DNA of 64,000 bases from Granulibacter bethesdensis (GTDB lineage Bacteria > Pseudomonadota > Alphaproteobacteria > Acetobacterales > Acetobacteraceae): contig NZ_CP018192.1 in assembly GCF_001889525.1 (NCBI RefSeq), positions 496,001 through 560,000 of the forward strand. The letters run 5' to 3'. Shown piece by piece: positions 1-64,000 of the stretch (within the stretch, counting starts at the first letter, position 1; each line of letters opens with the position of its first letter). A model generated the notes under the pieces. The model saw nothing but the letters and a program-made list of their open reading frames with translations, had not been told where the DNA came from and ran no database searches. Both the position numbers and the translations under genes were made by a program.

Positions 1-592
1 CCAGTATCAGCAGATTGATGCCCCCTTCAGCGCCGGGCGGTGTGTAGGATGTGCCTGCCAATGCGGCTATGGCGGGCCGGACCGGATTGCCGGTCACCAG
101 AGTTCTGGTGCCTGCCGGCACATGGCTGGTGCTGGCGAAGCTGAGCGCCAGACAGTGTATTTTGCGGGCCAGCAACCGGTTGGCCCGTCCGAGCACGGCG
201 TTCTGTTCATGGAGGATGACCGGGACGTTGCGGGCGCGCAGCCTGGCCCCCAGCACGGGCGGAATGCAGGGATAGCCGCCGAAACCGACGATGCAGCCAG
301 CCTCCAGCCTGCCCAGCAAAGCTCCGGCTTTCACAATGCCGCCCCCCAATGCGATCACCGCTTGACCGGCACGCCGGATGCCGCGCCCGGCAATGCCGGC
401 CCCCGGCAGCACGAAACGATCTGTATCGGCAAACACGGCGCTGGTCAGTCCGCCGGAGCGGGCATCCGTCATCAGTATGATCCGCCGTCCGCGTCTTTTC
501 AGTTCGGCGGCCAGCGCCTCGGCCGGGAAGAAATGGCCGCCGGTACCGCCTGCGGCGATGACGACCGGGCACTGTGCCTGATCGCGCCTCAT
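1..592 (-). CDS. murG: MurG N-terminal part (UDP-GlcNAc:lipid I N-acetylglucosaminyltransferase), cut by the window edge
   Basis: The first 197 codons are visible and the gene runs off the left edge. The protein opens with MRRDQAQCPVVIAAGGTGGH; the GGTGGH loop near residue 15 is the lipid-binding signature of GT28-family MurG, and GFGGYP and HEQN motifs follow in the N-terminal Rossmann half. MurG adds GlcNAc to lipid I to make lipid II on the inner face of the cytoplasmic membrane. The ATG overlaps the ftsW stop by four bases (ATGA), so the two are probably translationally coupled. The C-terminal UDP-GlcNAc-binding half is not in view. The identity is secure from the motifs and from its place after ftsW in the dcw cluster. 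Confidence 0.93.
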   Translation of the reverse strand, partial: MRRDQAQCPVVIAAGGTGGHFFPAEALAAELKRRGRRIILMTDARSGGLTSAVFADTDRFVLPGAGIAGRGIRRAGQAVIALGGGIVKAGALLGRLEAGCIVGFGGYPCIPPVLGARLRARNVPVILHEQNAVLGRANRLLARKIHCLALSFASTSHVPAGTRTLVTGNPVRPAIAALAGTSYTPPGAEGGINLLIL

Positions 593-1710
593 GACACGTC
601 TCCATGATGGCGCGTGCGGGTCAGGGCCAGCAGCATGCCCATGCCGAGCGAAATCGCGATCACAGAGGAGCCGCCATACGAAACGAAAGGCAGCGTCATG
701 CCCTTGGTCGGGATCAGATGCAGGGTGGATGCCATGTTGACGAAAGCCTGCAGCCCGAAGCTGGTTACCAGCCCGGCAGAGGCGAGCACGATGAACAGAT
801 CCTGCTCCCGCATCAGACGCAGCAACTGCCTGATGACGATGAAGGCAAAAATCAGCACGATGACGCTGCATATCACCATGCCGAATTCTTCACCCGCCAC
901 CGCGAATACGAAATCGGCATGGGCATCGGGAAGCTGGTTTTTTACATACCCTTCGCCGGGGCCGCGCCCCAGCAGGCCACCATTGCCAAACGCTTCCAGC
1001 GCCTTATCCACCTGATAGCTGTCGCCGGATTGGGGATGCAGAAAGCGCTCCACGCGGCTACGCACATGGGGGAATAATGTGTACGCCGCCAATCCCGCCC
1101 CGGCAAAGCCGCCGACGCCGATCAGCACCAGCAGCATGTTCAGCCCCGCAATGAAAAGCTGGGCGAAAAACACGGAGGATAGCACCGCCAGCATGCCGAT
1201 ATCCGGCTGTGATTTCAGCAGCATGGCCATCACCAGAAACAGTCCGACCGCCACCAGCGTGCCGGGAAAACCACGGCTGCGCTTGCCCTCCGCGATCAGC
1301 CATGCGGCCACCACAGCAAAGGAGGGTTTCAGGAATTCGCTGGGCTGCAAGGCCATCCCGGGCAGGGCAATCCAGCGTCGGGCCCCCTTGATCTCCACCC
1401 CATGCACCAGTGTCATGGCGGTGAGCAGGATGGCCCCCGCACAGGCCACCAGTGCCAGCCTGCGGATATTGCGCGGGGTCAGTAGCGAGGTGGCCACAAC
1501 AGTGACCGATGCGAGCCCCAGAAAGATCACCTGCTTCAGGATGAACATATCGCGGTTTTCACCGATGCGCTCTGCTACGGCGGGGCTGGCGGCGAGCATC
1601 ATGACATAACCGAATCCGATCAGCGTGCTGACCGCCAGTAATGTCCAGCGATCAACCGTCCACCACCAGCGGCCCAGCAGGGATGTGTCGGTGCGGGACA
1701 GGCTCGGCAT
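589..1710 (-). CDS. ftsW: FtsW, lipid II polymerase of the division septum
   Basis: This 373-residue SEDS-family integral membrane protein has about ten hydrophobic segments. The family signature lies near the C-terminus (PTKGMTLPFVSYGGSS around residues 330-350), together with the conserved ALQPSEFLKP loop near residues 140-150. In characterised bacteria FtsW polymerises lipid II into septal glycan strands together with the transpeptidase FtsI, which is also encoded here. The start codon shares one base with the murD stop (TGATG), and the stop overlaps the murG start. RodA is the only realistic alternative, and the position between murD and murG favours FtsW. Confidence 0.95.
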   Translation of the reverse strand: MPSLSRTDTSLLGRWWWTVDRWTLLAVSTLIGFGYVMMLAASPAVAERIGENRDMFILKQVIFLGLASVTVVATSLLTPRNIRRLALVACAGAILLTAMTLVHGVEIKGARRWIALPGMALQPSEFLKPSFAVVAAWLIAEGKRSRGFPGTLVAVGLFLVMAMLLKSQPDIGMLAVLSSVFFAQLFIAGLNMLLVLIGVGGFAGAGLAAYTLFPHVRSRVERFLHPQSGDSYQVDKALEAFGNGGLLGRGPGEGYVKNQLPDAHADFVFAVAGEEFGMVICSVIVLIFAFIVIRQLLRLMREQDLFIVLASAGLVTSFGLQAFVNMASTLHLIPTKGMTLPFVSYGGSSVIAISLGMGMLLALTRTRHHGDVS

Positions 1711-3098
1711 CAGGCGCCTCCCCCGATCTGGTGCTGCACCAGGCTGCGGAAATGATCGCCGCGGGCCTCGAAATGCGCGAACTGGTCGAAACTGGCGCAG
1801 GCAGGCGAGAGCAGCACGACGTTGCTGCCACTTTCTTTCGCGATGGTGGCTGCCATGATGACGGCGTTGTCCAGCGTGCCAAGCTCGGTATGCGGAACAC
1901 CATGTGCCCGCAGCGTTTCGGCCAATATCGGCGCATCCCGCCCGATCAGCAGTGCATGCGTCACGCGTGGTAGCAAGGGGGCCAGATCCTCGATGCCACC
2001 TTCCTTGGCGATGCCACCGGCGATCCAGATGATCCGTTCATGGCAGATCAGGGCGCGTGCGGTAGAATCCGCATTGGTCGCCTTGCTGTCATTGATCCAC
2101 AGAATGCCATCCGCCTCGGCAATGCGTTCCTGACGGTGGGGCAGCCCGGGGAAGCTGGCGATGCCTGCCGCAACCTGCGCACGCTTCACACCCAGAAAAA
2201 GCGTGATTGCCGCTGCTGCCGCCGCATTCTGGGCATTATGCGCTCCTGGCAGCGCCGCAGCCTGCGGCATGGGCAGGATTGATCCCTGCGTGTCGGTCAG
2301 GGTGCCGAACTGCATGCCGTATTCGGCTTGCGTATCGCCGCAGAGAGCCCCTGAAACCAGTGCTATGCGGGCGGGATGCCCGCCCTGCCGGAGCGTCTCG
2401 GCCATCGCGGCGGAAAGCGGATCGTCAATGCCAAGTACGGCAAGATCAGCCCCGGTCTGGCGCTGGAAAATCTCCTGTTTGGCCGTTTCATAACCCGCCA
2501 TATCGCCATGACGATCGATATGATCCGGGCTGAGATTCAGCATGGCAGCCGCCTCGAAGTGCAGGGTCTGCAACCGCTCCAGCATGTAGCTGGACATCTC
2601 CAGCACATAGACACCGTTATCAGGCAGCAGGGGCAGAGCCAGCGCGGCAGGCCCCAGATTGCCGCCGGCCGCAACCGGGCAGCCCGCCTCCCGCAGGATA
2701 TGCGCGGTCAGCGCGGTAGTGGTGGATTTGCCGTTGGTGCCGGTGATGCCGACAAAACGGGCGCGGGATCCGCTCAGGCGCACGGTTTGATACAGCAGCT
2801 CGGCATCCGATAGTACCGGCACACCGGCCTGCAACGCTGCTACAGCGACAGGGTGTGGTTTCGGCAGGCGATGTGGAATGCCGGGGGACAGGATCAGCGC
2901 ATCCAGCCCCTCGACCGAAAAAGGGGAGACGGTCAGTCCGGCATTGCCCGCTTCGCTCCGAGCGGCTTCGCCGTCATCCCAGACGGTGACATCTGCACCC
3001 ATCGCCGTCAGTGCTTGCGCGGCTGGCAGACCATTCCGGCCAAGTCCGAGTACGCCGTAGCGCTTGCCGTGCAGCAGCATGTCGGGAAAGCCGCTCAT
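1710..3098 (-). CDS. murD: MurD, UDP-N-acetylmuramoyl-L-alanine:D-glutamate ligase
   Basis: This cytoplasmic Mur ligase of 462 residues adds D-glutamate to UDP-MurNAc-L-Ala using ATP. The N-terminal Rossmann segment reads [13 protein letters not shown] (about residues 15-27). The P-loop [10 protein letters not shown] lies at about residues 117-126, and the Mur-ligase central motifs ([25 protein letters not shown]) follow in order. Length is usual for the family. It overlaps mraY by four bases upstream and ftsW by one base downstream. No missing catalytic segment was noticed. Confidence 0.95.
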
Positions 3099-4183
3099 CG
3101 GATTTTCAACGTCGCCAGCCCGGCCAGAGCCAGGATGAAGGAGACGATCCAGAAGCGGATCACGATGGTGGATTCAGGCCAGCCTTTCTTCTCGAAATGA
3201 TGATGCAGAGGTGCCATCAGGAACACGCGCCGACCGGTGCGCTTGTACCAGAACACCTGCACGATGACGGAGATGGTTTCCACCACGAACAGGCCGCCGA
3301 CAATGGCCAGCACGATTTCATGTTTGGTGGCGATGGCGATACCCCCGAGTGCGCCACCCAGCGCAAGGCTGCCGGTATCGCCCATAAAGACGCGGGCCGG
3401 TGGGGCGTTGAACCAGAGAAAGCCCAGCCCGGCGCCGATCAGGGCGGAGCAGAATACGGTCAGCTCCCCGGTGCCGGCGACCTCGTTCAGTTGCAGATAG
3501 GTGGCGAAGACGTGATTGCCGACCAGATAGGCGATCAGCGCAAACACACCGGCGGCGATGATGGTGGGGACAATGGCCAGCCCGTCCAGCCCATCGGTCA
3601 GATTGACGGCGTTGGAGGCCCCCATGGCGACCAGCATGCCAAAAAGCGGGAAGGCAAAGCCGAGCGGAATCAGCACGTCCTTCAGCAGCGGAATGGCCAA
3701 TCCGGTGGAGAGCGGATCACGCGTCAGCGACATGATCCAAATTGCTGCTACCAGCCCGATGACGGCCTGACCGATCAGCTTGACGCGGCCGGGCAGCCCC
3801 TTGGTGTTGCGCTTGCTGAGCTTCAGGTAATCATCCGCAAAGCCGATCCCGCCATAGCCGAGAGTCAGCAGCAGGACTGCCCAAACATAGCCATTCCGCA
3901 AATCGGTCCAGAGCAGGGTGCTGATGCCGGTGGCGGCAAGGATCAGTACGCCCCCCATTGTGGGAGTGCCCTTTTTCTCCAGCAGATGGCGTTCCGGTCC
4001 GTCCTCGCGGATCGGCTGACCGCCCCGTTGTACGCTTTTCAGCCAGCGAATCAGCGCAGGGCCAAGCAGAAAGCTGACGATCAGCGCGGTCATACATGCA
4101 GCGCCGGAGCGGAAGGTGATGTAGCGGAACAGGTTGAACAGAAAGAATTGCTCTGCCAACGGATGCGCGAGATCGTACAGCAT
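3095..4183 (-). CDS. mraY: MraY, phospho-MurNAc-pentapeptide translocase
   Basis: This 362-residue multi-pass membrane enzyme transfers phospho-MurNAc-pentapeptide from UDP to undecaprenyl phosphate, making lipid I. The diagnostic acidic motifs are present: FADDYLKL (Asp117, Asp118), [13 protein letters not shown] (from residue 191) and [10 protein letters not shown]. The C-terminal [11 protein letters not shown] histidine loop is specific to MraY and separates it from WecA-type relatives. The gene follows murF with a one-base TGATG overlap and precedes murD with an ATGA overlap. Confidence 0.96.
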
Positions 4184-5562
4184 CAGCGTGCTCCCTCGCG
4201 AATAGAATGGGTCAGGGCATCCAGCGCTGCCGTCACGATGCGCATGCGGCTTCCGAAGGAGCCTTTGACCAGAATGGCGTCACCATCCCGGATAGCGGCG
4301 CTTACCACGGGGGCAAGGGAAACAGAATCGGCTTCATGTGCTCCCCGGAAAGAGGCAGGCAGGGCATCGAACAGGTGGCGCATCATGGGTCCGCAGGTAA
4401 AGGCAAGATCGGCACAGGCGGCGATGTCTTGCGCCAGCCCGGCATGTTCGGCAACCGCCTGATCGCCCAATTCGAGGATATCGCCCAGAACGACGATACG
4501 CCGTCTGGCCGGGGTCAGTCTCAGCACGTCCAGAGCGGCACGAATGCTGGCGGAGGAAGCGTTATAGCTTTCATCCAGTAACACGGCCTGCCCGTCATTG
4601 AGGAGGAGGGAGCGCTTCGCGCCACGTCCTGCCAGTGCATGGAAATTTTCCAGCATGGAGGCAGCCGGGTGTGGGTCAAACCCCGCCGCATCCACGGCGG
4701 CGAGCGCCGCCAGCGCATTCATGGCCATATGACGGCCCGGTGCGCCGATGGTGCAGGACAGGCTTTGTCCACGCAATACAAGATCGAGTCTTGAACTGTC
4801 CGTTGCCGCCTCGATCTGTCGCAGCCGGACCATGCTGCGGGCGTCAGTGCCGAAGGTCATCACGCGATGAGGAGCAGCCTGCGCCATCAGGCGCGGCAGC
4901 ATCTGGCTGTCGGCGGGCATAATGGCCACGCCATCCGCTGTCAGCCCGCAGAAAAGAGCCGCTTTTTCGTCGGCGATGGCCTCGATACTGCCGAGGTGAC
5001 CGATATGGGAGCGTTCGACCGTGGTGATGATGGCCACATGCGGACGGGCCAGTGCTGCGAGCGGTGCGATTTCTCCGGCATGGTTCATGCCGATTTCGAC
5101 CACGCAGCTCCGGGCACTTTCCGGCAGTCGGGCGAGGGTCAGCGGCACGCCCCAATGATTGTTGTAGGAGGCATAGGCCGCATGTACTGGCCCGAATGGA
5201 GCCAGTGCGGTGCGCAACATTTCCTTGGTCGTGGTCTTGCCCACGCTGCCGGTCACGGCGAAGACGGTGCCGTGGAAGCGGTCGCGTGCAAAGCGGCCCA
5301 GCGCCTGCAAGGCACTCATGGTATCGTTCACCAGCAGGCGTGGGCCGGGACCGTCACGATGGGCTAAAATACCTGCCGCACCGCGCGCCAGTGCCGCCTC
5401 GGCATGGTCGTGTCCGTCGCCATTGTCTCCTTGCAGCGCCACGAAAAGATCGCCCGGCTCCAGCGTGCGGGTATCAATCGAGACGCCATGTGCATCGAAG
5501 GGCATGGAGAAGCGGCCACCGGTTGCGGCCAGCAGGGCCTCACGGGTCCAGAGTGCGCTCAT
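4183..5562 (-). CDS. murF: MurF, UDP-MurNAc-tripeptide:D-Ala-D-Ala ligase
   Basis: MurF is the cytoplasmic ligase that adds D-Ala-D-Ala to complete the UDP-MurNAc-pentapeptide. The 459-residue protein has the typical N-terminal substrate-binding stretch ([16 protein letters not shown], about residues 28-43), the ATP-binding [13 protein letters not shown] (from residue 104), and the central MNHAGEI and [11 protein letters not shown] motifs. The last of these is characteristic of MurF within the Mur ligases. Four-base overlap with murE upstream; one-base overlap with mraY downstream. Confidence 0.95.
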
Positions 5563-7034
5563 GACACCACCTGAGCGGCGATAGTGCGGGCGACCGAGAC
5601 ATCGTCGAAAGGATGCACCGTTTTGCCGATGGTCTGGCCCTGCTCATGCCCCTTGCCTGCAATGGCCAGCACATCCCCCGGCCGCAGGCTGCGGATGGCA
5701 TGGGCAATGGCTTCGGCCCGGTCGCCGATTTCCTCCGCATCGGGGCAGGCAGCGAGAACGGCAGCACGTATTTTCGCCGGATTTTCCGAGCGGGGGTTGT
5801 CGTCGGTCACGATCAGACGGTCGGCATGGGTGCGGGCCGCTTCACCCATCAGCGGTCTTTTGCCGGGATCGCGATCTCCGCCTGCCCCGAACACGACATG
5901 CAGCTTTCCGGTGGTATGCGGCCGCAACGCATCCAGCAGACGCTTCAGAGCATCGGGCGTATGGGCGTAATCGACATAGATCGCAGCCCCGTTGGGCAGG
6001 GTGGCGGCCTGTTCCATCCGTCCGCGCACGCCGGTCAGGCGCGACAGCAGAGGCACAATGCCACGTTTGCCGAGCGAGGCGGCAATCGTGGCGGCGGTGA
6101 TGATATTGTCCGCCTGAAAACGGCCTGGCAAAGGGACATTGATGCGGTGTGTGGTGCCCTCTTCCCGGATGGTCAGATACTGCCCGCCAGCATGCGGCTC
6201 GATCGCCAGCAGCGGCAGCGGAGAGTCTGGCGAACCCGCGATGATCAGCCTCAACCCACGCCGTCTCGCAATGCCGCGCAGCGCCTCCAGCGTGACCTGA
6301 TCGAGCGTGGGGGAGGCAATGGCAGGTGCGCCAGCGGGCAGCAGATCGGCGAACAGTCGCAGCTTGGCGGTACGGTAGGCGCCTTCGGTCCCGTGATAAT
6401 CCAGATGATCGCGGGTGAGGTTCGTGAAAGCAGCAGCTGATAACCTGACGCCATCCAGCCGGAACTGGTCCAGACCGTGAGACGATGCTTCCAGCGCGGC
6501 ATGCTGAATCCCGGCCCGTGCCAGCATGGCCAGAGTTTGGGCCAGTGTCACCGGATCAGGCGTGGTCAGGCTGTCCTGCGGGGGAAAGCCTTCCGCGATC
6601 AGGCCGAGTGTGCCGAGGCTGGCAGCAGAACGACCCAGCATAGTCCAGATCTGCCGCAGAAAATCCGCCGTACTGGTTTTCCCGTTGGTGCCGGTGATGG
6701 CCGCGATAGTGTGGGGCTGTGCTCCGGCCAGCCGTGCCGCCATCAAGGCCAGCAATCGGCGCGGTTCAGCATCCTGAATCATCGGGCGGGGCGGAACGCC
6801 GGGCGGCCAGGCAGTGCCGGCGGGCGCCAGAATGGCGGCCGCGCCACGCTCCACCGCATCGGCGATAAAGCGTCTTCCATCCGTTTTCTGGCCGGGCAGA
6901 GCGGCAAAGACCCAGCCGGGCATAACCTGACGGCTGTCGGCCGTAATCCCGCTGACATGAACGCCAGCCATGCCGGTCAGGCTCGTGACCGGGGCGGCGG
7001 AGGTATCTGCCAGGAGATTACTCAGCATCATCAT
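5559..7034 (-). CDS. murE: MurE, UDP-MurNAc-L-Ala-D-Glu:meso-diaminopimelate ligase
   Basis: MurE adds the third stem-peptide residue. The P-loop TGTNGKTS is at about residues 114-121. The DNPRSEN motif near residues 412-418 is the signature of ligases that use meso-diaminopimelate rather than lysine, as expected for a Gram-negative wall. The reading frame stays open 51 codons upstream, but that stretch lies inside ftsI and looks unlike MurE. I chose the first of three consecutive ATG codons at 7026-7034, giving 491 residues and a 17-base overlap with the ftsI end. Any of the three ATGs could be used. Confidence 0.95.
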   Translation of the reverse strand: MMMLSNLLADTSAAPVTSLTGMAGVHVSGITADSRQVMPGWVFAALPGQKTDGRRFIADAVERGAAAILAPAGTAWPPGVPPRPMIQDAEPRRLLALMAARLAGAQPHTIAAITGTNGKTSTADFLRQIWTMLGRSAASLGTLGLIAEGFPPQDSLTTPDPVTLAQTLAMLARAGIQHAALEASSHGLDQFRLDGVRLSAAAFTNLTRDHLDYHGTEGAYRTAKLRLFADLLPAGAPAIASPTLDQVTLEALRGIARRRGLRLIIAGSPDSPLPLLAIEPHAGGQYLTIREEGTTHRINVPLPGRFQADNIITAATIAASLGKRGIVPLLSRLTGVRGRMEQAATLPNGAAIYVDYAHTPDALKRLLDALRPHTTGKLHVVFGAGGDRDPGKRPLMGEAARTHADRLIVTDDNPRSENPAKIRAAVLAACPDAEEIGDRAEAIAHAIRSLRPGDVLAIAGKGHEQGQTIGKTVHPFDDVSVARTIAAQVVS

Positions 7035-9057
7035 GACCCGCCGGTACGTCGAAGCGTGCCTGATGGCGCAGATCCTTGATATGCTGCTCCTTGAGTTGTC
7101 TTTCTGTTGGGGTGGAGGCCTCCGGAGAGGCCTGCTCGCGTGCGTTGCGCTTTTCGGCTGCCAGAGCGGCCTTTTCACGGGCAGCATTGGCTTTTTCTTC
7201 GGCGGAGGACACCATGGTGCGTCGTGCGCCCGCAGGGACGCCGGGTTGCAGGGGGATGTCCAGACTGGCCTGAATGGCGGCGCGCTTGTCCTCTGGTGCC
7301 GGCATCAGGCCCAGCATCGGCCCGATACGGGCGATGACACGCCCCGCACCCGGCGCACTGACCTGCCCGGCGGTGGAGTAGCCACCGGTTTCCTTGGTGC
7401 CGTGCGGTTCATCGAGCATGAAATAAACCGCATAGCGCGGGGCATTCATCGGAAACACGCTCATGAAGGCGCTGACATTGGCGTGTTTTTTATAACCATG
7501 CGCACCGATCTTTTCCGCCGTGCCGGTTTTGCCGCCGACGAAATAGCCCGGCACGTCCGCGGCCTTGCCGTATCCTGCCGTCACCACCAGCCGCATCAGC
7601 TTGCGCAAGGTAGCCGAGGTTTCCGGTGCCATGACGCGCGTGCCGACGGCTTCCCCGACCGGAGCCTCTTCCGGGGCTGCGAGAATGGTCGGTTTCACCA
7701 GAATGCCGCCATTGGCCAATGTCGCCGTGCCACGCACAACATGCAGCGGAGAGACCGCGATGCCGTGGCCGAAACCCACCGTCATGGTGGTCAGCTCTTT
7801 CCAGCGGGAGGCGGGTGGAACAATCGGCAGACCTGCTTCCGGCAATTCAATGCCGATCCGCTGGAACATGCCCATGGCGCGGAGCCAGGTGCGCTGTTTT
7901 TCCGCCCCTGCCGTCATCGCCATATGGGCGGCGCCGAGATTGGAGGAGTACGCCAGCACTTCGGGAAAAGCCAGCGCACGATGCTTGCCCTTGAAGTCCG
8001 TGATCGTGAAGCGACCGATACGGATGTTGTTGGCCGCATCGAAATAATCCCACAGATGGGCAGAGCCGGTATCCAGCGCCAGCGCGGCAGTTTGTAGTTT
8101 GAAGGTTGATCCCGGTTCGTACATGCCGGTGACCGCCCGGTTGAATCGGTCATTGGCCTCGGTCTGGCCGAAGGCGTTGGCGTCGTAATCGGGCAGGCTG
8201 ACCATGGCGATGACTTCACCCGTCCGCACATCCATCACGATTCCGCATGCGCCGATCGCGGTGAAGGTGGTCATGGCGGATTGGAGTTCTTCACTCAGCA
8301 CGGCCTGCACGCGCACATCAATGGACAGGCGCAGCGGTGTTGTGTCCTTGCGCAGTCGATCTTCGAAAGCGCGTTCGACGCCGGCCACCCCGTGTTCATC
8401 CACATCGACGCCGCCCAGAATCTGGGCCGCCACGCGTCCCAGCGGATAGTGCCGCTTTTCCGAAGGCTGGAAATAGACACCGGGAATGCCCAGCGCATTC
8501 ACCTTCAGCACATCGCGGGGTGTAATCTGGCGGGCGATGTAGACGAACTGTTTCTGGCTGGCCAGTCGTGCCTTCACGACGTCTTCATCCAGTTGCGGCA
8601 GCACGGTCTTGAGTTTGTGGGCCGCTTCCGCCGTGTCGATCATTTCGCGGGGATTGGCGTACAGCTCGGAAGTCGGCAGAGAAATCGCCAGAATCTGGTT
8701 GTTCCGGTCTACAATGGTCGCGCGCTGCACAAAGGCGGTGGGTGCGTCGGATTTATGCTCGTCTTCCCCTGATTTATAGGCGGTGTGGACCGGGATATGC
8801 GGCAGCATCGGCTGGAGTACGGTCGCATCTGCCAGCTTCAGCATGACGGCCGTGTAAAGACCCAGAAATCCGACAGCGGCAAACAGCAATCGCCCCCGCG
8901 TACGGTCCATCAAGGCGCGGCGCGCAAGATCGGGTGCCGTGATGCGCACTGTTTCAGATGGCAGGCCGGACGGATCGGGCTGTACAAAACCTAACCCCGC
9001 CGGACGGCGGGGGGCAGAATCGGGTGGGGGTGCCTGGGTGCCGAAATCGTCAGTCAT
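7018..9057 (-). CDS. ftsI: FtsI/PBP3-type septal peptidoglycan transpeptidase with extended C-terminal tail
   Basis: This 679-residue class B penicillin-binding protein cross-links septal glycan strands and is the expected partner of FtsW. A single transmembrane anchor lies at about residues 57-77. The catalytic motifs are in order: STFK at 317-320 (Ser317 nucleophile), SSN at 371-373 and KTG at 510-512. From about residue 612 the protein carries an extra charged tail of roughly 65 residues, rich in Ala, Glu, Lys and Arg, which E. coli FtsI lacks and whose role is unknown. The gene lies four bases after the ftsL-like gene and its 3' end overlaps the murE start. Confidence 0.94.
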   Translation of the reverse strand: MTDDFGTQAPPPDSAPRRPAGLGFVQPDPSGLPSETVRITAPDLARRALMDRTRGRLLFAAVGFLGLYTAVMLKLADATVLQPMLPHIPVHTAYKSGEDEHKSDAPTAFVQRATIVDRNNQILAISLPTSELYANPREMIDTAEAAHKLKTVLPQLDEDVVKARLASQKQFVYIARQITPRDVLKVNALGIPGVYFQPSEKRHYPLGRVAAQILGGVDVDEHGVAGVERAFEDRLRKDTTPLRLSIDVRVQAVLSEELQSAMTTFTAIGACGIVMDVRTGEVIAMVSLPDYDANAFGQTEANDRFNRAVTGMYEPGSTFKLQTAALALDTGSAHLWDYFDAANNIRIGRFTITDFKGKHRALAFPEVLAYSSNLGAAHMAMTAGAEKQRTWLRAMGMFQRIGIELPEAGLPIVPPASRWKELTTMTVGFGHGIAVSPLHVVRGTATLANGGILVKPTILAAPEEAPVGEAVGTRVMAPETSATLRKLMRLVVTAGYGKAADVPGYFVGGKTGTAEKIGAHGYKKHANVSAFMSVFPMNAPRYAVYFMLDEPHGTKETGGYSTAGQVSAPGAGRVIARIGPMLGLMPAPEDKRAAIQASLDIPLQPGVPAGARRTMVSSAEEKANAAREKAALAAEKRNAREQASPEASTPTERQLKEQHIKDLRHQARFDVPAGHDDAE

Positions 9058-9061
9058 AGGG

Positions 9062-9991
9062 TCAATAGCCGCCTCCTACCGGAACCGGAGGAGGCAGGCT
9101 GGAGCCCCGGTTCATCCCGAGCGCGGACGCCATCAGCGGGGCAGTGGACGCAACCGGCGCGGCGCGGGCCACGACCAGATTGCCGGATAAAGCGCTCTTG
9201 GCCTGGTATCCGCCGGTGTTACGCGGCGCGCCATGAGCGGCGGTCTGTAACAGAACCGGCTTGGGGGCGGTCATGGCGGACCGCGCTGAGGGCTGGGCGG
9301 GTGAGACGTCAAAGCCTGTGCTGGCGGAAGCCGTTACGGTACGCGGCGTACGGGTGTGGTTCGTGGAAGTCAGCTTCAGTTTCGCGCCATCACGCGATGA
9401 GGCTTTGCTGGCCTTATCCTGGTTCGCCTCTCTGGTCACCGTGCTGTCCATATCGTCCCCGGCATAGCCAGGTGTGGACAGCGAAGCCATGCCACGCGGA
9501 GCAATGTTGCTGGCATCCTTATGCGGCTGGGTATGGCCCGGTTCTGCCGGTTCCATATTGGTGCGGGCCATCTGCGGATGCGGCGTCCGGTCCAGACGTG
9601 CCATCGGTACGGCTGTCGGTGCTACGGTCGGGCCGGACGGCACCTGAAGATCGCTCTCTGGTGGCAGCAGGTCAGGCGGTGTGGCGGGCTGGCTGCCCGG
9701 CGGCACAACGGCAGGCAAGCGGGTGTTCAGATCGGCAAGGGAGGCAAACTGCGTCGGTGCGGTCGGCTTCAGGTTCAGATAGCGCGTGGCCAGTTCGTTC
9801 AGGCGGTCCGGCGTGTTCAGCAGCGCCCATTCCGCTTTCAGCGTGTCGATGCGCGCACGCACCTGGCGGGTATCGCGCTCGATTTCGGTGATCTGGCGAT
9901 CCAGCATGCGGGTACGATGCTTGGTCTGATACAGATACAGGCCGGAGATACTCGCGGCGAGCATGCAGATGCAGGTGATGGGGCGAATCAT
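9062..9991 (-). CDS. ftsL: FtsL-like division protein with long Pro/Ala/Thr-rich periplasmic extension
   Basis: This gene sits between rsmH and ftsI, the usual place of ftsL. The product begins [20 protein letters not shown], a short cytoplasmic start and one membrane segment. A heptad-like region of about 40 residues follows ([20 protein letters not shown] and on), and then [20 protein letters not shown], a phrase common in alphaproteobacterial FtsL. FtsL proteins are usually near 100 residues; this one has 309, and the rest is low-complexity and rich in Pro, Ala, Ser and Thr. I chose the ATG at 9991, which overlaps the rsmH stop (ATGA) and has AGGGAGA eight bases upstream, over an in-frame ATG at 10015. 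Confidence 0.8.
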
Positions 9992-10992
9992 GGAGTCGTC
10001 TCCCTGCGCAGGCATTCTATTGCGCGCAGCCGGGCGCTTCGGCTGCGTGGATTGGCGTTCTGCTCGGCTGTGCCGGGACGCACTGCCTTGGATGTGATCA
10101 GACGAAAACGCGGTTCAGTGCGTGCAACCAGGCCACGTGGATCGTAACGGGAGGGGGAAGGGGCATTGCCGGCGGCATCGTTCATGAAACGCTTCACGAT
10201 ACGGTCCTCCAGCGAATGGAAGGACACGATGACCAGCCGCCCGCCCGGTTTCAGCAGGTTGGTTGCCTGTTGCAACGCCCGTTCCAGCTCACCGAGTTCG
10301 TCATTCACGGCAATGCGGAGCGCCTGAAAGCTGCGGGTCGCCGGATCAATGCCGGAGCGATCAGGCGGCACAACGCAACGGATGATGGAGGCGAGACGAC
10401 CGGTGGTCGTGATCGGTTCTTCTGCCCGTGCACTGACGATGGCGCGAGCGATCTGGCGGGATTTACGTTCCTCACCCAGTTCGTACAGAATATTGGCGAT
10501 TTCTGCTTCCGGCAGACGTGCGATCAGATCTGCCGCGGACGTGCCTTCCCCTGCCATCCGCATATCCAGCGGGCCATCGGTGCGAAAACTGAAACCGCGG
10601 TCCGGATCATCGATCTGGAAGGAAGAGACGCCAATATCCAGCACGATTCCGTCCAGCGCGTTGACACCCCGGTCGGTCAGCAGGCTTGCCATCTGGCTGA
10701 AATTGCCCTGGACCAGATGAAGCCTGCCTGGATACCGTGCGGCCAATGCTTCACCGCGGGCAATGGCGGCAGGGTCACGGTCGATGGCCCAGACCATGCT
10801 GTCTTCTGCCGTATCGAGAATGGCGCGGGTATAGCCGCCCCCCCCGAACGTGCCATCCAGAAACACGCCGCCCGGAGCAGGAGAAAGGGTTTCCAGGACC
10901 TCGTTCAACAGAACCGGGACATGGGTTCCCGTGGAGGAATAGCCGCCGGAATGTCCTGAAGGAGCGGCTGTACGCATGGGAAGGGCGTTCAT
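9988..10992 (-). CDS. rsmH: RsmH, 16S rRNA C1402 N4-methyltransferase
   Basis: RsmH (MraW) methylates N4 of C1402 in the ribosomal P site using SAM. The 334-residue protein has [13 protein letters not shown] near residue 24, then the SAM-binding [16 protein letters not shown]. The family motifs [15 protein letters not shown] and [16 protein letters not shown] follow. Its start overlaps the mraZ stop by four bases and its stop overlaps the ftsL-like start by four bases. Confidence 0.96.
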
Positions 10993-11459
10993 GCGGCACC
11001 TCCACGCGGTGTGCCGGGCAGGGTCAGCCCGCGCGCGCGGGCACGTTCGCGCGCCTCCGCCCGACGGCGCTCTGCGGCGGCAGGCTCCCAGATCTGGAAG
11101 GTGCGGCCCAGCCCCATGAACACGACGCTGTCAGTCAGCCCGGCATGCGCGGTCAAGCTGTCGAGCAGGATGATGCGGCCTTCCTTATCGGCATCGACCG
11201 GGAATGCATCGGCATAAAGGGCTGCCGCAAGATCATCATGGGTTTCGCTGAACATATCCAGTTGATCGAGCGGGGTCGCAAGTGTCTGGAAAACGGGCAG
11301 TGGCCAGGCCTCGATGCAGGGATGGGTGTGGGAGGGGCGCAGGATGATCTGTCCATTGCCTTCGCCGAACGCCCTTAAGGCCGCACGGAAGGGGGCAGGG
11401 ACGGAAACTCGTCCCTTGGCGTCCAACCTGTTCTGGTGGGTGCCAAGAAAGTGGCTCAT
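10989..11459 (-). CDS. mraZ: MraZ, transcriptional regulator of the dcw cluster
   Basis: MraZ is an AbrB-like DNA-binding protein that, in E. coli, represses its own dcw operon. The visible features are [20 protein letters not shown] at the N-terminus, with the DAKGR signature, and the second repeat with DKEGRIIL. The protein is 156 residues with a basic Ala/Arg-rich tail (about residues 130-150). I start it at MSHFLG (11459), the family's normal beginning, although the frame stays open 18 codons further upstream. First gene of the cluster; its likely operator lies about 160 bases upstream. Confidence 0.95.
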
Positions 11460-11849
11460 CCGCCCAGGAACCGCCCCTCGTTGATGCGCACCCGAACCGG
11501 ACCGGGCGTGCAAGGTTTATTGTTACAAAGCACCATCCCCTGACCGAATGTCGGAGGTGGCTGCCGTCTTACGGATGCTGATGCCCCCGTCCCCATCACT
11601 GCGGGCCCCCCGCCTTTTCTGGGATGTCATGGGTTACCATGGGATAATATGGGCGTCAAAAGATATTCTGCGCCAAAACCATGGTGATGGGCTTAAATTC
11701 TTATTATTTTCCAGTTTCTTAGCGATATCTCCGGGCGCAGGGGCCATACTTGATCCGGCCTTCACGGCTTTGTGCGAAATAGAGAGGGCCTGTTCGGCTC
11801 AAAAGACGGCACATCGGTTCAATGCGCCGCGCATAGCTATGTGGAAAAG
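11460..11849. other. Intergenic region upstream of the dcw cluster
   Basis: This stretch of about 390 bases separates mraZ from the 3' end of rnpB and holds the MraZ boxes. The dcw promoter must lie here. Short open frames on both strands show no recognisable protein and are not called. Confidence 0.6.
11620..11653. promoter_or_regulatory. Probable MraZ operator: four TGGG boxes at 10-bp spacing
   Basis: On the plus strand TGGG occurs at 11620, 11630, 11640 and 11650, exactly one helical turn apart. E. coli MraZ binds TGGGN direct repeats separated by five bases upstream of mraZ, so this is the expected target of the neighbouring gene product. On the minus strand a TTGACG (11654-11659) could serve as a -35 element overlapping the boxes, but I see no convincing -10. 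Confidence 0.75.
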
Positions 11850-12305
11850 AAGCGCCAGACGGCCTGTAAGCCGGGTTCTGTCCACCCGTTTCCAAAGAAG
11901 CGGATGAGACGGCCATTCCTCTGGGACGTACATTGCTGCACGCCTCACGCGACCAACCCGGGCAGCGGAGCGGAAATGCTCCTGCGCCGGCCCATGAAAT
12001 CCCATGACCTTGCGGTCCTGAGCGTACGGGCCTCGCTGGCCGCCCCTATTCGGTCTTGCTCCCGGTGGGGTTTGCCCTGCCACCCCCGTTGCCGGGGGCG
12101 CGGTGCGCTTTTACCGCACCGTTTCACCCATGCCCTTCGGATCATGCCGAAGCAATGCGGAAGGGCGGTTTGTTTTCTGTGGCACTATCCCTGGGGTCGC
12201 CCCCGCCGGCCGTTAGCCGGCACCGTATTCCCGTGGAGCCCGGACTTTCCTCCAACCCCTCCGCCCGAAAGTGGGGAGATCAGCGGCCGTCCGACCGTCT
12301 GGCAG
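11850..12305 (-). ncRNA. rnpB: RNase P RNA (bacterial type A)
   Basis: The minus strand carries the universal 5' core GAGGAAAGTCCGGGCTCC (plus-strand complement near 12234-12253). It also has the GTGCCACAGAAAACAAACCGCC block (about 12158-12190) and the 3' core ACAGAACCCGGCTTAC (about 11866-11882). The ends pair as helix P1: 12293-12303 with 11854-11864, with one G-U. The length of about 455 nt is on the long side for type A. This is the catalytic RNA that trims tRNA 5' leaders. Exact ends are approximate, set by P1. It starts about 30 bases after the amidase stop codon. Confidence 0.94.
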
Positions 12306-12334
12306 GGGGTAGGTCGCGCAGCGGACAGGTTCTG

Positions 12335-13087
12335 TCAACTGTACGATGCCGCACGGTCTGCCATTTCAAACGCATGGGCGATGGTGGCGAGACGGGAAAG
12401 GGTAGCCGCATCTGCGCTTCCATCGGGCCGGTCAGGCAGGAAACGTCGTTGAAAAGCACATAATACCACGTCCAGCGGAAGATCGGTCCGGTAGCCGATG
12501 CGGCGCAGAAAATCCCATGGATCGTTTTCCTGCTTCGGCCTGTCCTGCACCGGAGTTGCATCGGGCCAGAGACCGATCCCGTGCTGCGCCAGCCAACGCC
12601 AGTCGAACAACTCGCCTGGATCCTGCTTGCGGTCCGGCGCGATATCGCTATGGGCCACGATGTGGGAGGTGGGAATCGAATGTTGACTGACAATGGCATG
12701 CGACAGGGCCAGCACCGAGCGCATCTGGGCCTCGGGGAAAGCGCGATACCCCCATTCATGGCCCGGATTGACGATCTCGATACCGACCGAAAAATCATTC
12801 AACCATGATCGCCCCCGCCAGTGGGAAATACCGGCATGCCAGGCCCGGTAATGTTCCGGCACGAGTCGCCAGACAGTGCCGTCTTCCTCGACCACATAGT
12901 GGGAAGAGACTCGCGCCTCCGGATCACACAGCCGGTCGATCGCTGCCGCTGCGCTGGTCATGCCGGTATAATGCAGGACCAGCATATCGACGGCTCCAGG
13001 CGTTCCATCCGTGGCAGAGGGTCTTGCATCGTAATTGGGGCTGGGCCGTTCCCGGATGGGTGGCAGGGGGAAAGGTTCCACCGGCAT
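12335..13087 (-). CDS. AmpD-like N-acetylmuramoyl-L-alanine amidase (Amidase_2 fold)
   Basis: This is a zinc amidase domain that cleaves between MurNAc and the stem peptide. The motifs are in order: VLHYTGM with the first metal His (about residue 39), SSHYVVEEDGTVWRLVPE, the aromatic WHAG loop, GIEIVNPGHEWG, and IVAHSDIAPDRKQDPGELFDW with the second His and the catalytic Asp/Lys region. A small helical C-terminal domain (from about residue 180) resembles a peptidoglycan-binding module. No signal peptide is evident, so it may recycle anhydro-muropeptides in the cytoplasm as AmpD does. The chosen ATG lies two bases after the stop of the TerB/J gene; a start 12 codons upstream would overlap that gene. 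Confidence 0.85.
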   Translation of the reverse strand: MPVEPFPLPPIRERPSPNYDARPSATDGTPGAVDMLVLHYTGMTSAAAAIDRLCDPEARVSSHYVVEEDGTVWRLVPEHYRAWHAGISHWRGRSWLNDFSVGIEIVNPGHEWGYRAFPEAQMRSVLALSHAIVSQHSIPTSHIVAHSDIAPDRKQDPGELFDWRWLAQHGIGLWPDATPVQDRPKQENDPWDFLRRIGYRTDLPLDVVLCAFQRRFLPDRPDGSADAATLSRLATIAHAFEMADRAASYS

Positions 13088-13089
13088 GT

Positions 13090-13920
13090 TTACAATCCTC
13101 GCTCCCGCTTGATCCGGTCCCATGCTGCATTGACGACGGCCGCCTGATCGGAGGCTGCCGCGATCTCTGCCGGTGTAGCACCGCGTGCAGCCATGCTGTC
13201 AGGGTGAAGATCCCGCATCAGTGTCTTCCATCGCTGCCGCAGCGTCGTATCATCCGCACCGCGACTGGTTCCCAGCACCGTATAGGGGTCCGGTTCATCC
13301 GGGCCGGGGCGGGCTGATCGGGCTGCGTCCGGATCGCGGGCGCGCTCCCACGCAGCGTCATTCAGGCGAAAACCCTGCCTGACACGCAGCAGAAACGTGT
13401 TTTCGGCCCGATTGACCGGCCCGTCAGACCGGGCAATGGCAAAAAGGGCTGACAGCGTATCTTCCAGACGGCCCTGATCATCCGCAAAGCTTTCCCCCAG
13501 TTGATCAGCATAGAAAGCAAAGGATTCGCCACTGTCCCGGGCCTGATCGAACAGATGGCCGACCTGTTTCACAGCTTCCGGCGGGATACGGAACAACTGC
13601 CTGAAGGTGTCGATTTCCACGCGTTTCACCGGCCCGTCTGCCCGGGCCAGCTTGGCCGACAGCACGATGATGGAAAGGGCGTAAAGCTGTTCTTTCTGTC
13701 CGAGCAGGGCCGCAATGCGGGCCGGTCCCTGCGTGGAAAGACCACCCAGCACTTGACCGAAAGGCAGCTTGAAACCGTTCATCCCCTCTTTGAACTGCCC
13801 CGCTCCCGGCAAGATGCCCTTATCGGCTGCATGGCCGAGCGCCGCCCCCATCATGGCACCGAACGGACCGCCTACTGCGAAACCGGCGACACTGCCGAGG
13901 ATTTTACCCCAATAACTCAC
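13090..13920 (-). CDS. TerB-domain protein with C-terminal J domain (DjlA-like co-chaperone)
   Basis: The 276-residue protein begins with a Gly/Ala-rich hydrophobic segment (about residues 8-35), compatible with a membrane anchor. A helical TerB-like domain follows (about residues 75-190, with KLARADGPVKRVEIDTF and IARSDGPVNRAEN repeats). A C-terminal J domain (about residues 212-275) carries the HPD tripeptide in LMRDLHPDS, which stimulates the Hsp70 ATPase. This order matches DjlA. The gene sits directly upstream of the amidase, so the pair is probably co-transcribed. Its client is unknown. Confidence 0.85.
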   Translation of the reverse strand: MSYWGKILGSVAGFAVGGPFGAMMGAALGHAADKGILPGAGQFKEGMNGFKLPFGQVLGGLSTQGPARIAALLGQKEQLYALSIIVLSAKLARADGPVKRVEIDTFRQLFRIPPEAVKQVGHLFDQARDSGESFAFYADQLGESFADDQGRLEDTLSALFAIARSDGPVNRAENTFLLRVRQGFRLNDAAWERARDPDAARSARPGPDEPDPYTVLGTSRGADDTTLRQRWKTLMRDLHPDSMAARGATPAEIAAASDQAAVVNAAWDRIKRERGL

Positions 13921-13938
13921 GTGATTCCGTCCAAGGTT

Positions 13939-14490
13939 TCAACCGGTGGCGCTGTGACGGGAGCATGTCATCAGCTGATTGAGTCGCCATGCAATCATGA
14001 GCATGACGTCGTATGGCCAGGCGAGACAGTCCCTCAGCCACCATTTCCATTCGCCGGATGCGCGGAAATCGGGGGCGATCCCGGCGCTTGCGGCAATCCC
14101 GGCCAGCCGGAGCAGCGTCACGCAACGCCCCATATGGTAGCGTGAGGTCGCCACGAAAACCGGAGCATGACACGCACTATCCTTCCGCAACAAGGCTGCG
14201 ACGGCTTTTGCGGAGGAAAGCGTATCCGTGCCGGTCGGTTCCATCAGAATCGCGGCATCCGGCACGCCGAGTGTCAGCAGAAGACGACGCATGATTTCCG
14301 CTTCGGCAGGCCCATGACGGCCGACGCCGCCTGTTGGCATGAACATGACATCTGGCATCTTCCGCCCCAGATCATGAGCCGCCTCTACCCTGCGCCGGAG
14401 CGTCGGGCTTGGAATGCCGCCCGGATGCACGGCGGCACCGAAGATGACGATGCAGGGACGCTGGCCGGGCCGGGGAGAAAGGTGGGTCAT
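13939..14490 (-). CDS. YdcF/SanA-like DUF218 protein
   Basis: This 183-residue protein has the DUF218 layout: IVIFGAAVHPGGIPSPTLRRRVE at the start, FMPTGGVGRHGPAEAEIM, EPTGTDTLSSAKAV, and VATSRYHMGRCVTLLR. Members such as SanA and YdcF are envelope-linked proteins of poorly defined function. Sitting next to an amidase and a J protein fits an envelope role, which is inference. The C-terminal WWLRDCLAWPYDVMLMIAWRL segment is hydrophobic. No signal peptide is visible at the N-terminus. Confidence 0.75.
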   Translation of the reverse strand: MTHLSPRPGQRPCIVIFGAAVHPGGIPSPTLRRRVEAAHDLGRKMPDVMFMPTGGVGRHGPAEAEIMRRLLLTLGVPDAAILMEPTGTDTLSSAKAVAALLRKDSACHAPVFVATSRYHMGRCVTLLRLAGIAASAGIAPDFRASGEWKWWLRDCLAWPYDVMLMIAWRLNQLMTCSRHSATG

Positions 14491-14501
14491 GCCCGGCCTG
14501 A

Positions 14502-15740
14502 TCAGTCCGGTGCCCGCAGAAGGAGGCGGTTGGCACGTTCCAGAGCGTTAAAGGTGGTGCTCCAGACCCGGTCAAAGGCCTCGCCGGCGAAGCGAATGCC
14601 CAGCATATCGCGGAGATCACCAACGCTGCGTGTGCCGTCGATCAGCTTGAGAATTGAAGCTGCCTGTGGCGGCAGGGCCAGCGGCACGGTCAGCCCGTCA
14701 AAGGTCAAAGGCAGCACACCATCCGGTCTGATGGCCCGGGCCAGCTCGGGGACGGGCATTTCACGCGCAATCGGAATGGCTGCCGGGTCGAGCGGATCGG
14801 CGCGGGCTGGAACCTCCCCTTTGCGAACGCAGTAGACCACATGCGTGCTCATGTTTCCGGCCAGGTTTTCTGCCAGAGCCGCTTTTTCCAGCGGAGTCAT
14901 GTCGGCCATTCTCGCCCGAAGTTTCGGGTCCGGCAGCCAGACGGAGGGATCATACCGAAGCGGCTCCATCCAGGCGCGGACTTCCAGACCGGCGTCATCG
15001 AGCAGGGCGTGCAGGACTGGCACCGTGTAGGCGCGATCGCGCGGGTTGAGCAGCAGATCATACAGCCCGGCATCACCGCCCTCAAAATGGTCACCGAAAT
15101 ACAGGTTGCGGCGCAGCCATGCCGTCTCCGGCAGGTGGCGCATGACCCGTTTGGCGACATCCAGACGCTGGCGAGGCTCTTCCTCCGGCGGGGCGAGGCT
15201 GCGGAGGGCATCCTGAAGCATATAGACCCCGGTTCGGCCATGCGGGGCATAAACCATCAGCCCCATCCCGCCCCCGGGGGCAAGGACCGAGGTCAGGGCG
15301 CGCAATCCTTCAGCGGGGTCCGGCAGGTGATGCAGCACCCCGCAGCAATCAATGTAATCGAAGGGTCCGGGTGCGATGCCTGGCAGATCAAGGATCGAGC
15401 CAGCCCTGAAATCGACCGTCAGATTGCGTACCTCCGCCCGCGCCTGCGCGGTCTGGATGGCTGCTCGGGAACGATCGAGATAGGTCACGCCACCGGGTCG
15501 CCCGTCACGCGCCAGATGCGTCGCCAGCATGATCGTGCCGTCTCCGGTGCCGCCCCCGGCCACCAATGCGCGTAGCCCTGCGGAGCGGGGGCGGTTGGCC
15601 CCGAACACCCAGTAATCAATTTCCTTCAGATGGCTCGGGCTGCCGATGATCAGGCGTTTGGCCTCGTCACGCGGATCGCGTTGCGGATAGGGAAAAGCTT
15701 CGTACTGATCGGCCAGATGGCGGTCGGTGCTGTCATTCAT
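14502..15740 (-). CDS. Class I SAM-dependent methyltransferase with C-terminal accessory domain
   Basis: The SAM-binding motif LVAGGGTGDGTIMLA lies at about residues 55-69, followed by VTYLDRSRAAIQTA and DCCGVLHHLPDPAEGLRAL, typical of UbiE/COQ5-like folds. The C-terminal 100 residues (LPPQAASILKLIDGTRSVGD and on) resemble a small winged-helix or PqqD-like module seen on some protein methyltransferases. I start at MNDSTDRHLADQY (412 residues) because the upstream 63 codons look unlike protein and would run towards the divergent gene at 15857. The substrate cannot be told from sequence. Confidence 0.8.
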   Translation of the reverse strand: MNDSTDRHLADQYEAFPYPQRDPRDEAKRLIIGSPSHLKEIDYWVFGANRPRSAGLRALVAGGGTGDGTIMLATHLARDGRPGGVTYLDRSRAAIQTAQARAEVRNLTVDFRAGSILDLPGIAPGPFDYIDCCGVLHHLPDPAEGLRALTSVLAPGGGMGLMVYAPHGRTGVYMLQDALRSLAPPEEEPRQRLDVAKRVMRHLPETAWLRRNLYFGDHFEGGDAGLYDLLLNPRDRAYTVPVLHALLDDAGLEVRAWMEPLRYDPSVWLPDPKLRARMADMTPLEKAALAENLAGNMSTHVVYCVRKGEVPARADPLDPAAIPIAREMPVPELARAIRPDGVLPLTFDGLTVPLALPPQAASILKLIDGTRSVGDLRDMLGIRFAGEAFDRVWSTTFNALERANRLLLRAPD

Positions 15741-15856
15741 GAATGTGGCATAACCTGTCCGGAGCCGGTCGTGCAGGGGGCTGTTGGAGCATACCGCATC
15801 CTGTTCGGGACTTGCATCGCAGGCTGCAACGCCGCAAAGCCTGACGGGATGACAGC

Positions 15857-16453
15857 ATGGGAGCAAGCGGGCGTATGACGGCACTGTCTTCGCGGGGGTA
15901 TTTCGGCATCGGAGTGGAGGGGATTTCAAAATCCGCCAATGTCGGCGCGTTATTGCGCACCGCGCACGCCTTCGGAGCGCATTTTTGCTTTTCCATTGCT
16001 GCCGGATTTGATGCCCGGGCTGGCAGAAGTGCGGATACTGCCGATACGCCTGCTCATATACCGTTTTACCGCTTCGATTCTGTCGAGACGGTAGTGCTGC
16101 CCAAAAACTGCGCGCTGGTGGGGGTGGAAATCACCGATGATGCGTCCCTGCTGCCCAGTTTTCGTCATCCGGCCAATGCCGCTTATGTGCTGGGGCCTGA
16201 GCGGTCCAGCCTCTCTCCTGCGCTGCTGGAACGTTGTACGCATGTGGTGCGGATACCGACGCGGTTTTCCCTCAACCTGTCGGTGGCCGGGGCATTGGTA
16301 CTGTATGATCGTCTGCTCCAGCATGGGCGCTATGCCGAGCGCCCGGTGATGGCGGGTGGAGCGGCACAGCCTTCTGGGCCACGCGGCGGGCATGGCAGTC
16401 CGGTTTTTCGGCGCACCGTGCCAGAATGGTTGAAAAACACCGACCAGACATGA
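15857..16453 (+). CDS. TrmH/SpoU-family RNA 2'-O-methyltransferase
   Basis: The SPOUT motifs are present in order: SKSANVGALLRTAHAFG (motif 1, with the conserved Asn and Arg), VLGPERSSLSPALLERC (motif 2) and SLNLSVAGALVLYDRL (motif 3). Such enzymes methylate ribose 2'-OH in tRNA or rRNA. The 198 residues lack the N-terminal substrate-binding extension of RlmB, resembling the compact TrmL-like type. A second ATG at 15875 (MTALSSRGYF) is an equally plausible start. Divergent from the methyltransferase gene at 15740. Confidence 0.85.
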   Translation: MGASGRMTALSSRGYFGIGVEGISKSANVGALLRTAHAFGAHFCFSIAAGFDARAGRSADTADTPAHIPFYRFDSVETVVLPKNCALVGVEITDDASLLPSFRHPANAAYVLGPERSSLSPALLERCTHVVRIPTRFSLNLSVAGALVLYDRLLQHGRYAERPVMAGGAAQPSGPRGGHGSPVFRRTVPEWLKNTDQT

Positions 16454-16550
16454 TGTTGGGTTCCTCATACCATCCTGGCCTGCTTCCCTGCGCGGGTGCA
16501 TTGAGCATGCAACGCTTGCTCCGCCGGAGCGGGTTCCGTATCTACCTGCA

Positions 16551-17090
16551 ATGTCCCGCGTTTTACCCTGTCTGACCGTCCTTGTTCTGGTTGTTGCCGG
16601 CTGGATGCCTGCCGTTTCGGCAGCATCGCATCGCCATGGCGCGAAACCGAGGGCTGATGGTGCGCATGTGCTGGGGCATTTTGATGACTGGACGGCCGCC
16701 ACACACATCGAAGCCGGGGAAACGGTTTGCTACGCTTTTACCTACGCCCATGCTTCCGATCCAAAATTGTCGGGGCGTTCCCGTGTCGTGCTGACCGTGA
16801 CTGAACGCGTGAAGGACCGCGATGCCGTCGCGATCAGCGCTGGATACACTTACCCCCCCAATGCCACGGTGCATGTGACGGTGGATGGGGCGGCCTTTGA
16901 TTTCTATACCGCCCAGCGATCTGCCTTTGCGCGTGAGGGTAGCAAGGCGGTGGCGGCATTCCGTAATGGCAGGCAGGCCGTGGCGCATGGTCCCGGTCCA
17001 CGTCAGCAGACGGAGGTTGCCGACACGTTCAGTCTGCGCGGTTTTTCGGCTGCTTACGCCACTATTCTGAAAGCCTGTCCGTCATCATGA
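16551..17090 (+). CDS. IalB-family secreted protein
   Basis: The N-terminus has a signal peptide (LPCLTVLVLVVAGWMPAVSA, cleavage likely near residue 25). The mature part follows the invasion-associated locus B pattern: FDDWTA, ETVCYAF, VVLTVTERV, AISAGYTYPPNATVHVTVDG, and a terminal DTFSLRGFSAAYATILKAC. The two cysteines near residues 60 and 176 probably form a disulfide. IalB proteins are periplasmic or envelope proteins of alphaproteobacteria, first linked to erythrocyte invasion by Bartonella, but most have no known function. The stop overlaps the rlmN start by four bases. Confidence 0.8.
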   Translation: MSRVLPCLTVLVLVVAGWMPAVSAASHRHGAKPRADGAHVLGHFDDWTAATHIEAGETVCYAFTYAHASDPKLSGRSRVVLTVTERVKDRDAVAISAGYTYPPNATVHVTVDGAAFDFYTAQRSAFAREGSKAVAAFRNGRQAVAHGPGPRQQTEVADTFSLRGFSAAYATILKACPSS

Positions 17091-18280
17091 CCTCCGCTGC
17101 CCAGGCCGTCCCTGTCACCCTTCCTGTGATGCCGGATGCGGAAGATGCCCGCATCATGGCGAAGGCTGCCCTGTTCGCTCCGCCGCCTTCCGTGCTGGAG
17201 GACGGGCGCAAGGATCTGGTTGGTCTGTCGCGGGAGCAACTGACGGAGGCGCTGGCGGAGATTGGTTTTCCAGCTTTTCGTGCGAAACAGCTCTGGCATT
17301 GGATCTATCATCGTGGTGAGACCGATTTCCGGGTCATGTCCAGCATCGCCAAGCCACAGCAGGAGACACTGGCCGAGCGTTTCGTCATCAGCCGCCCGGC
17401 CGTGACTGAATGCCTGACCAGCGTGGATGAGACCCGCAAATGGCTGTTCCGTTTCCGCGACGGGCAGGAAGCGGAGACGGTTTACATCCCCGATCCGGTC
17501 GAGGATCGCGGCGCGGTGTGCATCTCCTCCCAGGTGGGTTGCACACTGTCGTGCCGTTTCTGTCATACCGGCACGCAACCTCTGGTGCGTAATCTCGGCC
17601 CGGCGGAAATTGTCGGTCAGTTCATGGCCGCCCGTGATGCCTACGGGGAGTGGCCCAGCCCGAAAGGGGAGACGCCGCGGCTGCTATCAACCATCGTGCT
17701 GATGGGCATGGGCGAGCCACTCTATAATTACGAAAACGTGAAGCAGGCGATGCGCATCGTGATGGATGGCGATGGCATCGCCCTGTCACGACGTCGTATC
17801 ACCCTGTCCACCAGCGGCGTGGTGCCGATGATGGATCGCTGCGGGACGGAACTGGCGGTTAATCTGGCCATTTCCCTGCATGCCGTCACTGATGAATTGC
17901 GGGATGAGCTGGTGCCCCTGAATCGTAAATATCCGATCAGGGAGCTGATCGCCGCCTGTCGTCGTTATCCGGCCGCGAGTAATGCGCGCCGCATCACCTT
18001 TGAATACATCATGCTGGATGGCATCAATGACAGTGAGGCCGAAGCACGCGAACTGGTGCGTCTGATCGCGGGCATTCCCGCGAAGGTGAATTTGATCCCC
18101 TTCAACCCATGGCCGGGCAGCCAGTATACGCCGAGCCGCCCGAAGGCGCTGGAACGATTCTCCCGGATCGTGATGGAGGCGGGCTTTGCTTCCCCCATTC
18201 GTACACCGCGTGGCCGGGATATTCTGGCCGCCTGCGGGCAGTTGCGGACGGACAGCAGGAAAGAGCGCCGGATCGACTGA
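17087..18280 (+). CDS. rlmN: RlmN, dual-specificity 23S rRNA A2503 / tRNA A37 C2-methyltransferase
   Basis: This radical-SAM enzyme methylates C2 of adenine in 23S rRNA and some tRNAs. The iron-sulfur motif CTLSCRFC (Cys152, Cys156, Cys159) has the CxxxCxxC spacing. VLMGMGEPLYNYENV, ITLSTSGVVPMM and the late FNPWPGSQYTPS are typical RlmN sequence. A Cys in ILAACGQLR near residue 385 matches the methyl-carrying Cys of the family. At 397 residues the length is normal. The ATG overlaps the stop of the IalB-like gene. Confidence 0.96.
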   Translation: MTSAAQAVPVTLPVMPDAEDARIMAKAALFAPPPSVLEDGRKDLVGLSREQLTEALAEIGFPAFRAKQLWHWIYHRGETDFRVMSSIAKPQQETLAERFVISRPAVTECLTSVDETRKWLFRFRDGQEAETVYIPDPVEDRGAVCISSQVGCTLSCRFCHTGTQPLVRNLGPAEIVGQFMAARDAYGEWPSPKGETPRLLSTIVLMGMGEPLYNYENVKQAMRIVMDGDGIALSRRRITLSTSGVVPMMDRCGTELAVNLAISLHAVTDELRDELVPLNRKYPIRELIAACRRYPAASNARRITFEYIMLDGINDSEAEARELVRLIAGIPAKVNLIPFNPWPGSQYTPSRPKALERFSRIVMEAGFASPIRTPRGRDILAACGQLRTDSRKERRID

Positions 18281-18353
18281 TGACTTGCCTGCGCCGGCCC
18301 CTGTAAAACAAAATAATAAAAACCAACAATAAAGCTGGGGAAGAAAGCCAATC

Positions 18354-19535
18354 ATGGAGCAGCCCGTTATCCTGAGCGCGGCCCGGACCGCCATTGGCCG
18401 CTTCGGGGGCGGCCTGTCCTCTGTTCCCGCCCATCAACTGGGGGCGGTTGCAATCAAGGCGGCGCTGGAACGCTGTGGTTTGACACCGGAGGATGTAGAG
18501 GAAGTCATTCTCGGGCAGGTGCTGACAGCGGGGCAGGGACAGAATCCTGCGCGTCAGGCCGCGATCGCTGCCGGTGTTCCGGTCGAACATACCGCCTTTG
18601 GCGTCAATCAGGTCTGTGGCTCCGGCTTGCGGGCGGTGATGCTGGCAGCGCAGCAGGTCATGACCGGACAGGCCCGGCTGATAGTGGCGGGTGGTCAGGA
18701 AAACATGAGTCTGGCCCCTCACATCGCCCATCTTCGGAACGGAACCAGGTTCGGTGATACCCAGCTTGTCGATACGATGATACGGGACGGGCTGTGGGAT
18801 GTGTTCAACGGCTATCATATGGGCATCACGGCGGAGAACGTGGCATCGGCCCACGGGATCAGCCGCGAGAGGCAGGATCTTTTTGCCCTTGAAAGTCATG
18901 GCCGGGCGACGCGGGCCACGCAGGCGGGAATTTTCAGGGAGGAAATCGCCAGCGTGTTCCTGCCCGGTCGTCAGGGCATGGTGGAAGTCAGCGCAGATGA
19001 ACATATCCGTCCTGATACCACGCTGGAGGCCCTTGCGGCCTTGCGACCCGGCTTTTCCGAAACCGGCACCGTGACGGCAGGCAATGCCAGCGGCATCAAT
19101 GACGGCGCTGCGGCGCTGGTGATTGCCAGTGCGGTGGAGGCGTCCCGTCGGGGACTGCGTCCGCTGGCGCGGATTGTCTCCTTTGCCTCCGCAGGGGTCG
19201 ATCCGGCCATGATGGGGCTGGGACCGGTTCCGGCCAGCCGCAAGGCGCTTGATCTGGCCGGATGGCGGGTCGCCGATCTGGATCTGATCGAGGGTAACGA
19301 AGCTTTTGCCGCGCAGGCCTGTGCCGTGAACGCGCTGATGGGGTGGGATACCGCCCGGGTCAATGTGAATGGAGGCTCTATCGCGCTCGGGCATCCGATC
19401 GGGGCATCCGGTGCGCGCGTGCTGGTGACGCTGTTGCATGAAATGCAGCGACGGCAGGTTCGGCGAGGCCTCGCCACACTCTGCATCGGCGGCGGCATGG
19501 GTGTGGCCATGTGCATCGAGAGACTCCATAGCTGA
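18354..19535 (+). CDS. phaA: Acetyl-CoA acetyltransferase (biosynthetic thiolase)
   Basis: This 393-residue thiolase condenses two acetyl-CoA to acetoacetyl-CoA. The nucleophile is Cys88 in NQVCGSGLRAV, with NEAFAAQ, GHPIGASGAR (His347) and the acid/base Cys377 in CIGGGMGVAM. It is closer to PhaA/AtoB than to degradative FadA by motif. Acetoacetyl-CoA reductase lies 3 kb downstream on the same strand, which suggests polyhydroxybutyrate or C4 metabolism. No phaC synthase is in the window, so the gene symbol is an inference. Confidence 0.9.
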   Translation: MEQPVILSAARTAIGRFGGGLSSVPAHQLGAVAIKAALERCGLTPEDVEEVILGQVLTAGQGQNPARQAAIAAGVPVEHTAFGVNQVCGSGLRAVMLAAQQVMTGQARLIVAGGQENMSLAPHIAHLRNGTRFGDTQLVDTMIRDGLWDVFNGYHMGITAENVASAHGISRERQDLFALESHGRATRATQAGIFREEIASVFLPGRQGMVEVSADEHIRPDTTLEALAALRPGFSETGTVTAGNASGINDGAAALVIASAVEASRRGLRPLARIVSFASAGVDPAMMGLGPVPASRKALDLAGWRVADLDLIEGNEAFAAQACAVNALMGWDTARVNVNGGSIALGHPIGASGARVLVTLLHEMQRRQVRRGLATLCIGGGMGVAMCIERLHS

Positions 19536-19774
19536 AGCAGAAGCAGGGTGGACAGAAAGCGATCATTCGTTGAATCTCCCCCTCCCTGTTCGGCGGCCTG
19601 TTTTCTGGCAGGGTGAGAATCTGTCAAAAGATTCATTTCTCTGGTCCCGTCAGTGACATTTTTTCACTTTCTTTTGTGAAGAACGTGACGGAGGTTGTTC
19701 AGCCTTCAGGAAAATCCTGTTGCGCACCATGGAGAGACCGGCTCAGCCGAATGCCTTTTTCGTAAGGGAGAACG

Positions 19775-22393
19775 ATGCTCGACCTGCCACACATCCTGCT
19801 CGCCATTTCCGGCCTTCTCATTGTTGTCAGCGCAATTCAGCCACTGGCCCGGCATTTGGTGATTTCAGATGCGGTGCTGCTGGCCGTCGTTGGGGTGGCA
19901 ATCGGTGTCGGAGCGACGGTGGTGATGGAAACCAATCATCACACCCCGCTTGATCACGTGGCGAGCACGTTGCTGGCAATTCCTGTCGACAGTGAGGCCT
20001 TCCTGTTCGTGTTTCTGCCGCTGTTGGTGTTTCATGGCGGTTTGTCGATTGATGTGCGCGGTATGGTGCATGACGCGGCGCCGATCCTGCTGCTGGCTGT
20101 GGTGGCCGTGTTTCTGACCACAGCAGCAATCGGATTTGCGCTTTGTCCTTTCGCTCCTGTACCGCTGATCGTGTGCCTGATGGTGGGTGCCATCGTGGCG
20201 ACGACCGATCCCAGCGCAGTGGTCGGCGTTTTCCGGGAGATCGGGGCCGATGCGCGGCTGACCCGGCTGGTGGAAGGGGAGGCGCTGCTGAATGACGCGG
20301 CCGCGATTTCCCTGTTCACCATGCTGATGACCACTCTTGTCAGACATCAGGTGCCGTCGGTCATGGGGGCTGCCTCCAGTTTCGTGCTGGCCTTCATGGG
20401 TGGCCTGCTGGTGGGGTACGGCTTTGCCCGCATCATGCTGGCCGCTATTCCGCGACTGAACGGGATCATCGCCGCAGAGGTGACACTAACTCTGGCGCTG
20501 CCCTATCTGGCCTATATCGTTGGCGACGAATTTCTGCATGTGTCCGGGGTGGTGGCGGCCTCCGTGGCCGGGTTGACCGTCAGTTCCATTGGTCCCTCGA
20601 CTTTTCGTCCGCAAAGCTGGTCCTTTTTGCAGGATATCTGGAAGCAGATCAGCTTCTGGGCCAGCTCCATGGTGTTTATCCTCGCCTCGATGCTGGTGCC
20701 GCGCCTGATGATCGGGGTCACCAGATCGGATCTGTTACTGGTAGCCATCGTTGTGGCGGCCGCCATGGCGGCGCGGGCGCTGGTGCTGTTTGGATTGCTG
20801 CCAGCCCTGGCCACGTTGAAACTATCCCAGCGTGTGCCGGCCAAATTTCAGGTCACGATCCTGTGGGGTGGTCTGCGGGGTGCCATCACGCTGGCGCTGG
20901 CGCTGTCAGTGACCGAGAACTCCTTCATTTCTACTGACGTGAAGCGGATGGTTGCCATTCTCGCTACCAGTTTTGCCCTGATTACCTTGCTGGTGAATGG
21001 TACCACGCTCCGTTATCTGGTGACGTGGCTCGGGCTGGATCGGCTGTCTCCGGTCGATCAGGCGCTGCGTAATCAGGTGGTTGCCATCGGCCTTCAGGAT
21101 GTGAGGGATGCGATCGAGGAACGCGGGCAGGACTATGGTTTTTCTCCGCAATCTGTTGATCACGTGCTGCGGATCTATAATCGCCGCATTGCCGAGGAAA
21201 CGGCCGCCAACACCTTCGATACCGCCATTACCGACCGGGAGCGCGTGTTGATTGGTCTGTTGACCTTCGCCAGTCAGGAAAAAGCGACCCTGCTGGAAAT
21301 GTTCAAGGATCGCGCGATTTCCCGTCATGTGATGGAAAACCTGCTGCGTGCGGCAGAAAGCATGGTGGACGGGGTCCGTTCCGATGGGCGCCTCGGTTAT
21401 ATCCGCGCAGCCCGGCGGCGGCTGCGCCCGACCCTGAAATTCAGGGTCGCCCAGTGGATGCACAAGCATCTGCGCATCAACAAGCCGTTGATGTACCGTA
21501 TGATGGAGCGGTATGAAATTCTGCTGCTCAGCTATCTGGTGTATCTTACCATGATGCGCTTCATGAAGCGGCGGATGGAGCCGGTGCTGGGTGAGCGCGT
21601 GGCCGAGATCGTGTCCGAGATTGTCGGTCGCCGGCGGGAATTGCTGTCCGAGGCGCTTGATACACTCCGTGTGCAGTATCCCGGCTATGCGGAGGCGCTG
21701 GAGACCCGCATGCTGCGGCAGATCGCCCTGCGTCTTGAAGCCAATGAATATGCCGAATTGCACCGTGAGTCGTTGATCGGTGAGGAGCTGTATGAAGAAT
21801 TGCAGCGCGATCTTGAGGCGCGGCGTGATCGGCTGTCCCAGCCTCTGCGCTTTAACCTCCAGACGGGGATGGATAACCGCATCCGCGAATTCCCGCTGCT
21901 GAGTGAATTGCAGCCTGCTGTGCTGCATGACCTGTCGATGAATTTCAGTATGCGTTTTCCGGTGCCGGGAGAGGCGGTTTTCAAGCGTGGAGCGGTTGCC
22001 CGATCCGTGTTCTTCATCAGCTCCGGCACGGTGGAACTGGTGGATGGTAATCATGTCATCACGCTTGGGGCAGGTGATTTCTTCGGTGAGGATGAAGTGC
22101 TGAAAGGTGGCCGCCGTCACGCTACGGCGCGTTCACGTAGTTTCGGCCAGTTGCTGGAGCTGAAGGCCGATGTATTCCGTGATCTTGTGGCGGAGCAGCC
22201 TGATCTGCAATCCCTCATCGAACGTATCGTCTCCTCCCGTCATCCTCGTTCTATAGTGGAGGAACCTCAGATCGTTGAGGAAAAAGCCAGGCATGATATC
22301 ACCGGGCAGCCTTTGATCAGCTTTGATCGCAAGCGGCTGGCGGAGAAAGGGCAGCCGGCGAAGGCCTCGGCCCCTTATCCCGCGGCTGAATAG
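19775..22393 (+). CDS. CPA1-type Na+/H+ antiporter with C-terminal cyclic-nucleotide-binding domain
   Basis: This 872-residue protein has about twelve N-terminal membrane segments (roughly residues 5-410). They include the VATTDPSAVVGVFREIG and EGEALLNDAAAIS motifs that form the ion path of NhaP/NHE exchangers. A long cytoplasmic helical region follows. A cNMP-binding-like beta roll lies at about residues 725-830 (FKRGAVARSVFFISSGTVEL, GAGDFFGEDEVLKGG), in the arrangement of plant SOS1 and some bacterial NhaP proteins. Whether the domain binds a nucleotide is not decided by sequence. It lies between thiolase and acetoacetyl-CoA reductase on the same strand. Confidence 0.88.
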   Translation: MLDLPHILLAISGLLIVVSAIQPLARHLVISDAVLLAVVGVAIGVGATVVMETNHHTPLDHVASTLLAIPVDSEAFLFVFLPLLVFHGGLSIDVRGMVHDAAPILLLAVVAVFLTTAAIGFALCPFAPVPLIVCLMVGAIVATTDPSAVVGVFREIGADARLTRLVEGEALLNDAAAISLFTMLMTTLVRHQVPSVMGAASSFVLAFMGGLLVGYGFARIMLAAIPRLNGIIAAEVTLTLALPYLAYIVGDEFLHVSGVVAASVAGLTVSSIGPSTFRPQSWSFLQDIWKQISFWASSMVFILASMLVPRLMIGVTRSDLLLVAIVVAAAMAARALVLFGLLPALATLKLSQRVPAKFQVTILWGGLRGAITLALALSVTENSFISTDVKRMVAILATSFALITLLVNGTTLRYLVTWLGLDRLSPVDQALRNQVVAIGLQDVRDAIEERGQDYGFSPQSVDHVLRIYNRRIAEETAANTFDTAITDRERVLIGLLTFASQEKATLLEMFKDRAISRHVMENLLRAAESMVDGVRSDGRLGYIRAARRRLRPTLKFRVAQWMHKHLRINKPLMYRMMERYEILLLSYLVYLTMMRFMKRRMEPVLGERVAEIVSEIVGRRRELLSEALDTLRVQYPGYAEALETRMLRQIALRLEANEYAELHRESLIGEELYEELQRDLEARRDRLSQPLRFNLQTGMDNRIREFPLLSELQPAVLHDLSMNFSMRFPVPGEAVFKRGAVARSVFFISSGTVELVDGNHVITLGAGDFFGEDEVLKGGRRHATARSRSFGQLLELKADVFRDLVAEQPDLQSLIERIVSSRHPRSIVEEPQIVEEKARHDITGQPLISFDRKRLAEKGQPAKASAPYPAAE

Positions 22394-22526
22394 GGTGGAG
22401 GCTCGATAAAATCTGCCGCCTCTGCACTTTGGCGTGACGGTAGCAGATGATTCCCTTTAGGCTTCTGGCGATAGAGAATGGACGTCATCAATAATGGCCT
22501 CGGAAGAAGGCTGGTTGGGGGGAAGT

Positions 22527-23249
22527 ATGGCAAGAGTGGCGCTCGTAACAGGCGGTACCCGCGGCATCGGTGCATCTATCAGCAAGGCCCTGCAGGCACA
22601 GGGTCATCGTGTCTTCGCGAATTACCTCCATAATGATGTGGCGGCACTCGATTTTGCGGAGGAAACCGGAATCGAGACAATCCGCTTTGATGTGGCCGAT
22701 TACAGTGCCTGCGAGGCCGCCATTGCTGAAATCAGCGCAAGGGCGGGGCGGGTGGAGATTCTGGTGAATAATGCCGGGATCACAAGGGATGGCACCATGG
22801 CCCGTATGACGAGGGATATGTGGGATTCGGTGCTGGATACCAATCTCGGGGCCTGTTTCAACCTCTGCAAACTGACCTTTCCCGGAATGAGGGAGGGAGG
22901 ATTCGGCCGGATCGTGAATATCGGCAGCATCAACGGTCAGGCGGGGCAATATGGCCAGGTCAACTATGCGGCCGCAAAATCCGGCATTCATGGTTTTACG
23001 AAGGCGCTGGCTCAGGAGGGCGCGCGCTATGGTATCACGGTCAATGCCATCGCACCGGGTTATGTCGATACAGAGATGGTCCGTGCCGTTCCTGCCGATG
23101 TATTGGAGAAGATCGTAGCCCGTATCCCGGTCGGCCGGCTTGGGCGGGCGGAGGATGTAGCCCGTGGCGTATGTTTCCTGACCGACGAGACAGCAGATTT
23201 CATCACTGGCTCCACCCTGTCCATCAATGGCGGTCAGCACATGTATTGA
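22527..23249 (+). CDS. phaB: Acetoacetyl-CoA reductase (SDR family)
   Basis: This 240-residue NADPH-dependent short-chain dehydrogenase reduces acetoacetyl-CoA to 3-hydroxybutyryl-CoA. The cofactor motif TGGTRGIG is at residues 8-15, followed by NNAGITRDGTMARM, the catalytic Ser in NIGSINGQAGQ and the YAAAK dyad. The ending ITGSTLSINGGQHMY is typical of PhaB. The ATG at 22527 has GGGGGGAAGT just upstream and fits the family start; the in-frame ATG at 22494 adds 11 unlikely residues. FabG is the main alternative. Confidence 0.9.
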   Translation: MARVALVTGGTRGIGASISKALQAQGHRVFANYLHNDVAALDFAEETGIETIRFDVADYSACEAAIAEISARAGRVEILVNNAGITRDGTMARMTRDMWDSVLDTNLGACFNLCKLTFPGMREGGFGRIVNIGSINGQAGQYGQVNYAAAKSGIHGFTKALAQEGARYGITVNAIAPGYVDTEMVRAVPADVLEKIVARIPVGRLGRAEDVARGVCFLTDETADFITGSTLSINGGQHMY

Positions 23250-23438
23250 TGATGCGAATGCAGTCAGAAAGAAATATTTTGTAACAAAATAGAAATAAAA
23301 ATAAACAAAAAAGAAACAATAAATAATAGTCTTATATAAAAAGAAATCTTCTTGAAACTGACATAGAAGATTTCTGATCCTGTTTCTAAACCCCGCCCGT
23401 TCATCTGATTGAAATGATGGAAGCAGGGGTCTTCTTTA

Positions 23439-25100
23439 ATGGTTTTTTCTATTGCGCTGCGTCGTGCCTTACTGGCAGGCGTCGCCACTGCCTGCATGTT
23501 GTCGCCTGCGATGGTGCAGGCTCAGGATTCTTCCGATCGCATTCAGGAGCTGGAACGTCAGATCCGCGCTGTCCAGATGCAGCAGGCGCGTCAGATACAG
23601 CAGTTGCAGGCTGAACTGCGCCATATGCGCGCGCAGGTGGCAATCCATGCCCAGAAGGTAGAAGTTGCTCATCAGCGGGCTATTGCTGCCGCCACGCAGG
23701 CTCATGCGGAGGCCCAGAAGGCCCATCAGGAGGCGCTCGTCGTTCATCACGATGCCGAGCACATTACCGATGCTTTTTCCAGATTGCCGCCTCCGCCGCA
23801 GGGGTCGCCTATTGGTGGTCCTGCCTTCACGCAGGTTGAAAAAGGCGCCCCTGGGGTCCGTGTCGGGTTTGAGCGCGGCCGTCCCACTCTGTCGGCCATT
23901 GACGGTCGTTACGCCTTCGCGGTCGGTCTGGCGCTGCATTACGATATGGGCGGATATATCATGCCCGATCCAGCCCCAGGCACCCGCCCGGCGGTGACAC
24001 GTCTGACCTCGTTCGGCACCAATCTGCGTCGAGGGCGTATCCCTTTCATGTTCCGGTATGGAAACGTAACCGCCAATATCACACCGGAATTCGGCAGCTC
24101 GGTGGATGGTGCAGCAGGGCTTTATGAAGCCAACCTGAACTATTCAGGTATTCAGCCCTTTGTGTTTACGCTGGGTTATTTCCAGCCGCGCGTGACGCTG
24201 GAGGATTCAACAAGCTCCAACGAATTCCTGTTTCTTGAGCGTCCGTCAATTGTTGATATAGCCCGTAATATTGCTGCCGGTGATGCACGTGCGACGGTCG
24301 GCGGAAAAGCCAATGGCAAGCGTTGGTATGCAGCACTGTATGGCACTGGTTCGAGCTATGGCTCCCAGATGACCGAGACACTCAGCGGCAACCAGACTGG
24401 TGGTGTCGTGCGTGTGGCAACCCGGCCGATCGCAGCCAAAGATGTTGATGTGCATGTCGGCTTTTCGGCCAGCAAGGCGTTTAACCTTGATGATGTGAAT
24501 GGCAACACGACGCTTCGTCTGCGTGATCGACCGGAAGTCCGTGTTGCTAATATCCGTCTGATTGACACGGGTAATCTGTCTGCAACCAGTGCCTATGAAT
24601 ACGGGCCTGAATTTGGTTTCCGCTATAAAAACCTGCTGATCCAGGGTGAATGGATTGCAATTGGAGTGGATCAGAAGCCTTCAGGTGTTCTGCCGCGACC
24701 GTCGCTCGGTTTTGGTGGTGGTTATGCTTCGATCAGCTATGTGCTGACGGGGGAGGTGCGGCAGTACGATCCCAGTGCAGCGGCCTTCCGTGGCCCCAGC
24801 CCGGTGCATAATTTTGATCCGTCGCATGGACATTGGGGTGCGTTCGAACTGGTCGCACGCTACAGCATTGCCGATCTCAACAGCAATGTGACGCCGGGGA
24901 TTGCGGCCTCTGTGACGGGTGGTACCTATGGTGGGCGTCAGGCGGTGTTTGCGGCAGGCGTCAATTGGTATCTGAACCGGCATTTCCGTTTTATGCTTGA
25001 TTACAACTACATTGATGTTGATCGGATGAACTCTGCGGGCAAGGTTCAAATCGGCCAGACCCTGCATTCAATCGTCGGACGGGCACAGGCTGCGTTCTGA
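23439..25100 (+). CDS. Outer-membrane porin with N-terminal coiled coil (OprP/DcaP-like)
   Basis: The precursor is 553 residues with a signal peptide (LRRALLAGVATACMLSPAMVQA, cleavage about residue 28). A charged coiled coil follows at about residues 32-110 (RIQELERQIRAVQMQQARQI and on), rich in Gln, Ala and His. From about residue 140 the sequence alternates as in beta strands and ends in Phe (GRAQAAF), the usual outer-membrane barrel signature. It resembles phosphate-selective-type or DcaP trimeric porins that use a periplasmic coiled coil for trimerisation. Substrate unknown. A strong terminator follows at 25126. Confidence 0.85.
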   Translation: MVFSIALRRALLAGVATACMLSPAMVQAQDSSDRIQELERQIRAVQMQQARQIQQLQAELRHMRAQVAIHAQKVEVAHQRAIAAATQAHAEAQKAHQEALVVHHDAEHITDAFSRLPPPPQGSPIGGPAFTQVEKGAPGVRVGFERGRPTLSAIDGRYAFAVGLALHYDMGGYIMPDPAPGTRPAVTRLTSFGTNLRRGRIPFMFRYGNVTANITPEFGSSVDGAAGLYEANLNYSGIQPFVFTLGYFQPRVTLEDSTSSNEFLFLERPSIVDIARNIAAGDARATVGGKANGKRWYAALYGTGSSYGSQMTETLSGNQTGGVVRVATRPIAAKDVDVHVGFSASKAFNLDDVNGNTTLRLRDRPEVRVANIRLIDTGNLSATSAYEYGPEFGFRYKNLLIQGEWIAIGVDQKPSGVLPRPSLGFGGGYASISYVLTGEVRQYDPSAAAFRGPSPVHNFDPSHGHWGAFELVARYSIADLNSNVTPGIAASVTGGTYGGRQAVFAAGVNWYLNRHFRFMLDYNYIDVDRMNSAGKVQIGQTLHSIVGRAQAAF

Positions 25101-25125
25101 TACTATCGGCCATACTCTGCTGATG

Positions 25126-25154
25126 AACCCGGATGTCTGTGCATCCGGGTTTTT
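25126..25154. terminator. Rho-independent terminator after the porin gene
   Basis: A perfect 10-bp stem (AACCCGGATG / CATCCGGGTT) with a six-base loop is followed by a T run on the plus strand. It sits 25 bases after the porin stop, between convergent genes, and may also serve the cupin gene. Confidence 0.85.
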
Positions 25155-25160
25155 CAGGCA

Positions 25161-25628
25161 TCACCCTGGTTGCCAACCGGGTGGGGCAAGTTCGAAGCCC
25201 TCAAACCGGAAAGCAGGGGCTACGATGCAGCTGACCAGACTCCAGTTTCCGAGACTTTCCGCTGCCTGCCATGCATGTGGCCTGACCACACCCTGAAGCG
25301 TTTCGCCTTGACTGAGATCAGGCCCGATCCGCAAGCGTGTGGTTGATGATCCATCTTCTGACAGATGCAGATGAAGCGGCGCACCGCCCTGCCATAGCCA
25401 GAGCTCCGATGCGTCCACCCTGTGCCAGTGGCTGCGTTGCCCGGCAGCCAGCAGGAACAGGATCGCGGTTCCGGCTTCTCTCTCTCCCGGTCCTGACGCT
25501 GCGGCACGCCAGGTTTCGCGGTAAAAACCGCCTTCCGGATGAGGGGCAAGATCAAGATGCGAGATCACCGCCCCCACCGGGAGGGAAGTGTCGCGCAGAT
25601 CAATCCCAGGCAGAATATTGCCGGTCAC
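25161..25628 (-). CDS. Cupin-fold protein (DUF985 type)
   Basis: This single-domain cupin of about 155 residues has the DUF985 marks HPEGGFYRETWRA, a SHWHRVDASELWLW metal-site-like segment with two His, and a late VVRPHAWQAAESLGNWSLV. Proteins of this family are uncharacterised; some are annotated as epimerase-like or sugar-binding. I chose a GTG at 25628 that overlaps the GST stop by four bases (GTGA). An ATG at 25685 would overlap GST by about 60 bases. Confidence 0.78.
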   Translation of the reverse strand: MTGNILPGIDLRDTSLPVGAVISHLDLAPHPEGGFYRETWRAAASGPGEREAGTAILFLLAAGQRSHWHRVDASELWLWQGGAPLHLHLSEDGSSTTRLRIGPDLSQGETLQGVVRPHAWQAAESLGNWSLVSCIVAPAFRFEGFELAPPGWQPG

Positions 25629-26230
25629 GCGGGCTTTGGCGCGCTGAGGGCAAGGGCTGGTTCCTGAGAAATGGTCTCGAACCATTGGGCAAGGCGCGGA
25701 TGGTCTGAACGCCAGTCCTCATGGCTGAAACGCAGATCGAGATATCCCAGCGCGCAGGCGACCGAGATGCTGCCGATGTCCAGCAAAGTATGGGGGAGTG
25801 CCGTTTCCAGAAAATCCAGCCCGCGCAGCACGGCCTGACGCTGGCGTTCAATGACTGCATCACGGGCCTCCTCTCCGGGGCGGGTTTCCTCGCCACGCCG
25901 CAGGACCGCAGCATCCATGATACCATCTGCCAGCGCCTGTTGCCGCAGGACGACCCACCGCGCCGGGCTTTCCAGACGGGGAAACAGCTTCATGCCACCA
26001 TCCTGGATGCTGTCCAGATACTCGCAGATCACCGGGCTGTCATAGATCGCCAACCCGTCACTGGTCAGCAGGGTGGGTATCTTGGACAGGGGATTGGCGG
26101 CCAGCAGTTCCGGCGGTGACGCATGGGGGCTGGTTGGGATCAGCGTGATCTGCTGATCAATTTCGCGCGCGATCGCACAGGCGATGACTTTGCGTGCGAA
26201 CGGGCTGAGTGTGGAATAGAACAGTTTCAC
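25625..26230 (-). CDS. Glutathione S-transferase family protein
   Basis: The 201-residue protein has the thioredoxin-like N-terminal domain MKLFYSTLSPFARKVIACAI, the cis-Pro KIPTL segment and the DSPVICEYLD glutathione-binding motif. An all-helical C-terminal domain runs from about residue 88. Ser9 in the SPFARKV loop may be the thiol-activating residue. It belongs to a minus-strand run with the cupin gene and gloB, which also uses glutathione. The substrate is unknown. Confidence 0.88.
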   Translation of the reverse strand: MKLFYSTLSPFARKVIACAIAREIDQQITLIPTSPHASPPELLAANPLSKIPTLLTSDGLAIYDSPVICEYLDSIQDGGMKLFPRLESPARWVVLRQQALADGIMDAAVLRRGEETRPGEEARDAVIERQRQAVLRGLDFLETALPHTLLDIGSISVACALGYLDLRFSHEDWRSDHPRLAQWFETISQEPALALSAPKPA

Positions 26231-26257
26231 GAGGCCGCACTTTCAATGAAATAAAGA

Positions 26258-26986
26258 TCAGAACCGATCTTTCATCTGCCTCAACTCACCAAGGACATGG
26301 GGGGTTGAGGCCCGGAGAAACGGGTTGGTGGCCAGTTCCTGCGCCAGAGGAACGGGCAGGGATGGCTCCCCTGACGCCCTCATCCGCGCGACATCGGTGG
26401 TTCGTTGCTGCAAGGCCGTGTTGTCCGGATCAACATGCAGCGCAAAACGGGCATTGGCAGACGTATATTCGTGGCCACATGCTATCAGTGTATCGGGTGG
26501 TAGAGTAGCGATTCTGCGCAGGCTTGTGAACATATCTTCTGGCGTGCCTTCGAACAAGCGGCCGCATCCCAGGCTGAACAGGGTATCGCCACAGAACAGG
26601 AACGGTCCCTGTGGCATGAAATAGGAGATATGCCCCCGTGTGTGGCCGGGCGTGTTGATCACCTGGAACTCGGCCAGCGTTCCAAAGGGCAGCCTGTCGC
26701 CCTCATGCAGGGCATGATCCAGCCGGGGCAGCCTGTCTGCATCTGCGGCGGCCCCGGCGATCAGGGCACCGGTCCGATCCCGCAGGGCGGCGGCGGCGGC
26801 AATATGATCATCATGGTGATGGGTCAGCAGGATCAGAGCCAGATGTCCGCCACCTTGGCGGAGTGCTTCCAATGCGGGCTGTTCCTCGCAGGGGTCAATG
26901 ATCGCGCGGAGATCGCTTTCCGTGTCGCTGACCAGCCACGCATAGTTGTCGGTGCGCATAGGAACAGGATGGAGTGCCAGTGTCAT
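26258..26986 (-). CDS. gloB: Hydroxyacylglutathione hydrolase (glyoxalase II)
   Basis: This metallo-beta-lactamase-fold enzyme hydrolyses S-lactoylglutathione to lactate and glutathione, completing methylglyoxal detoxification. The binuclear metal motif THHHDDH lies at about residues 55-61, with further metal ligands in TPGHTRGH, FCGDTLF and CGHEYT. The protein is 242 residues with the glyoxalase II C-terminal helical domain (NARFALHVDPDN and RASGEPSLPVPLAQE). It lies upstream of GST in the same direction. Confidence 0.92.
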   Translation of the reverse strand: MTLALHPVPMRTDNYAWLVSDTESDLRAIIDPCEEQPALEALRQGGGHLALILLTHHHDDHIAAAAALRDRTGALIAGAAADADRLPRLDHALHEGDRLPFGTLAEFQVINTPGHTRGHISYFMPQGPFLFCGDTLFSLGCGRLFEGTPEDMFTSLRRIATLPPDTLIACGHEYTSANARFALHVDPDNTALQQRTTDVARMRASGEPSLPVPLAQELATNPFLRASTPHVLGELRQMKDRF

Positions 26987-27074
26987 GGTGTTAGTGTACC
27001 ATGGCTGAGAGGCTGCGGAAATACACAGGCCATGCCCATAGGCAAAGCCATGTCTGTGGCAGGGTCTGTAGCAG

Positions 27075-27929
27075 ATGGGGTTTGTGAACCGGATGCGGCG
27101 GATGGAAAAACTACCCGATATGCAGCAGGCCGCCGCGTTTTATGGCACTCTGGCGGGGGAGGTGGTGGCCAGTCTGCTGCGGGCGCGACTGCGTCTGTTA
27201 TGGCCGGGTGGAGAATGCGAGGGCCAGACCTTGCTGGGGCTGGGCCATGCCGCCCCGTATATGCGATGTTGGCGCAGCACGGCGTATCGCTGTGTTGTCG
27301 GGTCTTTGCAGCCCTCTGCCGGCCAGGTATGGCCCCCTGCCGGTCGCACACTCAGTTGTGATGCGACTCCATCGGCATTACCGTTTCCGGATCTCAGTAT
27401 CGACCGCATCGTGCTGGTGCATGCGCTGGAGATGACGGATCACGCACGCGGTCTGCTGCGGGAGGTATGGCGTATCCTGAAAGATGACGGACGGCTGATG
27501 GTGGTGGCACCGAACCGGACCGGGTTATGGGCGCATCTGGATACCAATCCGTTCGGGCAAGGGCAGCCATTTTCTCACGGCCAGATCGAGCGTCTGCTGG
27601 CCGCTTCCCTGTTCCGGGTGGAACGCCGGGATGCCGCGCTGTATATGCCTCCCGTGTTTCATAGCCGTGCGCTTCTGCGTGCTGCATGGCTGTTTGAATC
27701 AACTGGCCGCCATCTGATACCCGGGCTTGCAGGCGTCACGATCAGTGAGGCCGTCAAGGATGTGTATGCGGGTGTGCCGCTGCGCCCGACCATCCGTAAG
27801 CGATTGATGGTACAGGATGCGGCGGAGCATCTGGTATCACAGAAGGCATTTACAGCCGTTTCTCACCCCTCTACGACTTCTGACTGCGGGGTAGTATCCC
27901 CGGATCGATCATCAGTCGGAAACTCATGA
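27075..27929 (+). CDS. SAM-dependent methyltransferase (type 11-like)
   Basis: This 284-residue protein has a shortened SAM loop (LLGLGHAAPYMRCW, about residues 53-66). The type 11 motifs LPFPDLSIDRIVLVHALEM and LLREVWRILKDDGRLMVVAPNRTGLWAHL follow. The glycine loop is not the usual GxGxG, so the cofactor site may be unusual. Substrate unknown. It overlaps the following lipoprotein gene by four bases, so the two are likely one unit; gloB is divergent. Confidence 0.75.
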   Translation: MGFVNRMRRMEKLPDMQQAAAFYGTLAGEVVASLLRARLRLLWPGGECEGQTLLGLGHAAPYMRCWRSTAYRCVVGSLQPSAGQVWPPAGRTLSCDATPSALPFPDLSIDRIVLVHALEMTDHARGLLREVWRILKDDGRLMVVAPNRTGLWAHLDTNPFGQGQPFSHGQIERLLAASLFRVERRDAALYMPPVFHSRALLRAAWLFESTGRHLIPGLAGVTISEAVKDVYAGVPLRPTIRKRLMVQDAAEHLVSQKAFTAVSHPSTTSDCGVVSPDRSSVGNS

Positions 27930-28408
27930 TAACGCGCCCTATCGGATCTACCCCGGCTTCGTGCGCAGGAGATATCGTTTTGCGGCGTGTCCGGATTTTG
28001 ACTGTATCCCTGCTGGTTCCGGTCGTGCTCGGGCTGAACGCCTGCGGTTCATCCAATAGTAATCCCTCTCCATCCCCGGTTGCCGCCGCTACGTCATTGG
28101 ATGCCTATGATGGTAGCTACACTGGCAGCCGTACAATCTCCGCAGTGAAAGGCAGTCGGGCCAAATGCGGGCAGGATTTTGATCAGGCGGCCATCAGGGT
28201 AACCCATGGCATGGCCATTCTGCGCTTCATCGCGCACCGGCATCCTGTCGTATTCCGCACTCCCGTCGCGCCGGATGGCACGTTCATGTCTACCTTCAAG
28301 GGAAATACCCTGGACGGTCATTTTACCGGAGACAGTTTTGAGGGGGTTGTTGATACGCGGGCTTGCACCTATCAGGTGCAGGCAAAGCGGGATGAGACTG
28401 TTCGCTGA
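27926..28408 (+). CDS. Small predicted lipoprotein
   Basis: The 160-residue precursor has a hydrophobic segment (ILTVSLLVPVVLGLNACG) ending in a lipobox LNAC at about residues 37-40, so it should be lipid-anchored. The mature part starts with a Ser/Pro/Asn linker and then a domain with TYTGS-like beta strands and two cysteines (KCGQDF, TRACTYQ). I do not recognise the family. The true start may be an internal codon such as VLRRVRILTV, as the first 17 residues are not signal-like. Four-base overlap with the methyltransferase gene. Confidence 0.65.
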   Translation: MITRPIGSTPASCAGDIVLRRVRILTVSLLVPVVLGLNACGSSNSNPSPSPVAAATSLDAYDGSYTGSRTISAVKGSRAKCGQDFDQAAIRVTHGMAILRFIAHRHPVVFRTPVAPDGTFMSTFKGNTLDGHFTGDSFEGVVDTRACTYQVQAKRDETVR

Positions 28409-28764
28409 AATAATGATCTGCTTTTGCTTGAAACAGGGCCTCAGCATGGGTCTATAAGGCCCTGCGATAGAACGGAGATCGTCCGGTCTTGCGCTGTGCT
28501 GTCTCGGTCAATGCTGAATGGCATTGCCAATCTTCAGCTGTGTTGTATAGTCTGCAGACTATCAACCAATGCGACAGATCTGCCTTTAGGTTGCATGCTG
28601 GAGCAGGTCGATGAATTGATTTTTAATGTTACTTATACAGCCGATTCTTTAACAGCACAAAAATATTAGAGTATTGAGAATATAAAGTTTACTTTTGGGA
28701 CAACACGTTAATTATTTTTTCTTACAATTTTTAATGCCTTAAACCCAGCGGCGAGATCAGACAT
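28409..28764. other. AT-rich intergenic region before the heptosyltransferase gene
   Basis: Apart from the hairpin at its left end I see no gene. The last 120 bases are strongly AT-rich and probably hold the promoter of the heptosyltransferase gene, but no clear -35/-10 pair stands out. Confidence 0.5.
28434..28464. terminator. Possible terminator hairpin
   Basis: CAGGGCCT pairs with AGGCCCTG across a 15-base loop, 26 bases after the lipoprotein stop. No T run follows, so any terminator role is uncertain. Confidence 0.35.
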
Positions 28765-30171
28765 TTGACCGACATCTCTTCTTCTTCTTCTTCTTCTGCA
28801 CAGGACGCTTCTGCATCTGTTCCTGTTTCGCATATTCCAGCCTCCTCGACCGAATCTGCCCCGACAAAGCAGCCTGCTCCTGAGGTCAAATCGCCTTATC
28901 CTGCAGTGGCTGATATTCCGACGCAGGAAGGACCGCGCGGTATTCGTTATGATTTCAATCTCGGAGCACGGGTGTCACTCCCTGAACGTCAGGAGAAGCC
29001 GTTTATTGTCTGTCTGAGGGATATTGATACCGGGAACATCCTGTTCCTGTCCTCTGGTCCTGCGACATTCATCAATTCTGCAAAGCGGTTTTTCGTCCGC
29101 TTCCGGATCGAGGTATGGGACTCTCCCGATGGCGGTCCGGCGAGTGGGAAGGAGCCATTTTTCGTGCATGATTACGATGCACGGGGCCGTGATATCCTGG
29201 TCCAGTTTCCGGTCGGCACGCTCGGCGATATCATGGCGTGGTTTCCCTATGCTGCCCGCTTTGCCGAGAAGCATGGCTGCAAACTGACCTGTGCCCTGTC
29301 GGAACTCATCATTCCGGTTCTGGAAAAAGCCTATCCGCATATCACCTTCGTCACGCATGACGAGATGAAGGAAAAGAAGCTGGCGGAGACATTCTACGCC
29401 ACATATTCGCTGGGTCTGTTCTTTGATGATATCGACTGTGCCTGGCAGCCGACTGATTTTCGCTTTGTAGGGCTGCATCGAACGGCGGGCTATATTCTTG
29501 GTGTGGATCCGGAAGAGGAAGCACCCCGTCTGGCCCTGCCGGATGAAAGCCGCCCCATCCCGGAGCCTTATGTCTGTATTGCTGTCCAGAGTTCGACCCA
29601 GTCGAAATACTGGAATAATCCGACCGGCTGGCGCAGCGTCATCGCTGAGTTAAAGCGTGCTGGCTATCGCGTGATCTGTATCGACCAGAAAGCCGTTCAT
29701 GGAGTGGGTCTGGTCTGGAATCATATCCCCAACGGTGCGGAAGACGAAACCGGCAATCGCCCGCTGACGGAGCGTGCCCGCTGGCTGCGTCATGCGGATT
29801 TCTTCGTCGGTCTGAGTTCCGGCCTGTCCTGGCTGGCCTGGGCAGCCGGAACGCCAGTGGTCATGATCAGCGGCTTTACACACCCGACCAATGAGTTTCA
29901 CACGCCTTACCGTGTTCACAACTGGCATACCTGCAACAGCTGCTGGAACGATGCCAGTATTCGCTTTGATCATCACGATTTTATGTGGTGCCCTCGCCAA
30001 AAGGACACACCGCGTCAATTCGAATGTACCAGGCTGATTTCTGCGGATTATGTGATTGATAAGATCCGTATGATCCCAGCCTTCCAGAAGCAACTGGCGC
30101 GGGTGGAAGCCAGCGCAGCGGTCAAAAAGAGTGAAACAGCTTCCCATCCGAAAAAACTTCAGAAAGCCTGA
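28765..30171 (+). CDS. Autotransporter-type protein O-heptosyltransferase (TibC/BAHT-like)
   Basis: The 468-residue protein resembles bacterial autotransporter heptosyltransferases, which attach heptose to Ser residues of autotransporter adhesins in the cytoplasm. An N-terminal beta domain (about residues 58-130) precedes a GT-B-like domain with VQFPVGTLGDIMAWFPYAA, AVQSSTQSKYWNN and GLSSGLSWLAWAAGTPVVMI. Four late cysteines (about 390, 393, 409, 421; CNSC, WCP, FEC) match the iron site reported for TibC. Translation appears to start at TTG, since no in-frame ATG lies between the upstream stop and the first conserved region. Residues 5-11 are seven serines encoded by a TCT repeat. No autotransporter substrate gene is in the window. 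Confidence 0.82.
   Translation: MTDISSSSSSSAQDASASVPVSHIPASSTESAPTKQPAPEVKSPYPAVADIPTQEGPRGIRYDFNLGARVSLPERQEKPFIVCLRDIDTGNILFLSSGPATFINSAKRFFVRFRIEVWDSPDGGPASGKEPFFVHDYDARGRDILVQFPVGTLGDIMAWFPYAARFAEKHGCKLTCALSELIIPVLEKAYPHITFVTHDEMKEKKLAETFYATYSLGLFFDDIDCAWQPTDFRFVGLHRTAGYILGVDPEEEAPRLALPDESRPIPEPYVCIAVQSSTQSKYWNNPTGWRSVIAELKRAGYRVICIDQKAVHGVGLVWNHIPNGAEDETGNRPLTERARWLRHADFFVGLSSGLSWLAWAAGTPVVMISGFTHPTNEFHTPYRVHNWHTCNSCWNDASIRFDHHDFMWCPRQKDTPRQFECTRLISADYVIDKIRMIPAFQKQLARVEASAAVKKSETASHPKKLQKA
28777..28797 (+). repeat. Trinucleotide repeat (TCT)7 in the heptosyltransferase gene
   Basis: Seven perfect TCT units encode seven consecutive serines immediately after the start codon. Slippage would change the serine count but not the frame. 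Confidence 0.9.
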
Positions 30172-30189
30172 AACATTGGCTGACTGCTC

Positions 30190-30228
30190 ATCCCGTTCAT
30201 CCCGGCAGAGCTAGCGGATGAGCGGGAT
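30190..30228. terminator. Inverted repeat between convergent genes, possible bidirectional terminator
   Basis: The 13-bp arms at 30190-30202 and 30216-30228 pair with a single G-T wobble around a 13-base loop. It lies 19 bases after the heptosyltransferase stop and just beyond the 3' end of the opposing deaminase gene. T runs are weak. Confidence 0.5.
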
Positions 30229-30248
30229 TGTCTCTTCAAGATGCTGGT

Positions 30249-30731
30249 TTACCGCCGAGCCTGAAAAAAGCCGCGCAGCAAAGCGACTGCTTCTGTCTCT
30301 CGCACGCCGCCGATGATTTCCGGCTGGTGATGGCAGGAGGAAGCATTGAGCACTCTGGCGCCATGCTCGATGCCGCCCCCTTTTGGATCGTATGCGCCGA
30401 AAATGATCCTGCGGATGCGGAAATGGCTGGCTGCCTGGGCACACATCGGGCAAGGCTCCAGCGTCACGTAGAGATCACAGCCGATCAAGCGTGTTGAGCC
30501 GAGTTGTTTTGCAGCTTCACGCATGGCCAGCATTTCGGCATGAGCGCTGGCGTCATGATTGGTCTCAGTCAGATTATGCGCCTGCGCCAGCAGATATCCT
30601 TCCGGGCTGATCACCACGGCACCGACCGGCACCTCCGCCGCGGCCGCGGCGAGACGGGCCTGTCTTAGGGCATGTTCCATAGCCTCACCCGGACCGGGGC
30701 GAAACAGGAAAGGGGGACAGTTTTCCTGCAT
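30249..30731 (-). CDS. tadA: tRNA-specific adenosine deaminase (TadA-like)
   Basis: This zinc deaminase has HAEM (His and Glu of the active site, about residues 64-67) and PCPMC (about residues 93-97), the standard ligand and proton-shuttle set. TadA converts A34 to inosine in tRNA-Arg(ACG). The VPVGAVVISPEGYLLAQAHN and DPKGGGIEHGARVLN segments match TadA, though related guanine or cytosine deaminases share the core. At 160 residues the size is right. An upstream divergent gene starts at 30805. Confidence 0.85.
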   Translation of the reverse strand: MQENCPPFLFRPGPGEAMEHALRQARLAAAAAEVPVGAVVISPEGYLLAQAHNLTETNHDASAHAEMLAMREAAKQLGSTRLIGCDLYVTLEPCPMCAQAASHFRIRRIIFGAYDPKGGGIEHGARVLNASSCHHQPEIIGGVRETEAVALLRGFFQARR

Positions 30732-30804
30732 GCTCAGTGCATTGTGCCGTATATGCCGCGTATAACGTGTTTCATCCGCCGTCGATCCGCTTTAGCTAGA
30801 GACC

Positions 30805-31527
30805 ATGAACAATACGACTCGTCCCCTGATTGGCGTAACCCTGGATACCGAGCAACCTGGCGGGTATTCGAAATATGACTGGTACGCCTTGCGTGCAAAT
30901 TATGCTGGTGCGGTCATTGCAGCGGGGGGGCTGCCGGTGGCATTGCCCCACGATCCGGTACTGGCTGAAGCCTATCTGGAGCGGATCGACGGTCTGGTGG
31001 TGACGGGCGGTGCCTTCGATGTCGATCCGGCGCTGTATGGTGACGGTGCAATGCATGAGACCGTCACTCTCAAGGAATCCCGCACGGCCTCTGAACTGGC
31101 CCTGACCCGAGGGGCATTGGCGCGGAATATGCCGGTGCTCGGCATTTGCGGTGGCCAGCAATTGCTTGCTGTGGCACTGGGTGGCACCCTGATTCAGCAC
31201 ATTCCCGATAGCATTGAAAACGCCCTGGAGCATGAGCAACCCAACCCGCGGCATCAGCCGGGGCATGAGGTCACGATCCTGCCTGGCACTCTGTTGCACA
31301 GGATTGTGGGGGCAGAGCAGATGCAGGTGAATTCCGCTCATCATCAGGCGGTTCGCACGCCGGGGCCTCATGCATGTATCAATGCGGTTGCACCGGATGG
31401 GGTGGTCGAGGGGATCGAGGATACGCGTTATCGCTTCTGTCTCGGCCTGCAATGGCATCCCGAATTTCTGATCGACCCCGGTGACGCCCGTATTTTTGCG
31501 GCCTTCATCGCGGCCTGCGCATCATGA
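30805..31527 (+). CDS. Class I glutamine amidotransferase-like gamma-glutamyl hydrolase (PuuD/peptidase C26 type)
   Basis: The 240-residue protein has VTGGAFDVDPALYG, the nucleophile elbow GICGGQQLLAV (Cys about residue 115), HHQAV and the late QWHPEF with catalytic His and Glu. These match gamma-glutamyl-GABA hydrolase PuuD and related C26 enzymes. No putrescine genes are adjacent, so the substrate is uncertain. The stop overlaps the rluB start by four bases. Confidence 0.85.
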   Translation: MNNTTRPLIGVTLDTEQPGGYSKYDWYALRANYAGAVIAAGGLPVALPHDPVLAEAYLERIDGLVVTGGAFDVDPALYGDGAMHETVTLKESRTASELALTRGALARNMPVLGICGGQQLLAVALGGTLIQHIPDSIENALEHEQPNPRHQPGHEVTILPGTLLHRIVGAEQMQVNSAHHQAVRTPGPHACINAVAPDGVVEGIEDTRYRFCLGLQWHPEFLIDPGDARIFAAFIAACAS

Positions 31528-32279
31528 CGGAGGAGCGGATGGAAGACGCTGATGCAGGGGCGCCGCGTGGTGAGCGCATTGCGAAATGGCTGGCACGGGC
31601 GGGGGTGGCCAGCCGCCGTGACGCGGAAAAGCTGGTAGAAGATGGTCGGGTCCGCCTGAATAACCAAGTGGTGACCCATCCCGCGACATTTGTGGGATCG
31701 GGTGATCTGGTCACCGTTAATGGCTCTCTGGTGGAAGCGCCGGATCGCACGCGGCTGTGGCGCTATCACAAGATTGATGGGGTGATGACCACCCATCGCG
31801 ATCCGCAGGGCCGCCCGACCGTGTTCGAAAAGCTGCCTTCGAGCATGCCGCGTGTGGTGAGTGTGGGGCGGCTTGATCTCAACAGCGAGGGGCTGTTGCT
31901 TCTCACCAATGATGGCATGCTGGCCCGCAGGCTGGAACTGCCGCAGACCGGCTGGATCAGACGCTATCGCGTGCGGGTGCATGGTGATGTGACGCAGGAG
32001 ATGCTGGATAGTCTGGCGCGTGGCGTCACCGTGGAAGGTGTCCGTTATGGCTCGATCGAAGCCGGGCTGGACAGCAGCAAGGGCAGCAATTCCTGGCTGA
32101 CTGTTTCCCTGAAGGAGGGGAAGAACCGTGAAATTCGTAAGGTCATGCGCCATATCGGGCTGCATGTGACCCGGTTGATCCGTATCGCTTACGGCCCGTT
32201 CCAGCTTGGTCAGCTTGGCAAAGGCGAGGTGGAGGAAGTGACCGGCAAGGTGCTGCGTGAACAGCTTCCCCGAGACTGA
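31524..32279 (+). CDS. rluB: RluB-type 23S rRNA pseudouridine synthase
   Basis: An S4 RNA-binding domain (about residues 18-65, RIAKWLARAGVASRRDAEKL) is followed by the RsuA-type catalytic core with GRLDLNSEGLLLLTNDG; the Asp in RLD is the nucleophile. GKNREIRKVMRHIGLHVTRLIRI is typical of RluB, RluE and RluF. The size (251) and S4 domain favour RluB (position 2605), but RsuA-family assignment by eye is not firm. It is coupled to the upstream hydrolase gene and followed after nine bases by rsmD. Confidence 0.87.
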   Translation: MTEERMEDADAGAPRGERIAKWLARAGVASRRDAEKLVEDGRVRLNNQVVTHPATFVGSGDLVTVNGSLVEAPDRTRLWRYHKIDGVMTTHRDPQGRPTVFEKLPSSMPRVVSVGRLDLNSEGLLLLTNDGMLARRLELPQTGWIRRYRVRVHGDVTQEMLDSLARGVTVEGVRYGSIEAGLDSSKGSNSWLTVSLKEGKNREIRKVMRHIGLHVTRLIRIAYGPFQLGQLGKGEVEEVTGKVLREQLPRD

Positions 32280-32288
32280 GACATATTC

Positions 32289-32837
32289 ATGAGAATCGTC
32301 GCCGGGCAATGGCGAGGCCGTGCGTTGATTGCCCCTCCCGGACAGGCAACCCGCCCGACGGCGGACCGGGTTCGGCAGGCTTTGTTCGATATGCTGCTCC
32401 ATGCACCATGGGGTGGACGTGGCCTGCTTGATGGCGCCACTGTGCTGGATGGATTTGCCGGTACCGGTGCGCTGGGGCTGGAGGCTTTGTCACGCGGCGC
32501 CAAGGAGGCTGTGCTGATTGAGCGCGATCCTGTGGCGCTCCAAGCCTTGCGGACCAACGTCACCGCGCTGGGGGCAGGGGAGCGGGCAAGAGTGCTGGCG
32601 GCTGATATGCTGGTTCCTCCTTTGGCGTCTTTCGCATGCAACCTTGTTTTTCTTGATCCGCCCTATCGTCAGGATCTGGTGCCGAAGGCGCTTGCGGCCT
32701 TGAAATCACGGGGCTGGATTGCTCCGGATGCCCTGATCGTTGCTGAATATGCGCGTGATGAGTTCCTTCCAGCTATGACAACATTGGCTGAAAGGGAGCA
32801 AGGTGCGGCCCGCATCGTGATCTGGCGGTCTGTCTGA
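32289..32837 (+). CDS. rsmD: RsmD, 16S rRNA G966 N2-methyltransferase
   Basis: The 182-residue protein starts MRIVAGQWRGRALIAPPG, the normal RsmD opening. It has RPTADRVRQALFDML, the SAM loop LDGFAGTGALGLEALSRGA and the catalytic FLDPPY. RsmD methylates G966 of 16S rRNA near the decoding region. It ends the plus-strand group of three genes; downstream the base composition changes sharply to AT-rich. Confidence 0.94.
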   Translation: MRIVAGQWRGRALIAPPGQATRPTADRVRQALFDMLLHAPWGGRGLLDGATVLDGFAGTGALGLEALSRGAKEAVLIERDPVALQALRTNVTALGAGERARVLAADMLVPPLASFACNLVFLDPPYRQDLVPKALAALKSRGWIAPDALIVAEYARDEFLPAMTTLAEREQGAARIVIWRSV

Positions 32838-33095
32838 AGTAGCATTCCAGCCGACCGGCATTCAGCCCGTTGACCGGCCAAATGGCTGGCTTATATGAAT
32901 ATTTTCAATGCCGCTTATGGCTCTGTTGCGGAGGAGTGGGGCGATATTTGAAGAGCAATCCCGTCAACTGGGGCTGCATGGCATTTTCTTAAATAAAAGC
33001 AAATTTTTATGTTGTATGGATTCGGTAAGAATGTGTTTTGATGCTGGAGATTGATTTTTCGCGTGTATTCGACAACTGAGCGTGGAAGATATGAA

Positions 33096-33257
33096 ATGAA
33101 AGATGATGCTGGCCAGCCCAAAGCTTCTGACGTGCAGGAGCAGAATGAAAAAAACCTGAACCAGGTTCAGGAAGGTATTGCTGATAAAATGCTGGAAGAG
33201 GTCAATGGTGGGGGAGGCAATTCCCGATTCCTTCCACTTGAAATACAACCATTATAA
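33096..33257 (+). CDS. Putative double-glycine leader peptide 1 (bacteriocin/RiPP-like precursor)
   Basis: The 53-residue product starts MKDDAGQPKASDVQEQNEKN and has the motif IADKMLEEVNGG at residues 28-39, the pattern of leaders cut after Gly-Gly by C39-peptidase ABC exporters. Leader-like Leu33, Val36 and the two Gly stand at the usual -7, -4, -2 and -1 positions. The remaining core would be only about 14 residues (GGNSRFLPLEIQPL). GGAAG lies seven bases before the ATG. The surrounding DNA is AT-rich. The product is too short for a confident call, but a second gene 340 bases away encodes the same motif. No exporter or modifying enzyme is adjacent. Confidence 0.6.
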   Translation: MKDDAGQPKASDVQEQNEKNLNQVQEGIADKMLEEVNGGGGNSRFLPLEIQPL

Positions 33258-33599
33258 TCTGCTTTTATCCGGGAACTGGCATGTATCGATGGGATCGCTG
33301 CTTCATTTCAGTCAGCGCTCCACTAAACTATACACAGTTGATGCTATTGTTTTGATGGCATCAGCATCCCCAGTAAACTTTATACTGCATGCATGTATAA
33401 GAACAGATACAATATAGCGACAAGATAATTCAGTCTATCACTATTTTTATCATGTGAAAACTGCTTAAAATATAGAAATTTAGTTCCGAGTCCACACGTG
33501 CAGTTCTGCGTTTATTACAGGACATAGCATTAAAATTGACATTTTAATCCAAAATTGACTTTGGATTGCCGCAATTATGCGTAAAACTGGATATCAATT
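33258..33599. other. AT-rich gap between two convergent small peptide genes
   Basis: No gene is supported here. The right part contains the paired inverted repeats at 33529-33567. Several short frames on both strands lack a ribosome binding site and any leader motif. Confidence 0.5.
33529..33567. repeat. Two overlapping inverted repeats
   Basis: ATTAAAAT/ATTTTAAT (33529-33536 and 33541-33548) and AATCCAAA/TTTGGATT (33546-33553 and 33560-33567) are both perfect 8-bp arms. Both loops contain TGAC, and the repeats share three bases. They lie about 30 bases beyond the 3' end of the minus-strand peptide gene and could end its transcript. Confidence 0.6.
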
Positions 33600-33767
33600 T
33601 TATGATTTTACTAACATGCCCACAGATGTGATTGGATAACGACGGCGCGGCTTCTGGGGTGATGCATTCTGGGTTGAAGGCGCGGCTTCTGCATTTCGGG
33701 CGCCACCACACACTTCTTCCAGCTGCTGGTCAGAAATTTTTTCGTTCTGGTCTAGTTTTTCGGTCAT
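33600..33767 (-). CDS. Putative double-glycine leader peptide 2 (bacteriocin/RiPP-like precursor)
   Basis: The 55-residue product starts MTEKLDQNEKISDQQLEEV and continues CGG, so residues 11-22 match I-S-D-x-x-L-E-E-V-x-G-G, shared with the peptide encoded at 33096. After the Gly21-Gly22 site the core is 33 residues, with a proline-rich basic patch (PQKPRRRYP, 37-45) and a hydrophobic end. The single Cys sits at position 20, inside the leader. The ATG at 33767 has GGAAG eight bases upstream; another ATG five codons earlier overlaps that site. It lies 146 bases downstream of the glycosyltransferase-like gene on the same strand and might be co-transcribed. Confidence 0.62.
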   Translation of the reverse strand: MTEKLDQNEKISDQQLEEVCGGARNAEAAPSTQNASPQKPRRRYPITSVGMLVKS

Positions 33768-33913
33768 GTTTTCTACTTCCATATATAATGAGCAAATTGA
33801 AACTCACTTGCCCTTTAGTTAATTTTTCGATCTAGGGTACCAAAATGCAAGTGAATTTTATTTAAAACGTTTGAGCAGCATTATTTAGGGGGGCTGGGCG
33901 ATCTTTGATAAGA

Positions 33914-35398
33914 TCAACCCTTATGATCCGGCCCTGCTGGTCGTGGAACCATGATTTCCCAGTGCTTCTGGCCCAGATCAAGAGGCATATAAATCTGTTC
34001 GATGAGTGATGGCAGTGGGCTGCTGATTTCTCCGGCTTTGGTTGAGTGTTTGGATTGCTCCAGAAGGATGGCGCTGAACTTTCTGCTCCGGAGTGCTTCT
34101 TGTAAAAGATGATTATCCCCGGATAGGGCGACGTGCTGCCCATACAGGAAAAAATCGAGGACGAAATCCTTACCCGCCCAGAAGCATAGAGCGGGCATTT
34201 CACAGGCGACAGGCCCGGGCATCGCCGCGATCCGGGTTTCCATGAAACGCCAGGCATGCAGATCGTTAGCGAGATGGCGTCGTTCGCTGATGATTTTTGG
34301 AATGGCAACCAGTCCGACGATCAATAATGGCGCGGCGATAAGCACGCGCATGCGCCACGGATTGTCTGTCGGAATGGGGGCCGTGCCAGAAACGGCAACG
34401 GACAGGCAGAGCGCAATCACGGCCTCGATATGGGCATTCACATCCACGCCTTGCCCGCTGCGCTGAAAAATGCCGAGTGGCAGGGCGATCAGGGCGAAAA
34501 TCATGATCAGATCGAGCCGATCATCTTGCCACCGCATCTGCAATAGTGGCCGGGAGGCAATGGCCATAGGCAGTAGCACCAGCAGAGGCACGATGGATTT
34601 ATCGGCCATGCGAAGGATGGAGAGATGCCGTTTGGCGTCGGCAATGTCGCGCATCATATCCGGCCCGTACATCATCAGACAGAGTGCGGCCCCCCCTGCC
34701 AGGCCGACCAGTGCGGTGATGCACCAGATACGCCATGCACGGCGGTGATACAGCAGCAGCCATATCCCTACTGCGAGCGGTGCGGCCAGCAGATTATGCT
34801 TGATCATCCCGCCTCCCAGCAGCAGCAGTGCAGAGCCGACAGAGCAAGCCGCCGAGGGTGATTCTCCGGCCTGTTTTGGCAGGATCAGGGCCATCCCGGC
34901 CATCATGACTGCATCCGCCATCCATTGCGGGTCATCCAGCCCGACATAGCGTCGCAGCAGGGTGGCATTGAGCGCCATGAACAACAGCCCACCCAGCCAT
35001 GGTGCATAAACAGCCGGAGATGCAGCTCTGATCACCAACCGCCTGATCATCCAGACGATGATCCCGCCTACGGTAAGCATCGACAGCAGCGCCAGCAGTC
35101 GCCCGGCAAGAATAGGGTCACCGGTCAGTTTTGCAGTCCAGCCAACGATATAAAACGAGAGTGGTGGATAGTTGTTGCCGGTCAGCCCATCCAGAGGCGG
35201 GTACAAAGCCTGTCCGGACAAAATCTGCCGGGTCTGAAACGCATTCCATCCCTCATTGGGATCGCGTGAGAGATGATCCCCCAGACTCAGTACCCGTTCC
35301 GCAATCAGACCGAATGACAGCAGCCCAAGCAGCCATAAAAGCACATGGCAGGCGCGTCCCCACCATGATGATGGGCGTGAGGTAAGGGATTGGTCCAT
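33914..35398 (-). CDS. Multi-pass membrane glycosyltransferase-like protein (GT39/ArnT superfamily)
   Basis: The 494-residue protein has about ten hydrophobic helices. An early periplasmic loop reads LGDHLSRDPNEGWNAFQTRQ (about residues 39-58), where the acidic DPNEG resembles the metal/substrate site of GT-C enzymes of the PMT/ArnT type. GNNYPPLSFYIVG follows, as in this superfamily. A soluble C-terminal domain runs from about residue 390. Such enzymes move sugars from polyprenyl phosphate to lipids or proteins outside the inner membrane; the acceptor here is unknown. The chosen ATG lies four bases after the mutL stop. Confidence 0.72.
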   Translation of the reverse strand: MDQSLTSRPSSWWGRACHVLLWLLGLLSFGLIAERVLSLGDHLSRDPNEGWNAFQTRQILSGQALYPPLDGLTGNNYPPLSFYIVGWTAKLTGDPILAGRLLALLSMLTVGGIIVWMIRRLVIRAASPAVYAPWLGGLLFMALNATLLRRYVGLDDPQWMADAVMMAGMALILPKQAGESPSAACSVGSALLLLGGGMIKHNLLAAPLAVGIWLLLYHRRAWRIWCITALVGLAGGAALCLMMYGPDMMRDIADAKRHLSILRMADKSIVPLLVLLPMAIASRPLLQMRWQDDRLDLIMIFALIALPLGIFQRSGQGVDVNAHIEAVIALCLSVAVSGTAPIPTDNPWRMRVLIAAPLLIVGLVAIPKIISERRHLANDLHAWRFMETRIAAMPGPVACEMPALCFWAGKDFVLDFFLYGQHVALSGDNHLLQEALRSRKFSAILLEQSKHSTKAGEISSPLPSLIEQIYMPLDLGQKHWEIMVPRPAGPDHKG

Positions 35399-35402
35399 GA
35401 TT

Positions 35403-37262
35403 TCACCGCCGCCCGAACAGGGTCTCGATCTCGGCTTTGCTGAGGCGCAACACGGTGGGGCGGCCATGGCTGCATGTGGCGGCACGTGGCGTGGCCTCCA
35501 TCTGCCGGAGCAGGGCGTTCATCTCCGGCACGGTCAGACGCCGTCCAGCGCGGATGGAGCCATGGCAGGCCATGCGGGCAATGACGGCATCCAGTCTGCT
35601 TTCCAACGCGATGCTGGCGCCCAGCTCGGCCAGTTCCTCGGCGACATCCCGCAGCAGGGCAGAGACGGATTGTGGTTTCAGCAGAGCAGGTAAGGCACGC
35701 ACCAGAACAGCCCCGGTGCCGAAGGCTTCGATATCCAGCCCCAGTTTTGCGAGCGAAGAGGCCGCATCGAGCAGATGGGCCGCTTCCCGTGGCGGCATCT
35801 CCACCACTTCAGGCATCAGCAGCGCCTGGCTGCTTACGGTGCCATTCAGCAGGGCGCTGCGGAGAGCCTCATGGGTCAGTCTTTCATGCGCGGCATGCTG
35901 GTCGACGAGCACCAGCGCTCCGTCCGCCGCGACGGCAATCACATAGGTATCGAGCACCTGCGCCACCGCGGCCCCCAGCGGATAGGCGGGATCAGGGAGC
36001 GGTGGTGCGGGTGCCGATCCATCCTGAACCGTCTCGGGGGCAGAGGACATGGCGCCACGGGCGGCTGGCGCATCCTGAAGCGGTAACTGGGCCTCCGCGA
36101 AGCCGAAGCGCGGGCGTGCCGGGGGCGTGGCAGCGTAGCCGCCACCGCGCGCAGGTGTGTAGCTGGGCCGGGAAATATTCAGCCGAGGGGGCGGAATGCT
36201 AAGGGTGGAAGATGCCTCTCCACCATTCTCTGTTTGTCCGACCGGTCCGCCGACCCCGGCTGCAAGAGTGCGGCTGATCGCGCCGATGATCAGCCCGCGC
36301 ACAGCGGCGGCATCGCGAAAACGCAGTTCCGTCTTGGCCGGATGGACGTTCACGTCCACATCTTCCGGCGGCACGGTCAGTTGCAGCGCCACAACCGGGT
36401 GGCGGCCATAGGGGATCACATCCCGATAGGCCACGCGCAAGGCCGTGCGCAGCATTGGATCGGCAACCGGGCGTCCGTTCACCACGAAACTCTGGGAGGC
36501 CCCAGTGGCGCGGGTCACGGTAGGGGCGCAGATGAAACCACCCAGCAGAAGCGTGTCACGCTCGGCAGAAACGGGCAGGATGGCAGCGGCGGCTTCTTCC
36601 CCCAGCAGCGCGGCGATGCGCGCCTGCGGTGTGGCGGTGGGAAGGTCGAAGATTTCCCGGCCATCGATTTCACAGCGGAACGCGACATGGGGGGCAGAGA
36701 AAGCCAGCCGCCGCACGGCGATTTCAGCCTGATCGGCCTCACTGCGAGGTGTTTTGAGAAATTTGCGGCGGGCGGGGGTCGCAAAAAACAGATCCCGCAC
36801 CACAATGCGGGTTCCTTGCGGACCGGAGGCCGGTATGACCGCCCCGACCCGGCCCCCTTCAACGGTGATGCTGTGGGCATGGTCACAGGCGGCGGTGCGA
36901 CTGGTGATGCTCAGCCGTCCGGCAGCCCCGATCGAGGGCAGGGCCTCCCCCCTGAAACCAAGCGTAGCGATGCGAATCAATGAGTCATCGGTCAGTTTGG
37001 AGGTGGCATGACGCTGGATGGCCAGAGTCAGCTCTTCCTCCGTCATGCCGCTGCCATCATCCCGAACCTCGATCCGGGTGATGCCGCCGCCTTCCAGCAC
37101 CACGACGATGCGGGTCGCTCCGGCATCCAGAGCGTTTTCCACCAGTTCCTTCACCACGGCGGCGGGACGCTCGATCACTTCCCCGGCGGCGATGCGGTTG
37201 ATCGTCGCATCAGGCAGCAGGCGGATGCGCGGCGAGAGGGAGGAAGCGGCAGACTCTGTCAT
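35403..37262 (-). CDS. mutL: MutL DNA mismatch repair protein with endonuclease motif
   Basis: This 619-residue protein has an N-terminal GHKL ATPase (ENALDAGATRIVV, DDGSGM, GFRGEALPSIG) and the transducer domain (FVNGRPV, VDVNVHPAKTELRF). A Pro/Ala-rich linker of about 100 residues follows, then the C-terminal dimerisation domain. That domain contains DQHAAHERLTHE, which fits DQHA(x)2E(x)4E, the metal-dependent nicking motif found in MutL of bacteria lacking MutH. It also has CSHGRPT near the end. MutL therefore probably supplies the strand nick itself. Confidence 0.95.
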   Translation of the reverse strand: MTESAASSLSPRIRLLPDATINRIAAGEVIERPAAVVKELVENALDAGATRIVVVLEGGGITRIEVRDDGSGMTEEELTLAIQRHATSKLTDDSLIRIATLGFRGEALPSIGAAGRLSITSRTAACDHAHSITVEGGRVGAVIPASGPQGTRIVVRDLFFATPARRKFLKTPRSEADQAEIAVRRLAFSAPHVAFRCEIDGREIFDLPTATPQARIAALLGEEAAAAILPVSAERDTLLLGGFICAPTVTRATGASQSFVVNGRPVADPMLRTALRVAYRDVIPYGRHPVVALQLTVPPEDVDVNVHPAKTELRFRDAAAVRGLIIGAISRTLAAGVGGPVGQTENGGEASSTLSIPPPRLNISRPSYTPARGGGYAATPPARPRFGFAEAQLPLQDAPAARGAMSSAPETVQDGSAPAPPLPDPAYPLGAAVAQVLDTYVIAVAADGALVLVDQHAAHERLTHEALRSALLNGTVSSQALLMPEVVEMPPREAAHLLDAASSLAKLGLDIEAFGTGAVLVRALPALLKPQSVSALLRDVAEELAELGASIALESRLDAVIARMACHGSIRAGRRLTVPEMNALLRQMEATPRAATCSHGRPTVLRLSKAEIETLFGRR

Positions 37263-37307
37263 GGATCGGATAATAGACCGAAACGGCCCGATCCAGAAGA
37301 AACCGGC

Positions 37308-37901
37308 TCAGAAGATCCCGAGGAAGCTGCTTTTTTTCTGCGGGGCCTGTGTGCTGGCAGTTGTCGGGGGTGGAGGAACCGTGATGCCCTTCTGACGCAG
37401 GCGGGCAGCTTCCTCGGCAGCGTTCAACGTGGTGGGAACGGTGTCGTCCTGCCAGAACATCAGCTTGTCCATCAGCCCGGATTTTTTGGTCTGCCCCGGT
37501 AAGGGCTCGGCCTGCATATGTTGCGGCTGTCTGGACGGGCCGGCGGCAGTGAGCAGGGCCTTTTGTCCAGACCTGGGCATGTTGCCCGGATCGGCCAGCG
37601 CTGCGGAAGGACTTAGTGCGGCTTCAGCACTGATCTGCTCATTCTGTTCCTGCGGACGAGGCGCACCGGGGCGCGGTGGCTGCAACGGTCCATCCAGAGT
37701 GGGGGGAATGTCCAGTGGCGCGCGGGTCGTGACCTTGAATTCATCGGGCGCATCGTGCACCAGCCCGAACGTGCGGAGCGTGCTTTCGCCGCAGCCGGAC
37801 ACAGAGCAAAGGATGGCAATGGCGGAAAGGGAGCGGAACAGTCTTGTGAAGCAGGCAGTCGGGCGGCGCGGAAAGGTGGTCATGGGTGCAGTGCTCATCA
37901 T
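37308..37901 (-). CDS. Predicted lipoprotein, DUF3035-like
   Basis: The hydrophobic start LFRSLSAIAILCSVSGCG ends in a lipobox (VSGC), predicting a lipid-anchored protein. The segment DEFKVTTRAPLDIPPTLD after the lipobox is the hallmark of DUF3035 (BamF-type) proteins of alphaproteobacteria, proposed to be near the outer-membrane assembly machinery. The rest is low-complexity, rich in Pro, Gln and Ala, with KLMFWQDDTVPTTLNAAEEAARL near the C-terminus. The start is uncertain: ATG at 37901 or 37883. It lies just downstream of lspA, which processes such lipoproteins. Confidence 0.75.
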   Translation of the reverse strand: MMSTAPMTTFPRRPTACFTRLFRSLSAIAILCSVSGCGESTLRTFGLVHDAPDEFKVTTRAPLDIPPTLDGPLQPPRPGAPRPQEQNEQISAEAALSPSAALADPGNMPRSGQKALLTAAGPSRQPQHMQAEPLPGQTKKSGLMDKLMFWQDDTVPTTLNAAEEAARLRQKGITVPPPPTTASTQAPQKKSSFLGIF

Positions 37902-38010
37902 CCGGGCTGGGTCACGGCACTGGCGGCCGGGACTGGCGCATTCTTGAGAGGGAAGAATAGCGGGAACGATGCCATCTGTCTGCACCGGCCATGCCATAAC
38001 GGGGGCTATA

Positions 38011-38565
38011 TCAGCCTTCTCCGGTTCGGGTTTCCCTTTGGGTCCGCCCGATCAGCGTATCGATAATCAGCAGGGCAACGCCGATCACGATGGCTGCGTC
38101 GGCCACGTTGAACACAAACCATGACAGATCGCCTATATGCGCATGGATGAAGTCTACGACCGCGCCGAAGCGAAACCGGTCAATCACGTTCCCGATCGCC
38201 CCGCCGCCGATCATCCCCAGCGCAATGGCAATCAGCCGGTTTTCCGCACGCCGCATCCACAGCAGCAATCCGGCGACGATCAGGATCGCTCCGCCGCCCA
38301 GTATCCAGATACCGGCAGGCCCAAACCCGTTCAGCAGACCGAAAGTGACCCCCCGGTTCCATACCATGGTCAGGTTCAGGACGGGCAGCAGCACAATCTG
38401 ATGCTTCTCCGGCAAGTTCACTGTTTCAAGAATGAACCATTTGCTGCCCTGATCGGCCAGCAGCACGATGAGGGCGGCAAGAATACCGATCGGCATATAA
38501 AATCCCGGAAACCGCCGTGCTTTCTCGGCGGCTCCGGCGCGGCGGAGGGCGGCAATGCTGCTCAT
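38011..38565 (-). CDS. lspA: LspA, lipoprotein signal peptidase II
   Basis: This 184-residue inner-membrane aspartic protease cleaves signal peptides of prolipoproteins. It has four membrane segments. The family motifs ADQGSKWFI, VWNRGVTFG, GNVIDRFRFGAVVDFIH and FNVADAAIVIG carry the two catalytic aspartates (in NVIDR and NVADA). A charged N-terminal stretch of about 20 residues precedes the first helix. Transcribed with ileS, the common arrangement. Confidence 0.94.
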   Translation of the reverse strand: MSSIAALRRAGAAEKARRFPGFYMPIGILAALIVLLADQGSKWFILETVNLPEKHQIVLLPVLNLTMVWNRGVTFGLLNGFGPAGIWILGGGAILIVAGLLLWMRRAENRLIAIALGMIGGGAIGNVIDRFRFGAVVDFIHAHIGDLSWFVFNVADAAIVIGVALLIIDTLIGRTQRETRTGEG

Positions 38566-38601
38566 GACGTGTATCCTTCGCCTATTCCTGTAACCCCGAT
38601 T

Positions 38602-41460
38602 TCAGGCGCTGCGGCAGATCAGACCACTCTCGACCGCATCCGCGCAGCGTACACACAGGGCCGGGTGTGCGGCAATGCTGCCGACTTCCGGAAGGACTTT
38701 CCAGCAGCGCGCGCATTTCTGGCCGGGCGCGCGGGTGATGGAGACCTCCATCTGTGTACCATCCAGCACGCCTTTGCTGGCTCCATCGGCATCGCGGATA
38801 GGATCATAGACCTGTTCCAGTGCCGAAACGATGGTGATGTCCGCCCAGTCCGCTTCCGGCAGTAAATCCATTTCCTCCAGCGACAGCGGCAGGCGGACGG
38901 CAGCCTGCAGAGAGGCACCGATCTGATTGGCCCGGCGGGCTTCCTCGATCGGCGCTGTAACACGGCGACGGATGCTACGGATTTCCTCCCAGCGCCGGGC
39001 AAGAACCGGATCGTGCCAGTGATGCGGCAGGGTGGGCAGGGTCTGGAGATGCACACTGTCCTGCTCGCCGAAGTGGGCGGTCCAGGCTTCCTCGGCCGTG
39101 AACACCAGTACGGGAGCCAGCCAGATGGTCAGGCAGCGATGCAGATGATCGAGCACAGTCCGCGTGGCGCAGCGACGCGGACTGTCGGTGCGGTCGCAGT
39201 AGAGCACGTCCTTGCGGATATCGAAGTAGAACGCAGATAGATCAGAGGCGCAGAAATTGTGCAGTTCCGGGTAAAGTCCGGTCCAGTCATGGCTTTCCAC
39301 CGCTTGCCGGAAGCGTGTGTCCAGCTCGGTGAGGCGATGCAGCACCCAACGTTCCAGCTCCGGCATGTCTGCCTCGCTGACCCGCTCTTCCTCGGCGAAC
39401 CCGTCGAGGCTGCCCAGAATCCAGCGCAGGGTGTTGCGCAGGCGGCGATACAGTTCGCCCTGCTGCTTCAGGATTTCCTTGCCGATCCGCAGATCGTCCC
39501 GCGTGTCGGAGGACATGACCCAAAGCCGGAGAATATCCGCGCCATACTGGTCGATCACTTCCTGCGGCGCGGTGACGTTGCCGAGGGACTTGCTCATTTT
39601 CCGTCCCTGCTCGTCCAGCACGAAGCCATGCGTCAGCACCGCCTCGAACGGAGCCGATCCGCGCGTGCCGACGGCTTCCAGCAGGGAAGACTGGAACCAG
39701 CCGCGATGCTGGTCGGAGCCTTCCAGATACAGATCGGCCGGCCATTTCATGTCCCGTGCTTCCAGCACGAAAGCATGGGTGGAACCGCTTTCGAACCAGA
39801 CATCGATCACGTCGAACACCTGTTCGTAATCCTCGGGATTGCGATCGTTGCCGAGGAAGCGGGAAGGCGGAGAGGAATACCATGCATCGGCCCCTTCCTC
39901 CCGGAAGGCGGAGACGATGCGCTCCATCACGGTAGCGTCACGCAGCACCTGTCCGGTGGCTTTTTCCACGAACACAGCGATGGGCACGCCCCAGGCGCGT
40001 TGGCGGCTGATGCACCAGTCCGGGCGGTTGGCGACCATGGAGCCGATCCGGTTGCGGCCCTGATCGGGGATAAAGCGGGTGCGGTCGATCTCGGCCAGTG
40101 CCTGCCCGCGAATATCTTCGGGCCCGTCCATGCGGATGAACCATTGCGGCGTGGCGCGATAGATCAGCGGTGCTTTGGAACGCCATGAATGCGGGTAGGA
40201 ATGCACCAGCGTGCTGCGGGCCAGCAGCATGCCCGCTTCCGACAATGCGGCGCAGACCGGCTCGGCGGCCTTGTAGACATGCAGGCCGGCAAACAGGGGA
40301 ACGTGTCTGTAGTAGGTGCCGTCATCCCCCACCGTTTCCGGCACCTCAATGCCATGGGCGCGGCCGAGCTGGAAATCTTCCTCGCCATGCGCGGGGGCGG
40401 TGTGCACCAGCCCGGTGCCTTGCTCGGTGGTGACATGATCGCCCGGCAACAGAGGAACGTCGAACTCATAGCCACGGCCACGCAGCGGATGGGCGGCGAT
40501 GGCACCTTCCAGCGCAGCCCCTTTGAACTGGCGGAGCACGCGATGCTCCGTGAGACCGGCGGCAGCCAGAGTCTGCGGCAGCAGGGCTTCCGCGACAATC
40601 AGGGTTTCAGTCCCGCCGGAGCCGGTGGGGGTCTCCACCAGCACGTAATCGATCTCCGGACCGTAGGCGACGGCACGGCTGCCTGGCATGGTCCATGGCG
40701 TGGTGGTCCAGATTACCACATAAGCCCCGATCAGATCAGCCTCACGGGCGCTCAGCACCGGGTAGCGGACATGAATCGTGGTGCTGGTATGGTCGTGATA
40801 CTCGATTTCGGCTTCTGCCAGAGCGGTTTTCTCCACCGGACTCCACATCACCGGACGCAGGCCGCGATACAGTGCTCCATTCAGCAGGAATTTGCCGATC
40901 TCGCCCGCAATGGCGGCCTCGGAGCCGAAATCCATGGTGGCGTAGCGATTGCTCCAGTCGGCCTCCACCCCCAGACGGCGGAATTCGGCAGACTGGATAT
41001 CGAGCCATTTACGGGCGTAATCGCGGCACTCGGCGCGGAACTGAAGAACCGGCACCTCATCCTTGTTGCGTCCCGCTTTGCGGTATTCTTCCTCGATCTT
41101 CCATTCGATCGGCAGGCCATGGCAGTCCCAGCCTGGCACATAGGCGGCATCGTATCCGGCCATCTGCCGGGCGCGGTTGATCACGTCCTTCAAAATCTTG
41201 TTCAGGGCGTGGCCGATATGCAGATGTCCATTGGCATAGGGAGGGCCGTCATGCAGCACGAACGGCTCCGCCCCGATGCGGGCATCACGCAGCTTCCGCC
41301 CCAGCCCCATGGCCTCCCAGCGGGCAAGAATGCCGGGCTCTTTCTTCGGCAGGTCCCCGCGCATAGGGAAGGAAGTCGCCGGCAGGAAAACCGTATTCCG
41401 GTAATCCGGGGTCTGGTTCTCTTGGGTCTGGGGATCGCTCTGGTCTTGACTATGAGACAT
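38602..41460 (-). CDS. ileS: Isoleucyl-tRNA synthetase
   Basis: This class I synthetase of 952 residues charges tRNA-Ile. The HIGH motif appears as GHLHIGHALNK (about residues 78-88) and the KMSKS loop as GRKMSKSLGN (about residue 620). The CP1 editing domain includes WTTTPWTMPGSRAVAYGP. The C-terminus has a zinc-binding knuckle KCARCWKVLPEVGSIAAHP with CVRC, typical of the bacterial type sensitive to mupirocin. It sits upstream of lspA on the same strand. Confidence 0.97.
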   Translation of the reverse strand: MSHSQDQSDPQTQENQTPDYRNTVFLPATSFPMRGDLPKKEPGILARWEAMGLGRKLRDARIGAEPFVLHDGPPYANGHLHIGHALNKILKDVINRARQMAGYDAAYVPGWDCHGLPIEWKIEEEYRKAGRNKDEVPVLQFRAECRDYARKWLDIQSAEFRRLGVEADWSNRYATMDFGSEAAIAGEIGKFLLNGALYRGLRPVMWSPVEKTALAEAEIEYHDHTSTTIHVRYPVLSAREADLIGAYVVIWTTTPWTMPGSRAVAYGPEIDYVLVETPTGSGGTETLIVAEALLPQTLAAAGLTEHRVLRQFKGAALEGAIAAHPLRGRGYEFDVPLLPGDHVTTEQGTGLVHTAPAHGEEDFQLGRAHGIEVPETVGDDGTYYRHVPLFAGLHVYKAAEPVCAALSEAGMLLARSTLVHSYPHSWRSKAPLIYRATPQWFIRMDGPEDIRGQALAEIDRTRFIPDQGRNRIGSMVANRPDWCISRQRAWGVPIAVFVEKATGQVLRDATVMERIVSAFREEGADAWYSSPPSRFLGNDRNPEDYEQVFDVIDVWFESGSTHAFVLEARDMKWPADLYLEGSDQHRGWFQSSLLEAVGTRGSAPFEAVLTHGFVLDEQGRKMSKSLGNVTAPQEVIDQYGADILRLWVMSSDTRDDLRIGKEILKQQGELYRRLRNTLRWILGSLDGFAEEERVSEADMPELERWVLHRLTELDTRFRQAVESHDWTGLYPELHNFCASDLSAFYFDIRKDVLYCDRTDSPRRCATRTVLDHLHRCLTIWLAPVLVFTAEEAWTAHFGEQDSVHLQTLPTLPHHWHDPVLARRWEEIRSIRRRVTAPIEEARRANQIGASLQAAVRLPLSLEEMDLLPEADWADITIVSALEQVYDPIRDADGASKGVLDGTQMEVSITRAPGQKCARCWKVLPEVGSIAAHPALCVRCADAVESGLICRSA

Positions 41461-41662
41461 GATGGTCCGCCGCTGCAGGGCCGTCAGGATACGGCCCGGG
41501 AAGAAAAGAAGAAAATGGAAATCGCCGCGTCTGGCTGGCCGTCACAACAGGGCACGCAGGAAGGTGCCCGGGCGGCCAGCTACCTCATTCGCAGGCAGGA
41601 TCGGGTGGAGATGGACTGAAACGGTCTGGACGACATGGCTGCATTCTGCATCGGGGGGCGGA

Positions 41663-42604
41663 CTATGCTTGGCGTGCAGGAAGCTGGTCAAGCAGCTTCC
41701 GTGCTTCATTCGCATCCTGGGCAATCTGGCCGCGTAGATCGTCGAGCCCTGCGAATTTTCGTTCCGCTCTCAAAAATGCGTGCAGGCTGACGGTGATATC
41801 CTGATCGTACAGATCGCCGCTGAAGTCGAACAGATGTGCTTCCAGCCTGCTTTCCGGCCCTTCATTGACGGTCGGGCGGCGACCGATATTGGCAACCCCC
41901 GGATATGCGGTGCCGTCCGGCAACCGGGCCGTGACGGCATAGACGCCGCGGGCCGGCTCCAGATGCCGACCGAAGGGGATATTCGCCGTGGGAAAGCCGA
42001 TGGTGCGTCCGCGTTTGTCCCCGTGGGAGACGATGCCGCGAATTCCCCATGGCCGTCCGAGCAACTGTGCCGCACGCTCCGGATAGCCATCCTGCAACAG
42101 GCGGCGGATGCGGGTGGAGGAAAGCGGCCCTTCTGCATCCATGATGGGTGGTACAATGGTCAGCCCGATCCCCAGCGCCTCGCTGCGGGTGGAGAGCAGG
42201 GTTATATCGCCGCCGCGCCGGTGGCCGAAGGCGAAATCGGCCCCGCAGGCCAGATGTTTTGCATCCAGCCCGGCCAGCAGAACGCCGGAAATGAATTCCT
42301 CGGCTTCCATCAGGCTGAAAGCCTCGTCGAAAGCCAGTTCGACCACCCATGTCACGCCCAGCCGTGCCAGCGCATCGGCGCGCTCGGCAGAGAGGGTCAG
42401 GCGGAAGGGCGGATCATAGGGACGGAAGAACTCCCGCGGATGCGGCTCGAAGGTCAGCGCCATCAGGGGGGCGGTTGGTCTGGCCGCATGGGCGGCACGG
42501 ATAACGGCCTCATGCCCGAGATGCACGCCGTCGAAATTGCCCAGTGCGACGCTTGCGCCGCGGGCTTCGGGGGGAATGTGTCGCCAGTCCGTGATGATCC
42601 GCAT
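41663..42604 (-). CDS. ribF: RibF, bifunctional riboflavin kinase / FAD synthetase
   Basis: The N-terminal FMN adenylyltransferase domain has VALGNFDGVHLGHEAVI (about residues 19-35), GADFAFGHRRGGD and SSTRIRRLLQDG. The C-terminal flavokinase domain has GHGDKRGRTIGFPTANI-like sequence (SHGDKRGRTIGFPTANIPF), GVYAV and VEAHLFDFSGDLYDQ-type motifs. The product makes FMN and FAD from riboflavin. I start at MRIITDWRHIPPEARG (313 residues), the family start, although the frame is open further upstream. It is followed on the minus strand by a 200-base gap to ileS. Confidence 0.93.
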   Translation of the reverse strand: MRIITDWRHIPPEARGASVALGNFDGVHLGHEAVIRAAHAARPTAPLMALTFEPHPREFFRPYDPPFRLTLSAERADALARLGVTWVVELAFDEAFSLMEAEEFISGVLLAGLDAKHLACGADFAFGHRRGGDITLLSTRSEALGIGLTIVPPIMDAEGPLSSTRIRRLLQDGYPERAAQLLGRPWGIRGIVSHGDKRGRTIGFPTANIPFGRHLEPARGVYAVTARLPDGTAYPGVANIGRRPTVNEGPESRLEAHLFDFSGDLYDQDITVSLHAFLRAERKFAGLDDLRGQIAQDANEARKLLDQLPARQA

Positions 42605-42762
42605 GCCGCCGTTTGTGCGCGAAGGCTGCGTCGGGATCAATCGTTCAGTGCAGCAGAAACAGACAGGGCACCATGAGAGGCGGGGCACCATGACAGGCGG
42701 GCATGAATGCGGCAGCCTGTGTTTTCTTCCATCCTATTGACCGCAACGGGAGTCTCCCTCTG

Positions 42763-44481
42763 ATGGCCGCACGTTTCGAAAACATATCTGCGCCGAGGCC
42801 CACACGGGAAAGCCTCGCCGCCGAACGGGACGCCGTGCTGGCCCTGATGGAAGCAGGAGCATGGGCGCAGGCCCTGTCCACCATGGATCAGGATCGGCGG
42901 GATTATGCACGCTGGTCGGCACTGGTACATCTGGCTTTCTCCCGCAACACGGCGGACGTGGAGGCGAAAGCGGAGCGCAGTTATGCGGATTCGCTGGCGC
43001 CTTTTGCTCAGGATTGTGAAGTTACGCTGAAGCGGCGCGTGCTGGCCCATCCCGACCGCGCGTCGATTTTGCCTTTGCTGTCACCGCCTTATGGCGAGCA
43101 TGTGCTGGCGCTGTGGGAGGCGGATATCACCACCTTTATCCCTGCCATTGCTGACGATCTGGAACAGGAATCGAAGCTGGAGGCGGACTATACCGAGCTT
43201 CTGGCGGCGGCCCGGCTGGAGATCGGCGGCCAAACCGTCAATCTCTCCGGCCTTGCCCCTTATGCCGAGCATGAGGATCGCGCGATCCGTCATGAGGCGG
43301 AGGCAGTCCGCTGGCAGTATTTTGCTGATCATGGCGAGAGGCTGGACGGAATTTACGATGCTCTGGTCCGGCTGCGGCATGGCATGGCCCGCAAGCTGGG
43401 GGATGAGAACTTCATCGCTCTGGCCTACCGGAGGCTGCGTCGCACCGATTACGGGCCGGAGGATGTCGCCCGCTATCGCGATGCCGTGGCGGAGAAGGTG
43501 ACCCCGCTGGTTGCCCGTCTGCTGGAAGCAAGGCGGCAGGAGCATGGCTGGGACAGGCTCCGTTTCTGGGATGAAGCGCTGGTCGATCCGCGCGGCAACC
43601 CCAAACCGCTCGGCGGGGTGGAGGTGCTGGGCGAGGCTGCTCAGGGCATGTTCGATGCGATGGATGCTCATTTGTCCGGAGGAGACGCAAAAGGCATCGG
43701 AGTCTGTTACCGGTTGATGCGTGCCGGCGGCTTCATGGATCTGGATAACCGTTCCGGCAAGGCGGGTGGGGGATTCTGCACCTCCTTTCCTACGCAATCG
43801 GACGGGATGCCGTATATTTTCGCGAATTTTACCGGCACGCATCACGATATCGGCGTGTTCACCCATGAAATGGGCCATGCCTTCCAGAATTATGCCAGCC
43901 GCACTCTGCCGGGTATCGATTTGCTCTGGCCGACCTATGAAGCGGCGGAAATCCATTCCATGAGTCTGGAATTCCTGACTTGGCCCGGAATCGGCAAGCT
44001 GGTGGGAGAGGACGAAGCCGAGCGTTACCGGCGCATGCACCTGATCCAGTCGCTGGCTTTTCTGCCGTATGGCGTCTGCGTCGATCATTTCCAGCATGAG
44101 GTCTATGCCCGACCCGACGCCACCCCGGCAGAACGCCATGCGATATGGCGGCGGCTGGAAGCCCGTTACATGCCATGGACTGATTACGGTGATCTGGGGT
44201 GGCCGGCGGCGGGCGGGCGCTGGCAGGCGAAGCAGCACATCTACAATTCGCCATTCTATTACATCGACTACACGCTCGCCTTGTGCTGTGCGCTGCAATT
44301 CTGGGTGCGCATGCGGCAGGATTATGCCTCGGCACTGACGGATTATGTCGCTCTGTGCGGGCGTGGCGGCGCGGCCCCTTTTACCGCTCTGGCACGTTCA
44401 GCCGGTCTGGCCAGCCCGTTTTCCCCCGGTGCCCTGGATGCGGTGGTGGATGAGGCGGCGAAAACACTCGGGTTGATATGA
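42763..44481 (+). CDS. pepF: Oligoendopeptidase F (M3 family)
   Basis: This zinc metallopeptidase of 572 residues degrades oligopeptides in the cytoplasm. The active-site motif FTHEMGHAFQNY (HExxH, about residues 366-377) and the downstream glutamate in EAAEIHSMSLEF are present. GFCTSFPTQSDGMPYIFANF ahead of them is typical of the family. I chose the ATG at 42763, preceded by CGGGAG; an earlier ATG at 42703 adds an unconvincing 20 residues. Divergent from ribF. Confidence 0.9.
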   Translation: MAARFENISAPRPTRESLAAERDAVLALMEAGAWAQALSTMDQDRRDYARWSALVHLAFSRNTADVEAKAERSYADSLAPFAQDCEVTLKRRVLAHPDRASILPLLSPPYGEHVLALWEADITTFIPAIADDLEQESKLEADYTELLAAARLEIGGQTVNLSGLAPYAEHEDRAIRHEAEAVRWQYFADHGERLDGIYDALVRLRHGMARKLGDENFIALAYRRLRRTDYGPEDVARYRDAVAEKVTPLVARLLEARRQEHGWDRLRFWDEALVDPRGNPKPLGGVEVLGEAAQGMFDAMDAHLSGGDAKGIGVCYRLMRAGGFMDLDNRSGKAGGGFCTSFPTQSDGMPYIFANFTGTHHDIGVFTHEMGHAFQNYASRTLPGIDLLWPTYEAAEIHSMSLEFLTWPGIGKLVGEDEAERYRRMHLIQSLAFLPYGVCVDHFQHEVYARPDATPAERHAIWRRLEARYMPWTDYGDLGWPAAGGRWQAKQHIYNSPFYYIDYTLALCCALQFWVRMRQDYASALTDYVALCGRGGAAPFTALARSAGLASPFSPGALDAVVDEAAKTLGLI

Positions 44482-44482
44482 T

Positions 44483-44505
44483 TTTTCTGTGATAAAAACA
44501 GAAAA
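44483..44505. terminator. Possible terminator hairpin after pepF
   Basis: TTTTCTGT and ACAGAAAA are perfect 8-bp arms with a seven-base loop, starting at the pepF stop codon. The AT-rich stem makes termination plausible but unproven. Confidence 0.35.
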
Positions 44506-44576
44506 TAATCCAGAATATCAGTAAGGACGGTATCAAAAGGGTTGGTCGGCAAAGAGGCCGGCCGGGGGTATCAGGG

Positions 44577-45266
44577 ATGAAAATTATCTCCCGGATCGGG
44601 GTTTTTACAGTCTCGTTGCTGCTCTGCCTTCTGCTCGGCCCCGCCACGGCCAGCCGTGCCGATCTGGGGCAGTCCGAGTTTGATCAGGCTCTACGAGCTC
44701 TGCAGGGCATTGATCTGGCCAGCCTGCTGCCGCCTCCGCCTGCCCCCGGCAGTCAACAGGAGCAGATGGATATGGAGGCGGTTCGTCAAGCCGTCGCCGC
44801 CCGCACGCCGGCGCAGGAGAAGAAAATCCGCGCCGATCATGAGTGCGTGATGGAGCAGTTCGCCTCTGTGATCGGGCCGGATTTTGACCATCAGCATTAT
44901 CCGCGTCTCGCCGCCATGCTGGATCGTGTCTATCGCGTGGAGGCCCAACTGGTCGCGCAGGCCAAGGCGAAGATTGGCCGTCCTCGGCCCTATACGCTGG
45001 ATCCCACACTTAGAACGTTGGAGACACGCTCGGCGCAGGCTTCCTATCCGTCAGGGCATGCTACCTTCGCCTGCATGACAGCTGCCATTCTGGCCCGGAT
45101 TTTCCCGGAGAAGCGGGAGGCGCTCTACGCACGTGCCGCGGTCTTTGCTCGTAATAGGGTGGAGGCGGGGTCGCATTTTCCAAGCGATCTGGAGGCAGGG
45201 CAAATTTTGGGAGAATTGATTGGACATGAGCTTGAGAAGGCTAGATTAGCAATACCATTGACTTAA
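44577..45266 (+). CDS. Class A non-specific acid phosphatase (PAP2 superfamily)
   Basis: The 229-residue precursor has a signal peptide (VFTVSLLLCLLLGPATASRA), so it should be periplasmic. The PAP2 motifs are KAKIGRPRPY (K-x6-RP), SYPSGHAT and NRVEAGSHFPSDLEAG. In the third motif the usual Ser before Arg is Asn, while the Arg, the His nucleophile and the Asp are kept. Class A enzymes release phosphate from many organic monophosphates at low pH, which would suit an acid-producing bacterium. The gene stands alone. Confidence 0.85.
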   Translation: MKIISRIGVFTVSLLLCLLLGPATASRADLGQSEFDQALRALQGIDLASLLPPPPAPGSQQEQMDMEAVRQAVAARTPAQEKKIRADHECVMEQFASVIGPDFDHQHYPRLAAMLDRVYRVEAQLVAQAKAKIGRPRPYTLDPTLRTLETRSAQASYPSGHATFACMTAAILARIFPEKREALYARAAVFARNRVEAGSHFPSDLEAGQILGELIGHELEKARLAIPLT

Positions 45267-45418
45267 GCTCACATGCTCGATATAAAGAGCTTCCTGATTA
45301 TTCAGGACGTCCATATGCCCCCTGACCGGAAAGGAGAATGAGTGAAGATTACCTTAGAGGTTAATCAAACAACTGTCTATCTCTTCCTAATAATCTTGGA
45401 AAAATATTTTCTTTAAAA

Positions 45419-45462
45419 ACTTGAAAGGGCTGATCCAAAGTTTTGGGCCAGCCCTTTCAAGT
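45419..45462. repeat. Perfect 14-bp inverted repeat, possible bidirectional terminator
   Basis: ACTTGAAAGGGCTG (45419-45432) pairs fully with CAGCCCTTTCAAGT (45449-45462). The 16-base loop contains a further CCAAA/TTTGG pairing. It lies between convergent genes but 150 bases from either stop. Confidence 0.7.
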
Positions 45463-45465
45463 ATA

Positions 45466-45560
45466 TTTACATCCCCGTATGCACGGGGGAGCAGCTTTCT
45501 TTGAGGCCGAGCTTGAGAACGCTAGCGGGCTATCTCCATTAATATGGAGGTATATAATTT
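45466..45560. repeat. Two CRISPR-repeat-like palindromes 61 bp apart (possible degenerate array remnant)
   Basis: ATCCCCGTATGCACGGGG at 45471-45488 closely resembles the core of type I-E repeats (ATCCCCGC...GCGGGGAAC in E. coli). A decayed palindrome, ATCTCCATTAATATGGAGG, starts at 45532, exactly 61 bases later, the period of a 29-base repeat and 32-base spacer. There are only two units and no cas gene in the window. Confidence 0.35.
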
Positions 45561-45604
45561 TACCTTTTAAATACTAGAACGGAAAGCAAATTCTGCCAAC
45601 AGCG

Positions 45605-47149
45605 CTATCGCGGATCACTCATCTGTGGCTGCCGCATAGCGTTTTCGGAAAAATCCGGAATCGGCACCGGATATTCACCCGTAAAACACGCATCGCAATA
45701 ATAAGGCTTGCTGTCATCGCGTCCGGGCCGCCCGAGCGCGCGATACAGCCCGTCCAGAGAAATGAACGCCAGAGAGTCCGCTCCGATCAGCTTGGCCATT
45801 TCCTCGACGTTGTTGCGGGCGGCGAGCAGCTTGCTGCGCTCCGGCGTGTCGATGCCGTAGAAGCACGAATACGTGGTGGGCGGAGACGAAATACGCATAT
45901 GGACTTCGGCGGCTCCGGCCTGACGCACCATCTCCACGATCTTGCGGCTGGTGGTGCCGCGTACGATGGAGTCATCCACCAGCACCACGCGCTTGCCCTC
46001 CAGCGCGGCGCGGTTGGCGGAGTGTTTCAGCTTTACACCCAGATGACGGATCTGGTCGGTCGGCTCGATAAAGGTGCGACCCACATAGTGATTGCGGACG
46101 ATACCGAGTTCGAACGGCACGCCCGATTCCGCCGCATATCCCATCGCGGAAGGAACGCCGGAATCCGGCACAGGCACGATGACATCGGCCTCGACATGGC
46201 TTTCGCGGGCCAGCTCGCGCCCGATGCTCTTGCGGGCATCATAGACGGAAATGCCTTCCAGCACTGAATCCGGACGGGCGAAATAGATGTATTCGAACAC
46301 GCAGAAGCGGGAGGTCGTACGGCCGAAGGGACGGATGCTGTGCACACCCTGATCGTTGATGACGACGATCTCGCCCGGCTCCACATCCCGCACGAATTCC
46401 GCACCGACGACATCCAGCGCGCAGGTCTCGCTCGCCAGTACCCATGATCCCGGCGCACCGGCGGCGCCGGGAATACGGCCCAGAATCAGGGGCCGAACCC
46501 CCATCGGATCACGCACACCAAGCAGCGCATCGGTCGACAGGGCCACCAGAGAGTAGGCCCCCGTCACCTGCTTGATGGCATCAATCAGCCGGTCCACCAC
46601 AGTGGAATAGAGGCTGATCGCGATCAGATGGACGAAGACCTCGCTGTCTGTAGTGGACTGAAACAGACAGCCGCGCCGGACCAGCGCCTTGCGCAGGGTC
46701 AGGGCGTTGGTCAGGTTGCCGTTATGGGCGACGGCCAGACCGCCGAACTCGAAATCGGCATAAAGCGGCTGCACGTTGCGCAGCAGGGTCTCGCCGGTGG
46801 TCGCGTAGCGGTTATGCCCGATCGCGTGCGGGCCGGGCAGGGAGGCCATGATCCGTGCATCGCCGAAATTATCGCCGACCAGCCCCAGACCCTTATGCGT
46901 ATGATGGCGCTGCCCGTCATAGCTGACGATGCCGGTCGCTTCCTGTCCACGATGCTGGAGCGCATGCAGGCCGAGTGCGGTAATGGCAGCGGCATCCGTG
47001 GCATTCCAGATGCCGAACACCCCGCATTCCTCATGCAGTGTATCGTCCTCGGCCCGATCGACCAGCAGGGTCTGAGGCGTCATAGGACCGGTTCCGCCGG
47101 AAGAGGCGGCGGCATCGTGAAGCTCGTCGGAACGGGTCGGCTGCGCCAT
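45605..47149 (-). CDS. purF: PurF, amidophosphoribosyltransferase
   Basis: This enzyme catalyses the first committed step of purine synthesis, glutamine plus PRPP to phosphoribosylamine. The N-terminal nucleophile lies in HEECGVFGIW (Cys42 of the precursor), so about 41 residues should be removed as a propeptide. The C-terminal PRPP-binding loop VVLVDDSIVRGTTS is intact. Cysteines in ASETCALD, YSCFYGID and YYCDACF match the [4Fe-4S] ligands of the B. subtilis-type enzyme rather than the cluster-free E. coli type. Its ATG directly follows the cvpA stop. Confidence 0.95.
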   Translation of the reverse strand: MAQPTRSDELHDAAASSGGTGPMTPQTLLVDRAEDDTLHEECGVFGIWNATDAAAITALGLHALQHRGQEATGIVSYDGQRHHTHKGLGLVGDNFGDARIMASLPGPHAIGHNRYATTGETLLRNVQPLYADFEFGGLAVAHNGNLTNALTLRKALVRRGCLFQSTTDSEVFVHLIAISLYSTVVDRLIDAIKQVTGAYSLVALSTDALLGVRDPMGVRPLILGRIPGAAGAPGSWVLASETCALDVVGAEFVRDVEPGEIVVINDQGVHSIRPFGRTTSRFCVFEYIYFARPDSVLEGISVYDARKSIGRELARESHVEADVIVPVPDSGVPSAMGYAAESGVPFELGIVRNHYVGRTFIEPTDQIRHLGVKLKHSANRAALEGKRVVLVDDSIVRGTTSRKIVEMVRQAGAAEVHMRISSPPTTYSCFYGIDTPERSKLLAARNNVEEMAKLIGADSLAFISLDGLYRALGRPGRDDSKPYYCDACFTGEYPVPIPDFSENAMRQPQMSDPR

Positions 47150-47740
47150 TTATTTACTCTCCTGCCCCTCGCTGGGCCGTCTTCCGGTGGCATAGCCGCG
47201 GGGGCTTGCCTGCATATAGTCCTGCGCCCTGGTTTCCACCTTTTCAGGGGCGGCCAGTTTCGGGCGGTATTCTTCCGGGACTTCTTCGGTCAGGCGGACC
47301 GCTCCCGCATAGATATAGGGTAAGGCGCGCGCTTTCAGTACCGGCTCCGGCCAGTTTTGTACAGGAATCAGCAGCCCTGCCGCGATATAGGCGCAGAGCA
47401 TCAGGGCAAAGCCGCGCACGATGCCGAACACCAGTCCCAGCGTGCGATCCAGCCCTCCGAGAACGGAGCCACGGACCAGCTTCCCGATCATGGAGGCGAC
47501 AACGGACAGCACGATCAATGCCACCACAAAAACGATGGCAAAGGCGGCCGGATCGGCCAGAGCATGATCCGGGATCAGGTTGCGAATCTGCGGTGTAACG
47601 GAGGTAAAGCCCCGCGCCGCGATCCAGGCGGCCCCCACCCATGCACCAATGCCCAGCGCTTCGCGCACAAAGCCCCGCGTAAAGGCCAGCATGGCCGATA
47701 CGGCCAGAACCGCCAGCACGGTCAGGTCGACCCAGTTCAT
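47150..47740 (-). CDS. cvpA: CvpA-family inner-membrane protein
   Basis: The 196-residue protein starts MNWVDLTVLAVLAVSAMLAF and has four membrane helices, with RGFVREAL between the first two and GGLDRTLGLVFGIVRGFALML near the middle. This is the CvpA pattern (colicin V production, now seen as an envelope-stress membrane protein). Adjacency to purF is conserved in many proteobacteria. The cytoplasmic tail of about 50 residues is charged. Confidence 0.9.
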   Translation of the reverse strand: MNWVDLTVLAVLAVSAMLAFTRGFVREALGIGAWVGAAWIAARGFTSVTPQIRNLIPDHALADPAAFAIVFVVALIVLSVVASMIGKLVRGSVLGGLDRTLGLVFGIVRGFALMLCAYIAAGLLIPVQNWPEPVLKARALPYIYAGAVRLTEEVPEEYRPKLAAPEKVETRAQDYMQASPRGYATGRRPSEGQESK

Positions 47741-48025
47741 AGCGGCTGGATCAAGGCAGGGCGCATAACAGCGCCATGGAGGGTGGCCTGATTCAAGGTC
47801 ATCATCATGTCACGAAAAGGTGCAGCGAGGCGCATATATCGGCCCTCCCGCTCTGATGCCAGCGCGGAGGCTGCATTACAGCACATCCTCGCAAAATAAG
47901 TGACCATCATGTCACGCTTTGTGCCAGGCCGGTATAGTGGCATAAGGCCGGTCAAGCATGCCCGGACGTTGACAGAAACCGATCCGTCACTGGCGGCACA
48001 GGATCGAACAGGGCAAGGTGCCGGC

Positions 48026-49675
48026 ATGGATGTGTCGATGGCATTGCTGAATCTGGCGGGCTCCGTGGCGTTGCTGCTGTGGGGCGTGCACATGGTTCAG
48101 ACAGGCATTCAGCGTGCTCTGGGGGCGCGGCTGAATATTTTTCTCACCCGGGCGCTGCGTAACCGTTTCAAGGCCTTTCTGGCCGGCATGGGCGTCACGG
48201 CTATTCTTCAAAGCAGCACCGCCACCGGGCTGATGCTGACCGGATTCGCGGCAGGCGGGTTGGTGGAACTTGCTCCGGCGCTGGCGGTCATGCTGGGGGC
48301 CAATGTCGGCAGCACGCTGATTGTCCAGCTTTTGTCTTTCGACATTGCCGCCGTGGCGCCCGCGCTGATCCTGATCGGGGTCATGATGTTCCGTCGTGGG
48401 CAGGCGGCTACACGGGATACCGGGCGCATCATGATCGGGCTTGGCCTGATGCTCATGGCGCTGCACAGCTTTGTGGCGCTGCTGGAACCCTATGAGCACG
48501 CAGGGCAGGCGCGGGAGCTGCTGGGCGTTGTGGCCAGCTGGCCGTTGCTGGACCTGCTGCTGGGGGCCGGGTTGACCTGGGCGGCCCACTCCAGCGTGGC
48601 GACAGTACTGCTGATGATGAGTTTCGCACAAAAAGGCGCGATTTCCCCCGATGCCGCTTTTGCCATGGTGCTCGGCGCGAATATCGGCACCGCGATCAAT
48701 CCGGTGCTGGAAGGGGCATCGGGAGAAGACCCCGCGGCCCGTCGGCTTCCGTTGGGTAACCTGCTGCTCCGCACGCTGGGGGCGGTGGTGGCAATGGTGG
48801 TGCTGGGGCCTGTTGGTCGTCTGATTGTGCAGATCGAGCCGGATGCGGGCAGGGCCGTCGCGGATTTCCATACCGCCTTCAACCTTGTGCTGGCGATTGT
48901 GGCGTTTCCCCTTCTGGACGCATTCGCAAACCTGCTGAAGCGGATGCTGCCCGCCAGACAGGATGAGGATGATCCGGCCCGCCCGCTCTATCTGGATGGA
49001 GCAGCCGTGGAAAGCCCGCCCGCCGCGCTCGGCGGAGCCGCGCGGGAAGCGCTGCGGCTGGTCGATGTGCTGGAGAGGATGTTGCAGGGGCTGAAGGAAG
49101 CATTCGCCCGTGGTGGCCGAAAGGGAATCGCCGATACCAGACGGCTCGATTCGGTGCTCGACCGTCTCAATGCTGCGATCCGCTCCTATCTGACCCGGAT
49201 CGATCCGGAAGCCATGAGTGAGGCCGACCACCGCAGGGTGCGGGAAATCCTTTCCTTCGGCACGAATATCGAGAATGCAGGGGATGTGATCGAACGTAAT
49301 CTGCTGTCTCAGGCAATGAAGAAATTCAAGGGCGGGATTGCCTTCTCCCCTGAAGCGGATGCTGAGATCCAGACATTGATCGAACGCTGCACTACCAATC
49401 TTCGCAACGCTGCGGCCCTGTTCATGACCGAGGATGTGCGTCTTGCCCGCCGTCTGGCAGCGGAGAAGGAAGTGTTCCGGGATGCCGAAAACAGTGCCAC
49501 CGAACAATATTTCCGGCGTCTGCGGACGGAAGGGAAAGCGGCCGAGCCGGAAAACCTGTATCTGGATGTGCTGCGTGACCTGAAGCTGATGAACACGCAT
49601 CTCGTGGCCGCTGCCGCCTATCCGGTGCTGGAGGCGCATGGGGAACTGGCCGCCAGTCGCCTGCGGGTTGAATGA
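48026..49675 (+). CDS. Na+/phosphate cotransporter family protein with PhoU-like tail
   Basis: The 549-residue protein carries two inverted NptA-type repeats, marked by ILQSSTATGLMLTGFAAGG (about residue 59) and WAAHSSVATVLLMMSF (about residue 190). Their QSS and HSS residues form the substrate/ion site of SLC34-like carriers. About eight membrane segments are followed by a helical PhoU-like domain (about residues 340-540). Resembles E. coli YjbB, which exports phosphate. The ATG at 48026 has AAGG nine bases upstream and starts just before the first helix; the frame is open 42 codons further upstream. Confidence 0.87.
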   Translation: MDVSMALLNLAGSVALLLWGVHMVQTGIQRALGARLNIFLTRALRNRFKAFLAGMGVTAILQSSTATGLMLTGFAAGGLVELAPALAVMLGANVGSTLIVQLLSFDIAAVAPALILIGVMMFRRGQAATRDTGRIMIGLGLMLMALHSFVALLEPYEHAGQARELLGVVASWPLLDLLLGAGLTWAAHSSVATVLLMMSFAQKGAISPDAAFAMVLGANIGTAINPVLEGASGEDPAARRLPLGNLLLRTLGAVVAMVVLGPVGRLIVQIEPDAGRAVADFHTAFNLVLAIVAFPLLDAFANLLKRMLPARQDEDDPARPLYLDGAAVESPPAALGGAAREALRLVDVLERMLQGLKEAFARGGRKGIADTRRLDSVLDRLNAAIRSYLTRIDPEAMSEADHRRVREILSFGTNIENAGDVIERNLLSQAMKKFKGGIAFSPEADAEIQTLIERCTTNLRNAAALFMTEDVRLARRLAAEKEVFRDAENSATEQYFRRLRTEGKAAEPENLYLDVLRDLKLMNTHLVAAAAYPVLEAHGELAASRLRVE

Positions 49676-49732
49676 GGTTTCCTTCTGCGGTCCTTGTTGA
49701 CGTCGGACCGTTTCCGATTGTACGTGAGCAGC

Positions 49733-50434
49733 GTGACATCAGAAGTCAAAACCCGTCCTTTTTTCCGCGTGCGCGGTCGGTCCTTCATTGCTGTCGTCCT
49801 GGTGCCGGAACAACCGGTGCATGACTGGCTGGGGGAGCTTGATGCGCAGATCGTGCGGTCACCGAGCTTTTTCGACCGTCGGCCGGTGGTGGTGGACCTG
49901 TCTGTTGCCGGGTTGCAGGAACCCGGCCTGATGGCACTCTTCGCCGAGCTGGAAGCCCGCAACATCCGTCCTATCGGCATTGAGGGGCTGGATGAGGCCG
50001 GAGAAGAATGGAGCGACAATCTGCTTGCCACTCTGCCGCCGGTGATTCGCGGCAGCCGTGCTGCGGGCGATCTGGATATTCCCGAAGAAACCCCGCCGGA
50101 AGAAATGATGGCCCTGGTCGTAGAGCGCCCGGTGCGCTCCGGCCAATCTGTCGTGCATGACAAAGGGGACGTGATCGTGATCGGCTCCGTCGCATCCGGG
50201 GCGGAGGTCGTCGCCGGCGGTTCCATTCACGTCTACGGCACGCTCCGTGGCCGTGCAATTGCCGGATTGATGGAAGACGGAACCCCCCGTATCTTCTGCA
50301 GCAAGCTGGAAGCCGAGCTGGTGGCGATCGAAGGCGTCTGGAAAACTGCCGACGATATGGAACCATCCCTGCGCGGCAAGCCGGTGCAGATCATGCGTGA
50401 CGGTGAAACGATCAAGATCGTCGCGTTCGACTAA
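49733..50434 (+). CDS. minC: MinC, septum-site determining protein
   Basis: MinC blocks FtsZ assembly away from mid-cell. The N-terminal domain reads KTRPFFRVRGRSFIAVVLVP, followed by a variable linker (about residues 95-120). The C-terminal beta-helix has GDVIVIGSVASGAEVVAGGSIHVYGTLRGRAIAG, with Gly periodicity, and FCSKLEAELVAI. The start is uncertain: I chose a GTG at 49733 (VTSEVKTRPFF), which matches the family; a TTG at 49694 adds 13 residues. First gene of minCDE. Confidence 0.92.
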   Translation: MTSEVKTRPFFRVRGRSFIAVVLVPEQPVHDWLGELDAQIVRSPSFFDRRPVVVDLSVAGLQEPGLMALFAELEARNIRPIGIEGLDEAGEEWSDNLLATLPPVIRGSRAAGDLDIPEETPPEEMMALVVERPVRSGQSVVHDKGDVIVIGSVASGAEVVAGGSIHVYGTLRGRAIAGLMEDGTPRIFCSKLEAELVAIEGVWKTADDMEPSLRGKPVQIMRDGETIKIVAFD

Positions 50435-50596
50435 GCGGCCTCTTACACTGGCCAGATATGTTGGCTATCGTCGAAACGATAAAGCATCCGTGTGTCTGTG
50501 GCCCTGATTCTCATGGCATGCTGCGGATGACCGGGTCATGATCTACGGTGGAGCATCCCCAATGTGGATGCGGTTGAGCGCCTGAGGGAGGCTTAA

Positions 50597-51412
50597 ATGT
50601 CTAAGGTTTTGGTTGTGACCTCGGGCAAGGGCGGTGTCGGCAAGACGACATCGACTGCCGCGCTGGGTGCGGCGTTGGCCCAGCTGGGCAAGACCGTCTG
50701 TGTCGTCGATTTCGATGTGGGCCTGCGCAATCTTGATCTGATCATGGGTGCGGAACGTCGTGTGGTGTTCGACCTGATCAATGTGGTGCAAGGCGATGCG
50801 CGCCTTAGCCAGGCCCTGATCCGTGACAAGAGGGTTGAAAATCTCTCCCTGCTGCCTGCCAGCCAGACCCGTGATAAAGACGCGCTGACCCCGGAAGGTG
50901 TGCAGACCGTGATCGAGGAACTGCGCACACGTTTCGACTGGGTCGTCTGCGACAGCCCCGCCGGGATCGAAAAAGGTGCCACTCTCGCGATGCAGTTTGC
51001 CGATGTCGCGGTGGTGGTGACCAACCCCGAAGTGTCATCCGTGCGCGACAGTGATCGCATCATCGGTCTGCTGGATTCAAAAACGGACAAGGCGCAGAAA
51101 GACGAGCGCATCGACAAACATCTGTTACTGACCCGTTACGACGCTGCCCGGGCGGCGAAGGGCGAGATGCTGAAGGTCGATGACGTGCTGGAGGTTTTAT
51201 CGATCCCTCTGCTGGGCATCATTCCGGATAGCGAAGAAGTGCTGAAAGCCTCCAATGTCGGCTCACCTGTGACGTTGAATGCGCCGCAGAGCGTGCCGGG
51301 CAAGGCCTATTTCGATGCTGCAAGGCGCCTGCTGGGTGAGGATGTGCCGATGGTGGTGCCGTCCGAGAAGCGCGGGCTGGTTGGTCGTCTGTTCGGCAGG
51401 AGGGTTGCGTGA
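50597..51412 (+). CDS. minD: MinD, septum-site determining ATPase
   Basis: This 271-residue ParA-type ATPase recruits MinC to the membrane. The deviant Walker [10 protein letters not shown] is at residues 10-18, then [10 protein letters not shown] and [11 protein letters not shown]. The C-terminal [16 protein letters not shown] forms the amphipathic membrane-targeting helix. The ATG is preceded by GAGGGAGG. It overlaps minE by four bases. Confidence 0.97.
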
Positions 51413-51663
51413 GCTTATTCGGCTTTCTCCAACGTAAACCGACGGCTCAGGTCGCCCGCAACCGGCTTCAGATTCTGCTGGCGCATGAGCGCGGGCTGGA
51501 GGGTAATACTGACCTCGCCGCCATCCTGCAGGAAGAGATTATTGCGGTCATCGCGAAGCATGTCGAGATTGACCGGGAAAAGGTGCAGGTCAAACTTGAT
51601 CGCGGCTCTGCTTTTTCCACACTGGAAATCGATGTCGAGATGCCAAATGGAAAGAAGGCTTGA
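51409..51663 (+). CDS. minE: MinE, topological specificity factor
   Basis: The 84-residue protein has the anti-MinCD segment ([14 protein letters not shown], about residues 15-28) and the C-terminal dimerisation domain ([37 protein letters not shown]). MinE drives MinCD off the membrane and sets the oscillation. It starts at GTG, overlapping the minD stop as GTGA. Confidence 0.95.
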
Positions 51664-51922
51664 GCATCCAGGCAGGCCATTCAGGGTGAGGTCATCCTGC
51701 CTGTTGCTTCCCTTCAGTCTGGCCTTATGTCTGGGTTTGGCAGGATGTGGCTCTTCACATCATCGTTATACAGGCGGCGGTACGCCTTATACCGGTGGAG
51801 CCTCTTATGAGGATTCCCCTTATCCTCAAGCGGGGCAGACGCTCGATTTCCGGACTCGTGCACAGGTGAACTGTGCTGCCGGAGATGCTGGCTCCTGCAA
51901 AATTCTCCGTGCCATCCGCTGA
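51647..51922 (+). CDS. Small predicted lipoprotein downstream of minE
   Basis: The sequence [20 protein letters not shown] is a lipoprotein signal ending in the lipobox LAGC. The mature part of about 55 residues is rich in Gly, Tyr and Ser ([20 protein letters not shown]) and ends with [16 protein letters not shown], whose two Cys could pair. The family is not recognised. The start is uncertain: ATG at 51647 overlaps minE by 17 bases, while a GTG at 51687 gives a more normal signal peptide. Same direction as minCDE. Confidence 0.6.
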
Positions 51923-52030
51923 GATTTTTGGGATGGCAGGCAAAAACACGAGACAACTGATCGCTTCGTGAGGCGTTGCATGCGGTGACCCGAAATTTGT
52001 CGGAGACAATTACAGCCAGAGGGACGCGCC

Positions 52031-52336
52031 ATGACCGGACCGCTTTATCGTGACCGTCATAACCTGACTGGAGCAGCTATCCTGTTGATCAGTCTTATTG
52101 TCAGCGGGGCAGCCTTTGCGAGTGAGCATGGTGCTGAAGCACCGGCAGGCTCTATTGCAGCGGCCAAGGCCGTGCATGTTGGTTTGGGCATTGGCAGTGG
52201 TGTCGGGTCACAATACTGGTATGTACCGGGTGCCCCTTACAGTGCGGGGGATGCGGACTCATCCGAGCATGAAAAGGGCAGCCTGCGTCAGATGTCGGAC
52301 GGTGTGGAACCGCCCTGGTATCCCATAAAAAAATAA
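52031..52336 (+). CDS. Small exported protein of unknown function
   Basis: The 101-residue protein has a signal peptide (LTGAAILLISLIVSGAAFAS, cleavage after about residue 30) and a short mature part. That part has a Gly-rich VGLGIGSGVGSQYWYVPGAPYS stretch and ends EPPWYPIKK. An AGAGGGACG ribosome binding site lies before the ATG. I do not recognise it. It follows the small lipoprotein gene in the same direction and could be an envelope component. Confidence 0.55.
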   Translation: MTGPLYRDRHNLTGAAILLISLIVSGAAFASEHGAEAPAGSIAAAKAVHVGLGIGSGVGSQYWYVPGAPYSAGDADSSEHEKGSLRQMSDGVEPPWYPIKK

Positions 52337-52360
52337 AGCTGCCCTGTAGCGTGGTTGGTA

Positions 52361-52681
52361 TCAGGGTTTTTGCTGAAGGGTCTGGATAATCTCGAACCCC
52401 TCAAATTCAGGATGCCCGAGATAAAGCGGTCGATTGCTGCCGGCATTTTTATGAGCTGCGCGGAAAGCTTCTGATCTGGTCCAGGCTTCGAAGGTATCCC
52501 GGCTGGCCCATATGGTATGCGATGCGTAGAGGACGTGATCTTCACGTACCGGGCCTTTCAAAAGATGAAATTCGATGAAACCCGGTACAGTCTCCAGAAA
52601 ACTGGGCCGATTGGCCCAGACTTCCTCAAATGCCTGTGTGGCATCCGGCAGAACCTTGAACCGGTTCATGGCAATAAACAT
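52361..52681 (-). CDS. Antibiotic biosynthesis monooxygenase-like (ABM) domain protein
   Basis: The 106-residue protein has the ferredoxin-like ABM fold pattern: MNRFKVLPDATQAFEEVW, FLETVPGFIEFHLLKG, YASHTIWASRDTFEAWTRSEAFRAAH. It resembles IsdG/HmoA-type haem-degrading enzymes, whose active site uses Asn, Trp and His; an early Asn (MNRF), a Trp and a His are visible, so a haem role is possible but unproven. The chosen ATG at 52681 has GGAGAAG upstream; a GTG two codons earlier is the alternative. Confidence 0.75.
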   Translation of the reverse strand: MFIAMNRFKVLPDATQAFEEVWANRPSFLETVPGFIEFHLLKGPVREDHVLYASHTIWASRDTFEAWTRSEAFRAAHKNAGSNRPLYLGHPEFEGFEIIQTLQQKP

Positions 52682-52794
52682 GAGCACTTCTCCTGCTGCC
52701 GGTTGGCCAGCCTGATATAGCGGGCCGCCCCTTGTATCCGACGATCGTGCAATTCTGACGGATAGGCGGCAAGGGGGTTGGAATATGCCGGATT

Positions 52795-53847
52795 TCAGGT
52801 AATGACGCGCAGGGCAGGCCGTGCGTCAACACCCAGCTTGCGATAGATCGCCAGGTAATCCTCTGCCATGCGGCGTGCTGTGAAGCGTTTTTCAAACATG
52901 CTACGCACACTGGTCCGGTTTAGCCGATCGAGCTTGCGCGCAGCAGCGATGGCGCTTTTTTCATCCTCGACGATAAATCCGGTCACACCATCATCCAGAA
53001 TTTCCGGCACCGAGCCGCGATTCATGGCAATGACTGGTGTGCCGCAGGCCATGGCCTCGATCATTACCAACCCGAACGGCTCCGGCCAGTCGATCGGCAT
53101 CAGCAGACCAAGGGCGCCGGAGAGAAATTCCGCTTTTCGGTCATCCCCGATCTCGCCCACCATTTCGACGCCTCCGCCCGGCAGCATCGGTTTGATCACG
53201 GTTTCGAAATAGTCCTGATCGGCCTTGTCCACTTTGGCGGCAATGCGCAGAGGGATACCTACTGCACGGGCGATGCGGATGGCCGTATCGGGCCGTTTTT
53301 CCGGGCAGATGCGGCCCAGAAAGGCCAGATAATCATGTTTGCCGGGCTGAGGTGTCAGCAGCTCGGCAGGCAGACCATGCAGGACTGTGCCAATGAAATG
53401 GGCATTCGGCAAAGGGCGGCGCTGGGAATGGGAGATGGAAATGACCGGCGTATCCGGGAAGGCATCATAAATCTGGGACAATTCCGGCAAATCCAGCCGC
53501 CCATGCAAAGTGCTGACGAACGGGGTCGGTTGGCGGGAAAACAGGCTGAACGGCATGTAATCATTATGAAAATGCAGCACGTCGAACTGATCTGCCATCT
53601 GCCGCACGCGTTCCATTTGCAAAATCTGAGGTGCGAGTGTGTCGCGGATCGTCTGATCCAGCCTCAGCGCCTGTGGCCACGTGGCTGCCAGCTTTGCATC
53701 GGTAATGGAGTCTCCGCTGGCGAACAGGGTAACGTCATGTCCCATTGCGACCAGTTCCTCAGTGAGGAAGGAGACAACCCGTTCCGTGCCACCATAAAGC
53801 TTGGGTGGAACGGCTTCGTGTAACGGGGCAATCTGGGCAATACGCAT
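52795..53847 (-). CDS. GT4-family glycosyltransferase (GT-B fold)
   Basis: The 350-residue protein starts MRIAQIAPLHEAVPPKLYGG, with GTERVVSFLTEELVAMGHDV, typical of GT4 enzymes. The second domain has FLGRICPEKRPDTAIRIARA and the nucleotide-sugar motif EPFGLVMIEAMACGTPVIAMNRG (E-x7-E). Close relatives often lie in stress or exopolysaccharide loci; the acceptor cannot be told. The ATG at 53847 has GGAGC eight bases upstream. It stands alone, with about 500 non-coding bases behind it. Confidence 0.85.
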   Translation of the reverse strand: MRIAQIAPLHEAVPPKLYGGTERVVSFLTEELVAMGHDVTLFASGDSITDAKLAATWPQALRLDQTIRDTLAPQILQMERVRQMADQFDVLHFHNDYMPFSLFSRQPTPFVSTLHGRLDLPELSQIYDAFPDTPVISISHSQRRPLPNAHFIGTVLHGLPAELLTPQPGKHDYLAFLGRICPEKRPDTAIRIARAVGIPLRIAAKVDKADQDYFETVIKPMLPGGGVEMVGEIGDDRKAEFLSGALGLLMPIDWPEPFGLVMIEAMACGTPVIAMNRGSVPEILDDGVTGFIVEDEKSAIAAARKLDRLNRTSVRSMFEKRFTARRMAEDYLAIYRKLGVDARPALRVIT

Positions 53848-54358
53848 GGCGATGAGCTCCATTTGTTGCGGATAACGATCTGGATGCCGGTGTCGCTGCG
53901 TGAAACATGCATCCTGATACAGGCAGCAATAAGACAGGTTTGCCTTAGTGCTGCCGCAATGATCGGTAAAATGTGCTGACCAAAGGCAACCGTCTGCGAA
54001 TGCCCGACCTTATGGTTCAGCATTTCTGCCGGGACCGAAACGGATCAGCTCGTGAAAGGTTGCTGCCATGATGCCTCCCGGTAACGGCCTGTGCTGATAG
54101 CAGGAAGGAAGATTCTCGTTTTGAAGAGGTGCCGCTTCTGTTGAAAGGGCAGTTTTTCTGGCCTGAGCAGCAACAGTAAACTTATTGACGATAACGGATG
54201 CGCATCGTGGGTGACGGATCGATCAATATCACGTATCCGGGATTACTCATGTCCAGTAAACCCGTCACGATCACTCTTTCAGCCCATTCTGGGCAGACCA
54301 TTCCGGGATGTGCGCAATGGTTGCAAAAAGACTGGGTGGTGCAGCAGATGGCAGGATC
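53848..54358. other. Intergenic region between divergent glycosyltransferase and ABC transporter genes
   Basis: About 510 bases with no supported gene, RNA or repeat. The base composition is lower in GC than in the flanking genes. Promoters of both divergent genes should lie here, but no clear elements stand out. Confidence 0.45.
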
Positions 54359-56182
54359 ATGAAACACCTGCGGCAAATGCTGTCAGTGAAGCCTTTTGAG
54401 ACAGTCCCCGGGGGGCGTGTGAACAACGACAACCAAACCCGCAGCCTGCCGACCCGGACGCTGCCATTTATTTTTCACTACGTTCGCCGCCATCCTGTCG
54501 GGCATCTGACTGTCCTGTTATCCGTGCTGATGGCGGTGTCCTTTGCAACGTTCTCCCAGTACGGCGTCAAGAATCTGGTGGACGTGCTTTCCGGCAATCG
54601 TGTGGATGAGGTCTGGAGCGCATTCGCCATTCTCGCCGGGTTGATCGCCGCCGATAATATGAGCTGGCGTATCGGGGGATGGGTCTCCACCCACACATTC
54701 GTTGCGGTCACAGGCGATCTGCGCCGTGATCTGTTCGAACATCTGACCGGACACTCCCCGGCCTATTTTGCGGATCGTCTGCCGGGCATGCTCGCCGGGC
54801 GTATTACGGCCACCGGGAATGCGATCTTTCAGCTTGAGCAGCTTTTTTCATGGAACGTGTTACCGCCGACTTTTGCGGTTGTGCTGTCCGTAGCGATGCT
54901 GGCCCTGGTCAGCCCGCTGATGTCCGCGACACTGGCTCTGATCTCGCTGGGACTCGGGGCTGTGCTGATGATCTGGGCAGCACGCGGCAACAGGTTGCAT
55001 GAACGTTATGCAACCGATGCGGCAAGGGTGGATGGCGAACTGGTCGATGTCATCAACAATATGCCGCTGGTGCGTGCTTTCGGTGCGACGCTGAGGGAAC
55101 GGGAGCGATTTGCGGCCCGTGTTCAGGATGAAATGTCAGCGCGTGGCCATTCCCTGCGCTATCTGGAGCGGTTGCGGCTGTTTCATGCGGTGTTTACGGC
55201 GGCGTTGACAGCCGGGCTGCTGGTCTGGGCAATCCTGTTGTGGCAGCACAAGATGGCGAGCACCGGTGACGTTGTTCTGGTGACTACGCTCGGCTTCAAT
55301 ATCCTGCATGGTACCCGCGATCTGGCCGTGGCGCTGGTGAATATGGTGCAGGATGTGGCCCGTCTGTCAGAAGCTCTGGCAACATTGTTGCTGCCGCATG
55401 ATCTGCGTGACCAGACGGATGCGCATACCCTCCCTTCTGCTGTAGGGGCGGTCGAATTCAGGGATGTCACCTTTGCCTATCCGGGTGCCAGCCCTGTTCT
55501 GAAGAAGTTCAATCTTGTCGTCCCTGCCGGGCAGCGTGTCGGGTTGGTTGGGCGCTCCGGCTCTGGCAAGACCACGGTTTTAACCCTGATGCAGAGGCTG
55601 CGTGAGCTCGGGGAGGGACAGATCCTGATCGACGGGCACAATATCGCGACCATGACGCAGGAAAGCCTGCGTGATGCGATCAGTATCGTGCCGCAGGATG
55701 TCATGCTGTTCCATCGCTCGGTGATCGATAATATTCGTTATGGCAAGCCTGATGCGAGCTTTGCCGAGGTGGAGGCGGCTGCGGAAGCTGCGTGCTGCCG
55801 TGACTTCATCGACGACCTGACCGAAGGATACGATACGATCGTGGGTGACCGCGGGGTGAAGCTTTCCGGGGGCCAACGGCAGCGGTTGGCCATCGCCCGG
55901 GCTTTCCTGCGTAATGCGCCTGTGCTGGTGCTGGATGAAGCAACCAGTGCGCTCGACAGTGAAAGCGAACGGGCCGTTCAGAGGGCGCTTGATCGCTTGA
56001 TGCAGGGTCGAACCGTGATTGCCGTGGCGCATCGTCTGTCCACGCTGAAGAACTTCGATCGGATCGTGGTGATGCAGCATGGCCGTATCCTGCAGGATGG
56101 CTCGCCGACCGAACTGGAGCGTAACGAAGGACCGTTCCGGGATCTGTTGCTTCAGCAGACCATGATGATTGCCGCCGAATAA
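54359..56182 (+). CDS. ABC exporter, fused membrane and ATPase domains
   Basis: The 607-residue protein has six N-terminal membrane helices (about residues 45-340) and a C-terminal ATPase. The ATPase has Walker A GRSGSGKTT, signature LSGGQRQRLAIARAF, Walker B VLVLDEATSALDSESE and the H-loop VAHRLS. No N-terminal C39 peptidase domain is present, so it does not look like the processing exporter for the double-glycine peptides. It resembles half-transporters of the MsbA/lipid or drug type; substrate unknown. The ATG at 54359 has AGGATC upstream. Confidence 0.87.
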   Translation: MKHLRQMLSVKPFETVPGGRVNNDNQTRSLPTRTLPFIFHYVRRHPVGHLTVLLSVLMAVSFATFSQYGVKNLVDVLSGNRVDEVWSAFAILAGLIAADNMSWRIGGWVSTHTFVAVTGDLRRDLFEHLTGHSPAYFADRLPGMLAGRITATGNAIFQLEQLFSWNVLPPTFAVVLSVAMLALVSPLMSATLALISLGLGAVLMIWAARGNRLHERYATDAARVDGELVDVINNMPLVRAFGATLRERERFAARVQDEMSARGHSLRYLERLRLFHAVFTAALTAGLLVWAILLWQHKMASTGDVVLVTTLGFNILHGTRDLAVALVNMVQDVARLSEALATLLLPHDLRDQTDAHTLPSAVGAVEFRDVTFAYPGASPVLKKFNLVVPAGQRVGLVGRSGSGKTTVLTLMQRLRELGEGQILIDGHNIATMTQESLRDAISIVPQDVMLFHRSVIDNIRYGKPDASFAEVEAAAEAACCRDFIDDLTEGYDTIVGDRGVKLSGGQRQRLAIARAFLRNAPVLVLDEATSALDSESERAVQRALDRLMQGRTVIAVAHRLSTLKNFDRIVVMQHGRILQDGSPTELERNEGPFRDLLLQQTMMIAAE

Positions 56183-56212
56183 GCGGCCAGATTGCGGCTC
56201 AAACAGGGACAG

Positions 56213-56247
56213 AGGCTGGGCACTGCAGAAGGGTGTCCAGCCTTTTT
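56213..56247 (+). terminator. Rho-independent terminator after the ABC exporter gene
   Basis: AGGCTGG pairs with CCAGCCT, extended by CAC/GTG with a bulge. A TTTTT run follows, 30 bases after the stop codon. Confidence 0.75.
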
Positions 56248-56290
56248 ATACACGTCACTGCGATGAGAAGCAAAAAAGAAGGGGAAGCCG

Positions 56291-56308
56291 GCGGGGGTAG
56301 TCCCCCGC
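56291..56308 (-). terminator. Possible terminator on the rpsU strand
   Basis: GCGGGGG/CCCCCGC forms a 7-bp stem with a four-base loop. On the minus strand a T-rich stretch begins about 12 bases later. It lies 166 bases beyond rpsU. Confidence 0.35.
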
Positions 56309-56473
56309 TGCGGTCTCCAACCCGGTTCCGTCAGAATGAAGGTGCTGCCCGATTGGGCGGCAGGGACGGAAGCGGTTTTCAGGCGGGCTGGTTATCACCA
56401 TCCCTGTCCGGCCGCCCTATGGCTGGCCGGGTATATGTGCGGGACCGTTGGGCCCGGCTTGGCGGAAGGTGTA

Positions 56474-56677
56474 TCAGAACCCTTCACGCTCCAGACGCTT
56501 GCGCTCCAGCTTACGGGCGCGGCGAACGGCTTCAGCAGCTTCACGAGCCTTGCGCTCCGACGGCTTTTCAAAGTGCCGACGCAGCTTCATTTCACGGAAA
56601 ATGCCTTCGCGCTGCATCTTCTTCTTGAGCGCCTTGAGCGCCTGATCGACATTATTGTCACGAACCAGAACTTGCAC
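56474..56677 (-). CDS. rpsU: 30S ribosomal protein S21
   Basis: This 67-residue basic protein starts [20 protein letters not shown], with [20 protein letters not shown] next and a Lys/Arg/Glu-rich helix at the end. It matches bacterial S21, which helps the ribosome engage mRNA at initiation. On the minus strand, divergent from def. Confidence 0.96.
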
Positions 56678-56942
56678 TGGGTAGTCATCTCCTTTCTCTG
56701 GACGGTCTGAACCCGGGCCGCACGAACGGGTCCCGCTGGAGACTCCAACGGAAGGCGGGGCCTATAGCACAGTTTTGCCGAAGAAAACAAAGCTTGTTTC
56801 TGTTGCCTGATATTTTCTGGCTCTGGCGGGTCGAAACAGGTCTTTCTGATACCGTTTCGTGCCTTGCGGCGTCCAGTTTCGTAACGGACAATACGATCAA
56901 GATCAGGCCAGGTGGCAGCGGTAAATACGGGAGAGGCGCGCA

Positions 56943-57488
56943 ATGTCGATTCTGAAGATCGCACGTATGGGGCATCCCGTGCTGCTGCGTCGTGCTGATC
57001 CTGTGCCCGATCCAACCGCGCCGGAGATAAAACGCCTGGCTCTGGATATGATTGAAACCATGATCGATGCCCCGGGTGTGGGGCTGGCGGCACCACAGGT
57101 TTATCAACCCCTTCGTATGTTCGTATTTCGTGTGCCTGTCTCCCGCGGTGGCGAGGAAGTCCCTCCCACCGTGCTGATCAACCCTGAGCTTGAACTGGTG
57201 GGGGATGATATCCAGATGTGCTGGGAGGGATGCCTCTCCATTCCCGGCTTCCGCGGGGAGGTGCCACGTGCCATGCGCGTCCGTTACCGTGGTATCGGAC
57301 TCGACGGGGCTGTCATTGAGCGTGAAGCCAGCGGCTTTCACGCGAATGTCATTCAGCATGAATACGACCATCTGGACGGTATCCTGTATCCTATGCGGAT
57401 GAACGATCTCGGGAGGCTGGGCTTTGAGGAGGAAATTGCCCGCGCACAGGCGGCCCTGGCAGCGGAACAGAAGGATGATGCAGAATGA
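56943..57488 (+). CDS. def: Peptide deformylase
   Basis: This 181-residue metalloenzyme removes the formyl group from nascent N-terminal Met. The three motifs are GVGLAAPQ (45-52), EGCLS with the metal ligand Cys97, and QHEYDH with His139, Glu140 and His143. AGGCGCGCA precedes the ATG as a weak ribosome site. A four-base overlap joins it to the COQ9-like gene. A second def copy may exist elsewhere in the genome. Confidence 0.94.
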   Translation: MSILKIARMGHPVLLRRADPVPDPTAPEIKRLALDMIETMIDAPGVGLAAPQVYQPLRMFVFRVPVSRGGEEVPPTVLINPELELVGDDIQMCWEGCLSIPGFRGEVPRAMRVRYRGIGLDGAVIEREASGFHANVIQHEYDHLDGILYPMRMNDLGRLGFEEEIARAQAALAAEQKDDAE

Positions 57489-58132
57489 TTGCCCCGCTGG
57501 ACTCTCTGGTAGCCGATCCTGAACAGGATAGGGTTATTGCGGCGCTGCTGCCCCATGTTCCTGTTCTGGGGTGGACCGAGGCCGCTTTGCGCAGAGCCTT
57601 GAGCGATCTGTCCCTGCCTTCCGAAGATGCGCCTTTATTCTGGCATGGTGGGGCTGCTGGCCTGATCGAGGCATGGTCCGACTGGTTGGATCGGGCCATG
57701 ACGGCAGAGGTCGGCGAGCAGGCGTGCGGTATCACGAAACTGAGCGCCCGTGTCCGTCTGGCCATTGTGGCCAGGCTTTCTCTGATGGGGCCGCACCGTG
57801 AGGCCGCACGCAGGGCCGCTGCGGCATTGGCTTTGCCGGGCCGAGCCCGTATTGCGGCGCGCTGTCTGGCGCAAACGGTGGATGCAATCTGGTATGCTGC
57901 AGGAGATCGTTCTGCGGATATCAGTTGGTACACAAAACGCATTATTTTGACCGGAATATGGAGTGGAACATTGCTGGTCTGGTTGCGGGAGCGATATGAT
58001 CATGATGAAGCCGCGCTGGCTTTTCTGGATCGCAGGCTTGCCGGTGTCGCACAGTTCGGACGCCTGAAGGCACGGATCACGGAAGGACTGGCAGGCGGCC
58101 CGTCAGCCTTTCATTCCCAGCCAGGCGCATAA
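57485..58132 (+). CDS. COQ9-family ubiquinone biosynthesis protein
   Basis: The 215-residue protein has the COQ9 pattern: LPHVPVLGWTEAALRRA near residue 22, and the highly conserved GDRSADISWYTKRIILTGIW (about residues 138-157) in the lipid-binding helix region. TetR-like helices fill the rest. COQ9 binds lipids and supports COQ7 hydroxylation in ubiquinone synthesis; bacterial members are mostly alphaproteobacterial. It is coupled to def. Confidence 0.9.
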   Translation: MIAPLDSLVADPEQDRVIAALLPHVPVLGWTEAALRRALSDLSLPSEDAPLFWHGGAAGLIEAWSDWLDRAMTAEVGEQACGITKLSARVRLAIVARLSLMGPHREAARRAAAALALPGRARIAARCLAQTVDAIWYAAGDRSADISWYTKRIILTGIWSGTLLVWLRERYDHDEAALAFLDRRLAGVAQFGRLKARITEGLAGGPSAFHSQPGA

Positions 58133-58180
58133 CCCTTCGTAAAAGGGTATAGGAATGCCAATCAGGATGAGCACAGTTTT

Positions 58181-59059
58181 ATGCCCCGCGTCCTGATCAC
58201 CCATATCACTACGTATCGCTATCATCAGCCGGTTTCGCTGGGAAGGCACCGGCTGATGATGCGTCCGCGTGACAGTCATGATCTGCGTATGAACGATGCG
58301 ACCCTGACATTCTATCCGCCCCCCGTGGAGACACGCTGGGCCCATGATGTTTTTGGAAATTCAGTCTGCTATGTGCAGCCTGACCCGGCAGAGTCCGATC
58401 GGTTTGAAATCACATCACGGCTTGATCTGGATCATTTCCCCAGCAATGAAGATCTGCCGATTGATCCGGTGGCGCGCACATACCCGTTCGGTTACGCGGC
58501 CGAGGAATTACCGGATATCGCGCGTCTACAGGAGCGGCATCATCCCGATCCGGATCACAGGCTGGAACTGTGGGCGCGCAAATTCGTCCGCAAGGGTCGT
58601 GCTACCGGGACGATGCGACTGCTGATGGATATGACGCGCGCGATTCAGCGAGACTTTACTTACGAAGCGCGCGATACACAGGGCACCCAGGCTCCGCTCA
58701 AGACGCTTGATCTTGGCAGAGGGGCATGCCGTGATTTCGCCCTGCTGATGATGGAAGCTGTGCGATCGCTGGGTTTCGCGGCCCGTTTCGTCAGCGGGTA
58801 TCTGTACGACCCGGACATAAAAGGTCCCGCCATGGTTGGAGGCGCTACCACCCATGCCTGGTGCGCCGTCTATCTGCCGGGCGCGGGGTGGGTGGAGTTC
58901 GATCCAACCAACGGGCTGATCGCCGGGCGTAACCTGATCCGTATCTGCGTGGCCCGCACCCCCTCCCAGGCAGTACCGATTGCCGGGAGCTATATGGGAC
59001 GTTCCGGTGATTTCGCCACATTGTCAGTTGATGTGCAGATCAAGACGGAAACGGCTTGA
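58181..59059 (+). CDS. Transglutaminase-like cysteine protease family protein
   Basis: The 292-residue protein has an N-terminal beta domain with THITTYRYHQPVSLGRHRLM, then a transglutaminase-like core. The triad is Cys in GRGACRDFALLMMEAVRSLG (about residue 185), His in TTHAWCAVYLPGAGW and Asp in EFDPTNG. Most relatives are uncharacterised and are often near proteasome-like or circular ATP-grasp genes, neither of which is seen here. It overlaps the OsmC-like gene by four bases. Confidence 0.87.
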   Translation: MPRVLITHITTYRYHQPVSLGRHRLMMRPRDSHDLRMNDATLTFYPPPVETRWAHDVFGNSVCYVQPDPAESDRFEITSRLDLDHFPSNEDLPIDPVARTYPFGYAAEELPDIARLQERHHPDPDHRLELWARKFVRKGRATGTMRLLMDMTRAIQRDFTYEARDTQGTQAPLKTLDLGRGACRDFALLMMEAVRSLGFAARFVSGYLYDPDIKGPAMVGGATTHAWCAVYLPGAGWVEFDPTNGLIAGRNLIRICVARTPSQAVPIAGSYMGRSGDFATLSVDVQIKTETA

Positions 59060-59562
59060 CCGCAGTGCCGTGCCTTATATTGGGCGAGGTGTTTTCTTAT
59101 GAGCCATTCTTACTCTCCCGGATTGTCTGGACCGGCAATCGCGGGCAGGGTACATCGGGCTATTGCGATTATGATCACAGCTGGGATATTGCCGTACCGG
59201 GCAAGCCGGTGATCCATTGCTCCAACGATTCGTTGCTCGGTGGTGACACCACCAGAATGAACCCTGAAGATCTTCTGCTGTCGGCCTTAGCCGCGTGCCA
59301 TATGCTCTGGTATCTGCATTACGCTTCAGAGTCGGGCATTGTGGTTACGTCCTATGAAGATCAGCCCGTCGGCATTGCCGAGGTGGTGGCGGGAGGAGCC
59401 GGCCAGTTTGTGTCATCGACCCTGCACCCTCGTGTCACGGTTCATGCACAGGCCGATCTTGCCATGGCCGAGGCCATTCATCACCGGATTCATGAAGTGT
59501 GTTTGATCGCCCGTTCGATGAAATTGCCGGCTTATTGCGCGCCTGAATTTATATCCGGCTAA
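59056..59562 (+). CDS. OsmC/Ohr-family peroxidase-like protein
   Basis: The family segments are SRIVWTGNRGQGTSGYCDYD, NPEDLLLSALAACHMLWYLHYA with one catalytic Cys, and EVCLIARSMKLPAYCAPEF. In OsmC the second redox Cys lies in the C-terminal part; a Cys near residue 145 (EVCLIARS) fits. These enzymes reduce organic hydroperoxides. The start is uncertain: a TTG overlapping the upstream stop, or a GTG at 59089, which gives a more typical N-terminus. Confidence 0.83.
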   Translation: MTAVPCLILGEVFSYEPFLLSRIVWTGNRGQGTSGYCDYDHSWDIAVPGKPVIHCSNDSLLGGDTTRMNPEDLLLSALAACHMLWYLHYASESGIVVTSYEDQPVGIAEVVAGGAGQFVSSTLHPRVTVHAQADLAMAEAIHHRIHEVCLIARSMKLPAYCAPEFISG

Positions 59563-59607
59563 GTTGGGCCGGGCAAAAACAGTCTGCAACATTGCCTTCA
59601 AACGGAA

Positions 59608-59632
59608 AACGGCCCCGCAGGGCGGGGCCGTT
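59608..59632. terminator. Perfect 11-bp terminator hairpin between OsmC and isocitrate lyase genes
   Basis: AACGGCCCCGC pairs with GCGGGGCCGTT around a three-base loop. On the minus strand a TTTTCCGTTT run follows, suiting aceA; on the plus strand it ends the OsmC transcript. A second inverted repeat (AGACGCC/GGCGTCT) follows at about 59635-59662. Confidence 0.75.
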
Positions 59633-59829
59633 CCAGACGCCAGCCCGGGGGTGCCGGCGTCTCATCGCGTCGATTGGTCCGAGCCGAGGGGCGACGTCGA
59701 ACCGATCGGCGCATCCCTGTCGCGGTGTCTGGAAAGCAGTGTTGCGGAAAGGGGACTCTCCAGCGGTCAGGGACCAGTTCCGGCTGCCCTGTGTTAGGGG
59801 GCAGGACAGCCGGATTTCGTTGTTCCGTA

Positions 59830-61143
59830 TTAGTGGAACTGCTCTTCTTCCGTGCTGCCGGCGAAGGCAGTGGTGGAAGACTGACCCTGAGACACCGCCA
59901 TGGAGATCGCGTCGAAGTAAGACACGCCCACTTCGCGCTGATGGCGGGTGGCGGTGTAACCGTCGGCTTCTGCCTCGAACTCGGCCTGCTGCAGTTCGGA
60001 ATACGCTGCCATGCCACGGTCCTTGTAGCCACGGGCCAGCTGGAACATGGAGTAGTTCAGGGTATGGAAGCCCGCCAGCGTGACGAACTGGAACTTGTAG
60101 CCCATCGAACCGATCGCGCGCTGGAATTCGGCGATCTTCTCCGGCGGGAGCTTCTTCTTCCAGTTGAAGCTGGGGGAGCAGTTGTAGGCCAGCATCTTGC
60201 CCGGGAACTGCTTGGCGATCGCGTTGGCGAACTGCTCGGCTTCTTCCAGGTTCGGCTCGCTGGTTTCCCACCACAGCAGGTCGGCATACGGCGCATAAGC
60301 CAGAGAGCGAGCGATCGCGTAATCGACGCCCACGCCTTCCTTGATGCGATAGAAGCCTTCCGGGGTGCGCTCACCGCTGATGAACGGATGGTCGCGCTCA
60401 TCGACATTGGTGGTCAGCAACTGGGCGGCATGGCTGTCGGTGCGGCACAGCAGAACGGTCGGCACGCCTTCGACATCGGCGGCCAGACGGGCTGCGTTCA
60501 GGGTGCGGATGTGCTGGCTGATCGGCACCAGAACCTTGCCACCCAGGTGGCCGCACTTCTTTTCGGAAGCGAGCTGGTCTTCGAAGTGAACGCCGGCGGC
60601 GCCCGCATCGATCATGGCCTTCATCAGCTCGTAGGAGTTCAGCGCGCCACCGAAGCCGGCTTCGGCATCGGCCACGATCGGGGCCATCCAGTGAATGTCG
60701 CCATCACGGCCGGCCTTGGCGCCTTCCATGTGGGCGATCTGGTCGGAGCGACGCAGCGCGTTATTGATGCGGCGGACAACGGCCGGAACCGAGTTCGCGG
60801 GATACAGGGACTGGTCGGGATACATTTCACCGGCCAGGTTGGCATCGGCGGCAACCTGCCATCCGGACAGGTAGATGGCCTTCAGGCCGGCCTTGACCTG
60901 CTGAACCGCCTGGTTGCCGCTCAGGGCGCCCAGCGTGTTCACGAACGGCTCATTACGCAGCAGCGTCCACAGACGCTTCGCGCCCATTTCGGCAATGGTG
61001 TGCTTGACGCGGAAGCTGCCAGCCAGCTTCTCCACATCGGCCTGGGTATAGTCGCGCTTAACGCCAGCGAAGCGTTCTTCCATATCGAAGGGAACGCTGC
61101 CGGCGCCGTCCGGCGCGAAACAGATGGAGGCCATGTGACGCAT
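59830..61143 (-). CDS. aceA: Isocitrate lyase
   Basis: This glyoxylate-bypass enzyme splits isocitrate to glyoxylate and succinate. The 437-residue protein has the catalytic [13 protein letters not shown] loop (about residue 190), [15 protein letters not shown], the YNCSPSFNW segment and the C-terminal STEEEQFH. The ATG at 61143 has GAGGGAG eight bases before it. Malate synthase is not in the window. A regulator of the RamB/ScfR type is divergently transcribed from the shared 158-base intergenic region. Confidence 0.96.
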
Positions 61144-61301
61144 AATTATTACTCCCTCGGCTCTTAACTGCGCAACATTTGGCACTTTTTTCCGGCTTTG
61201 ACACCCCTAAAATTAAAAATTTGCTGAAATTTAGTAAATTTGTTTACGGCTTGGTTGTAATTTTGCAAACTGTGTAAATTACAACGCGTGAAAATAATGT
61301 C
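61144..61301. promoter_or_regulatory. Divergent aceA/regulator control region with RamB-like site
   Basis: This AT-rich region holds TTTGCAAA at 61262-61269, the core of the C. glutamicum RamB site. It lies inside a perfect inverted repeat, TTGTAATTT/AAATTACAA (61255-61263 and 61276-61284, 12-base spacer). A further GTAAA/TTTAC repeat (61234-61247) lies closer to aceA. It is a natural operator for the adjacent regulator; that is inference. Confidence 0.65.
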
Positions 61302-62696
61302 ATGTCTCGTCCTCTGATCGGGCGCACCGTTCGCCGGTTGCGACAGGAACGTGGAGAGTCTCAGCAATCGCTTGCAGTGAGGCTGGGGATTTCTGCGAGC
61401 TATCTGAATTTGATCGAGCATGACCAGCGTGGCGTGACAGCGTCGTTGCTGATCAAACTGGCGGAAACGCTGCGGGTTGATTTGCGTGCTCTGTCCGGCC
61501 AGCAGGAGCGACATCTCCAGACTGGATTGCGAGAGGTTTTCGCCGATCCGATGCTGGCGAACGAGAGCGTGTCGGTGGAGGAGGTGGAACAGCTTGCCGC
61601 CGCCAGTCCCAACGCAGCCCGGGCAATTCTCACGCTTTATCGGTCCTGGCGTGTCGCACGGGAGGATGCGGGCGGCATCGCACTGCCGTCTGGTCGCCGT
61701 ATCCTGCTACCGAACGAGGAGGTACGCGATCTGTTTGCCGAGCGGCAGAACTACTTCGCAGAACTGGAGGCAGCCGCCGGAGCGATCTGTGCCGATCTGC
61801 GCACTACCCCGGCAGAGGCCAATCATGCCATTGCCGAGCGGCTGCGCGCCCGCCACGGGCTGACCATCCGGGTCGGCCCTTCAGAAGGCGTACACCGGCG
61901 TTACGATCCTTCTGGTTCCAGCCTGTTTCTGTCAGAACAACTGCCGCGCGAAAGCCGGGGTTTCCATATGGCCTTCCAGCTAGCCTTGATGGAAATCAGA
62001 GAGGCGGTGGAAGGGGTGATCACGACCTCCCGTCTCAGCACGCCGGAGGCCGAGGGAGTGCTGCGAATCGGGCTGCTGAATTATTCCGCGGCCGCGATTC
62101 TGATGCCTTATGAAGCGTTCCGGCATGCGGCCCTGGAATTGCGACACGATATGGATTTGTTGGCGGCACGCTTTTGCGTCAGTTTCGAGCAGGCCTGTCA
62201 GCGTCTGGCCTCGTTACAGCGGCCGGAAGCACGTGGGGTGCCGTTCTTTTTTCTGCGGACGGATGCGGCGGGGAATGTGTCGAAGCGTTTTTCCGCAGCC
62301 GGCTTTCCATTCGCGCGTTTCGGTGGCTCCTGCCCCCGCTGGGTCGTGCATGAGGCGTTCACTTCCCCCGGTGCCATCCGGGTGCAGGTGGCACGGCTGC
62401 CGGATGGTGCGACTTTTCTGTGTTTCGCGCGCTGTGTGCGTGGGGTGGCAGAGCGATGGGGAGATCCTCCGCCGCTTCATGTGGTGGCAATGGGCTGCGA
62501 CATCGCTCATGCACCGGACATTATCTACGGCGATGGCATCGACATCGAACGGGCGGCCGTGGGAATCGGGCTGTCCTGCCGCCTCTGTGACCGACAGGAT
62601 TGCCGCAGCCGAGCCTTCCCGCCGCTGGAACACCGCATTGCGCTTGACCCCAACACAACGGCAGAAAGCCCGTATCGTTTTCAGGAGCAGCATTAG
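61302..62696 (+). CDS. RamB/ScfR-type XRE-family transcriptional regulator
   Basis: An N-terminal Xre helix-turn-helix (about residues 8-62, RLRQERGESQQSLAVRLGIS and SYLNLIEHDQRG) is followed by an ImmA/IrrE-like region. There the usual HExxH is replaced by GFHMAFQLALMEI, so no protease activity is expected. The C-terminal DUF2083-like domain has SCPRWVVHEAF and a CRLCDRQDCRSRAFPP cysteine cluster. Members (RamB, ScfR) control acetate, glyoxylate and short-chain acyl-CoA metabolism, and it lies divergent from aceA. The ligand is probably an acyl-CoA, unproven here. Confidence 0.88.
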   Translation: MSRPLIGRTVRRLRQERGESQQSLAVRLGISASYLNLIEHDQRGVTASLLIKLAETLRVDLRALSGQQERHLQTGLREVFADPMLANESVSVEEVEQLAAASPNAARAILTLYRSWRVAREDAGGIALPSGRRILLPNEEVRDLFAERQNYFAELEAAAGAICADLRTTPAEANHAIAERLRARHGLTIRVGPSEGVHRRYDPSGSSLFLSEQLPRESRGFHMAFQLALMEIREAVEGVITTSRLSTPEAEGVLRIGLLNYSAAAILMPYEAFRHAALELRHDMDLLAARFCVSFEQACQRLASLQRPEARGVPFFFLRTDAAGNVSKRFSAAGFPFARFGGSCPRWVVHEAFTSPGAIRVQVARLPDGATFLCFARCVRGVAERWGDPPPLHVVAMGCDIAHAPDIIYGDGIDIERAAVGIGLSCRLCDRQDCRSRAFPPLEHRIALDPNTTAESPYRFQEQH

Positions 62697-62836
62697 GACT
62701 GATTGCCGATGCTCTTTCGGATCGGTGCGACTGCGTATTTTTAAGCTCACGTTACAGGCTGATATCGTCCCGTAAGACTCTGACACAGAATATTTTTAGT
62801 TCTTTCGATCACGAATCGTTGATAGTGGGTCTTCGG

Positions 62837-62862
62837 CTGTGCCCCAAAAGACACAGTTTTTT
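62837..62862 (+). terminator. Possible terminator downstream of the regulator
   Basis: A CTGTG/CACAG 5-bp stem with a ten-base loop is followed by six Ts, 140 bases past the regulator stop. Confidence 0.4.
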
Positions 62863-62916
62863 GGACAGAGTGTTGCTAAAAACTCGTTCATTCTTCCTCA
62901 TACCGACGGTGCGCCC

Positions 62917-63303
62917 ATGACAACATTGCAGTCCGGTGCGACTATCATCCCGTTTCCTTTTCGGCCTTGCGTCGTAAAGCGCCTCATGGCCCGTTCCGGG
63001 TTCGGCGAGGCTTATGAAAGCGATTTTGCCGCCCGCTGGGGATTTGCCCGTGTCACTGTGGTCGATGGCGAGGCTGATACCGATCCCTACATCGCTCTGT
63101 ATCGGGAGGGGGAAAGCTGGTCTGCCTGGGGCATCGCCTATGTGGATCAGAAATATATGCCCTGGCATGGCGCCACCGGGCGCGATCTGGGAGAATTTAA
63201 TACGCTTGATGATGCTATGTCTGCTGTCACGATGCATGCCACTCTGCCGCCCACTGCGCCGCGGCAAGCCGATGCGGGGCAGCTGGCAGTCCGCAGCAAA
63301 TAA
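62917..63303 (+). CDS. Conserved-looking hypothetical protein
   Basis: The 128-residue protein starts MTTLQSGATIIPFPFR and has an ordered, codon-biased sequence. GEAYESDFAARWGFARVTVVDGEADTDPYIALYREGESWSAWGIAY suggests a compact alpha/beta domain rich in Trp and Tyr. No signal peptide or membrane helix is seen. I recognise no family. The frame is open to 62839, but that stretch crosses the terminator-like hairpin, so I prefer the ATG at 62917. It converges on the Rieske oxygenase gene. Confidence 0.6.
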   Translation: MTTLQSGATIIPFPFRPCVVKRLMARSGFGEAYESDFAARWGFARVTVVDGEADTDPYIALYREGESWSAWGIAYVDQKYMPWHGATGRDLGEFNTLDDAMSAVTMHATLPPTAPRQADAGQLAVRSK

Positions 63304-63308
63304 AGGCT

Positions 63309-64000
63309 TCAGAAGGACAGAAGCCTGCCACGTCTGGCGAGCAGATCCTGAAGCGCCCGAATGACTGGAAACGGCTCCTGATTCATGTTTCCACCCAGCA
63401 CATCATGGGCTGCCTGTTCCTGTTCGACGATCCAGCGATCCTCGCTGAAGATGCGCTCGGTGAACCAGCCCAGTAAAGGCCAGGCCACGTGCAGCAGAAA
63501 GGCTGCACGTGGCTTCTTGACCGATAACAGGCCAAAAGTCCGAATGCGTTTCTGATCCTTGTCCACCGGCACATAGACGATCCACAACTGCATCACCCGG
63601 TCCGATTTCAGGTCGATCGTCAGGCGTTGATAAGGATAATCGGTGCGGATTGTCATCAGGCTGTCATTCGGTTCGGCCTTGCCTTCCCGCGTTCCGAAAA
63701 TCAGTCTTTCCCCCAGCGGTTGCCGCCCCGCCGTTCGGGCGAAACTGTATCGCACTTCCAGCCAGTCTTCGCCGGTATCATGGCCCAGATAACGCGGCCT
63801 GATCTGTCCCATCTGTTTCCGGTGTAAAAACTGATGGTTCATATCAATCAGGTTTTCATGCATGAAGCTGTAATGGCAGGCCACCTCCCGCCCGAAACGC
63901 CGTGTCCGATAGGCTGGGTCGCTTATTGATGGCAGCGCGGGAAGCGGGGTCATTTCAGCGCGGGCCGCATCGCCCGGAAAGATGAAAACCAGCCCCTCTT
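63309..64000 (-). CDS. Rieske-type aromatic ring-hydroxylating oxygenase, C-terminal part, cut by the window edge
   Basis: The frame is open past the right edge, and the visible 230 residues begin with EGLVFIFPGDAARAEM, as in the region just after a Rieske domain. The catalytic-domain motif HYSFMHENLIDMNHQFLHRK supplies the iron ligands (Asn, His, Asp, His pattern of the D-x2-H-x4-H type). Downstream, RTFGLLSVKKP and ERIFSEDRWIVEQEQAA match the PaO/VanA-like oxygenases. The Rieske [2Fe-2S] domain itself lies beyond the window. The substrate is unknown. Confidence 0.8.
   Translation of the reverse strand, partial: EGLVFIFPGDAARAEMTPLPALPSISDPAYRTRRFGREVACHYSFMHENLIDMNHQFLHRKQMGQIRPRYLGHDTGEDWLEVRYSFARTAGRQPLGERLIFGTREGKAEPNDSLMTIRTDYPYQRLTIDLKSDRVMQLWIVYVPVDKDQKRIRTFGLLSVKKPRAAFLLHVAWPLLGWFTERIFSEDRWIVEQEQAAHDVLGGNMNQEPFPVIRALQDLLARRGRLLSF

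Follow-up and report, generated by a model that had tools for sequence, protein, structure and literature searches.

Two small double-glycine leader genes of Granulibacter bethesdensis as candidate substrates of a distant NHLM-type exporter

Two very small genes of Granulibacter bethesdensis, referred to here as A and B, probably encode peptide precursors with short double-glycine leaders, which would be exported and cleaved in trans by an unlinked NHLM-type system. They are located in a stretch of 64,000 nucleotides (the window), and in the genome that contains it (2,690,741 bases in one contig) the C39 peptidase family is matched just once (PF03412, E 1e-38), about 1.17 Mb away from A and B along the contig. 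Because the export tag of A and B matches that of two small genes, p3 and p4, found beside this exporter, A and B most likely encode peptides that it trims and releases. The initial annotation, made from the letters of the window, had proposed that the processing exporter would be encoded elsewhere and that further leader-bearing genes were to be expected in the genome; since both exist, its interpretation is supported in the main line.

Results

Gene A (33096..33257 on the forward strand, 53 aa) and gene B (33600..33767 on the reverse strand, 55 aa) are convergent. Each ATG is preceded by GGAAG, a likely ribosome-binding site, located 7 nt upstream in A (33084..33088, forward strand) and 8 nt upstream in B (33776..33780, reverse strand). 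An in-frame ATG further upstream of B, at 33782, would extend its product to 60 aa, and we prefer the 55-aa start because the position of GGAAG fits it. In both products the leader is closed by I-x-D-x-x-L-E-E-V-x-G-G, with I, L and V at positions -12, -7 and -4. The leader of A (33096..33212, forward strand) comprises 39 residues and ends in GIADKMLEEVNGG, and that of B (33702..33767, reverse strand) comprises 22 residues and ends in KISDQQLEEVCGG. Cleavage after the glycine pair, which we infer, would release a core of 14 aa with net charge 0 from A (33213..33254, forward strand) and a core of 33 aa with net charge +5 and a proline/arginine patch from B (33603..33701, reverse strand). The frames, the product sizes, the core lengths and the ribosome sites agree with the initial annotation, as does the AT-rich island that it described: the GC content is 0.45 in A, 0.49 in B and 0.37 in the spacer between them, i.e. 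37-49% against 58-62% in the flanking genes (0.62 and 0.58). A QNEK reported there as shared is indeed common to both products, but its distance from the motif differs between them, and a better register of the leaders aligns LNQVQEGI of A with LNQNNEAI of p4 and LDQNEKI of B.

Another forward frame of 79 codons (33178-33417) overlaps the GG region of A and is open beyond the stop codon of A. It could reflect an old frame change in A, whose 14-residue core may be decayed. Three terminator-like sites were found against 1.1 expected, two of them overlapping inside the frame of A on the opposite strand, the third a short way upstream of B. Comparison of positions 32500-34300 with Rfam gave two matches, both below the gathering scores (E 0.017 and 0.24). 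A promoter scan performed at the level of chance, with one site found against 2.9 expected, which counts against A and B being expressed precursors.

The degenerate pattern YTNGARGANVTNNNNGGNGG has two matches in the window, both in A and B, against a mean of 0.05 in shuffled sequences, where at least two matches occurred in 0/100 shuffles. Genome-wide it has three matches, the third of which opens on a Phe codon and does not represent the motif. The local alignment scores of A with B (53), of A with p4 (60) and of B with p4 (59) were each reached in 0/5000 shuffles; the comparisons with p3 are weaker, the score being reached in 257/5000 shuffles for A and in 40/5000 for B. At the DNA level, B and p4 have a 24-base start in common (0/1000 shuffles), and the likeness of A to B and of A to p4 is weaker (14/1000 and 33/1000 shuffles, respectively). 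The four leaders align with M, L, Q, E, I, L and E conserved throughout, and A, B and p4 further have in common I at -12, L at -7 and V at -4 ahead of the glycine pair. A profile made from all four leaders finds all four in their own genome, as expected from its training set. On the other hand, profile A5 was built solely from the exporter-linked leaders of two genomes and is independent of A and B. Run on the genome that contains the window, it ranks first the two genes on which it was trained, followed by B (E 5.1e-4) and, in fourth place, A (E 0.16), with no other match at E<=10. The weak match of A to this independent profile speaks against our reading; the third and fourth matches are, though, separated by only about 0.6 kb of a 2.69 Mb genome, which gives them weight beyond their E-values.

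It could be argued that A and B are merely two non-coding ORFs that came to share a motif. They flank an AT-rich spacer, the whole of B has no match in phages or plasmids and none in viral contigs, where four stretches fit a pattern and 0 were relatives, and A has no match in plasmids. A fortuitous origin is nevertheless strongly disfavoured and, in our estimation, very improbable, given that none of the 5000 shuffles reproduced any of the A-p4, B-p4 and A-B scores and that the genome's two leader matches outside the exporter locus are precisely A and B.

The C39 peptidase match is part of an adjacent three-gene NHLM/NHLP block (G000:C1, about 1696120-1702554, G000 being the genome that contains the window). 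It resembles known exporters of this type in that all three genes lie side by side in one genome and score over their cut-offs: a HlyD-like protein (TIGR03794, 203.7 against 156.2 bits), the C39 ABC transporter (TIGR03796, 987.2 against 853.3 bits) and a second ABC protein (TIGR03797, 893.2 against 709.4 bits). Directly upstream of the exporter, p3 (54 aa; L002:7452-7616) and p4 (85 aa) carry matching 24-residue leaders. At the expected cleavage site p3 has no GG, and its counterpart in another genome of the genus (G002, L038), nearly identical in sequence apart from this difference, has GG before the core; the change in p3 may mark decay or a different role. The core of p4 has a net charge of +5, and as the cores of A, B and p4 contain no Cys, thioether rings of the lanthipeptide type are not expected. 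No match of p4 was found in plasmids, and 321 stretches retrieved with it from genome contigs, a set in which near records may be left out, included 0 relatives. No maturation gene was recognised by eye among the ORFs beside A and B or beside p3 and p4, nor was an immunity gene recognised; one ORF near the exporter has no Pfam match.

The exporter island is located between tRNA-Ser(GGA) (L002:6113-6202), beside which stands a gene that we take to be lepA, and a gene on the other flank that is presumably uracil-DNA-glycosylase-like. In its place the third genome of the genus (G001) carries a different stretch of about 1.3 kb, which includes a SocA/Panacea-domain gene, and in G002 the exporter block is set apart from the lepA/tRNA stretch by about 17.6 kb of extra DNA. 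The exporter locus is accessory, and the site adjoining tRNA-Ser(GGA) is likely a hotspot for accessory DNA.

Among the three same-genus genomes, the C39 gene is present in G000 and G002 and is lacking from G001. The leaders number four in G000, two in G002 (the exporter-linked pair only) and zero in G001, i.e. leader and exporter occur together in two of the three genomes and neither occurs in the remaining one. A and B are found in one of the three, namely their own, which is a further point against our reading. Conservation in related strains, the lack of which the initial annotation would have taken as a refutation, holds for the leader family, recovered in G002, but not for A and B themselves, which are absent from both relatives. 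They are situated in an AT-rich segment particular to their own genome (32834..33934), delimited by the points where BLAST homology breaks off: about 32833 on the left and, on the right, about 33935 in G002, from which the right bound was taken, or about 33977 in G001. This break with both genomes indicates that the segment differs from either relative. The genes that flank it are presumably rsmD-like and membrane glycosyltransferase-like. At the same site G001 and G002 hold a gene with a tRNA-binding domain (L036:723-1073; L035:796-1161), which encodes 116 aa from its ATG in G002 and has a matching frame in G001; the G002 protein matches PF01588 (E 2.3e-15), and no convincing copy of this gene was found elsewhere in the genome that contains the window (best E 0.06).

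The absence of A and B from both relatives would also fit a different history, in which they are members of the leader family in the course of decay, their leaders surviving and their cores truncated or drifted, so that nothing functional is exported. The 14-residue core of A points the same way, as do the overlapping frame that remains open past its stop, in keeping with an old frame change, and the missing GG of exporter-linked p3 in a genome whose relative has kept it. We regard such decay as rather unlikely, considering that start, ribosome site, leader and GG are intact in both genes and that the core of B comprises 33 residues, and we retain export in trans as the preferred explanation.

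Profile A2, which includes A and B, was used to search three overlapping samples of genomes. Among 60 relatives it gave matches at E<=1 in nine, strong in the genome of origin and in G002 only, with E-values from 0.18 to 0.93 in the other seven; among 299 genomes of the family, two had matches at E<=0.01; and among 398 genomes of the phylum, the one match was the genome of origin. Beyond the genus, these samples gave no strong leader match, which also weighs against export in trans.

TIGR03796 is matched over its cut-off in 9/200 genomes of the family. The C39 transporter (L002:9464-11668) is 97.7% identical to that of G002 (L038), against 38-43% identity to those of nine exporter loci from eight other genomes of the family (L051-L059; seven over the TIGR03796 cut-off, one just under). 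To the best 80 of 119 public loci, a set that may omit near records and that by titles comes mostly from other phyla, the identity is 39-45%. The drop from 97.7% to 38-43% within the family hints that the exporter may have been acquired from outside it.

Small ORFs with the strict box are present in 20/80 loci around exporter relatives (35 ORFs), against 0/80 for a control that consisted of shuffled versions of the same ORFs only, not of unrelated loci. It counts against our reading that the strict box is found in neither the remaining 60/80 loci nor 8/9 of the stretches from other genomes of the family, the one exception being L055. With a looser pattern, which also picks up plain noise, L053 and L054 each yield a plausible longer leader as well. 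In 4/35 of the strict-box ORFs all upstream Met codons are at most 45 residues from GG, which suggests that long leaders predominate. We have also observed small ORFs with other leaders, ending in LDQVSGG or LDDVSGG, in the same-family genomes with an NHLM-type exporter represented by L053, L054 and L055. A short leader that ends in the GG box, encoded beside an NHLM-type exporter relative, occurs in L091 (Bryobacterales), L126 (Selenomonadaceae) and L055 (same family), and the leaders of L091 and L126 likewise contain N-E-K; with profile scores at the level of noise (E 29-46; L055 not listed) this is a likeness of type, not proven homology. In L126, short GG-leader ORFs near 6095 and 6273 are followed by very arginine-rich cores.

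Discussion

In exporter-linked precursors, a passage of PMC2887384 describes a 'motif 2' before GG, ELSDEELEAVAGG in the Nif11-related and ELSDEQLDAVAGG in the nitrile-hydratase-related families. A, B and p4 combine a box like that of these two families with a short leader. Precursors encoded far from their modification and export genes are given there as a feature of such systems (Haft, Basu and Mitchell 2010, PMC2887384), and in this respect, too, A and B resemble NHLM/NHLP systems. They differ from them in that the leaders of A, B, p3 and p4 are short (22-39 aa) and no modification enzyme was recognised; neither TIGR03793 (NHLP) nor TIGR03798 (Nif11-type), the precursor models, matches any of the four at E<=1. 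The same text gives ELSEKELAQIIGG as the consensus of classical bacteriocin leaders, which measure about 23 residues (PMC2887384). With the class II bacteriocin leaders of TIGR01847 our genes have in common the box and the GG, and the leaders of B and p4 also agree in length (about 23 aa), but the exporter here has a HlyD-like partner, and the cut-off of 15.7 bits is not reached (A 12.1; no match listed for B, p3 and p4). The CTB family bacteriocin model NF038167 gives weak matches that include the leader, at 14 bits for B and 15.8 bits for p4, against a cut-off of 32 bits. That neither A nor B reaches the cut-off of a curated family is to be counted against our reading. Both follow the rule given for leaders of C39 substrates in passages of PMC3140520 and PMC6363468, being short, hydrophobic at -12, -7 and -4 and terminated by GG, where the rule allows GG, GA or GS; the Glu at -8 that it also includes is lacking from both.

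If A and B are translated, the leader box with I, L and V before GG would be bound by the C39 domain of the TIGR03796 transporter, which would cut after GG; the shared leader and its co-occurrence with the exporter are consistent with this step. Acting with its two partners, the HlyD-like and the second ABC protein, the transporter would then export the core, judging from the families to which the three belong. The released cores might act extracellularly, and our guess is that they would be antagonistic, in the manner of bacteriocins or microcins, rather than signals. Pheromone-like signals are a possibility that we doubt. The cores of B and p4 are cationic (net +5 each), and the genes adjoining A and B, by eye, have a look that we take to be housekeeping, both of which argue against signalling. 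The lack of a recognised immunity gene would suit a signal, and double-glycine exporters also carry quorum-signal peptides, according to a passage of PMC6363468. That lack, like the very short core of A, also bears against the preferred reading of A and B as exported precursors.

A more far-reaching idea, to which we assign a low probability, is that across the genus a single promiscuous NHLM exporter serves leader cassettes that turn over, the exported repertoire being renewed as leader-tagged cores are gained elsewhere in the chromosome, and that p3 possibly acts as an uncleavable competitor or regulator. It is suggested by the finding that p3 has no cleavage site in the same genome in which A and B occupy a segment absent from the relatives.

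Conclusions

The kind of precursor and its unlinked arrangement are already described, in a passage of Haft et al. 2010 (PMC2887384); A and B are new members. Our literature search found nothing that combines double-glycine peptides with Acetobacteraceae, and among the papers on Granulibacter bethesdensis and bacteriocin none is, by title, about such peptides; the genome paper of a relative, Gluconacetobacter diazotrophicus, mentions bacteriocins in its abstract (PMC2765452). Such small genes are easily missed: a passage of a cyanobacterial survey counts 46 precursors that were missing from annotation (PMC3140520). Here, genome-wide leader matching has recovered candidate precursors more than 1 Mb away from the exporter, and two very small ORFs of G. 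bethesdensis have thereby become testable candidate substrates of a named exporter.
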